Shown here: piece after piece, positions 1 to 36,229 of the stretch
Numbering within the stretch: position 1 is the first letter of the stretch
Layout of the letters: every line of letters starts with the position of its first letter
Source: Oscillatoria sp. CS-180
Lineage (GTDB): Bacteria; Cyanobacteriota; Cyanobacteriia; Phormidesmidales; Phormidesmidaceae
Reading direction: 5' to 3'
Length of the DNA stretch: 36,229 bases
NCBI RefSeq assembly: GCF_028330965.1
Contig: NZ_JAQMUB010000047.1
Span: 1 to 36,229 of the forward strand
Program-made: the position numbers and the translations under genes
Notes under the pieces: model-generated
Database searches by the model: none
The model's input: the letters and a program-made list of their open reading frames with translations, nothing else
What the model was told of the DNA's origin: nothing

Positions 1-20
1 CCCTACGCCACCATCAACTT

Positions 21-108
21 GTAGGGTGGGCAGTGCCCACCAGAACCAGTACGAAAAAACGCAGTCAGATTGCTTCAAAAACATCACCCCAGGCAATGCC
101 CACCCTAC
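21..108. repeat. Two inverted copies of a cyanobacterial intergenic repeat
   Basis: Positions 25-41 form a perfect hairpin, GGTGGGC-AGT-GCCCACC, preceded by GTAG. Positions 92-108 carry a second, partial copy in the opposite orientation (GGCAATGCCCACCCTAC). GTAGGGTGGGCA-type palindromes are common dispersed repeats in cyanobacterial genomes. The second copy supplies the codons for the C-terminal end of the minus-strand ORF that ends at 65. Confidence 0.6.
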
Positions 109-355
109 TCGCTTGGGTGTCTAGATCTGCGATTTTTGGGGCAGTACTCAAGTCGCTCAGTTGCGTTCTGATTTGCAGCAGATTTCCCAAAAAAGACGAC
201 AAAGTTTTGGACTGCTTTTCTAAGAATGCCAAGACAATACCAAGCACCACGCAAATCGTGATTGCCATAGCAATCATCGGTGCTTCCTGCACCTTAGTCA
301 GGGTTTCTTGAATTGGCTCCAATAGAGATATTTGCAGCAGCGAGGCAGCTTGCAT
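65..355 (-). CDS. Hypothetical small membrane protein, 3' end built from a repeat
   Basis: I do not recognise this 96-residue ORF. It has one convincing hydrophobic segment at about residues 25-45 (APMIAMAITICVVLGIVLAF), followed by a polar region predicted to be helical. The last dozen residues are encoded by the inverted repeat at 92-108, so the original C-terminus may have been replaced by repeat insertion. I chose the ATG at 353-355 over the TTG one codon upstream; no clear ribosome binding site precedes either. An overlapping minus-strand frame at 294-506 also has a hydrophobic stretch, so a frameshifted older gene is possible. It lies downstream of the ribbon-helix-helix-like gene on the same strand. 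Confidence is low. Confidence 0.3.
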   Translation of the reverse strand: MQAASLLQISLLEPIQETLTKVQEAPMIAMAITICVVLGIVLAFLEKQSKTLSSFLGNLLQIRTQLSDLSTAPKIADLDTQASRVGIAWGDVFEAI

Positions 356-432
356 CAATTTGAGTCGCTATAAGGGCTAAATTTACTGCCAGTGTACTCG
401 CTGCAATTGAGCGCGTCACTGCGACGATGACT

Positions 433-741
433 TCAAATATGCTTTGGCAGCGTGCTCCTCTGTCGAATCTGATTAACAATGTTGGCCGCTGCTTCATCAG
501 ATTCAAAGTACTCCGTAAGAACTTGTTGAGCTGCTTCCAGAGTACGATTTGCGCGTAGCTGTGACAGATCGTTTCTTAATCCCTGGCCCACATAAAACTT
601 GACTAGGCCCTCTAAAGACATGTCTTTATTTGCTGCCACTTTCTGAAGTGCATCAAGCGTATCAATGGGGACTGATACAGTCATGGTCTCCGCAGGGCGA
701 GGAGTAATTCTTAATTCAAATTCTTCGTCAGGACTGTTCAT
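433..741 (-). CDS. Ribbon-helix-helix-like DNA-binding / antitoxin-like protein
   Basis: The product is a cyanobacterial-type small protein of about 102 residues. After an acidic N-terminus (MNSPDEEFELRIT) comes a strand-helix-helix pattern (MTVSVPIDTLDAL, then a helix ending in LVKFYVGQGLRND) typical of CopG/Arc-like regulators and antitoxins. A C-terminal helical part follows, ending in IVNQIRQRSTLPKHI. ATG at 739-741 is preferred because the family-like sequence begins there; a TTG nine codons upstream is the alternative. No recognisable toxin partner is adjacent: the next minus-strand ORF is a doubtful membrane peptide. The fold is inferred from sequence pattern only, so an orphan regulator or antitoxin are both possible. 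Confidence 0.6.
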   Translation of the reverse strand: MNSPDEEFELRITPRPAETMTVSVPIDTLDALQKVAANKDMSLEGLVKFYVGQGLRNDLSQLRANRTLEAAQQVLTEYFESDEAAANIVNQIRQRSTLPKHI

Positions 742-854
742 ATAAATACTGCTCTGAACGAGTTGCAACTCTTGCCGAAATCATTCGCAGCTTAGGACTT
801 TTTTCCACGTAGACGACCAATAGCAAACGAGAAGACAGCGAATATCCCAAAGCG

Positions 855-880
855 AAAAGGGGCAAGCCGCAGCCTACCCC
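855..880 (-). terminator. Possible rho-independent terminator of chlH
   Basis: On the minus strand a GGGG/CCCC stem (877-880 with 859-862) has additional inner pairs and is followed directly by TTTT (858-855). It lies about 40 bases past the chlH stop. The stem is short and imperfect, so the call is moderate. Confidence 0.45.
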
Positions 881-896
881 TCAAAACATTAGTCCT

Positions 897-911
897 AGAA
901 ACCCGGTTTCT
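897..911. repeat. Dispersed palindrome AGAAACC-C-GGTTTCT
   Basis: This is a perfect 7-bp inverted repeat around a single base, ten bases past the chlH stop codon. AGAAACCGGGTTTCT-type palindromes recur in intergenic regions of many filamentous cyanobacteria. Here it could also act as a transcript-end hairpin. Confidence 0.5.
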
Positions 912-920
912 GGTTCGCGA

Positions 921-3900
921 TTACTCGACGCCTTCGATGCGGTCTTCGACTTCCTGGTATAGCTCCTGTAGGCGCTCCAGGTTCTCGTCGCTGGTTTCCC
1001 AGTAGCCGCGTCCGTTCACTTCCAGCAGGGTGGACACCATGCGGCGGAAGGAGTTGGGATTTAGATCCATAAGGCGCTTACACATCTCAGGGTCTTTGAT
1101 AAAGGTGCTGTTGGCGTCTTCGTAAACCCAGTTGTCAACCGCGCCTGCCGTGGCCGACCAGCCCATGGTGTTCACCAGACGCTTCGAGAGTTCCCGCACA
1201 CCTTCATACCCGTGGGACAACATGCCCTCGTACCACTTGGGATTCAGCAGTTTGGTGCGGGAGTCCAACCGAACGGTTTCCGATAGGGTGCGAACCTGAG
1301 CATTGGCTGTGGTGGTATCAGCCACATAGGAAGACGGAGCCTTACCGTCGTCGCGCAGGCTAGCCACCACCTTCGTCGGATCCGAGTCGAAGTAGTGAGA
1401 AACATCAGTAAGAGAAATTTCCGAAGAATCCAAGTTCTGGAACGTCACCTCAGCCTTCTTGAGGGAAGACTCGAACAGATCGCGCGACTCGTCCATCACG
1501 CCAGGATTATCGGAGTTGAAGGCAAAGGACTTGCGCTTCAGATACATCTCCTGCAGTTCCGTTTCTTCTTCCCAACTGCTGTTTTCTACCGCCAAGTTCA
1601 CATTGGAAGCGTAGGAGCCAGAAGCGTTAGAGAAGATGCGAGTCGCGGCAGTGCGCAGATCGCAGCCCATCTGTTCCGCCTGCTCTAGCGCGTGCTTGCG
1701 GACGAAGTTCATTTCCAGGGGTTCGTCTGCTTCGGCGGCCATTTTCACAGCGCGGTCCAGCAGGGCCATTTGGTTGATGAACAGGTCGCGGAACACCCCC
1801 GAACAGTTGACGATGATGTCCACCCGAGGACGTCCCAACTCCTCCAGGGAAAGCAGTTCCAGCTTATTGACCCGACCCAGAGCATCGGGAACCGGCTTGA
1901 CGCCAACAAACCAGAGCATTTGAGCCAGAGATTCGCCGTAAGTCTTGATGTTGTCAGTCCCCCAAAGGACAGTGGCGATGGATTCGGGATAGCGCCCGCC
2001 GTTTTCTTGCCGCTGCCGCTCTAGCAGGCGATCGACCACAACTTTGGCAGACTGTACTGCCGCTAGTGTGGGAATCGCTTGGGGATCAAGAGCGTGCAGG
2101 TTCTTGCCTGTGGGCAGCACGTCGGGGTTACGAATGGGGTCACCCCCAGGGCCAGGAAGCACATATTCGCCTTCGAGTCCTTTCAGCAAAGCGCCCAGCT
2201 CATTATCGGCACAGACCTGCTCCAGACAGAATTCCAAAAATTCCATCAGGGGCTTGATGGCTTCGGTATCCACGTTGGGATAACCCGCGTCCTGAAGGGC
2301 CGTGATCCAAGGCTCTTTACGACCAAGGTTGAGGAAATTCAGACGAGACACCATCGAAACGCGACCGTCGGCATCAACTTGCTCGTGGACCAGAGCGCCG
2401 ACGGCAACACGAACCGCCTGATTGATGTCGTACAGCAACTGCACGTCGTTCAAAACGCCCCGATCGCTGTTCCCATAAATCTCATCAATATCCCGACCGA
2501 TGCTGTTGGCAATGGTGCGCTGAAGACTTTGAATGCCTTCCTCTTCGCGGTCCAATCCAGCAATGTTGACCAGGGTCGCGATCGCCTCTTCAGCGGTGGG
2601 CGGCTTACCAATGACATGGAGACCACAGGGCAGCAGACGCGACTCGATCTCCATCAGCTTGATGTAAATCTTACCGACGAGATTGCTGCGATCGTCTGTG
2701 GACATCTCGCTCGCATCCGCCTCGGGCAGAGCAACATCCTTATCCAAATTGCAGACCCGAGCCGTTTCGACAATCGCATTCACAATCTGCACCGCTCGAC
2801 CGCTGTCCTTCTGGGATTGGTAAGAGCCAATCAGTTCGCTGAGTTCCTTCAGTCCCTTGTACAGACCCGCGTTCTCAGCTGGGGGAGTCAGGTAGCTGAT
2901 CGTTTCAGCGTAGCCTCGACGCTTGGCGATCGTCGCCTCAGAAGGATTGTTAGCAGCGTAGTAGTAGAGGTTTGGCGTAGTGCCAATCAAGCTATCGGGA
3001 TAGCACAGGCCCGACATGCCCATCTGTTTACCCGGCATGAACTCTAGGGAACCGTGGGTTCCGAAGTGCAGCACCGCATCGGCACCCCAGATTTGTTCCA
3101 GGTAAGTGTAGTAAGCGGCAAACCCATGGTGGGGGCTGGCAGAGCGGGAGAATAACAGGCGCATTGGGTCGCCTTCGTAACCAAAGGTGGGCTGCACACC
3201 GATAAACACATTGCCAAACGCCTTACCGTAGACCAGCAGGTTCTGACCGTCGGTGTTTAAGTGTCCGGGCGGTGGACCCCAGTTCTCTTCCAAGCGCACC
3301 GAGTAGGGCGTTAAAGTTTCGTATTCAGGCACCGACATGCGGTAGGCCACGTTCAATTCAGGGCTAGCGTACTGGGCCTGAGCATCGTGAATCACTTCCT
3401 GCATCAGCGCTTCCGGCGTTTCCGGCAAATCCTGCACGTCATAGCCGTTGCGCTGCATGGCTTCCAACACCTTATAGATGGAGCCAAACACGTCCAGATA
3501 GGCAGCAGTACCCACATTGCCCTTATCCGGCGGGAAGCTGAAGACCGTAATTGCCAGCTTCTTATTCAACTTGGGCTTGCGACGCAGATTCCCCCACTTC
3601 ATAGCCCGCTGGGCAATAGAGCTAATGCGGTCCTGCAAAGAGATAGCGCGTCCGGTCATGCCGTCGCGACCGGAGAGCACGATAGGCTCGATCGCGCCAT
3701 CCAGCTCAGGAATCGCCATTTGCAGCGCCACCTGAATCGGGTGCAGCCCCAAGTCGCTCTCTTCCCACTCTTCTGTGGTTTGGAATACTAAAGGCAGCGC
3801 CACCATGTAAGGACGGTTCAGCCGCTTCAGCGTCTCAATCGCCTTCGGATGATCTTGGCGAGCCGGACCCCCCACCAGCGCAAAACCGGTTAGGGATACC

Positions 3901-4937
3901 ACCGAGTCCACAATGGGACGCTCAGGGTCAATAGGGTCAAAGAAAAACTCATTCACAGGCTTGGAGAAATCCAAACCGCCAGAGAAGACAGGAATCACCC
4001 GAGCACCCATGTACTCTAGTTCCTGCACCATCGCCACATAGTGCGCCTCATCCCCAGTCACCAGGTGAGTCCGCTGCAAGACCAAACCCACACAGGGAGC
4101 CAGCGGATCTTTAGCTGCTTCCGGCAAATCAGGACGAGAAGCGTACCAGTTGAGGTATTCCTTAATGTCCTCAAACATTTGAGTCGCCATGGGGTGCCAG
4201 ATCCCCACATCGGGGAAGGTTACCGGATCGGCATACTCAAGCGCTGCGGGGCTTTGGGACTCTTCACCCGATGGCGCACCCTCGATCGCCTTGTCGGTAA
4301 ACACATAGCGATCAGCCAGCATCAAGAAGAAATTCTGCAAGTTTTCAGAAGATCCGCCCAGCCAATACTGAAAACTGAGCATGAAGTTGCGGGCATCCTG
4401 CGCCTTTTCGACAGGCAGGTACTTCAGCACGTTGGGCAACGTCCGCAACAGCTTCAGCATGGCGTCTTCGAAGCCGCTGCCCTTCTTCTGGCGACGCTTT
4501 TTCATAAATTCGCCAATGACGCTCTTAGACTGACCTAACTGCGCCATCGAAAAGCTACCCAGCTTGTTCAGCCGCATCACTTGAGGCATGGAGGGGAAAA
4601 CCACGGCTGCATCAAGGCGATCGCGATGGGGCTTCACGGCCTCGACCACTTTGTCTGCCAAATCTTCGATAAAGATCAGAGAGGCAATAAAAATATTCGC
4701 TTCCGAAATGTCCTGTTTAAACGCTTCAAAGTTTTCCTGGCTCCGCAATTCTTCAATGAGGTAGCCGCTGACTTCAAAGGCAACTTCAGAGTTATTGGTG
4801 TTAATCGCACGAATGGCAGAGGATAGAGCGCTCTGATATTGAGGCTCCAGCACCACATAGACCACTTTGACCAGCGATCGCCCGTTGAGATCATCGGGCA
4901 CGATGTGTCGCACAGTGGGCTTGACGTGGGTGAACAT
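921..4937 (-). CDS. chlH: Magnesium chelatase subunit H
   Basis: ChlH is the large porphyrin-binding subunit of magnesium chelatase. With ChlI and ChlD it inserts Mg2+ into protoporphyrin IX, the first committed step of chlorophyll synthesis. The 1338-residue length is normal for cyanobacterial ChlH. The N-terminus ([20 protein letters not shown], then [13 protein letters not shown]) and the CobN/BchH core are recognisable, including [22 protein letters not shown] and the [13 protein letters not shown] and [19 protein letters not shown] blocks. It starts at an ATG with AAGGAG about ten bases upstream. It is monocistronic in this window, with a 550-base region free of genes upstream that probably holds its promoter. 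ChlI and ChlD are not in the window. GUN4, its usual activator, is also absent. Confidence 0.97.
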
Positions 4938-5489
4938 GCAGTGATGACTCCTTTTGATGTATCTGGATCGTAAAGGTTGGGGTCAACTGTCTTGGAAAGA
5001 GCAAAGAATTTGTAACTTCTACAGTAAGTAATTCTTTGCCTCACTGCTTCCCAGCAGTCTCAACAGTCTGCGATAGTTCGCAAGTTTGGAACCAAGAGAT
5101 AGGTTTACAAAAGCTCAGAATTCGCGTAAAGAAACCGCATCAATTGTCCCAACAGGGTTTAGAAACCTACAAAGTTTCTATCAAAAAAACCTTGCCACAT
5201 AAGGGATACAGCGAGATGCGTAATAATTTGCAATATTTTCAGCCGCAAAAACTCTCTTTAGTTGAATTTTTGTATATGTATTGTTTTTTTCTATTTCTCA
5301 GATAAAAAGTACAAAAGTGTTCTTATTGGCAGCAGCGATGATGATGCTATCGGATAGCAGTTTGAAAGCTCAAAAGCGGTGACGCCATCCAGCACGTTGG
5401 AAGCTAAGGAGCAAGGCGGACATGCCATCAGCGCGACTCAGACTGAGGGCGAAACCACAGTCTCATGATTATGGGACGGCACAATATCG
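4938..5489. other. Gene-poor region between chlH and the solute-binding protein
   Basis: No gene is supported over these 552 bases. The part next to 4937 must contain the chlH leader and promoter. At 5313-5389 (+) a short frame reads VFLLAAAMMMLSDSSLKAQ, like a signal peptide. A second plus-strand frame, 5380-5467, reads VTPSSTLEAKEQGGHAIS. Together they may be a decayed secreted-protein gene, but no ATG or ribosome site supports it. Confidence 0.4.
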
Positions 5490-7268
5490 CTATTCCGCGA
5501 TCGCTGTAAGTTCCTCAACATTCCACATGGCAAAGGGTCGAACAATGCCGGAATAGTTCACCCCACCCAGGGTATTTCGCACAGCTCCAAGGTTGTAAGG
5601 GTTAACGAGATGGATGAACGGCAAGTTTTCCTCTGCCAAACGCTGACTTTCAACATAAAGCTGACGCCGCTGCTCAAAATCAGTCTCCCGAGCCGCCCTG
5701 ATATAGAGGTTAGCAATCTCCTTTTCCCAATCTGCGGCTTCCCATCCCTCCAAAGGCTCCTGTCCAGGTAAAGCCTGCTGATTGAAAGCGTGTAGAGAGC
5801 CATCCAGCAACCAGACAACAGCTCCACTATGAGGATCTAGGCTGGCCGTAAACCCGATAATGTGGGCATCCCAGTCCAGACTGTCCCCCAATTTGGTGAC
5901 CAAAGCGTTGAAACTAATGGGCTGGAAATCAACCTGAATACCAATCCGGCTTAAGTCTTGCTTGATCTGTGCCCCAAGGGCCTCACGAATCTTGTTCCCA
6001 GAGTTCGTAATCAATGTAAACCGCACTCGATTTCCCTCAGCATCGAGGAGCTGACCGTCCGAATTGTACTGAAAGCCATCCTGCTCCAGCAGTTCCCTCG
6101 CCTTATCTAAATCGTATTCATACACTGGAACACCTTCATCAGGACCAGCGTAGAAGGGACTTTGAACCGGAACAGGAGACGTTTGAGGTGCCCCTAATCC
6201 CTGATAAATATTGTTGACCATTGTTGGCCGATCAATGGCATGGGATACAGCCCGGCGAAATGCTAGTGAGTTAAACCACCGTGACTTGATTGGGTCAACT
6301 AAGGGTTCACCGTTACGACTGGCCTTGTTTAGATTGAACGCCATAAAGGTGGTTCCTAGCGCTGGCCCCCCTTCATAAATGGTGAAATTCCCGCGTTCCT
6401 CCTCCTGCTTCATCAGCGCAAATTCATCTGGGCTGACGCCAATGACATCTAACCCACCGGAACGGAATTGCAGCAGCTGATTGTCGCTATCTTCAATGAT
6501 CTGCCAAATGAGCTGTTGAATGTAAGGCTGTTGTTCTCCGTCAGCACCTTCTCCCCAATAGTATGGATTGCGCTCAAAGATCACTCGCTGGCTGGGCAGA
6601 TATTCCTTCAGCTGATAGGGGCCATTCGTCACGATGTCTTCAGGGGGTGTCCCTGTGGTCCAAGTTGAGAGGAACATTGGATTCCCTTCTCCATCCAATG
6701 TGGTGACAGATTCCTGAAGCGCATGAGCTGGCAAAATATGAGCCGCTAAACTAACCAAAAAAGGGGCGAAGGGTTCGGGTAGTTTGAAAGCAACCTGGCG
6801 ATCGCTCAGCTTCTCAATGGTGGGTAATATCCCCTCTTCGCCAACACGGAACGTATCCCGAGATGGAGCCGGAATCGCTTCGTTGAAAATGACGTCACGA
6901 TAAGTAAACATCACGTCGTCAGCCGTCAAAGGCTCGCCATCAGACCATCTCAGATTCTCTCGCAGGGTAATCGTGTAAGTCTTACCATTCTCTGAAATGT
7001 CCCAAGATTCGGCTAACAATGGGATTAATTCGCCGGTCTCACCGTCACGGCTTGTCAGTCCCTGAAAGGTGTAAAGAAAGATATTAGGATATTCTTGACT
7101 CAGCGTTGGATTAAACGTTTTAGGGTCTCCCAAAGAGCTGAAGACGATGCGTGACGTTGCCGCCTCCGCCGTGGTGAACTGGGACAAATCGCAAGCTTTT
7201 AGCGAGATCGCTATCACCGCTGCCAATAGCAGCAGCAGTCCCCGCTTCATCCACAGCCTGATCGCCAT
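5490..7268 (-). CDS. Peptide/nickel-type ABC transporter solute-binding lipoprotein
   Basis: This is a family 5 extracellular solute-binding protein (DppA/OppA type) of 592 residues. It would capture oligopeptides or similar ligands in the periplasm for an ABC importer. The start is ATG at 7266-7268, because AGGGGAAG lies just upstream; a GTG six codons earlier is less likely. The N-terminus is a lipoprotein signal: basic MAIRLWMKRG, a hydrophobic core, and a lipobox-like LKAC with Cys26 as the lipidation site. The mature part shows the family pattern, including FSSLGDPKTFNPT, the AESWDIS..YTITLRENLRWSDGEP region and LAFRRAVSHAIDR. No permease or ATPase genes are adjacent, so it works with subunits encoded elsewhere. 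Ligand specificity cannot be read from the sequence. Confidence 0.9.
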   Translation of the reverse strand: MAIRLWMKRGLLLLLAAVIAISLKACDLSQFTTAEAATSRIVFSSLGDPKTFNPTLSQEYPNIFLYTFQGLTSRDGETGELIPLLAESWDISENGKTYTITLRENLRWSDGEPLTADDVMFTYRDVIFNEAIPAPSRDTFRVGEEGILPTIEKLSDRQVAFKLPEPFAPFLVSLAAHILPAHALQESVTTLDGEGNPMFLSTWTTGTPPEDIVTNGPYQLKEYLPSQRVIFERNPYYWGEGADGEQQPYIQQLIWQIIEDSDNQLLQFRSGGLDVIGVSPDEFALMKQEEERGNFTIYEGGPALGTTFMAFNLNKASRNGEPLVDPIKSRWFNSLAFRRAVSHAIDRPTMVNNIYQGLGAPQTSPVPVQSPFYAGPDEGVPVYEYDLDKARELLEQDGFQYNSDGQLLDAEGNRVRFTLITNSGNKIREALGAQIKQDLSRIGIQVDFQPISFNALVTKLGDSLDWDAHIIGFTASLDPHSGAVVWLLDGSLHAFNQQALPGQEPLEGWEAADWEKEIANLYIRAARETDFEQRRQLYVESQRLAEENLPFIHLVNPYNLGAVRNTLGGVNYSGIVRPFAMWNVEELTAIAE

Positions 7269-7441
7269 AGTCTTCCCCTTCGGCACAAACCCGTTTCAGA
7301 TATCGCCGCCGTCGCCAGTTCCCTTAGGACCAGACGGCAAGCCTAGATGGCTAAAGTTATATCTTAGCGATCGCACTCCCCCTTTGCGCAATCATTCCAC
7401 TCTAATTTTCATTCCGGGTAGGAATGAGTATTGCAAATAGC

Positions 7442-8833
7442 CTAGGAAGTCGGAGTCTTAGAAGTTACATCTTTGGAAGCAGCTGCCTCTTCAAAGGACA
7501 GCGATCGAGTTGTAATGGAAATTGTTAGCCAGCCGCCGCCTGTCTCCGGATGATTATGAGCCTGGATGTGTCCGCCATGTGCTTCCACAATCTGCTGGGC
7601 GATCGCCAGCCCTAGCCCGGTGCCATTACTTCGCATTTCGCTGCTTTGCCTATCAGGCTCTGGAGGATGACTTCGTGAACTGTCTGGGAGACGCGATCGC
7701 GACGGATCGGCCCGATAAAACCGATTAAAGATATAGGGCAAATCGTTCTCTCTAAATCCCGTCCCTTCGTCAACGACACCCACCCGCAGCAGGTGAGAGT
7801 TATGAAGCCCTATCTCAGCTGTTTCCAAAGACTCAATCTCTGTATGAACGAAGATTGTTCCCTCACGAGGGCTGTACTTGATCGCGTTGTCGATCAGATT
7901 GATGAAAACCCGGTGCATCAATGTTTCATCCAGAAGCACAATTAGCTCTGCAGGTCCTTCATAGGCAATCTGAATCTGCTTGATATCGGCTAGAGGCTCC
8001 AAACTTTGCCAAGCCGCCAGAATTAAACGAGGAAGTTCAACGGGTTTGAATGTTAATCCTGTTCCCCCCCGCCGCTCTAATCGGCTCAGGTTCAACAGAT
8101 CTTCGACTAAATTGCTAAGCCGAAGAATCTCATTGAGCAGCCGATCTAGCCATCGCTTAGCGCCTGGTTCCACCCGCTCTTTCAACGTTTCCGCAACCAA
8201 ACGGATGGAAGTTAGGGGTGTTTTCAGCTCGTGCGCAACGTCTGAAGTCCAGCGATCGCGCTGCTGCATGAGGGTTTCAGCTTCCTGACGATTCTCCAAG
8301 AAGATCCCGACGTGATGGTTCGGTAACGGAATGCCATGGCCTCTAAGCGGACACGCAACGCCCTCATCAGGATTGATCGGATCAGAAGAGACTAGATTTA
8401 AGGTCCAGTCCTGCTGACAGACTGTTTGTGCCTGGCGTGTATTCTCAATCAGCTGATCCAGTTCAAAAGACCGCACCAGCTCTAGCAATAGCCTAGGTTT
8501 TTCCGGATCAGACGCAGGGATTTCAGAGGAAATTCCTAACACTTGACACGCTAGGGCATTAATCCAAAGCAGTTGATTCTCATCGTCCACTTCCAAATAG
8601 CCAATGGGTGCTTGCTGCAAAAGGAACTGGTGTTCGTGAGACAAGCAACCCGTCGCTTCTGCACCTATCGCTAGCTTGCTCTCGCTATCGCAACCAACCG
8701 TCTTCAATTCAGTCTCTGATCGGGCCAGCTGGGATGCTCTTGACAGACCATAGGTCCCTCTAAGAAACCAACCCGTGCCAAGGCCGGCGATCGCTGTGCC
8801 AAAGAGAAGAGTCAAACCTGTTGCTATAGCCAT
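7442..8833 (-). CDS. sphS: SphS-like phosphate-sensing histidine kinase
   Basis: This is a membrane-associated sensor kinase of the PhoR/SphS type, which in cyanobacteria phosphorylates SphR to induce phosphate-starvation genes. In 463 residues it has an N-terminal hydrophobic segment (about 4-24), a PAS-like region (about 68-180), and an H-box DVAHELKTPLTSIRLVAETL with phospho-acceptor His201. The N-box is LIDNAIKYS (Asn316), the G1 box is VVDEGTGF, the F-box is IFNRFYRAD and the G2 box is GTGLGLAIAQQI. The H-box wording and the single N-terminal hydrophobic region fit SphS well. About 27 extra Arg/Ser/Pro-rich residues (376-402) sit in the ATP lid. The ATG has AGGAG nine bases upstream. No response regulator is adjacent, so the SphS name rests on family resemblance alone. 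Confidence 0.75.
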   Translation of the reverse strand: MAIATGLTLLFGTAIAGLGTGWFLRGTYGLSRASQLARSETELKTVGCDSESKLAIGAEATGCLSHEHQFLLQQAPIGYLEVDDENQLLWINALACQVLGISSEIPASDPEKPRLLLELVRSFELDQLIENTRQAQTVCQQDWTLNLVSSDPINPDEGVACPLRGHGIPLPNHHVGIFLENRQEAETLMQQRDRWTSDVAHELKTPLTSIRLVAETLKERVEPGAKRWLDRLLNEILRLSNLVEDLLNLSRLERRGGTGLTFKPVELPRLILAAWQSLEPLADIKQIQIAYEGPAELIVLLDETLMHRVFINLIDNAIKYSPREGTIFVHTEIESLETAEIGLHNSHLLRVGVVDEGTGFRENDLPYIFNRFYRADPSRSRLPDSSRSHPPEPDRQSSEMRSNGTGLGLAIAQQIVEAHGGHIQAHNHPETGGGWLTISITTRSLSFEEAAASKDVTSKTPTS

Positions 8834-8927
8834 GAAGGGGCACTCCTAGCTGCAGTAAAGCTACCTGTCCTGCCTACCCACAGCAGGATATCCCGTGGGT
8901 CGCCATCCACCCTAGCAGGAAAAGGTT

Positions 8928-8952
8928 AAAAAAAAAGACACCCTTAGGTGCC
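8928..8952 (-). terminator. Rho-independent terminator after the DUF4278 gene
   Basis: Read on the minus strand, GGCACC-TAAG-GGTGTC (8952-8937, one G-U pair) runs straight into nine T residues (8936-8928). It follows the stop of the 63-residue DUF4278 gene by about 50 bases. This is a strong intrinsic terminator. Confidence 0.8.
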
Positions 8953-8961
8953 TTTCAATGG

Positions 8962-8989
8962 TCCGACTAACCTCTAGGAGGACATCGGA
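8962..8989 (-). other. Nested inverted repeat in the DUF4278 3' untranslated region
   Basis: Positions 8971-8981 are a perfect hairpin (CCTC-TAG-GAGG) inside an outer TCCGA/TCGGA pair (8962-8966 with 8985-8989). It lies between the stop codon and the terminator, so the transcript would end in two stacked hairpins. It may protect the short mRNA from exonucleases; that role is inference. Confidence 0.4.
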
Positions 8990-9005
8990 TTAAGTTAACT
9001 GAAGC

Positions 9006-9176
9006 TTAGCGAACAGCTGCGCCACGATATGTGAGGCCATTGACATGCTGGTTAGGAGCATTCTTGGCAACACGACGGGTAACAACTGCGCCACGGTAGT
9101 GACCAATCACTTCTTCAGAAGTCTCAACTTTGTTGTTGCGGGGTTCATAATCCGCACCACGGTAACGTAAGCTCAT
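9006..9176 (-). CDS. DUF4278 small protein (first copy)
   Basis: This is a cyanobacterial DUF4278 protein of 56 residues and unknown function. The family hallmark, repeated YRG motifs, occurs three times: SLRYRGADYE near the N-terminus, GHYRGAVVTRR in the middle and LTYRGAAVR at the end. The start is ATG at 9174-9176, fixed by a strong GGAGG site eight bases upstream. The TTG seven codons earlier lies upstream of that site. It is cytosolic, with no membrane segment. It is transcribed alone, ends in a strong terminator and has a 175-base leader region, a layout that suggests high expression under its own control. A paralogue lies at 26143-26328. Function is unknown. Confidence 0.85.
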   Translation of the reverse strand: MSLRYRGADYEPRNNKVETSEEVIGHYRGAVVTRRVAKNAPNQHVNGLTYRGAAVR

Positions 9177-9372
9177 AATCTCGCCTCCAGTAAACAACTG
9201 ATGTTGAATGTGTAGTGAAAGAGGCGCGTTCCTTCAGGGATATATCCCTTACTTCCGTCCTTTCCAGATGACTGGTCGGATGAACGATTTACTTTCTGTA
9301 TTCAAGTATACTGTTTCTGGATTGGTTTGTCAAGTTCCAAAGTATTTTTGCCTCTAAATCCTGACGAAAAGT

Positions 9373-9855
9373 CTAAATCGAGAGACCTAGCTTCAAACCA
9401 AGAGCCGCATGAACAAACAGGACGACCATACCAACCGTGCCGATGTAGGCATGAGCAGTTCTGAGCGCAGGTGAACCGCCACCAAATTTGGAAGCGGAGA
9501 TCGCGCCATTGAGTCCCAACACCCCAATCGCAGCCGAGCCTGTCCAAAAGTGAGAGCTTTCCAAAATAGGATGTCCTTGCATGACTAAAGAAAGAACTCC
9601 CCCCGTATAGCCCAATGCGATGAAAAGGAACATCATAGGAGCAAGTTTGCGATGGTCACTACGAGCCTTAACCGCAATCTCTTTATCCTCGGCAGTACGC
9701 CCTTTCCAACCAGCCCAGGCCACATAGATTCCTAATACGAAAATGACGATGCCCATCATTAAAGGATGCCCCCAATGAACAATGGGTTCCGGCAGGTTGA
9801 ATTGAGCAAACCAGTCCGCGATTGGTTTTAGCCAAGCAGTGAGCTGAGCAGACAC
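9373..9855 (-). CDS. DUF4079 family four-helix membrane protein
   Basis: This is a cyanobacterial/plastid-type DUF4079 membrane protein of 160 residues. It has four hydrophobic segments at about residues 30-50, 72-92, 102-118 and 132-155. Histidines flank the helices (VHWGHPLMM, DHRKLAPMM, ESSHFWTG, RTAHAYIG, FVHAALG), a pattern like cytochrome b561-type haem proteins. Haem binding is my inference, not established. The start is GTG at 9853-9855 with GGGAG about eight bases upstream. It lies just downstream of glyQ on the same strand with a 60-base gap, so co-transcription is possible. Confidence 0.8.
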   Translation of the reverse strand: MSAQLTAWLKPIADWFAQFNLPEPIVHWGHPLMMGIVIFVLGIYVAWAGWKGRTAEDKEIAVKARSDHRKLAPMMFLFIALGYTGGVLSLVMQGHPILESSHFWTGSAAIGVLGLNGAISASKFGGGSPALRTAHAYIGTVGMVVLFVHAALGLKLGLSI

Positions 9856-9917
9856 AGTAAATCTCCCTCTTGCGATAGAAAAGCTTCATGTTTCTTAACA
9901 TGCCATATCTTTCGCAA

Positions 9918-10805
9918 TTAAGCAGCCTTTTCCTGAGTCTCTTTGAGCAGTGGAAAACCTAATGTTTCTCGCTGTTCCAAATACAACTGTGCAACTTTTC
10001 GGGCTAGTCCTCGGACCTGGCGAATGTATCGGGTTCGTTCTGTCACTGAGATAACGCCTCGCGCATCCAACAAATTGAAGGTGTGAGAACACTTCAGCAC
10101 ATAGTCATAGCTCGGCAGTACTAGCCCCTTGTTCATCAGCTGCTCTGCTTCTTTTTGGTAGAGGGTAAACAGCGTGAAGAGTAGCTCAGGATCAGATTCA
10201 TCAAAGTTGTATTTGGAATGCTCAATTTCCCCCTGCATGTGGATGTCGCCATAGGTCAAATCGTCGTTCCACTGAATTTTTGCGATCGCATCCACTTCTT
10301 GCAGATACATTGTGAGGCGCTCTAGACCATAGGTCAGCTCAATCGAAACGGGACGACAGTCAATCCCGCCACATTGCTGAAAATAGGTAAATTGAGTGAT
10401 TTCCATACCGTCAAGCCAAACTTCCCAGCCCACACCCCAGGCTCCGACCGCTGCATCTTCCCAGTTGTCTTCCACAAAACGGATATCGTGGTCCTCTGGC
10501 TTGATGCCGAGTGCCCGCAACGAATCTAAATAGGTGTCCTGAATAGTACTAGGGGAAGGCTTAATTAGAACTTGATACTGGTAGTAGTGCTGATAACGAT
10601 TGGGATTTTCTCCATAACGACCATCAGCTGGACGACGACAAGGCTCAACATAAGCCACTGACCAAGGCTCAGGTCCTATCGCTCTCAAAAACGTATGAGG
10701 ACTCTTCGTTCCAGCGCCCTTTTCGGTATCGTAGGGCTGCACAATGACACATCCCTGCTCACTCCAAAAGTTGTGCAAGGTTGCGATAACCGATTGAAAA
10801 TTCAC
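9918..10805 (-). CDS. glyQ: Glycyl-tRNA synthetase alpha subunit
   Basis: GlyQ is the catalytic alpha chain of the bacterial alpha2-beta2 class II glycyl-tRNA synthetase, which activates glycine and charges tRNA(Gly). The 295-residue length is normal. Family blocks are clear: the N-terminal [24 protein letters not shown], the [15 protein letters not shown] segment, [23 protein letters not shown], the [24 protein letters not shown] block and [12 protein letters not shown]. The start is GTG at 10803-10805, with GAGGAAG about eight bases upstream. The beta-subunit gene glyS is not adjacent, as is usual in cyanobacteria. Confidence 0.97.
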
Positions 10806-10903
10806 GCCAACTTCCTCTGAACCTATCCCATGTCAACACTATCGACTCTACTGCATAGTACTGAGAGAAAACTTTTCCACTGAGATTATTTCAGTCTAGA
10901 AAG

Positions 10904-11242
10904 TTAAGTTTTATATGAAATCAAGGAATTTGAAGAAGTAGCCTCTAGACCAGAATCCTGCTGAATTTCTTGTCGCCCCAATTCGCGAAAAGCCGATAGA
11001 AGCACCTTCACAGACATCTGTACAAACAACTCAAATGTTGGGACATCGGGAAACTGTTGCTGAGCTGAGTATTTTTTCTTGGTGCAGATTAAGGCATTCT
11101 ATGTAATGTACGGTCTGTTGAGGGCGTGTAGTGCAGTTCTAACGTTTGGAGCAGTAATGACAACCCTCGATGAGTTGGGAAGGATACACAGAGTTCCAGG
11201 ACACTACCGCAGACCGGCCCAAAAGTTTCGGTGAATTAACAT
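10904..11242 (-). pseudogene. Possible decayed gene, frame broken by two amber codons
   Basis: From an ATG at 11240-11242 one minus-strand frame runs 113 codons to TAA at 10904-10906, interrupted only by TAG at 11204-11206 and at 11099-11101. The segments look protein-like: MLIHRNFWAGLR, then RVVITAPNVRTALHALN, then KYSAQQQFPDVPTFELFVQM and KVLLSAFRELGRQEIQQ. The last open stretch alone is 64 codons with only an internal ATG. I cannot assign a family. It may be a pseudogene, chance coding, or a short real gene starting at the internal ATG. It lies immediately upstream of glyQ. Confidence 0.3.
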
Positions 11243-11289
11243 TCAGGCGTGTGGGGACTGGTTCTTATGGTGAAGATTCGTCCAATTAA
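11170..11289 (+). CDS. Possible 39-residue small protein
   Basis: A plus-strand ATG ORF encodes 39 residues with protein-like composition (starts MSWEGYTEFQ, includes SFGELTFRRVGTGSYGEDS). The nearest GGAG is 19 bases upstream, too far for a good site. That GGAG fits better an out-of-frame ATG at 11157. The ORF overlaps the interrupted minus-strand frame, so at most one is likely to be real. A strong plus-strand terminator follows 350 bases downstream. I do not recognise the family. Confidence 0.25.
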   Translation: MSWEGYTEFQDTTADRPKSFGELTFRRVGTGSYGEDSSN

Positions 11290-11638
11290 ACAAATGGCTA
11301 ACGGCAGAATCTTTTCTAGCTTTCGCTGTCGTCGTACCGTTAACCGCAATGTCCAAAGCATCACCTCCGAACAAAATAAAACCATAATGGATGGTGCGCG
11401 AATATTAACCCACAATGCTCATCGGAAATGGCGCAGTGGTGTTTGGCAAGTCCAGAGATAACGATTGCATCTACTGCTATTGAGAACACTAGAATCCCTA
11501 TCAAACCGGAGCTTGCCTCTACCGGCTCTTTTGACTGTAGGTATGCTTCATCAAACCTTCGTAGGATGATTTTTCCAGGCTATCCGGATAGGGACATGGC
11601 TAGGGCGAACAGTTGAATGGTAGATGCACCCTGATAGC

Positions 11639-11669
11639 AATCCCCGGCCAACAGGTCGGGGATTTTTTT
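11639..11669 (+). terminator. Strong rho-independent terminator
   Basis: On the plus strand AATCCCCG pairs with CGGGGATT around a ten-base loop, followed by an uninterrupted T-run of eight. No clear plus-strand gene ends here, so it must terminate an unrecognised transcript starting somewhere in 10806-11600. The T-run makes plus-strand function much more likely than minus. Confidence 0.75.
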
Positions 11670-11745
11670 TGGATTTTTAGCCTTAAATTCAGTCCATAGC
11701 TAAGTCCTAGAGAATTTGCTGGTCTCTCGTCTTTGTGAATGTGAA

Positions 11746-12588
11746 CTAGTCGTCAGAACCGCCTGCTTCTGCATCAGAAGATGGTTTCTCGACCTGAGCC
11801 TCTTCAGAGCCTTCCGGCGTGGAAGCTACCTTCTCAGCCGAATCCACAGCAGGTACTACTTCGGTAGACTCCTGCGGGGCAGATTCTGCCCCGTCAGAAG
11901 TTTTCACAGGGGTCGCAGACTCAAGTTCAGCAGCAGATTCTGCAGCAACTGGATGCTCTTCAGCGCCAGTCGTAGGGGAATTAGTCGTCGAAGGCTCTTC
12001 GACAGGTTCTACAGCAGAGGGAGCTTCGGTAGACGGAATATCTGTGGTGAGAGTCGGTTCAGCAGGCGGCATCTCCGCAGCAGAAGTTTGAGCAGACTCC
12101 CCAGCGGTCATCTCAGCAGGAACTTCAGGGGCAGCCGAAGTCTCGACAGCAGGTGATTCAGGCGAGGGCTGGATCTCGGGTTGTGCTTCGGAGGATGTCG
12201 TCGCTACTGGTTCTGCAACAGGATCCTCAGCCGCTGGTTCTACAGCAGGAGCCTCTGGCTCAGTTGACGGTTCAGCAGGTGCAGCTGCCTCAACCGTCGG
12301 TTCTAGGGTAGGAGTCTCTTCAACTGCTGCTTCAGGTTCCTGAGGTTCAGGTTCAGGCTCTTCCGTTTTTGCTTTGGGCTTAGGTCCTCGCATTAACGCA
12401 GGTGGAACAGCGGGCTTCCTTTCTTCACGATCGCGACGCCCCTTTCCACGTTTGCCCTTGCGACCCTTGCCACCTCTATCACGGCGATCGCCGCCGCGCC
12501 CTTCGCGATCGCCGCCTTCGCGATTGCTGCCGCCTTCGCTAGCCTGACGGGCTGCTCTTTCAGACTTCTTGATGGGACGCTCAACCAT
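11746..12588 (-). CDS. Bipartite low-complexity protein: basic RG-rich head, acidic tail
   Basis: A 280-residue protein has two opposite halves. Residues 1-60 are strongly basic and rich in Arg, Gly and Lys (many RGG/RDR-type repeats). A short linker, KPAVPPALMRGPKPKAK, follows at about 58-74. The remaining 205 residues are almost only Glu, Pro, Ala, Ser, Thr and Val, with no predicted globular domain. There is no signal peptide. The N-terminal part resembles a short conserved cyanobacterial hypothetical protein (from memory), with the acidic tail as an extension. RGG-type regions elsewhere bind RNA; nucleic-acid binding here is inference. The ATG at 12586-12588 is the natural start. Function unknown. 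Confidence 0.7.
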   Translation of the reverse strand: MVERPIKKSERAARQASEGGSNREGGDREGRGGDRRDRGGKGRKGKRGKGRRDREERKPAVPPALMRGPKPKAKTEEPEPEPQEPEAAVEETPTLEPTVEAAAPAEPSTEPEAPAVEPAAEDPVAEPVATTSSEAQPEIQPSPESPAVETSAAPEVPAEMTAGESAQTSAAEMPPAEPTLTTDIPSTEAPSAVEPVEEPSTTNSPTTGAEEHPVAAESAAELESATPVKTSDGAESAPQESTEVVPAVDSAEKVASTPEGSEEAQVEKPSSDAEAGGSDD

Positions 12589-13019
12589 AGCTCAAGATTT
12601 CTTAACACCAAAACGATACTACCTTGAAAGGAGACATTACCTGTGTTGGCTGAAACGCCAAGCTCTTGAAAGTTTTCAGCAATCCTTCAGGTCCAGCTGT
12701 TTTAGCAGAACAATAAGCCCGAACAAGTTTCCTGAATTCTTTATCTCGTTCGTGTATATGTCCAATGACCGAAGTCATTCAAACCTCTAAGGCATACAAC
12801 AATAAAAGTGAACGGCTGAAGGCTAACGCTTTGAGATGAATTTCTTGAACTTTTAGTCATAAGTTCATAGGACTTTCTTGATACTTGTTTTTACAACAGC
12901 CATCGTTAGGGAAGTCTTTGATTAGCCTGTAGCTTCAAGACTGGTATTTTTCGCAAAATTCAGTCTTAGCGTACATGCGCTACAACAGAGACAGTGCTTC
13001 AGCTAGCTGTCTAAAGGAA

Positions 13020-13035
13020 TACAAAGCGCTTTGTA
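13020..13035. repeat. Perfect 16-bp palindrome TACAAAGC-GCTTTGTA
   Basis: The sequence reads identically on both strands, centred between 13027 and 13028, about 195 bases upstream of the DUF1815 start. A zero-spacer palindrome of this length suits a homodimeric regulator or a cruciform, but no regulator can be named. Confidence 0.5.
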
Positions 13036-13194
13036 CATCGAGGCTATTGTGAGGGGCGTTTAAATGCGGAATCCCTTCTGCATTGGGTGCTTCAAAGAGC
13101 CAAAGTTCGGTTTATGTAAGTAATCCTTGAGCTGATTAGGTTCAACGAACAGGTTTGCTTATCTCATTTGTTAAGACAATCTAAAGATTCGTGG

Positions 13195-13211
13195 TTAGAA
13201 TATATTTCTAA
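13195..13211 (+). promoter_or_regulatory. Inverted repeat in the DUF1815 leader
   Basis: TTAGAA (13195-13200) and TTCTAA (13206-13211) flank TATAT, seven bases before the GGAGG site (13218-13222) of the DUF1815 gene. It may be an operator overlapping the promoter or a short 5' hairpin. Confidence 0.4.
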
Positions 13212-13228
13212 GAGTGTGGAGGTAGGCC

Positions 13229-13570
13229 ATGTTTGTCCGGTTGGCAGAGCAGCATAGAAGCTTTGTACAGGATCTGGTTATGAACTTGAAGGCTTTAGCA
13301 ATTGTCCTCGAAAACAGAGGATACCTTGCTTCGTGCTATACCTGCGGCGGACAAATGAACAGCGCATCCTTCATGGTTAGCCTTGGTGATAATCATCTTA
13401 TCCGTTTTTTGGTCTCTGACTACGGCATCACTTGGACAGAAATGCGAGATGATCGCGAGCTGATGAAGTTGGAAGGGGCCGAGGCGATTAATCAGCTTCA
13501 GGAATTAGCTGACCTAGTGAAATTTGGTGTTAAGCCCTCTGATTGCAAACCAGCAATGGTTTCAAAGTAG
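13229..13570 (+). CDS. DUF1815 family protein
   Basis: This is a small cytosolic protein confined to cyanobacteria, of unknown function. The 113-residue sequence carries the highly conserved family blocks FVQDLVMNLKALAIVLENRG, YLASCYTCGGQMNSASFMVS and HLIRFLVSDYGITWTEMRDD. Two cysteines in a CYTCGG motif (Cys36 and Cys39) could bind a metal or form a redox pair, but this is inference. The ATG is well supported by GGAGG about six bases upstream. It appears monocistronic, with its own leader containing an inverted repeat. Confidence 0.9.
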   Translation: MFVRLAEQHRSFVQDLVMNLKALAIVLENRGYLASCYTCGGQMNSASFMVSLGDNHLIRFLVSDYGITWTEMRDDRELMKLEGAEAINQLQELADLVKFGVKPSDCKPAMVSK

Positions 13571-13946
13571 AACTCGCAACGTGCCCAGACTGGGGTAGTG
13601 ATCCCCATAGATTGGTGTTGCACAAAACACCACCTAACCTGCGTCAGGACTTTCGTTGAATCCCTGCGTCAACCCACTGAATTCTTAGGGTTGCTCCGAA
13701 TTGCTCATTTGGGTTTGACAATCTCGGTACTTAAGATGTTATGCCGGCCAACATGCCTGAAAAGGGGTTGTAGCTGATCGGCGATCAGCCCACCGCATAT
13801 GAGGTGCTTCGATTCGGCAAGAATAGAGACTCGATTATCCTTTTGCTTTCTGACACGCACTTCTAGGCCGCAAAGTGTTCTAGACTATGGAGCTTTTGAA
13901 AGGCTGTTGTTTCAATGGAAAAGACGATATTCGCCCTTAAGAACAC
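13571..13946. other. Intergenic region with hairpins and a doubtful minus-strand ORF
   Basis: The 376 bases between DUF1815 and the HIT gene contain a hairpin GGTGTT/AACACC near 13613-13632 and a perfect GCTGATC-GGC-GATCAGC hairpin (13773-13789). Either could end the DUF1815 transcript, but neither has a T-run. On the minus strand 13705-13860 is a 51-codon GTG frame that looks protein-like (SILAESKHLICGGLIADQLQ) and has no recognisable ribosome site. I treat it as a possible remnant. Confidence 0.4.
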
Positions 13947-14387
13947 ATGGAAAACTGTCCTTTCTGTAGCATCGTTAAAGGCACGGGCGACGTCAGTCTA
14001 GTTTTTGAAGACACTTGGACGATGGCCTTTATCCCGCTACAGCCTATCTATGCAGGTGCTTGCATTGTTATTCCTAAGCCCCACATTGACCATTTCACAG
14101 ATATTCCAGACGAACTCGCAGCAAAGGTGATGATCACGGCCCAACGAGTCGGGCGTAAGATTCGCGAAGTGTATAAGCCATTGCGCGTAGGCATGGTCGT
14201 CCACGGGTTTGGGGTACATCATGCTCATTTGAACTTGATTCCCCAATATGATCCCCTCGATATCACCTACAAGCATCTAGCCTACATTGAGGCAGGGGAG
14301 GTCAAGTTTGCACCGAAAGAATTGCCGACTCCCAGCCGAGCTGAGCTAGATGAGATGGCGCGATCGCTACGAATTGAGCATGGGTAA
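13947..14387 (+). CDS. HIT-family protein with altered His triad
   Basis: This belongs to the histidine triad superfamily of nucleotide hydrolases and transferases. It is 146 residues, a usual length. The N-terminal CPFC (Cys4, Cys7) followed by a VFEDTWTMAFIPLQPIYAGACIVIPKPH block is typical. The triad region reads GVHHAHLNLIP: by alignment to HxHxH, His92 and the nucleophilic His94 are present, but the third position is Asn96. GalT-like relatives have Gln there, so chemistry may persist with different specificity. It has an ATG start with a weak ribosome site and appears to be transcribed alone. Substrate unknown. Confidence 0.85.
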   Translation: MENCPFCSIVKGTGDVSLVFEDTWTMAFIPLQPIYAGACIVIPKPHIDHFTDIPDELAAKVMITAQRVGRKIREVYKPLRVGMVVHGFGVHHAHLNLIPQYDPLDITYKHLAYIEAGEVKFAPKELPTPSRAELDEMARSLRIEHG

Positions 14388-14687
14388 AGAGGGATAATGC
14401 CCAACTGTCGTCCCAAAAACTGATAGCGGCACGCATTTGAGTCAAGCACACCCCATTCCCTATTCCCTGCCCCCTCAAGACACTGAGATGTACTCAACCA
14501 AGCTGCACAGGGCGATGAGACTTACGCCAGCAGGTTATTCAAACACCTAGGGCTAGGCGTGAGATAGCAAGGCCCACCGATGCTCACTAACCTGTCAATA
14601 TTTTGCGTAAGTCCCAATGGGATCAACAAGAAGTCAACTTAGGCAATACCCCGCCACGTCTCCGAGAAAATTTAAGGACTGCAAGCG
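14388..14687. other. Convergent intergenic region
   Basis: About 300 bases lie between the convergent HIT and TPR genes. I see no gene, RNA or clear terminator in it. Confidence 0.5.
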
Positions 14688-15638
14688 CTAGCTACCATAT
14701 TGAGCGTCAGCCCTTTCCTTACAGACACTTCGCTCTTCGCCGGTTGCCCGACACTGTTCAAGAGCAATCTGACGATTCGTTGATGCTGGCAACTGGTCTG
14801 CATAAGTCAGCGCTTCATTGAAGAAGTCCAGGCTTTCCTCATCTCTGTCTAAACGGCGTAGAATTTGCGCCTTGAGGTACAGCAAATCAGGGTTTTGAGG
14901 AGCTGCTTCCAGAGCCACCTCAACGGCCTCTAGGGCCTCAGGATTGCGATCTAGGTCCCGATAGCCCAAAGCAATGCCGCGATAAGCCACATAGGTCGGA
15001 TAACCATAGGACTTGAGCTGGTCGATCGCCGTCTCAGGATTTGCAAACGGCAAGTTGACCGCTAGCAACAAATCCATATATCCCTTTAGCAAACTCAGTT
15101 CAGGATCTTGAGGATCGATGGCCTCAGCCGCATCCATACGATCAAAGACCTGCTGCAGCATTCCTAATGCTCTGGGCGTTCCTTGAGCGATTCCATCGGT
15201 CTGAAGGATGTAGGCTCCCCTTAAAAAGATACCCACTGCTTCATAGAGGTTACTCCGCAAAGGATCACGTCCAGCTAGCTCAGCGGCGGTTTCCTCTGTT
15301 AAGCTGGCTTTCGTTCGTAGAGCGCTCCAATCTTCGTCTAGATAGGCAAAAGCAGCCCCCAAAGCATGAAAAAGAGGATCGTCCTCAGCGTTGGCATCAG
15401 CCTCTTCTAGATATTCGCGAGCTTGGGCATAATTGCCATCGCGGAACATGGCGTAGAAAACCTGCTCACTCGTCTCACTGATATTATGAGGATCCTCCAC
15501 CCGAAATGGATCACCCGCTAGTGCAGGACGAATGAGCGGCAGCAGGGTGAGCCCCATGCCCACAAGCAGACAAACAATGCGGCGAAAAATTTTGTGGACA
15601 AAAATGTTTTGAATTAGAGCTGTTGCAAGGTTTGCCAT
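14688..15638 (-). CDS. Sll0314/Alr1548-type TPR protein, exported
   Basis: This is a periplasmic or lumenal TPR-repeat protein of a cyanobacterial family of unknown function, 316 residues. I chose ATG at 15636-15638, with AGGA five bases upstream. The longer ORF start 14 codons earlier would put polar residues before the signal. The N-terminus is a signal peptide (KIFRRIVCLLVGMGLTLLPL, cleavage after ALA). TPR-like helices follow: FYAMFRDGNYAQAREYLEEA, a central YEAVGIFLRGAYILQTDGIA, and C-terminal TPRs around NPEALEAVEVALEAAPQNPD and EESLDFFNEALTYAD. It would serve as a protein-interaction scaffold. It is transcribed divergently from the ABC ATPase gene. Confidence 0.8.
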   Translation of the reverse strand: MANLATALIQNIFVHKIFRRIVCLLVGMGLTLLPLIRPALAGDPFRVEDPHNISETSEQVFYAMFRDGNYAQAREYLEEADANAEDDPLFHALGAAFAYLDEDWSALRTKASLTEETAAELAGRDPLRSNLYEAVGIFLRGAYILQTDGIAQGTPRALGMLQQVFDRMDAAEAIDPQDPELSLLKGYMDLLLAVNLPFANPETAIDQLKSYGYPTYVAYRGIALGYRDLDRNPEALEAVEVALEAAPQNPDLLYLKAQILRRLDRDEESLDFFNEALTYADQLPASTNRQIALEQCRATGEERSVCKERADAQYGS

Positions 15639-16067
15639 AAGTCCTATGAAGCGTAAATTAAGGTCTAGTTCATTAACCATGGGCAGTAAGCAGGCGCCTA
15701 CCCAACGAGAGCAGCAGATTTAACCACAGAAAAGAAAATGGGTCAAATTGCGAATCAAATGACTCAATTATCGTTTGAGTTGAGACCGCGTCAGCTTAAC
15801 CTGCCACAATGAGTCTAGTATGCTGTTTTAGAAACAAGTAACCGTCTCCATGACATTGTATTCTCGGATACATTACTCCTTTGACTCATTGGGTCAGAGA
15901 AGAGTTCCGAGCAATTGCAAAAAAGCCGAGAGTTCTCTTAGAGATCCACCTCGGGAAGAGCAGTTTCAGGAACAGTTTTGATGGTTTTACAGAATTGTGG
16001 GGCGATCGCCGACGACTTCCCACAATTCCGGGTACTTTAGGAGAAGTTCAACCGCCCTATCAACGGC
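15639..16067. promoter_or_regulatory. Divergent promoter region with an inverted repeat
   Basis: These 429 bases separate the divergent TPR (-) and ABC ATPase (+) genes and should hold both promoters. A perfect ACTCAA/TTGAGT inverted repeat (15762-15767 and 15775-15780, seven-base spacer) is the only operator-like site I see. No coding region is supported. Confidence 0.4.
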
Positions 16068-16727
16068 ATGCTCAATCTTCGCGAACTGGTTTATCATCCG
16101 GCATCAACGCCGCAACCCATCCTAAAGCCTCTTAATTTGGAACTAGGTCCCCAAGAGATGGGATTGGTGATTGGTCCAAGCGGTTCTGGTAAAACAACGC
16201 TACTGGAAATTCTGGCGGGTCTGGCCTATCCAACTGCAGGGGAAATTTGCTGGCGCGATCAGACCCTTTATCCAGAGGCTTTGAGACAATTAGCCGGGCT
16301 TGTCTTTCAGTTTCCCGAACGGCATTTTTGTGGACATAACGTTTTGGAAGAACTACGGCTGGGCCATCCTGGATTGTCTCGCGGACAGATTGTGAAGACG
16401 TTGGAATCAGTTGGTCTGGGTCACCTGTCTTTAGAGGCGGAACCTCATGCCTTGAGCGGTGGACAACAGCGTCGCCTAGCATTAGCCGTGCAGCTTATTC
16501 GTCAACCGTATCTACTTTTATTAGATGAGCCCACAGCTGGACTTGACTGGTCAATGCGGCGTCAAATAGTGAGTTTATTAAAAACGCTGAAGCAAGACTG
16601 GAGTCTGTTAGTTGTTTCTCACGATGCCAGCGAACTGGCTGAATTCGCCGACCGAGTCTGGACTCTTGACCATGGCGTTCTTGAGCCGTACCATCTGCAG
16701 CCCTCTGAAGTGACTGCTTGTCCATGA
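16068..16727 (+). CDS. EcfA/CbiO-like ABC transporter ATP-binding protein
   Basis: This is an ATPase subunit of an ABC importer. The 219 residues carry Walker A GPSGSGKT (36-43), a Q-loop in LVFQFPERHF (Gln81), signature LSGGQQRR (129-136), Walker B LLLLDEP (149-155, Glu154) and the switch His185 in VSHD. The VFQFPE wording around the Q-loop is typical of energy-coupling-factor (cobalt, vitamin) transporters, but no EcfT or S subunit is adjacent. It is on the short side for the family, because the C-terminal extension of EcfA is missing. The ATG lacks a close ribosome site; AGGAG lies about 25 bases upstream. Its TGA overlaps the rsmG ATG (ATGA), so translation is coupled. Confidence 0.85.
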   Translation: MLNLRELVYHPASTPQPILKPLNLELGPQEMGLVIGPSGSGKTTLLEILAGLAYPTAGEICWRDQTLYPEALRQLAGLVFQFPERHFCGHNVLEELRLGHPGLSRGQIVKTLESVGLGHLSLEAEPHALSGGQQRRLALAVQLIRQPYLLLLDEPTAGLDWSMRRQIVSLLKTLKQDWSLLVVSHDASELAEFADRVWTLDHGVLEPYHLQPSEVTACP

Positions 16728-17491
16728 GTGAATTTGTAATTCGTGAATTGCCCACACTGACCCATGTTTGGCAAGAGACATTGGGTTGGTGTCCCAATGA
16801 GGAGCAACAGAAAGACTTTCAAGATCTCTATGAAGGGGTCCTTAAGGGAAACCAGCAAATGAACCTGACTCGGATTACTGAGCCGTCCGAGTTTTGGGAA
16901 AAGCACCTATGGGATTCATTCAGCGGTCTTTTTCCTTGGCACATGTCCGACCTGCATCGTCCTCGTTGGGCCATTAGTGAAGCTAATCGCCGTGTCATTG
17001 ATATTGGTACAGGTGCAGGTTTTCCGGGATTGCCAGCCGCGATCGCATTTCCCCATTGGCAAATCACCCTGCTAGATTCAACTCAGAAAAAGATTCGGTT
17101 TCTGCAAGAACTGGCTCAGTCAATGGGGTTGAAAAACGTCCGGGTGATCGCAGACCGAGCGGAATTTTTAGGTCATCAACTCAGCCATCGGGAACTCTAC
17201 GATGTCGCACTGTTACGGGCAGTTGGATCGGCCTCTACCTGCGCTGAATATGCCTTACCCCTCGTTAAAGTTAACGGGATTGTCGTTCTCTATCGGGGGC
17301 AGTGGACCAGTGAAGACGCTCAAAGTTTGTCCCGAGCTGCCCAAAAACTGGGAGGAAGCCTTTTGGACGTGAAACCCTGGAAAACTCCCCTAAGCAAAGG
17401 CATCCGTCACTGCATTTACCTGCAAAAACAGTCTCCTACCCATGATGATTTCCCTCGTCCGGTCGGAATTCCTGCTAAACAACCCTTGTAG
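16724..17491 (+). CDS. rsmG: 16S rRNA (guanine-527-N7) methyltransferase
   Basis: RsmG (GidB) uses S-adenosylmethionine to methylate G527 of 16S rRNA at N7. From ATG at 16724, chosen because it forms an ATGA overlap with the ABC gene, the protein has 255 residues. The family blocks are QQMNLTRIT, FWEKHLWDSFS, the SAM-binding VIDIGTGAGFPGLPAAI (91-107) and LLDSTQKKIRFLQEL. LLRAVGSASTCAEYALPLVK follows. It is co-transcribed with the upstream ATPase, a pairing without obvious functional logic. Loss of this enzyme in bacteria gives low-level streptomycin resistance, which is family knowledge. Confidence 0.95.
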   Translation: MSEFVIRELPTLTHVWQETLGWCPNEEQQKDFQDLYEGVLKGNQQMNLTRITEPSEFWEKHLWDSFSGLFPWHMSDLHRPRWAISEANRRVIDIGTGAGFPGLPAAIAFPHWQITLLDSTQKKIRFLQELAQSMGLKNVRVIADRAEFLGHQLSHRELYDVALLRAVGSASTCAEYALPLVKVNGIVVLYRGQWTSEDAQSLSRAAQKLGGSLLDVKPWKTPLSKGIRHCIYLQKQSPTHDDFPRPVGIPAKQPL

Positions 17492-17552
17492 AGACGAAAC
17501 ATCAAAGCAGCTTGTAATCTCCAATAGCATCCGAGTGGGAGCTGGCGATGGA

Positions 17553-19295
17553 CTACAATTTGTCTCGCAAACAATCCGTATCTAGCACCCAGAAAGGTTG
17601 AAAATCTGCTGTTTTACAGGTTTCTGCTAGCGATTCAACAACCGTTGGTCGAGGGTCATTAACGGCGAGGTACGGTAAATCTGTATCCTGAGAATATTGC
17701 AATATCCAAAAGCTGGATTCAACCCATTCCAACGTAAACATGTCCGGCGTGATCAGCCACAAATCAATTGTATTGTTGTCGAGAAAGTCTTTAACGATAT
17801 CCGGTTCAACCGTGTATTGGGCCTCAATTAAATCGAGCGATCGCTGTCTAACTTCGTTGTAATACCCCAGGTGATAGGGCAGCGTAAAGCCTTTACCGCC
17901 GACAAAGATCGAGCGATTTGTGAAGCTCGGGATGTTGTTAATTTCTTCATCTAATGATGCGATCAGGGTTTCCTGGGACTGACTCTTCAAGTAATCGTAC
18001 AGTTCAGGAAAATCACCGCGATAGTAATTACCGAGATTTTCTCCTGCAAGAAAGCCAATGGTGAGAGGGGCGATCGCCCAAATAGCTAATAGCCCTCGCC
18101 AGAATTTTGGCCGATTTCTCCAAGAATGCGAAGGGCGCAACCTATCTGCGATTAGAGCCATAGCAACCCCAACACTTACAGCAACAATAGCTCTGAAGCT
18201 GTGCTCTGTGTAACGATTTGGCAAGTGGAGTTCGAACAGCAGGAGATGAGCCAGGAGATAGCAGGTGACAGAAGCGATAGTCACTTTTAAGAGCAATAAA
18301 ACGCCTGGCTTAGCTACTTTTACAAGACTTGATTTTCCTGGAAAAAGGATTAGAAAGGGAAGCGCTAACGTCAACCAAACTTGAGGGATAACTTTCAGAT
18401 CAAAGGTGAACCATTCAAGAGGAAACAATCCTGTTCGCTTTCCAACCAGCCAAAAGTCTAAAGGATTGTCCACAAAAAACTTCGACCAACCCTGGGCGGA
18501 GAGGGCAAACATATTACGCGCCTGGGCTAGGGTTAGAACTGGGCCATAAGCAGATTCTCGTAGCGCGTAAGGCAATAAAGAAAAGAATACAGCCACCAAG
18601 CTTACGCCTAAAAACCAGTAATCCTTTCGAGTTCCATGGACAGTAACTCGTCCCCGCTTCCATCTCAAAAGACCCAAACCGATGAGACCCAAAGTTCCTC
18701 CCATCACCAAGACGCCTTGAGGATAAAACAGACTCAGCAAAAGAATTGCGATCGCACAGCCTAACCCAGATCGTCTTAGGGTGAAGAAGAGAAACGCTAG
18801 AAAAAAAGGATGAAAAAAAGCGGCTGGTGTTGCCGAGACCAGATCATCTCGAATAGGGAAGACTTGATTGAGAAAAATGACGGAAACAAAAGCCGCCCAA
18901 GGGATTCGAACCATCTCTAAGACTGTGGCAAAGACAAAGATGGTAGCGGCAAAGGCGATCAGCAGCGGCAAGATTTTATTAAACGTCCAGGGGTTAAATC
19001 CCAGAGCAACGCCACCCCGATAGAGGGTTGTATATCCCCAAGGGGCAACAGACTGAAAATAATCCGCCAGAAGATCGTTGGGAAACAGACCGGGGTCAAC
19101 AAAACGCTGCATCCAAAAGACATGCTGACGCGCATCATCTTGAACAATGAAATCGCTTGAAAAAGCTTGGTATAGGGTAGGAAGACGATATAAGAGAGCA
19201 ACGACTAAGCTTAGCCCCAACCAACTAGCCAGCGGCTGGGTAAACCAAGCGATTGTGCGGTCAACACATTTAGACAGCCATCGACTCTCAAACAT
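17553..19295 (-). CDS. GT-C-like multi-spanning membrane protein
   Basis: This is a polytopic protein of 580 residues with about ten transmembrane helices between residues 25 and 420 and a soluble C-terminal part of about 160 residues. The first outside loop has an acidic pair in VQDDARQHVFWMQRF (Asp53, Asp54), the position of the catalytic acid in GT-C glycosyltransferases using lipid-phosphate sugars. The C-terminal region (FTNRSIFVGGKGFTLPYH, WLITPDMFTLEWV) looks like the periplasmic domain of such enzymes. A glycosyltransferase role in envelope glycan or lipoprotein glycosylation is inference; no partner genes are adjacent. The ATG start is natural. It converges with rsmG. Confidence 0.6.
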   Translation of the reverse strand: MFESRWLSKCVDRTIAWFTQPLASWLGLSLVVALLYRLPTLYQAFSSDFIVQDDARQHVFWMQRFVDPGLFPNDLLADYFQSVAPWGYTTLYRGGVALGFNPWTFNKILPLLIAFAATIFVFATVLEMVRIPWAAFVSVIFLNQVFPIRDDLVSATPAAFFHPFFLAFLFFTLRRSGLGCAIAILLLSLFYPQGVLVMGGTLGLIGLGLLRWKRGRVTVHGTRKDYWFLGVSLVAVFFSLLPYALRESAYGPVLTLAQARNMFALSAQGWSKFFVDNPLDFWLVGKRTGLFPLEWFTFDLKVIPQVWLTLALPFLILFPGKSSLVKVAKPGVLLLLKVTIASVTCYLLAHLLLFELHLPNRYTEHSFRAIVAVSVGVAMALIADRLRPSHSWRNRPKFWRGLLAIWAIAPLTIGFLAGENLGNYYRGDFPELYDYLKSQSQETLIASLDEEINNIPSFTNRSIFVGGKGFTLPYHLGYYNEVRQRSLDLIEAQYTVEPDIVKDFLDNNTIDLWLITPDMFTLEWVESSFWILQYSQDTDLPYLAVNDPRPTVVESLAETCKTADFQPFWVLDTDCLRDKL

Positions 19296-19371
19296 AGGTG
19301 ACTCAAATCATGACCCATCTATTTCACCACATTGCTCCAGCCCAAGGACAGTGAGCCGCTGTGTACGCTAG

Positions 19372-20094
19372 CTAGAAACCCGAATCGTTTTGCGTTTCCG
19401 GCGTAGTCGCATCAGAACTCATGGTAGAAGCCAGTAAATCAAGACAATCTCGTACGGGTGCATCCTCAGCCATAGCATTGACGAGTTCGTCATAGGCTTC
19501 TTTGTGCTTCTCTAGCAGATTTTGTGCTTGCAGAACGGCCCAACGCTGGCGAACTTGGCCCTCCTGAATAGGTCGCTGAAGCTGCTGCCAAAGAATAGAA
19601 AATTTTTGGAGATCGTCCCGTCCGCCTTGGGCCTGACCATAAACCATCTTTTCAGCTGCGATACCCGCCATCCAAACCGTGCAGTAGCGATTAAGCATCT
19701 GTGCAGGAAGCTGCCCTGTTTTCAGAACTGTATCTAAATCAGCCGTATCAAACTGCACTCCACCCACTCCGGGCATTCCCTTTTTCCAGGCATCCCAAGC
19801 GTTCAACGTATAATCAACGACAGGGATATCTAAGAGATAGGCCACCAAGAAATGTCCTGCCTCATGGCGTAATACCCGCTCTCTTTCATCTCCAGATAAG
19901 CGATTAAAGCCGTTGACGAAGAGATTGCCAAGTGTCCCGTTCCAACTGGCTTGGTCAATGATGGCAACCCCTAATACCGACACGATCGCGATCGCCGGAA
20001 ATGCTTGCGGGATATCCAACAAAGGTCCTAGTAAAACGCTCATCGTCACTAGGAAGATGGCGATCGCCACAGTATTGAGCGTTGTTTGACTCAT
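19372..20094 (-). CDS. M41 (FtsH-type) peptidase-domain protein without AAA module
   Basis: This 240-residue membrane protein resembles the zinc-protease half of FtsH. Two N-terminal hydrophobic segments (about 8-24 and 32-48) precede HEAGH (77-81), the zinc-binding and catalytic motif. A downstream GGRDDL (about 158-162) can supply the third Asp ligand, and GIAAEKMVYG matches the M41 core. There is no Walker A, Walker B or second-region-of-homology motif, so it cannot unfold substrates by itself. Cyanobacteria and plastids have such FtsH-like proteins lacking the ATPase. It may process membrane proteins or act as an assembly partner; neither is shown here. The tail is Ser/Thr-rich. ATG start. 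Confidence 0.8.
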   Translation of the reverse strand: MSQTTLNTVAIAIFLVTMSVLLGPLLDIPQAFPAIAIVSVLGVAIIDQASWNGTLGNLFVNGFNRLSGDERERVLRHEAGHFLVAYLLDIPVVDYTLNAWDAWKKGMPGVGGVQFDTADLDTVLKTGQLPAQMLNRYCTVWMAGIAAEKMVYGQAQGGRDDLQKFSILWQQLQRPIQEGQVRQRWAVLQAQNLLEKHKEAYDELVNAMAEDAPVRDCLDLLASTMSSDATTPETQNDSGF

Positions 20095-20276
20095 GATTCA
20101 ACCAGCTTCTCTGAGTTTTGTTTTGTACCCTATCAAGACTAGAACAGTCCGACAGCTGGCAGAGTCACTCTCTTGTCAACCTGGGGGTCTATGGTCTATG
20201 CGATCGTAAACGTGGTTATAGCTGTAGCTTTCAAGCTCATCCCCGAACGATGAGGTGTACAAAACCTCTCATTAGC

Positions 20277-21050
20277 TTAGCGGTCTTGATAGAAGGTTTT
20301 CAAACTCTCTGAATCACCGACAAACCGCCAGTGCCAAGGTTCATACTGTACACCCTGAGGATTGCCTCTGGGAAAAGACAATTCGAAGCTATAGCGAGGA
20401 GCATTTTTCTCCAGCCATTTAAAGGCGTCAGTCTCCTCAAAAGCAACGCTCAAATCAGTTCCAGGGGCGTTAGCATCCGCAATGTCAATAGCGTATCCCG
20501 TGTGATGTTCGCTATATCCTGGTGGTGCGCTGACCTCTGCTCGTGTCAATGGGGTTTGTCCTCGTTCAGCCTTAACGTCAAAGAATAAGTAATGCTGATC
20601 TTCAATCGCTCGAAATCCTGAAATCGGAACCAGATAAATTCCTTGGGATTCAGCCTCTGCAACCATGGCATCAAATTGTTCTACTGCTGAAGGACGCAGC
20701 TGCACCGCACTGTCATAAGCTGATGAAACCAATTCAGTTTCGGGGGCTTCCTCGTAGGCGAAGTGTCCCAACAACGACTCTCGGGACGACGAAGTTCCCA
20801 CCAAGTCATTAGCATTGGGAGCCACATAAACACTCACCATCGGCTCCATCGGCACTGAGATGGCGGACGTTTCAGCCCCTTGGTAGGTCAGCCATGAGAC
20901 AATCAAGCCCGCGATCGCACTGGACAAACCGATTAGAAACCAAACCACCCATCGAAAAATACCTCGCTTCGCTCCTCCTTTCGTTGAGGATGGTCGGTCG
21001 CGCTGCGCTTCAGGAATGTCATCTCCGGAACTATAAAATCTGGGTTCCAC
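20277..21050 (-). CDS. VanY-type D-alanyl-D-alanine carboxypeptidase
   Basis: This M15B zinc peptidase trims terminal D-Ala from peptidoglycan stem peptides in the periplasm. The 257 residues include an N-terminal signal anchor (about 32-56) after a short cytoplasmic head, a linker, and the VanY domain. Zinc ligands are visible in SEHHTGYAIDIAD (His182, Asp189) and EPWHWRF (His240, with Glu237 as general base). SGFRAIEDQ (Arg147) is the usual substrate-binding motif. The start is GTG at 21048-21050 with only a weak ribosome site. It is not linked to van ligase genes, so it is a housekeeping enzyme rather than a resistance determinant. Confidence 0.9.
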   Translation of the reverse strand: MEPRFYSSGDDIPEAQRDRPSSTKGGAKRGIFRWVVWFLIGLSSAIAGLIVSWLTYQGAETSAISVPMEPMVSVYVAPNANDLVGTSSSRESLLGHFAYEEAPETELVSSAYDSAVQLRPSAVEQFDAMVAEAESQGIYLVPISGFRAIEDQHYLFFDVKAERGQTPLTRAEVSAPPGYSEHHTGYAIDIADANAPGTDLSVAFEETDAFKWLEKNAPRYSFELSFPRGNPQGVQYEPWHWRFVGDSESLKTFYQDR

Positions 21051-21356
21051 AGTCTAAGAACCTATTGAATGTTTAGCCTATCGATCAGTACCTGCACCAT
21101 AACGCCTAGTCAGGCGTCAACACACCTATTCATACTCTCAATTGTGGAAAAATCTTGGAAAAATTTTGAAAACGTGTAAATCTTATTTCACAACGTGGCA
21201 AAAGTTGTTTGAAGTTTTGCAGAAGTCAATAGTTGATTGGAAACATTTCAAAGCCTATCTTGGCAATAAAGGGTCGCCAAAACAAAACATTCTATGCAAT
21301 GTTGGGGATGAGAGTGGCGAAATGCTAACTGCTTAGAGATTTTAATCGTTTAAATC
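21051..21356. other. Divergent intergenic region
   Basis: About 306 bases, A/T-rich, lie between the divergent VanY and SH3-domain genes. A 64-codon ORF at 21142-21336 has no supporting ribosome site or family signal, and I do not call it. The region should carry both promoters. Confidence 0.4.
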
Positions 21357-22523
21357 GTGGAACTTCTAGCAACCCCTCACCTATGGACTATTTATGAGAC
21401 CTCCGGCTGTCTCAGCCCGTGCAAAGTGGAAGACAGTCCACTGCTGCGGTTGTTGCTGCGAACAGGAACCGTATTGAGCGGTGCGATCGCGCTCCTCATG
21501 GTCAGTCCACAACTCCAGGCCAGGAACTTTCCAGGCGCAGGCCCTGCTCGCATTGATCCTCCGCCAGGCTATAACGTCAACATTCGTAGCGGTCCAGGGA
21601 TTCAATTTCAAGCAGTAAATACCCTATCACCAGGAGACCTTATTACGCTTACAGGAGCCTATCAGAACGGTTGGGCACAGTTAACAAACGACAGTTGGGT
21701 TGCCGGAAACCTGATCAGCTCAAGCGCCTCAAGCCCTGGCTCTGCCAGCCGTTCCAGAGCTGTCATTGATTCATCTGAAGGATTCAGTGTCAACATCCGT
21801 ACAGGTCCTGGGCTACAGTTTCCAGTTGTCAATACCCTGTCCCGTGGAACCGTTATCAATATCACTGGACGCTATCAAAATGGTTGGGCAGAATTGACCA
21901 GTGGCAACTGGGTTGCGGGATATCTCATTCGAGTCACCGGTCCCATAGAAGACTCCTCTCCCCAACCTACAGATAGAACAGACACCGAGTTCTTACGAGT
22001 AGGCGCTCGTAGCCCTGCGGTCATTCCCCTAGAGAGACGACTTCGAGAGCTGGGTTATGTGACCAATAACTTTGTCCCCAATGAGTACTACGGCACTGAC
22101 ACTGCGCAGGCAATTCGAAATTTTCAGCGGCGCAACAATCTATTTGTCGATGGCGTTGCCGGTTCTGTGACCCGAACTGCTCTGTATAGCACCAATGCGA
22201 TTCCCCGTGTCACTCAAGCAACCACAGGTCAACCCGATCCACCAACATCAACCCCTAGTCCGACCCCCAGTCCCAATCCACCATCACCGTCACCATCACC
22301 CAATCCTCCTGCCAATCCACCCAATCAAGGCACTCTTCGAGACGCTAGAGTTAGTACTCGTGATGGCACAGAAGCTCTTATCTTCTCTGGCCCTAGTACG
22401 GAGTTCGATATCGTAGGCTTCATTGCCGATGGCGAGACTGTCAGCCTCACAGGTCGTACTCAGAATAACTGGTCAGAGCTTAGCGATGGTAGTTGGATCT
22501 ACACAGAATTTTTATCCTTCTAA
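21357..22523 (+). CDS. Exported SH3 / peptidoglycan-binding protein
   Basis: This 388-residue envelope protein has four modules. After a signal-peptide region (about 29-55), bacterial SH3 domains occupy about 68-122 and 138-192. The two are very similar (NVNIRSGPGIQFQAVNTLSP against SVNIRTGPGLQFPVVNTLSR). A peptidoglycan-binding type 1 domain covers about 212-276 (LERRLRELGYV, YYGTDTAQAIRNFQRRNNL). A Pro/Ser linker (about 291-324) leads to a third, divergent SH3 domain (about 328-388). It probably tethers to or senses cell wall; no catalytic domain is present. The start is uncertain: GTG at 21357 gives a long n-region, and an in-frame GTG at 21426 would place the signal nearer the terminus. 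Confidence 0.8.
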   Translation: MELLATPHLWTIYETSGCLSPCKVEDSPLLRLLLRTGTVLSGAIALLMVSPQLQARNFPGAGPARIDPPPGYNVNIRSGPGIQFQAVNTLSPGDLITLTGAYQNGWAQLTNDSWVAGNLISSSASSPGSASRSRAVIDSSEGFSVNIRTGPGLQFPVVNTLSRGTVINITGRYQNGWAELTSGNWVAGYLIRVTGPIEDSSPQPTDRTDTEFLRVGARSPAVIPLERRLRELGYVTNNFVPNEYYGTDTAQAIRNFQRRNNLFVDGVAGSVTRTALYSTNAIPRVTQATTGQPDPPTSTPSPTPSPNPPSPSPSPNPPANPPNQGTLRDARVSTRDGTEALIFSGPSTEFDIVGFIADGETVSLTGRTQNNWSELSDGSWIYTEFLSF

Positions 22524-22672
22524 GGTCCCTCTATCACCACAGGTTTCAAATCCCCGCGTAAGGCTCACAACGCAAGGGTGAGGCTCACCAGCGCGCAGCA
22601 ATGTATTCCACTTCTCAAGGGACAAAATTCGCTAGTCTGGTCAAACAGCGATGCAGTTAGAACTTGGGGTTT

Positions 22673-23491
22673 ATGAATAAATTAGAGAATCTGAGAAACC
22701 TATTCAAAGAAATGGACTGCGCCCTTGTGGCCTACTCTGGCGGAATTGACAGTACTTTAGTTGCCAAAGTTGCTTACGACGTACTAAGCGATCGCGCTTT
22801 GGCAGTCACTGCCGATTCCCCTTCCCTCATGTCAGATGATCTAGAGGACGCCAAAATTCAGGCTGCCGAGATTGGCATTCGCCACGAGATTGTCAAGACT
22901 TATGAGATGGAAAACCTCAATTACACTAGCAATCCAGCAAACCGCTGCTATTTCTGCAAAAGTGAGCTACACGATACCCTGAAGCCATTAGCCCTAGAAC
23001 GCGGCTACCCTTATGTCGTTGATGGCGTAAACGCCGACGATTTGCACGACTATCGTCCCGGCATCCAAGCAGCTAAAGAGCGGGGAGCACGATCGCCTCT
23101 GGCAGAGGCCAACATCACCAAGCTAGAAGTTCGAGAAATATCGCGATCGCTCGGACTCCCCTGGTGGGATAAACCCTCTCAGCCCTGCCTCAGTTCCCGC
23201 TTTCCCTATGGCGAATCCATCACACAGGAAAAACTTCAGCGAGTAGCGCGATGTGAACGCTATCTGCGACGGCTTGGTCTGCGAAACCTCCGTGTCCGTT
23301 CTGCTGGAGAAACAGCCCGTATCGAACTGCCTGCCGCTGAAATCAAAGCCTTCATTCAATCCACTGATCTGCCAACTTTAGTTGCTGCCTTTCAAGACTA
23401 TGGCTTCACCTATGTCACCCTCGATCTGGAAGGCTATCGCAGCGGCAAACTCAACCAAGATTTGCAAAAACGAGACCTAATCAAGCAGTAG
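22673..23491 (+). CDS. larE: LarE-type ATP-dependent sacrificial sulfur transferase
   Basis: LarE is a PP-loop ATP pyrophosphatase that adenylates and then donates sulfur to the nickel-pincer nucleotide precursor of lactate racemase. The 272-residue protein (ATG at 22673 preferred over an in-frame TTG three codons upstream) has the PP-loop AYSGGIDSTLVAK. It also has NPANRCYFCKSELH, VVDGVNADDLHDYRPG, and the PSQPCLSSRFPYG motif with Cys172. By alignment with LarE of lactobacilli, Cys172 corresponds to the sacrificial cysteine. No larA, larB or larC is adjacent, so the true substrate pathway in this organism is open. It appears monocistronic. Confidence 0.88.
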   Translation: MNKLENLRNLFKEMDCALVAYSGGIDSTLVAKVAYDVLSDRALAVTADSPSLMSDDLEDAKIQAAEIGIRHEIVKTYEMENLNYTSNPANRCYFCKSELHDTLKPLALERGYPYVVDGVNADDLHDYRPGIQAAKERGARSPLAEANITKLEVREISRSLGLPWWDKPSQPCLSSRFPYGESITQEKLQRVARCERYLRRLGLRNLRVRSAGETARIELPAAEIKAFIQSTDLPTLVAAFQDYGFTYVTLDLEGYRSGKLNQDLQKRDLIKQ

Positions 23492-23542
23492 GCAACAGAA
23501 AGCGCATCTTCTAGCGAATTTTTGATCTAGTCCCCAAACCTC

Positions 23543-23586
23543 ACGGCTATAGCCGTTGTCAGTTCCGTTAGGACAAGACGGCTATA
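23543..23586. repeat. Palindrome ACGGCTATAGCCGT with a nearby second half-copy
   Basis: Positions 23543-23556 are a perfect 14-bp palindrome, and ACGGCTATA recurs at 23578-23586. They sit between the convergent larE and M23 genes. They may be transcript-end hairpins or a dispersed repeat. Confidence 0.4.
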
Positions 23587-23673
23587 ACAGGGAGTAGGCA
23601 GCACGCAACAGAGTCTGGTTATTTCACTTGCACACCGCTATAAGGCTCACGATTCAGGGTTAACTTCGGAAAA

Positions 23674-24402
23674 TCATTCTTTCATTGCTTTCAGCACTAG
23701 AGCCGGATCAATCCACTTGCCACGATACTTCATGCCCCAATGGAGATGAGGTCCAGTCGTACGTCCAGTCATGCCAATACGCCCGATACGCTGACCGCTC
23801 CTAACCGTGTCACCTTGACGAATTTGAATGCCGCCGCTGTGGTCGACCATCCAGCGATCGCCGTCTGCCTCTACGACAACGTGCCCCTGCAGGTGGCAGT
23901 AAATATGTAACCAGCCATCTGATTCCACGACAACGCTGGTGCCACAGGCGGTGTCGTCAGTGACTTCTACAACCTCCCCTTCCCACCAAGCTCGAATGTA
24001 GCTACCCATCGGCGCAGCAATATCAAGGCCATAGTGAAAACTACGCCCCCCAAAAGGATGATCACGATAGCCAAAGGGCGAAGTATAGGCTACGAAATCC
24101 TCAACAGGAAAGGATGCAGCCTTCCAAGGAGACTGCAACGCTAGCGCTTGAGCCTCTTGAGCCTCCACCAGAGGCGGCTGATGAATCAGCTCCGAGACAC
24201 CCCAGATCAGCATGCCTAATAGCGCCAGACCAACAATGCTGATTCGTAGTGAGCGCGTCGGCGATCGCTGCCAGAAATTGGCAGCTTTGCTCTCTGGGGA
24301 ACAGCTGTGAGAAGAGTGATCAGAGAAATGCTGAGAATACAGATTGAATCGTTTTCGCTCTCTCCGACGACGAAGACGACCATAAGATGGCAAGGAACTC
24401 AT
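23674..24402 (-). CDS. M23 (LytM-type) metallopeptidase
   Basis: This is a membrane-anchored or exported peptidoglycan endopeptidase of 242 residues. A very basic N-terminus (RLRRRRERKR) is followed by a hydrophobic segment (about 52-70) that would anchor it with the domain in the periplasm. The M23 domain spans about 105-235. Zinc and catalytic residues are complete: HYGLD (His123, Asp127), YCHL (His170) and GPHLHWG (His219, His221), so it should be enzymatically active, unlike EnvC/NlpD-type degenerate relatives. ATG start. The photolyase gene lies 56 bases downstream on the same strand. Confidence 0.9.
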   Translation of the reverse strand: MSSLPSYGRLRRRRERKRFNLYSQHFSDHSSHSCSPESKAANFWQRSPTRSLRISIVGLALLGMLIWGVSELIHQPPLVEAQEAQALALQSPWKAASFPVEDFVAYTSPFGYRDHPFGGRSFHYGLDIAAPMGSYIRAWWEGEVVEVTDDTACGTSVVVESDGWLHIYCHLQGHVVVEADGDRWMVDHSGGIQIRQGDTVRSGQRIGRIGMTGRTTGPHLHWGMKYRGKWIDPALVLKAMKE

Positions 24403-24458
24403 AGCGAAACGGGCAAGAGCTTTAGTTCTTTTGTACTATACCTCAAATTAAGGATCGA

Positions 24459-25907
24459 TCAACCTTCCGTAGCCGCCTTTTGAGCCTTATATTTCTCTTT
24501 AAAAAGAGCCTGCCGCTCTTTGTGATTCACGATGGGATGGGGATACTGGGCGCAATCGCATTCATCGTCTGGGATCTTGCCCGTTACCAACTCGCCCGTG
24601 TCCAAATGACGAATTTCAGGCACCCACTGACGAATATATTCAGCATCCCGATCGAACTTTTGAGCTTGACTAGCGGGGTTGAAGATTCGTAAGGGTTTTG
24701 GATCCATGCCGCTGGAGGCGCTCCATTGCCAACCGCCGTTGTTCGCTGACAAATCTCCATCAAACAGCTTTTGCATGAAGTATTTCTCACCCCAACGCCA
24801 GTCGATAATGAGGTCTTTTGTGAGAAAGCTAGCGACAATCATGCGGCAGCGGTTGTGCATCCAGCCAATTTCGTTTAACTGTCGCATCGCGGCATCAACA
24901 ATGGGATAACCTGTACGGCCTTCACACCAAGCCTGAAACTGCTCCTCATTGTTAATCCAAGGAAAATCCTTTAAGTGCTCTCGATACGGACCCTCAGCCA
25001 GTTCAGGAAAGTAATACATGACGTGCTGATAAAACTCTCGCCACGCTAGCTCTTGCTGCCAGGTCTGGACATTCTTGCGCGTTTCGTCACTCCGACAGCG
25101 ACTATAAGCCACCTCGGCGGCTTCCCATACCGTTCGAATTCCTATCGAGCCAAATTTCAGAGCTGCGCTCAGTTGAGAGGTGCCATCCACATAGGGAAAA
25201 TTCCGCTGGTCCCCATAAGCTGCAACATAGCGATCATCATCACAGAACTCATCCAGACGCTTGTGTGCAGCCCACTCTCCAGGCTCCAAAAGGAGAGGGG
25301 TATCCCAAGCAAAACCCAAATCTTGAGCTGAAGGTAAGGCAATCGCGCCTGCTTTTTCGGCCTGCTCCTTCAAATCTGACGATAGTCCCTCTGCGGCTTC
25401 AAATGTCTTCACAGGAGAATCTTTAGACTGACCGCGCCAATTTTTCCAGAACGGGCTGTAGACCGTGTAAGGGGTATCGCTGCCAGTCAGCACTGAGCCA
25501 GGGGCCTGTAACAGCTGGTCCCAAAATGTGGTCTTAATTTCAATGCTCACCTCTTTGAGCGCTGCCGCCACCTGAGTATCGCGATCGCGAGAATACGGCT
25601 CAACACCCCGATTCCAATAGACCGCTGTAGCATTGATTGCTTGTGCTAGGGCTGGAATCCCTTGAGTCGGCTCCGCTTTGAGAACAAGCAGTTCGCTTCC
25701 GGCTTCGGCATAGCGTCTTTGCAATTCTTCCAAACAGCCAATCATATAAGTCACCCGAGCTGGGGCGACATCGTCTTGATTAAGAATATTAGGGTCGAGG
25801 CAAAAAAGACCAGTGACCTGAGGTGATCGCGACCGGGCAGCAGCAAGGCCAAGATTATCGCTAATTCGTAGATCCCGCCGATGCCAAAACAAAATGCGGT
25901 CGGTCAC
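24459..25907 (-). CDS. phrA: Deoxyribodipyrimidine photolyase
   Basis: This FAD-dependent cyclobutane pyrimidine dimer photolyase uses blue light to reverse UV damage in DNA. Its 482 residues start with ILFWHRRDLRISDNLGLAAA and the antenna-binding domain (about 1-130, probably the 8-HDF type found in cyanobacteria). They continue to the FAD domain, with WQQELAWREFYQHVMYYFPE and NEIGWMHNRCRMIVASFLTK. DLSANNGGWQWSASSGMDPK follows. The presence of these catalytic-site blocks argues for a photolyase rather than a cryptochrome. The start is GTG at 25905-25907 behind an AAGGGGGAG site. It diverges from the DUF4278 gene. Confidence 0.93.
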   Translation of the reverse strand: MTDRILFWHRRDLRISDNLGLAAARSRSPQVTGLFCLDPNILNQDDVAPARVTYMIGCLEELQRRYAEAGSELLVLKAEPTQGIPALAQAINATAVYWNRGVEPYSRDRDTQVAAALKEVSIEIKTTFWDQLLQAPGSVLTGSDTPYTVYSPFWKNWRGQSKDSPVKTFEAAEGLSSDLKEQAEKAGAIALPSAQDLGFAWDTPLLLEPGEWAAHKRLDEFCDDDRYVAAYGDQRNFPYVDGTSQLSAALKFGSIGIRTVWEAAEVAYSRCRSDETRKNVQTWQQELAWREFYQHVMYYFPELAEGPYREHLKDFPWINNEEQFQAWCEGRTGYPIVDAAMRQLNEIGWMHNRCRMIVASFLTKDLIIDWRWGEKYFMQKLFDGDLSANNGGWQWSASSGMDPKPLRIFNPASQAQKFDRDAEYIRQWVPEIRHLDTGELVTGKIPDDECDCAQYPHPIVNHKERQALFKEKYKAQKAATEG

Positions 25908-26142
25908 GTCTCCCCCTTTAAATCCCTAATTCCTTCTGCCGTTCTTCAGTATAGTCAGGTCTTTTCCAAGGCTGTTGAGCGATCGCGACCTAACCAACAT
26001 ATGTCTCAGAACATTGCGAATCAATGGTCAACATCCCCAAAAAGTCACTTGACCCATACAATAAAAAATGAAACTGTAGTCAAAGATACGGTTTACATCA
26101 AATAATGTTTTGATTTCCTGACTTTACTTGGAGATGCATCCC

Positions 26143-26328
26143 ATGAAACTCTCTTATCGTGGTCACGCTTACGAAGCTCATTTGCTTCCCGTTGAGGAAC
26201 AGGAAGTTGAGGAAATCGGCACTTATCGTGGTGCTCGGTTAACTCGCAAAAAGTTCCGCATTCCGCATTCGGAGCACGGCAAGGTTGAATTGACTTACCG
26301 AGGCGCTAAATACTCTCACGACATCTAA
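26143..26328 (+). CDS. DUF4278 small protein (second copy)
   Basis: This is a 61-residue paralogue of the protein at 9006-9176. Again there are three YRG motifs: KLSYRGHAYEA, GTYRGARLTRKK and LTYRGAKYSHD. The central part is more acidic (VEEQEVEEIG) than in the first copy. The start is ATG at 26143 with GGAG nine bases upstream. It is a single-gene unit convergent with the CSP41-like gene. Function is unknown. Keeping two diverged copies with the same spacing of motifs implies the YRG triplet is functional. Confidence 0.85.
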   Translation: MKLSYRGHAYEAHLLPVEEQEVEEIGTYRGARLTRKKFRIPHSEHGKVELTYRGAKYSHDI

Positions 26329-26379
26329 AAGGAGTCATCATTTAGCGCTCGAAGGCTGTCTTAGACAAGGTTTTAGCAC

Positions 26380-27315
26380 CTAGCTGTTACCAAGGATCTG
26401 CTCGTCAAGAGAAAAATCAACCTCAGTTTTGTCTCGGCCAGAGGCTAGAAAGTCATTTTGGAAAGAGTCTTTCAAGCCGCTAATCAAGTCAAACTGAGGT
26501 TTCCAATTCAGCTCGGCTTTTGCTTTTTCGATGGAGGTGAAGAAATGCTGCACGCGCATTGGAAATGCTTTTTTCTTGCCAAAATCAAACGCTTTCGGTT
26601 CGTAGTGGACCAGTTCTGTGTCGGCAGGGTCTTTGCCCGCAGCAACACAGCAGGCTCTAGCTAAACCGTCGAAACTCACGGCTTTCTCCCCAGAGATGTT
26701 GTAAATCTGACCAATGGCGCTCTTGTTCCCTAGAACTGCCGCCATTGCTCTTGCTAAATCGGCCACATGTCCCATTTGCGTTAATGCCATGCCGTTTCCT
26801 GGAATAGGCATGGGGCGATCGCGTACGATGCGATCAAAGAACCACGCTTCCACATCGTTATAGTTTTGCGGTCCATAAATGTAAACGGGACGAACGGATG
26901 TGAACGGAACATTCTGAGCTACTAGATAATCTTCAGTGGCAAATTTGCCCTTGTGACGGCTTTTGGGATCAACAGCATCTCCTTCAAGATGGGGCATCTC
27001 ATCAGACTTTAGATACACTCCGGCGGAACTAACATAGACAAAATGCTGAAGTTTGCCGTCAAAAAGGTCAATTAAAGGTTGTGTGTCGCTTAATTCACGA
27101 CCGTTGTTGTCGAAAACAGCGTCGAAGGACTCACCAGACAGTTTTTCCTTAAGAGCTGCTGCATCTTTGCGATCGCCTTGAATCACCTTTGCCTGCGGCA
27201 CTGGAGAAGGCTTATTGCCTCGGTTAAACAAGACGACTTCGTGTCCCTGTTCAACTAAAAGTCTCGTCAGGTACACCCCAATAAATCGGGTTCCCCCCAT
27301 CACCAAAATTCGCAT
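26380..27315 (-). CDS. CSP41b-like NAD(P)-binding epimerase-family protein
   Basis: This 311-residue protein has an extended short-chain dehydrogenase fold, closest to plastid CSP41, an RNA-binding protein of the epimerase family. The Rossmann motif is MGGTRFIG at residues 6-13. FVYVSSAGVYLKSD lies in the usual catalytic region, but no YxxxK pair is evident, so it is probably not a classical epimerase. Other blocks are TSVRPVYIYGPQNYNDVEAW and QIYNISGEKAVSFDGLARA. The second of two adjacent ATGs (27313-27315) is chosen because GGAGG is five bases upstream. A role in RNA stability, as in chloroplasts, is inference. Confidence 0.82.
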   Translation of the reverse strand: MRILVMGGTRFIGVYLTRLLVEQGHEVVLFNRGNKPSPVPQAKVIQGDRKDAAALKEKLSGESFDAVFDNNGRELSDTQPLIDLFDGKLQHFVYVSSAGVYLKSDEMPHLEGDAVDPKSRHKGKFATEDYLVAQNVPFTSVRPVYIYGPQNYNDVEAWFFDRIVRDRPMPIPGNGMALTQMGHVADLARAMAAVLGNKSAIGQIYNISGEKAVSFDGLARACCVAAGKDPADTELVHYEPKAFDFGKKKAFPMRVQHFFTSIEKAKAELNWKPQFDLISGLKDSFQNDFLASGRDKTEVDFSLDEQILGNS

Positions 27316-27318
27316 CAT

Positions 27319-27698
27319 GACCTCCAACCGCGATCGCACATTCCACCACAGCATACGTTCCAACTGAGCTGTCCAGTGCTCTAACGCCGAACATTTGGCC
27401 TTCCTGGAGCCTAGCTAGATTCAACACCGCTGTAGGTATCTTAGGATGCTGTAGTCTCCCTAATGGAAAGAATTAAGCCGGTCCTGGGATGCAAATGTTA
27501 AATCCTTTTAATAAACTCTTTGACGAATGCTTAAGTGAATGGGCAAAAAGTGGCGTATCTTCGTTCATACGCTTAGTCTGAAGCCACTGACTGTCTGACG
27601 CGATATTTCAATCCCACTAGAATAAATAAACTGTAATTTTCAAGACTGTCTGTATAGCTGTACGGTAGTCGCAGTATGCACATCATCGGCGAAGCTTA
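27319..27698. promoter_or_regulatory. Divergent promoter region
   Basis: These 380 bases lie between the divergent CSP41-like and J-domain genes. No coding region or clear palindrome was seen. An A/T-rich stretch at about 27620-27650 is a plausible promoter position for the plus-strand gene. Confidence 0.35.
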
Positions 27699-28859
27699 AT
27701 GCAAGAGCTAGAAAACGCCTATCGAATACTAGATTTAGAGCCTGGTGCTTCTATGGAAGAGGTCAACCAGGCTTATAAGGATCTGGTGTTTATCTGGCAT
27801 CCTGATCGCCTTCCCAAAGACAATCTTCGTCTTATTGAAAAAGCCCAAGAAAAAATCAAGCAGCTGAATCAGGCTAGAGATTATCTGCGAAACAATGCGC
27901 GTGCTGAGCCGGCAACCTCAGAGAGCGGCAACGGTTATCGTTCACGGACTCGGCCCTACACCCGCACTTATTCCAACCCGTCCTATCGGCAGCGTTCAAC
28001 CTACGGTCAAACAGCTAATCGCAGCACAGACTCTTCCCAACGCCAAACTTACGAAAATCCCTATCGAGCCTATCAGTCTCGTTATGCTCAGTCTGCTGAT
28101 AATCGCTATCGAGCCTACCGCAGCGCAGACAGCAGCTATCGCTCCCGTGATCCAGAATCCAATGCCAATGGTCATACAGCCAACGGAGAAAACGACTCCC
28201 ATCCTCGCTCTCATCACGGCAACGGGGGTGTCAGTGGTTCTGGTCGATCTGCTTACACCGGTAACAACAGCTATTCTCGTTCCAACACGAATGATGGTTG
28301 GAATAATTACACCACAGCGAGCCCCAGTGGCTCCGGAAATGCAAGCTACAATCGCTCCGAAACTGGCCCCAGCTACACCGTTAATACTGATCGCACTTAT
28401 CAAAATCCTGATCACACCTACCAGCCCCCTCCTAACCGCGTCTCCAGCAACACAAATAGCCAACCTAGCAGTTCATCCCGTACACGTCAGCAAAACTCGG
28501 ACCTAAGCGGGACCGACCTTCGAGGGGCTAACTTGAAAGAAAAAGACTTTTCAGGTCGGAATTTAAGCAGTGCTAATCTCAGCGGTGCAGACTTGCAGGA
28601 TGCCTTTCTACATGGCGTTAATCTCAACCGTGCCGACCTTTCAAATGCAAACCTATTTCGAGCCAATCTTCTACAGGCTAACCTCAGTCACGCAAATCTC
28701 AGGGGGGCAAACTTGATCGGGGCTGACCTCAGTGGGGCTGACCTCAGTGGGGCTGACCTCAGTGGAGCCAAAGTGGCCGTTGGAGATCGCGTGATGGTCA
28801 AACTCACCAGCACTATTCTGCGCGGAACGATCATGCCCGATGGGACGATTAACGCCTGA
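27699..28859 (+). CDS. J-domain protein with C-terminal pentapeptide repeats
   Basis: The 386-residue protein has three parts. Residues 1-68 are a J-domain with the Hsp70-activating HPD at 34-36 ([11 protein letters not shown]). Residues about 70-268 are a long, disordered linker rich in Ser, Tyr, Asn, Arg and Gly (many YRA/YRS pieces). Residues about 269-350 are pentapeptide repeats with A(D/N)LxX spacing, forming a right-handed beta-helix. They end in a short segment, [15 protein letters not shown]. The architecture suggests a DnaJ-type co-chaperone that recruits DnaK to a target bound by the beta-helix; the target is unknown. No Gly/Phe or zinc-finger region of true DnaJ is present. It starts at an ATG. 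Confidence 0.82.
28719..28763 (+). repeat. Three exact 15-bp tandem repeats in the pentapeptide region
   Basis: GGGGCTGACCTCAGT occurs three times head to tail. Each copy encodes one pentapeptide turn (GADLS). Identical codons in adjacent units indicate recent duplication or conversion, so copy number may vary between strains. Confidence 0.85.
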
Positions 28860-29065
28860 GGGACACCCGTCAAAGGAATATAAGAATAGGGCGGATAACC
28901 GAGAAAATGCCCCTTTCAAAGCCCTTTTGCTCTCAATTCCATCAAACTCTTTCACAAAAGATATATGATAAAGCTCCCCAATTTTGAAAAAATCGGATAA
29001 AACGGGGGAAGTTGGCATCTAACGACTTTTGGCGCTTTTAGCGCTTTCCCCTTAGCCGCGATCGC

Positions 29066-31213
29066 ATGACAAATTTTTCTTGCTCATTTCCACCGCCTCT
29101 GGGCTTACGTCCCCTCAAATTTGCCCTTGGATGTCTGACCAGTCTTCTGATTACCAGCCTGCCTGTAGGGGCAGAAATCATCAATGTTGGTTATGGAGCG
29201 GGGGAGTTACCAACGCTGTCAGAAGATGAGCTGACACTATTGGACACGCTTCAGTCTGTGAGATTGCCTATCATCCTGAGTGAAATAAGTCCTGATCAGT
29301 CCACCATGGTCATCGCTACCCTTGATCGCCTAAGTCAGACGGACTGGCAAGTCAAATTTCTTGATTTAGAAACAGGGGAAGTTATTGACTCAATCGCGCT
29401 TGATTATGAGGTCTATAGTCCTATCCTGCCAATTCAGTGGGTTGACAATCAAACCATTCGTTTCGTTCAAGAGGGGCTTTTTGGCCCTTGGGAAGTTGTC
29501 TCACTGAACCGCAACACGGGCATCGTATCTCGCACAACGGTCTATCCCACAGAGGATGAAGCTGGAGAAATTCTAGGCGCAGCTCCAGACTTTTCTCGCT
29601 TTGCATTGCGAGTGTACGAAGAAGAAGAGGATGTCATCTATTTAGTGTCGCTGCGATCGCTGGACCGAATTGAGGTCGCTAGATTGCCTTCAGAACTAGC
29701 CATCCAGCCTCCAGTTTGGTCTGACAGTGGTCAACAGGTTGTATTTGTCACCTCTTCTATCGAGGAGCGTAATCTGTACGAGCGGACACCGTATAGTCCT
29801 AATCTGTCCGATCCGGTCAATCAAGATGCTTTGGGCAGGACCCCTCCCGAAGACAATTTATTCTTACAGCAAAACACTGTCAAAGTTTACGATTTAACTC
29901 GTTTAGAGCCTTTGATGGTGGAAATCAACGCCACCGACGATAAGCAGCATTTGTTAGCAGGGGCAAGCATTAGTCCAGAGGGCGATCGTGTCTTGGTGAA
30001 GTATTTAGAACCAGGGCAACTAGAAGGCCGAGAACATCCAACCTATCTCTATCCTCAACGGTCTTACTATCAGGTACTGGATTTGGAAGGAAATCTCATC
30101 GACACCATTGATGATGTTATTCTCGATGGTCCCCTTGAGAATTCTGCTGAATTCGTTGATGAAGATACCCTCATCTTCAATGCAACCGTAGGCACTAACC
30201 GCCATTTCTATGTCTACGAAATTGGCTCTGGCATTCTCACTCCGTTGCCTATGCCAGAGGGGAGTGCTGGATTGCAGTCCTGGCACGTTTCTCAAGATGG
30301 TGAAACACTAATTTACGCTTTTTCCTCGGTTACCCAACCCCCAGAGCTATTTTCGGTTCCTACAGATGGCAGTGAATCACCTACTCAGATCACAAGCATC
30401 AATGCTGAAGTAGCAACAGCCAATAATGTCCAGAGCCATCCCGTCAGCTTCGAAACCAGTAACGGCCTACGCGAAGGATTTTTGATTCAACCTGCTGGAG
30501 CAGCATTCCCTCCCACTGAAGCTCCCATCGTGTTTTGGCAGCAGGGTGGTCCTGGCTTCTCAATGGTCAACGAGTTTGCCGTTGAAGTCGAAATGCCTTT
30601 CAATCTATTGCCGAACTTTGGCATATCAGTTTTGTCAGTGCCCTTAGCAGGCAGAGAAGGATTTGGAACTAGCGTTTATCAGCTGCAGGCAGAAGGCAAC
30701 AACTTTGGGCAAGTAGATATTATTGAGGGCGTTGAAATAGCATCACAGTTGGTAGGCGAAGGCTGGGCTAGGTCAGACCAATTGGGTGTTACCGGGTGTT
30801 CTTATGGAGGCTATTACGCCGCTCAAGCAATTACCCGATTCCCAGACGTGTTTGCTGCCGCTAATCCTCAGTGCTCGCTATTAGACGCCTTTACAGAATG
30901 GCAGTTGGGATATTCCTCCCTACTGTCTTACCTAACTGGGCTGACACCAATGGAGAATCCTGAGGTTTATCGATACATTTCACCACTTTATGGGGCAGGA
31001 GATGTCGAGGCCGCGACCATGATTTTCCACGGTTCAGGAGACTTTCTGCAAGTCGACATGGCCCGCAATTTTCACGATGTCATCGAGGAAAATGAAGTAC
31101 CTGTAACGATGTATGAGTTCGAGGGGGTGGGTCACAGTATTTTTGACCTTGAACTACAGCGCAGTGCAGCACAGCTTCAAGTCGACTTCTTTCGAGACTA
31201 TCTAGAGGAGTAG
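29066..31213 (+). CDS. Exported S9 (prolyl oligopeptidase family) peptidase
   Basis: This serine peptidase has 715 residues, a usual length for the family. An N-terminal signal peptide ends near PVGA (about 33-36), so it acts outside the cytoplasm. Residues about 50-440 form a beta-propeller-like domain that limits access to the active site. The C-terminal alpha/beta-hydrolase domain carries GCSYGG with Ser579, HGSGDF with Asp659 and GVGHS with His690, a complete triad in the right order. GGPGFSM provides an oxyanion-like motif. Its closest type is acylaminoacyl-peptidase/dipeptidyl-peptidase rather than true prolyl oligopeptidase; specificity cannot be assigned. No ribosome site is obvious before the ATG. 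Confidence 0.88.
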   Translation: MTNFSCSFPPPLGLRPLKFALGCLTSLLITSLPVGAEIINVGYGAGELPTLSEDELTLLDTLQSVRLPIILSEISPDQSTMVIATLDRLSQTDWQVKFLDLETGEVIDSIALDYEVYSPILPIQWVDNQTIRFVQEGLFGPWEVVSLNRNTGIVSRTTVYPTEDEAGEILGAAPDFSRFALRVYEEEEDVIYLVSLRSLDRIEVARLPSELAIQPPVWSDSGQQVVFVTSSIEERNLYERTPYSPNLSDPVNQDALGRTPPEDNLFLQQNTVKVYDLTRLEPLMVEINATDDKQHLLAGASISPEGDRVLVKYLEPGQLEGREHPTYLYPQRSYYQVLDLEGNLIDTIDDVILDGPLENSAEFVDEDTLIFNATVGTNRHFYVYEIGSGILTPLPMPEGSAGLQSWHVSQDGETLIYAFSSVTQPPELFSVPTDGSESPTQITSINAEVATANNVQSHPVSFETSNGLREGFLIQPAGAAFPPTEAPIVFWQQGGPGFSMVNEFAVEVEMPFNLLPNFGISVLSVPLAGREGFGTSVYQLQAEGNNFGQVDIIEGVEIASQLVGEGWARSDQLGVTGCSYGGYYAAQAITRFPDVFAAANPQCSLLDAFTEWQLGYSSLLSYLTGLTPMENPEVYRYISPLYGAGDVEAATMIFHGSGDFLQVDMARNFHDVIEENEVPVTMYEFEGVGHSIFDLELQRSAAQLQVDFFRDYLEE

Positions 31214-31258
31214 CACTCTTCCTTGTCACCTCCATCGAAAGTTCGAAAAAATCTAAAA

Positions 31259-31301
31259 ACATTAAGAAGTGTGTAGACTTATCTCGAAAGTCTGTTAATG
31301 T
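31259..31301 (+). promoter_or_regulatory. Nested inverted repeats upstream of psb34
   Basis: Outer ACATTA/TAATGT (31259-31264 with 31296-31301) encloses inner AGACTT/AAGTCT (31275-31280 with 31288-31293). It lies 36 bases before the psb34 start, in its promoter or 5' leader. It may be an operator or an RNA structure, or the terminator of the preceding S9 gene, although no T-run follows. Confidence 0.4.
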
Positions 31302-31337
31302 GGACTTAACGCAAACATTTCGAAAGGGAAGTTTACT

Positions 31338-31508
31338 ATGCGCTATACCGTTGAAGATGGTGGTCGGCTAAACAACTTTGCAGTGGAGCCTAAGATGTAC
31401 GAAGCTGAGCCTCCGACCGCTACCGATAAGCGCAACTACATCATTTTAGGAGTCATGGCAGCAGCCCTGGTTGCAGGTGTATTCTCTATCGCATTTGTAG
31501 TCTCATAG
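31338..31508 (+). CDS. psb34: Photosystem II assembly protein Psb34
   Basis: This 56-residue single-helix thylakoid protein was missed by longer-ORF searches. The soluble N-terminus (MRYTVEDGGRLNNFAVEPKM, then AEPPTA) matches Psb34 (Ssl1498-type), including the motif shared with high-light-inducible proteins (GRLNNFAxEPK). One transmembrane segment follows (about 34-55, ending IAFVVS). Psb34 binds assembly intermediates of photosystem II at CP47 during the attachment of CP43, which is family knowledge. The ATG has GGGAAG seven bases upstream. It is a single-gene unit with a leader hairpin and a probable terminator. Confidence 0.9.
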   Translation: MRYTVEDGGRLNNFAVEPKMYEAEPPTATDKRNYIILGVMAAALVAGVFSIAFVVS

Positions 31509-31856
31509 TAGCTTGCTAAAAATTGAATACCTTTAAACAGCTTCAGCTTATCGCTGTGGCTGTTTTGCGTATGAGCGCACAACTGTCTATAGTCTGTTCT
31601 GTCGTCACTTCTAGAATATGGCTTTAATTATCTAAGCTTGTGCATTCAATAGCATTTGGGTGGAAGGCAGAGCTAAACGGCATCTTGAACAGCTAAATCC
31701 TCTCACCTATGCGGTTCAAAGAACAGCAGCTGAATTTAAGCCGGTGCTGAACAGACTGAACCCCAACGTTGATAAATGTTGCTGGGCTCCTTATCATCCA
31801 ACCAAACCAACTTATTCGGAGGAAACAAACCTGAACTTTGGGCAACTGATAGAACT
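31509..31856. other. Intergenic region between psb34 and the ParR-like gene
   Basis: Apart from the psb34 terminator there is only a doubtful 66-codon GTG ORF at 31660-31860 (+), which converges on and overlaps the stop of the ParR-like gene. Its sequence (HLEQLNPLTYAVQRTAAEF) is not a family I know, and no ribosome site precedes it, so I do not call it as a gene. Confidence 0.4.
31534..31566 (+). terminator. Probable terminator of psb34
   Basis: AAACAGC pairs with GCTGTTT, and an inner AGC/GCT pair closes a TTATC loop. The T-run is short (TTT within the stem end). It begins about 25 bases after the psb34 stop codon. Confidence 0.5.
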
Positions 31857-32258
31857 CTAAAAATCGTCTAGGTCAGCTGGGTTGATAGCCTCTCGCATTG
31901 CTTCAATTGACACTTCAGGTGGCGGTGGCGTAGAAGCAGCCGCTCCATTTGAGGTAAAGTTTGGTACAGCCGCAGGGCGATAACCTGACGCCTCTGTATT
32001 TAGATAGCGCTGCCGAATTTGAAAAATGCGAAACTGTAGCTCTTCGATCGCACTTTGAGCGATCGCTTTCAATTCCTCATCACTGACTTCGCCTTCTAAT
32101 GCCCATGGCAAATAGAAAGCCTTTAACGCCCGTAACATCACCTCGCGACTCGGGGTAATCGGATCTTTCTTCACATGGGCAAGCAGCTTGGCTTCCAGAG
32201 AATTAGGAGCGGCCTCCACCTTCAACGACACCCGACGGGCGCTTTTCGAAGATGTCAT
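31857..32258 (-). CDS. ParR-like partner protein of the actin homologue
   Basis: This 133-residue protein is encoded directly after the actin-like gene. The N-terminus (RRVSLKVE, then helices around SLEAKLLAHVKK and SREVMLRALKAFYLPWAL) fits a ribbon-helix-helix DNA-binding module. A helical middle (EELQFRIFQIRQRYL) follows, then a disordered Pro/Ala stretch. A short acidic tail ends in INPADLDDF. In plasmid ParR proteins a C-terminal helix binds the tip of the ParM filament, and this tail could do the same; that is inference. Its ATG overlaps the stop of the upstream gene (ATGA), so the two are translationally coupled, as in parMR operons. Identity as ParR rests mainly on context. Confidence 0.6.
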   Translation of the reverse strand: MTSSKSARRVSLKVEAAPNSLEAKLLAHVKKDPITPSREVMLRALKAFYLPWALEGEVSDEELKAIAQSAIEELQFRIFQIRQRYLNTEASGYRPAAVPNFTSNGAAASTPPPPEVSIEAMREAINPADLDDF

Positions 32259-33355
32259 GATACAGCCTCCAAGGGGCGGCCAAATTTAATAGCTAGCCAT
32301 TTAGAGCCACCATAGCAGTCTGCAAAGCGAATCTGGTCAGCTGGATTCACAACATTCAAAACCGTACAGACTTCTCGTTGAATCTCCGGCAGCCAGTTGA
32401 CTGTTCCTCCCGGTAAGGAATTCAGCAGTTTATCCAAACGGGTCTTCAGAAGCGTGTGCGCCGTACCACCCCCAACTAGAATTTCGTAGCTGGGAATATC
32501 AAGATAGGCAAATTTTTCACTCAAGTGGTGCTTAACTTGTTCCCAATAAAAATCTTCAGAGCGGCGAACGCGATCATTCAAATCAAAAACTCTCCCAGGT
32601 TGATCAGGGAATGAAACCGTTTCGCGTCCTTGCAAAAGTGCTTCAAATAGATAGGGATTTTCAGGTTTACAAATGCCCTGTGAAACCGAATGCAAGAATT
32701 CCAAATACCCCATTCGTGCCGTTCCACTAGGTTCGCCAGTCGGCGGCTTACCCTGACGGAAGATCAAAAATGTCAAATCGCGATGACCGACAATAACAAC
32801 AACATACGATTTATTGGCAGGCTGTCCTTGTTGCAAAGCTTGCATCTTGCGCCACTGAACCAATCCAGCTCCCTCAGGCAAAACTTTGAGATGATTAATT
32901 GCTAGGTTAATCGTCTGCCCCCGATAGACGAAAGAACTGATAGCTTTTAGTTGTTCACTGATCTCATGCTGTTCGGAAATGTACTCATCAAAGGGCAAGG
33001 CAATACCAATGTCGATATTGAGATCATAGGTTCGATTCTGATGGGCCAATTCACCTATTGCGCCTAGCACCCGTAATTTGGCTAAGACACTCTTCCGCAG
33101 CATTTCGGTGCTCTTGTTTGGGCGGCCTTCAGCATCCTCGCCTAAAGCAAAAGCCTGCTCTCCCAACTGTAAATACGCACCAGATTCAATTCCCGTACCC
33201 AACTGGTCAGCTTGATCTTTAAGAATCGTCAGCTCTGAGGGCGGTAAATCAGCTACTTTCGAAGGACAAAGATAGCTTGCGAAGCTTACTCCATCATTAA
33301 AGGCAGCCTTGGTCGCACTCATGCCCAAGTCAACGAACGCCTGAAATCGACTCAT
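32255..33355 (-). CDS. ParM/StbA-family actin-like protein
   Basis: This bacterial actin homologue of the ParM/Alp type has 366 residues, close to the family's usual length. Actin-fold elements visible are phosphate-1 (FVDLGMSATKAAF, 7-19, Asp9), a PEG turn (VLPEGAG, 158-164), the adenosine motif ILVGGGTA (292-299) and the ParM-like C-terminal FADCYGGSKWLAI (345-357). The phosphate-2 region reads VVVIVGHRDLTFLIF (185-199): the Asp expected two residues before the Gly is Ile. ParM needs that Asp to hydrolyse ATP, so activity may be altered. It is the first gene of a two-gene operon. The start is ATG at 33353-33355, with GGAG seven bases upstream in a hairpin. In plasmids such proteins push replicons apart; here the neighbours are chromosomal. 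Confidence 0.82.
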   Translation of the reverse strand: MSRFQAFVDLGMSATKAAFNDGVSFASYLCPSKVADLPPSELTILKDQADQLGTGIESGAYLQLGEQAFALGEDAEGRPNKSTEMLRKSVLAKLRVLGAIGELAHQNRTYDLNIDIGIALPFDEYISEQHEISEQLKAISSFVYRGQTINLAINHLKVLPEGAGLVQWRKMQALQQGQPANKSYVVVIVGHRDLTFLIFRQGKPPTGEPSGTARMGYLEFLHSVSQGICKPENPYLFEALLQGRETVSFPDQPGRVFDLNDRVRRSEDFYWEQVKHHLSEKFAYLDIPSYEILVGGGTAHTLLKTRLDKLLNSLPGGTVNWLPEIQREVCTVLNVVNPADQIRFADCYGGSKWLAIKFGRPLEAVS

Positions 33356-33369
33356 GGGAAGTCTCCCAT
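33354..33369 (-). promoter_or_regulatory. Hairpin covering ribosome site and start codon of the actin-like gene
   Basis: On the minus strand ATGGGA (33369-33364) and TCCCAT (33359-33354) form a perfect 6-bp stem around GACT. The first arm overlaps the GGAG ribosome site and the second contains the first two bases of the start codon. If formed in the mRNA it would limit translation. Confidence 0.45.
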
Positions 33370-33378
33370 CTGATTGAT

Positions 33379-33398
33379 TATAGTTAGTTTGAACTATA
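33379..33398. promoter_or_regulatory. Inverted repeat TATAGTT-N6-AACTATA before the actin-like gene
   Basis: A perfect 7-bp inverted repeat with a six-base spacer is centred about 33 bases upstream of the start codon. Its place and size suit an operator or centromere-like site for the ParR-like protein. The arms also resemble a -10 element. Confidence 0.45.
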
Positions 33399-33403
33399 TC
33401 ACG

Positions 33404-33423
33404 ATTACATCACTTTCTGTAAT
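33404..33423. promoter_or_regulatory. Second inverted repeat ATTACA-N8-TGTAAT
   Basis: A perfect 6-bp inverted repeat starts six bases beyond the first one. Its centre is 25 bases from the centre of the first. The arms differ in sequence from the first repeat, so a single shared binding protein is not assured. Confidence 0.4.
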
Positions 33424-33722
33424 GAAATGCAGACTTGGACAATCAGGAGACGTCTTGCAGCGGAATGGGAAAAGGTGGTAGAGACCTGCCCTATTGTTCG
33501 CCAAATCAAAAACCTCAAAACGTCCTTCAGCCGCCTTATACATACATACGTAACACTTTTGGGATAAAAGTTAGGAAGATAGCCTCGAAACCTACGGAGT
33601 CAGTCACTAAGCACTTCTCATCTGTTACGCTCATCAGTGAAGCATTGCACTACCTGTCTTAAGTGCTTTAAAGGCAGCCGATTGCAAGACCTAAACCCCT
33701 TTCTGAATCAATTCGTGTTCTC

Positions 33723-34190
33723 ATGAAAACGAATGCAGCCAGAATTCTTGAACAGCAGAGTATTCCCTATGAATTGCTATTCTACGAAGTCGATCCGAAT
33801 GATTTGGCAGCGGAACGGGCTGCAGATAAGTTAGGTCTGCCTCACGAGCAAGTATTCAAGACGCTTGTGGCAAGAGGCGATCGCTCCGGTGTCTGTTTGG
33901 CAGTGATACCGGCCAACGCTAAACTCAACCTCAAAGCTCTTGCCAAAATGTCAGACAATAAAAAAGTTGAAACCGTTCCCCTCAAAGAAGTGCAGGGACT
34001 AACTGGCTACATTCGGGGTGGTGTCACTGCCCTGGGCTGCAAAAAATCCTATCCGGTATTCCTAGATATCTCCGCTACCCAGTTTGATAAAATCGCAGTC
34101 TCAGCAGGTAAACGGGGACAAATGCTGCTAGTTTCGCCAACCACTTACCAAATCGCTGTGCAGGGAACCATTGGGGCGATCGCTAATTAA
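33723..34190 (+). CDS. ybaK: Cys-tRNA(Pro)/Cys-tRNA(Cys) deacylase, YbaK type
   Basis: This trans-editing enzyme hydrolyses Cys-tRNA(Pro) made in error by prolyl-tRNA synthetase. It has 155 residues, full length for YbaK/EbsC. Family blocks are MKTNAARILEQQSIPYELL, LPHEQVFKTLVARGD (with the conserved Lys), and LAVIPANAKLNLKALAKMSD. RGGVTALGCKKSYPVFLD, the typical GG(x)3-GxKK segment, follows. The ATG has no strong ribosome site. It converges with coaE, with the two 3' ends overlapping by eight bases (34183-34190). Confidence 0.93.
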   Translation: MKTNAARILEQQSIPYELLFYEVDPNDLAAERAADKLGLPHEQVFKTLVARGDRSGVCLAVIPANAKLNLKALAKMSDNKKVETVPLKEVQGLTGYIRGGVTALGCKKSYPVFLDISATQFDKIAVSAGKRGQMLLVSPTTYQIAVQGTIGAIAN

Positions 34191-34773
34191 CAGCCAATGC
34201 ATGATTAACCTGTTGGTACAAGTTTTCCAGGGTCAATGTATTATCCAAAACGACATCTGCTAGCTCTATTTTCTGCTGTAGGGGCCACTGATTAGCAATA
34301 CGGGCTGTCGCTGCCGGCAGCGATAAATGATCTCTGGCTATCAGTCGCGCTCGCTGCACTTCCTCAGAACAGGCCACTACCCAAATCTCAGTCACTTGAT
34401 CCGTCAAATCTGCCTCGAACAAAAGTGGAATTGACTGTACGACAACAGGAAGCATCGCGACCTTTCTCATCTCCTCTATAAATTGCTGTCGCACAAATGG
34501 ATGAATTTGTTGTTCTACCCAAAGCTTTTCCGCAGCATCGTTAAAGATAATCTGACCAAGCTGCGAGCGATTGAGCGTGTTGTCATCATTCAGGATGGAT
34601 TGGCTATAGCGTTCAGCGATCGCTGTCAAAATTTTGCTTCCAGGTGCCACTGCCTGTCGTGCATAGGCATCGGCATCTAAAATAGGCAAACCATAGCGTG
34701 CTTCTAAATAACGGGAAACAGTTGATTTGCCAGTAGCGATGCCCCCCGTTAATCCGATGATGCGCTGACCCAT
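34183..34773 (-). CDS. coaE: Dephospho-CoA kinase
   Basis: CoaE phosphorylates the ribose 3'-OH of dephospho-CoA in the last step of coenzyme A synthesis. Its 196 residues start with MGQRIIGLTGGIATGKSTVS (P-loop GGIATGKS), followed by the substrate-binding ILDADAYARQAV. It also has VVQSIPLLFEADL and the ARLIARDHLS lid region. The ATG lies inside the end of hemD (25-base overlap), so it is probably translated by coupling or re-initiation on a hemD-coaE transcript. Confidence 0.95.
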   Translation of the reverse strand: MGQRIIGLTGGIATGKSTVSRYLEARYGLPILDADAYARQAVAPGSKILTAIAERYSQSILNDDNTLNRSQLGQIIFNDAAEKLWVEQQIHPFVRQQFIEEMRKVAMLPVVVQSIPLLFEADLTDQVTEIWVVACSEEVQRARLIARDHLSLPAATARIANQWPLQQKIELADVVLDNTLTLENLYQQVNHALAVN

Positions 34774-35555
34774 TGTGCAATCGCTCTTGTTAGGCCATCC
34801 AAAGTGTATTCGTCAGCTTCAATATCTACTCGCCCAATCAGTTCCACACAAGTTTCTGACGTTCTAGGACCGATAGAAGCAACAGCAACGGTTTTCAAAT
34901 AATCTGCCCATATACTCCCCAAACCCTGTTCTAACAATTGACAAGTGTGGCGCACTGTTTTAGAACTAGCAAACGTAATAATATCAATTTGATGAGATTG
35001 GAGAGCTAAGATTGCTGTTGGGTCTGGAGCCTGGGGACAACCTGTGTCATACGCTGGAACCTCTGTTACTTCTGCTCCTGCCACAGTCATCTCTCGCACC
35101 AAAATATCCCGCCCCCCATTCTCTACTCTAGGAAACAGCAATTTCAAACCAGCTAACGATCCTGGAAAATCAGCAACCAAAGAATCTGCCACAAAACTGG
35201 GTGGGATAAAATTCGGTGTTAACCCACGTTGTTTTAAAACTTTTGCCGTTTTTTTACCTACAACGGCAAGTTTCAACGTCTTCAAATCTGCCAAATCCCC
35301 AGCAATTGCTTTCAATCTATCCAAGAAAAAATGGACTGCGTTAGCTGAGGTCAAAATTAACCAGTCATAATTAGCCAATTGAGCGATCGCTGCATCCAAA
35401 GCTTCCCAACTAGACGGCGCACAAATTTCCAGGGCAGGCATCTCGATAACGCTCCAACCTTCAGCTTCTAACAACCTTGTGAACTCACTATTCTGGCCGG
35501 CAGAACGGGTTATCAAGATGCTTCTAGAGCAGGAAAGTGAGTGCGATCGATTCAT
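34749..35555 (-). CDS. hemD: Uroporphyrinogen-III synthase
   Basis: HemD closes and isomerises hydroxymethylbilane to uroporphyrinogen III, the branch point to haem, chlorophyll and cobalamin. Its 268 residues show the divergent but recognisable pattern ILITRSAGQNSEFTRLLEAE, ALEICAPSSW, and DWLILTSANAVHFFLDRLKA. FPRVENGGRDILV and IITFASSKTVRHTCQLLEQ follow (Tyr or Ser/Thr active-site surroundings). ATG start at 35553-35555. It forms an operon with coaE downstream. Together with chlH at the other end of the window it supplies tetrapyrrole synthesis, but the two are about 30 kb apart. Confidence 0.92.
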   Translation of the reverse strand: MNRSHSLSCSRSILITRSAGQNSEFTRLLEAEGWSVIEMPALEICAPSSWEALDAAIAQLANYDWLILTSANAVHFFLDRLKAIAGDLADLKTLKLAVVGKKTAKVLKQRGLTPNFIPPSFVADSLVADFPGSLAGLKLLFPRVENGGRDILVREMTVAGAEVTEVPAYDTGCPQAPDPTAILALQSHQIDIITFASSKTVRHTCQLLEQGLGSIWADYLKTVAVASIGPRTSETCVELIGRVDIEADEYTLDGLTRAIAQWVSASSD

Positions 35556-35674
35556 TGAACATCCTTACTATCGCCCAAATTACTAGCCGCTCTAAAGACA
35601 CCAGCTAGCCCGTTTTCAACAACCATCAAACCGAAACAAATTCATTTCGCTGATACTTATGCTCTTTTTTGTCT

Positions 35675-35965
35675 TTAGGACTTGACCTTTTGCTTAGCTA
35701 CCCATTCTGAATGTCTTTGAATATTGGGGTCCGCTTTGATTTGCTCAAAAGTACAGAGGTGCTTTGCTAACGCCATTTCACCGTAGTGACTATGAATACC
35801 ATCATGGCACAGGCGACAGATCCAGATACCTTCATTAAGTTCTGCTTTTGAATAGGTTTTCTTATATCGAGTTCTTCGGTGCAGCTTTTTAGGAATCAAA
35901 TGATGAAACGCTAGCATTAACCAGCGTTTGCACAAAGGGCACTCGCCTGTTTGACGTTTTGCCAC
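35675..35965 (-). CDS. Small HNH-type nuclease-domain protein
   Basis: This compact HNH protein has 96 residues. A zinc-binding CPLC (Cys9, Cys12) pairs with CRLC (Cys50, Cys53). The catalytic elements are FHHLIPK (His21, His22), Asn44 in ELNEG, and CHDGIH (His54, His58). The domain is almost the entire protein, with a short basic tail. Free-standing HNH proteins of this kind occur in many cyanobacteria. Cellular role is unknown; homing-type or restriction activity cannot be claimed from the domain alone. The start is GTG at 35963-35965. It lies 25 bases downstream of the partial gene and is probably co-transcribed with it. Confidence 0.8.
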   Translation of the reverse strand: MAKRQTGECPLCKRWLMLAFHHLIPKKLHRRTRYKKTYSKAELNEGIWICRLCHDGIHSHYGEMALAKHLCTFEQIKADPNIQRHSEWVAKQKVKS

Positions 35966-35990
35966 AACATAAAGCCTATGACCTACATTA

Positions 35991-36229
35991 TTATTCTAAG
36001 AAAATGAAATCCATTCCTGTAGCCACGCTCAAATGCTTTTGTCGTTCAGGAAGGTCGAAGTATTTGAGCCAGACAGGTCGGTAGAGTAGGGGGAGATAGG
36101 CCAGAGGAAAATAGAGTAACAGCGCTGCCTCTGATAGTAGAGACAACGCTGTGGGTGGAGTATAAACCTGGCACCGAGCTATTTTGCCGTGGGGTGGCCC
36201 CCAAAGTATCTTCGCCGCAGGCCCGTTTC
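35991..36229 (-). CDS. 3' end of an unidentified gene cut by the window edge
   Basis: One minus-strand frame is open from the window edge to TAA at 35991-35993, giving the last 78 residues of a protein. It is protein-like, with a hydrophobic stretch in LLSEAALLLYFPLAYLPLLY followed by a Trp/Tyr/Phe-rich segment and the end SVATGMDFIFLE. It has no start in the window, so the rest lies upstream beyond 36229. I do not recognise the family. It precedes the HNH gene by 25 bases on the same strand. Confidence 0.5.
   Translation of the reverse strand, partial: NGPAAKILWGPPHGKIARCQVYTPPTALSLLSEAALLLYFPLAYLPLLYRPVWLKYFDLPERQKHLSVATGMDFIFLE

Follow-up and report, generated by a model that had tools for sequence, protein, structure and literature searches.

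The window, 36,229 nucleotides of Oscillatoria sp. CS-180, is an entire 36-kb contig of a 102-contig draft assembly. Two genes overlap on its minus strand: one (32255 to 33355) encodes a ParM-like actin homolog of 366 aa, recognized by its open reading frame, Pfam, a PDB match and alignment, and the other (31857 to 32258) encodes a small ParR-like protein of 133 aa, hereafter called R, recognized by its open reading frame, a 16-member alignment and hhalign. The parM stop and the R start share an ATGA (32255 to 32258, minus strand), and the same overlap was found at positions 7258 to 7261 of locus L032. The first-pass annotation had read this region as a ParM/StbA-type actin followed through an ATGA overlap by a small gene, and both reading frames were indeed found at these coordinates. 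The actin matched the Pfam family ALP_N (PF17989) with 42.8 bits (E=8.1e-11; cut-off 26.3), and its best match among solved structures was CorM (PDB 9rmi), at E 3e-4 with the single protein and 1.1e-8 with the family profile; CorMR is reportedly a cortical cell-shape system derived from ParMR. The protein carries a phosphate-1 motif (DLGMSATK, residues 9 to 16), LPEGAG with E161, an adenosine motif (VGGG, residues 294 to 297) and GHRDLTF (residues 190 to 196), which replaces the usual D-x-G-x-x-T-x-D. Judged by its sequence family, it would be a ParM-type bacterial actin. The AF2 model of the actin (pLDDT 42.5) was too poor for use, a PHROGs search returned no match, and no relatives were confirmed among viral contigs.

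The pair lies between genes of the bacterial core. On one side there is a plus-strand ORF of 56 aa (31338 to 31508) without a Pfam match, which we take to be psb34. On the other side are a gene for a YbaK/tRNA_edit-domain protein (33723 to 34190, plus strand; PF04073, 2e-24), coaE (34183 to 34773, minus strand; PF01121, 1.6e-56) and hemD (34749 to 35555, minus strand; PF02602, 5.5e-58). The flanks named earlier, psb34 and ybaK-coaE-hemD, are therefore as claimed from the map and, for the last three genes, from Pfam. A 66-aa ORF (31660 to 31860) had no Pfam match. The same holds for a small conserved ORF beside hemD (35678 to 35965), which is 70% identical in genome G005 and 55% in G003 and looks HNH-like by eye. 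Farther off, the window encodes a CobN/Mg-chelatase family protein, glycyl-tRNA synthetase alpha, GidB and a photolyase, among others. We scanned 27 window proteins with Pfam, seven of which had no family and which did not include the smaller ORFs, and found no replication, mobilization (relaxase), integrase or transposase domain in them; queries with TrwC relaxases gave zero matches in the window. The earlier statement that no replication, mobilization or transposase gene is present agrees with both searches, in which none was recognized. Because the window is a single 36-kb contig of a 102-contig draft, its chromosomal location was deduced from gene content and from relatives.

To define the family, we built a profile (A1) from 11 relatives of the actin and called proteins W-type at E<=1e-130. 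W-type actins occurred in 18 of the 388 genomes of the class (the window's own included, and one copy broken), in 13 of 63 genomes of the same family and in one of the six genomes of the window's genus. Neighborhoods were available for 21 W loci, comprising 19 intact ones, one partial at a contig end (L076, in G073) and one broken (L075, in G086), the last with an interrupted parM reading frame at 438 to 1417. L031, a MAG contig of Cyanothece sp. SIO2G6, was counted as the G038 copy. All 19 intact loci, with the window counted, have a homologous R gene directly after parM, which is far beyond chance. A relaxase gene of the TrwC/MobF type, divergent from parM, was found in seven of them (L035, L070, L071, L072, L073, L074 and L106), assigned to TrwC by Pfam for L035 (E 1e-84) and as tblastn homologs in the other six, two of which are cut by a contig end while the L074 match spans only 360 residues. 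The available stretch held no relaxase gene in the remaining 12, including L031 and L033, whose contigs of less than 5 kb still show the gene directly upstream, in each case one other than a relaxase gene.

For one relaxase-linked copy, L073, a plasmid location is suggested by its contig, which has 84 kb in an assembly of only 5 contigs. In six of the seven relaxase-linked loci (L035, L070, L071, L072, L073 and L106), parR is followed by a response-regulator/histidine-kinase-like pair, assigned by eye and by clustering; in the seventh, the contig ends. Among relaxase-free loci, we considered an M23/LysM peptidase as a common cell-wall link of the groups g16 (L036, L068 and L069, where it is beside parR) and g2 (L037 to L039, where it is near), and rejected it as an orthologous neighbor because the g16 and g2 proteins are only 31 to 37% alike, and this over part of their length. 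No W-type parM was found among PLSDB plasmids, 59 of whose 72,556 records matched with a best identity of 28.5%. In a more distant type of ParM, which we call B (about 28% identity), a relaxase gene was present in 10 of 11 loci. Some of the relaxase-linked B-type copies are on chromosome-size contigs (G005:C1, 7.9 Mb; G006:C5, 8.2 Mb), indicating that such modules also integrate. In three of the eight plasmid regions examined (pAQ6, p057_K and pLBX), mobF adjoins parM. The W lineage was not named in the titles and abstract openings of articles, preprints outside the scope, on FcmB, on CorM/CorR or on cyanobacterial ParM together with relaxase.

We then compared R with two kinds of partner proteins. 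FcmB-FcmC of Nostoc punctiforme is described as a chromosomal, ParMR-derived pair that is needed for rod shape (Nguyen et al. 2025, PMC12645912). In hhalign, R aligned with a profile of proteins in the ParR position, seven from B-type (relaxase-linked) loci and three from plasmids, with a probability of 97.95 (E 3.1e-13, 83 columns), and its match to FcmC was weaker (probability 54, E 1.2e-4). At the profile level, R is thus a remote homolog of relaxase-linked and plasmid ParRs. Its layout consists of a basic, strand-like start (RRVSLKV), two helices, a long helix, a variable linker and a C-terminal LDDF. Pfam gave nothing significant for R, a ribbon-helix-helix (RHH) family matched none of the 16 aligned R proteins, and no significant PDB sequence match was obtained for R or for the ParR profile (A6). 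In the AF2 model of R, which was made from two sequences, helices span residues 21 to 31, 38 to 49 and 60 to 90, and the strand is unformed; the first two helices are compatible with the RHH order in this low-confidence model (mean pLDDT 56). The RHH-like start noted earlier thus has only indirect support, and R, from its profile match, probably binds DNA. At the other end of the protein, LDDF is found in 15 of the 16 W members of alignment A7 (which covers 16 of the 19 W R proteins) and LDEF in the remaining one, and all five members of the window's subclade, defined below, end in LDDF. Ten aligned FcmC proteins end in LDDF, IDDF, LEDF or VDDF, and none of the 10 B-type and plasmid ParR proteins has an end of this kind. 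By analogy with ParR, the LDDF tail may be the filament-binding end. Six of the 10 FcmC proteins begin with MFQW, possibly a membrane anchor, which is absent from the other four and from R.

In a ParM tree of 44 rows, for which the program issued a long-branch warning among the plasmid rows, the W proteins (19 rows) formed a clade with 100/100 support and the FcmB proteins (eight rows) another with 100/100, apart from it and on a long branch. Within W, the window grouped with L031, L032, L033 and L034 (99/98), a subclade of five genomes (G000, G010, G012, G020 and G038, L032 being the locus of G012) in which no relaxase gene was seen as far as the contigs reach. This subclade joins the relaxase-linked L073 and L074 (91/93); the remaining relaxase-linked rows come next (94/95), and the other relaxase-free group (L036, L068, L069 and L037 to L040, the g2 and g16 groups) branches outside. 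The topology suggests two separate losses of the relaxase link. In an AU test, neither a single clade of all 12 relaxase-free loci (p 0.078) nor the relaxase-linked loci as one group (p 0.176) was rejected, and since the single relaxase-free group stands at p 0.078, two domestications are favored but not required.

The alignment behind the tree also separates the two families at the nucleotide site. One column, which by sequence would correspond to the phosphate-2 Asp, D170 of R1 ParM, is hydrophobic in all 36 non-FcmB rows, plasmid ParMs included, and is Asp in all eight FcmB rows; the Asp is accordingly absent from 19 of 19 W rows. GHR[DN] is present in 32 of the 36 non-FcmB rows (window 32756 to 32809, residues 183 to 200), and all 44 rows retain the PEG/PEA Glu. 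Loss of the phosphate-2 residue, in ParM D170A and in AlfA mutants, is described as leading to static filaments (PMC5539076). Because the missing Asp is a trait of the whole class, it does not by itself exclude ParM function, nor does it mark domestication.

Upstream of parM, a non-coding block (33356 to 33404, minus strand) can be aligned with G012, a genome of another genus (75% across 64 nt that take in the start of parM). This block contains the palindrome ATAGTT-N6-AACTAT (33380 to 33397), which could be the operator of R. In G012, identical half-sites are found at about the same distance from the parM ATG, and the remaining upstream region no longer aligns. The window has one such palindrome versus 0.00 expected, for a pattern chosen after the sequence had been seen; there are three in the window's own genome and one in G012, and a reversed-pattern control gave none in either. 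Compared with shuffled sequences, the p value was 0.057 for the window, which is marginal, and 0.017 for G012. Other W loci have different palindromes upstream or none, and conservation is limited to the window-G012 pair. Of the two further copies in the window's genome, one (L116, 6376 to 6393) lies upstream of a Uma2-family gene in the neighborhood of suf-like genes (assigned by eye), and the other (L117, 6348 to 6365) directly behind a DUF3082 gene.

A sigma-70 scan upstream of parM found no promoter-like site, and the 300 bp upstream of parM contain no repeated 8-mers, direct or inverted. Only short two-copy repeats occur up- and downstream of the operon, and iteron-type parC was not detected beside it. 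Direct repeats with p<0.05 were found in all five B-type loci tested, in two of seven relaxase-linked W loci, in five of 12 relaxase-free W loci (L031, L068, L069, L037 and L040), and in none of three plasmid and three FcmB loci. Since mobile W and plasmid loci mostly lack repeats too, the lack of iterons in the window, though real, has no diagnostic value. In L035, an 82-bp direct repeat (90% identical; 5239 to 5405) lies directly upstream of parM, between parM and the relaxase gene, and L070 also has many repeated 8-mers upstream of parM; both are candidates for parC or oriT.

To see how long the pair may have been resident, we compared the surrounding gene order. G012 has psb34-DUF3616-parR-parM on a 2.07-Mb contig, with ybaK-coaE-hemD about 170 kb away. 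The genus-mates G002 and G003 have psb34-DUF3616-ybaK-coaE-hemD and no parMR; there, the DUF3616 gene (L091 of G002, 5120 to 6208; L092 of G003, 5386 to 6474, by Pfam for the latter) occupies the psb34-ybaK interval that holds parMR in the window. In G001, G004 and G005, psb34 does not adjoin ybaK in the stretches examined. The proposal that the pair is fixed in the chromosome is thus borne out by the core neighbors here and by the psb34-side position in another genus. The psb34-like ORF of the window is 91% identical in G012 and 86% in G002 and G003. HemD identity is 67% to G012 and 66 to 69% to five genus-mates, so that G012 is about as distant as a genus-mate, and an old residence of parMR is plausible.

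Between the window and G012, ParM is 90% identical at the amino acid level, with a saturated pS of 0.835 and a pN of 0.062, and R is 70% identical (pS 0.81, pN 0.20). As yardsticks, the core genes ybaK and S9 peptidase have pS values of 0.849 and 0.808 between the window and G003 (L092), and the short psb34 has 0.655 to G012 and 0.622 to G003. A recent transfer between the window's genome and G012 is unlikely, given the saturated synonymous sites, the core-like pS and the HemD distance. The pattern fits an old transfer or a loss in the genus-mates alike. As the actin is still 90% identical despite saturated synonymous sites, parMR is, by these comparisons, old, under strong purifying selection and not decaying. 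In three other W pairs, omega of parM was 0.027, 0.028 and 0.013. The first-pass annotation had proposed a filament system with some function outside plasmid partition, for example in cell shape or chromosome copies, or else a fixed plasmid relic. Descent from a mobile partition module gained support, as seven of 19 W loci adjoin a relaxase gene and R is remotely homologous to mobile ParRs; decay was not supported, given the strong purifying selection. A plasmid or integrated setting in relatives, which the annotation had named as evidence against its reading, was seen only for more distant W loci (57 to 64% identity, six measured) and not for the five subclade members as far as their contigs reach.

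FcmB-FcmC is among the closest known systems to such a resident pair. FcmB and CorM are one family, because 18 of the 20 residues of the FcmB antibody peptide given in PMC12645912 are the same in CorM and because the L058 protein, which shares 94% identity with CorM across 299 residues, reaches 750.5 bits with the FcmB model. FcmB loci are described as chromosomal in all cases inspected by hand (PMC12645912). We observed FcmB/CorM-like proteins with 70 to 73% identity on the plasmids NZ_CP026684, NZ_CP043059, NZ_CP047243 and NC_007410 (Nostoc, Dolichospermum and Trichormus). If the window pair were an ortholog of this FcmB-FcmC (CorM-CorR) shape system, the shared two-gene chromosomal layout, CorM as the best solved-structure match and the common [LIV][DE][DE]F end of both R families would be accounted for. 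However, the window actin scores only 34.2 bits with the FcmB model NF052678 (cut-off 300; best in its own genome 33.6), and R gave no match with the FcmC model NF052682 (cut-off 90 bits), with which the L058 partner, used as a control, scores 239.4 bits. In addition, FcmB has its own fully supported clade on a long branch, the phosphate-2 Asp is in eight of eight FcmB but zero of 19 W rows, R fits the relaxase-linked and plasmid ParR profile better than FcmC, and FcmB is present as an additional gene in all seven genomes of the other relaxase-free W subclade. Tree, model scores and co-occurrence together reject orthology, which we regard as extremely improbable. More broadly, the FcmB model was over its cut-off in eight of 19 chosen genomes, namely in those seven, in one of two relaxase-linked genomes (G073 but not G142), in none of the six of the window's genus and in none of the five of the window's subclade (G020 being 83% complete). 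A CorM query (E<=1e-40) likewise found 90 of the 388 class genomes, among them neither the window's own genome nor the five genus-mates nor G012. Since no genome of the window's subclade has an FcmB over the cut-off, its parMR could fill FcmB's need, which is a suggestion only because few genera are behind the zero of five versus seven of seven.

Three further explanations were considered. The pair could act in trans, either partitioning a co-resident plasmid or destabilizing incoming MobF elements through competition at partition sites; the mobile-type ParR features retained by R, its close kinship with relaxase-linked par modules and the patchy distribution would all suit such a role, but the low identity of the best PLSDB match means that no W-type plasmid target is known in that collection, and the palindrome has only three copies in its own genome, which makes this explanation unlikely. 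We are more doubtful about a true centromere system that segregates or positions the chromosome. Although the operon is chromosomal beside psb34 in two genera and R, from its ParR profile match, probably binds DNA, G012 has a single candidate site by the operon and the window's genome three scattered ones, without an array, and genus-mates live without parMR. Finally, an integrated plasmid or ICE could have left the operon behind as a fixed relic that has no function today, in line with the relaxase genes beside its kin, the integration seen for relaxase-linked B-type copies (G005:C1 and G006:C5), its absence from five of six genus members and the broken W-type parM of G086. Conservation of the protein at saturated synonymous sites, omega values no higher than about 0.03 in the three other W pairs and the lack of any other recognized mobile gene around the operon speak against a relic, and we consider it improbable.

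We tentatively favor, at a little below even confidence, that a plasmid-type ParMR module has turned into a resident chromosomal pair that is maintained because it serves the host. In the R1 ParMRC scheme, an actin filament works with a DNA-binding RHH adaptor that has a filament-binding C-terminus, and this scheme was assumed for the window pair. R would form an RHH dimer that binds the palindrome at 33380 to 33397, and by doing so could repress its own operon and mark that DNA. Its LDDF tail would bind the ends of ParM filaments, which would form in a nucleotide-dependent manner, and the R-anchored filaments might then position something in the cell and thereby serve a host function. A role that uses DNA-bound R, such as positioning of the nucleoid or of a locus, seems somewhat more likely than a membrane-anchored cortex, because R has retained the basic strand found in mobile-type ParRs and has no MFQW. 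This second argument is weak, as four of the 10 FcmC proteins are without MFQW too. Against a host role stands the patchy spread of the family, both in the class and within the genus, which is unlike that of an important host system, and the palindrome could serve another regulator. A more specific version, which we think rather unlikely as a whole, has a domestication independent of FcmBC, perhaps two of them (window and g2/g16 subclades), and a host role with DNA-anchored, possibly static or differently hydrolyzing filaments of the class that lacks the phosphate-2 Asp.

FcmBC showed in 2025 that an actin of plasmid partition can be turned into a system for cell shape. With a second chromosomal ParMR lineage, separate, under selection and with extant relaxase-linked sisters, the transition from plasmid motor to host filament could be tested by comparing close relatives from before and after it. 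Such a lineage would also pose the question of how actins of a class that lacks the canonical phosphate-2 Asp function.

Compared with known systems, the window locus differs from R1 ParMRC in that no parC iterons, which plasmid R1 is described as carrying (PMC4949242), were detected. R1 ParM and ParR are also described as stimulating the TraI relaxase (PMC4949242), an activity that may explain the continued linkage of parMR with relaxase genes in mobile relatives. With the MobF-linked ParM/StbA-ParR modules of the cyanobacterial plasmids pAQ6, p057_K and pLBX, the window pair has in common that the actin is of the class lacking the phosphate-2 Asp, that parM is followed by a small gene and that the R profile, which includes two of the three, is homologous. 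Unlike there, where a relaxase gene is beside parM, the flanks here are core genes, and ParM identity is 26 to 28%. A parMR pair on the chromosome is likewise described for cParMR of Desulfitobacterium and Clostridium, with its role given as unknown (Ali et al. 2025, PMC12270681); those Firmicutes belong to another phylum, and the likeness is one of description. From FcmBC, the window pair is set apart by a ParM in a separate clade without the phosphate-2 Asp, by the narrower spread of W (18 versus 90 of 388 class genomes) and by a shorter R, which does not begin with the MFQW found in six of the 10 FcmC proteins. Nevertheless, both are chromosomal parM-parR-like cyanobacterial pairs of apparent plasmid descent, and in both the small partner combines a putative RHH-like start with an acidic, DDF-type C-terminus.
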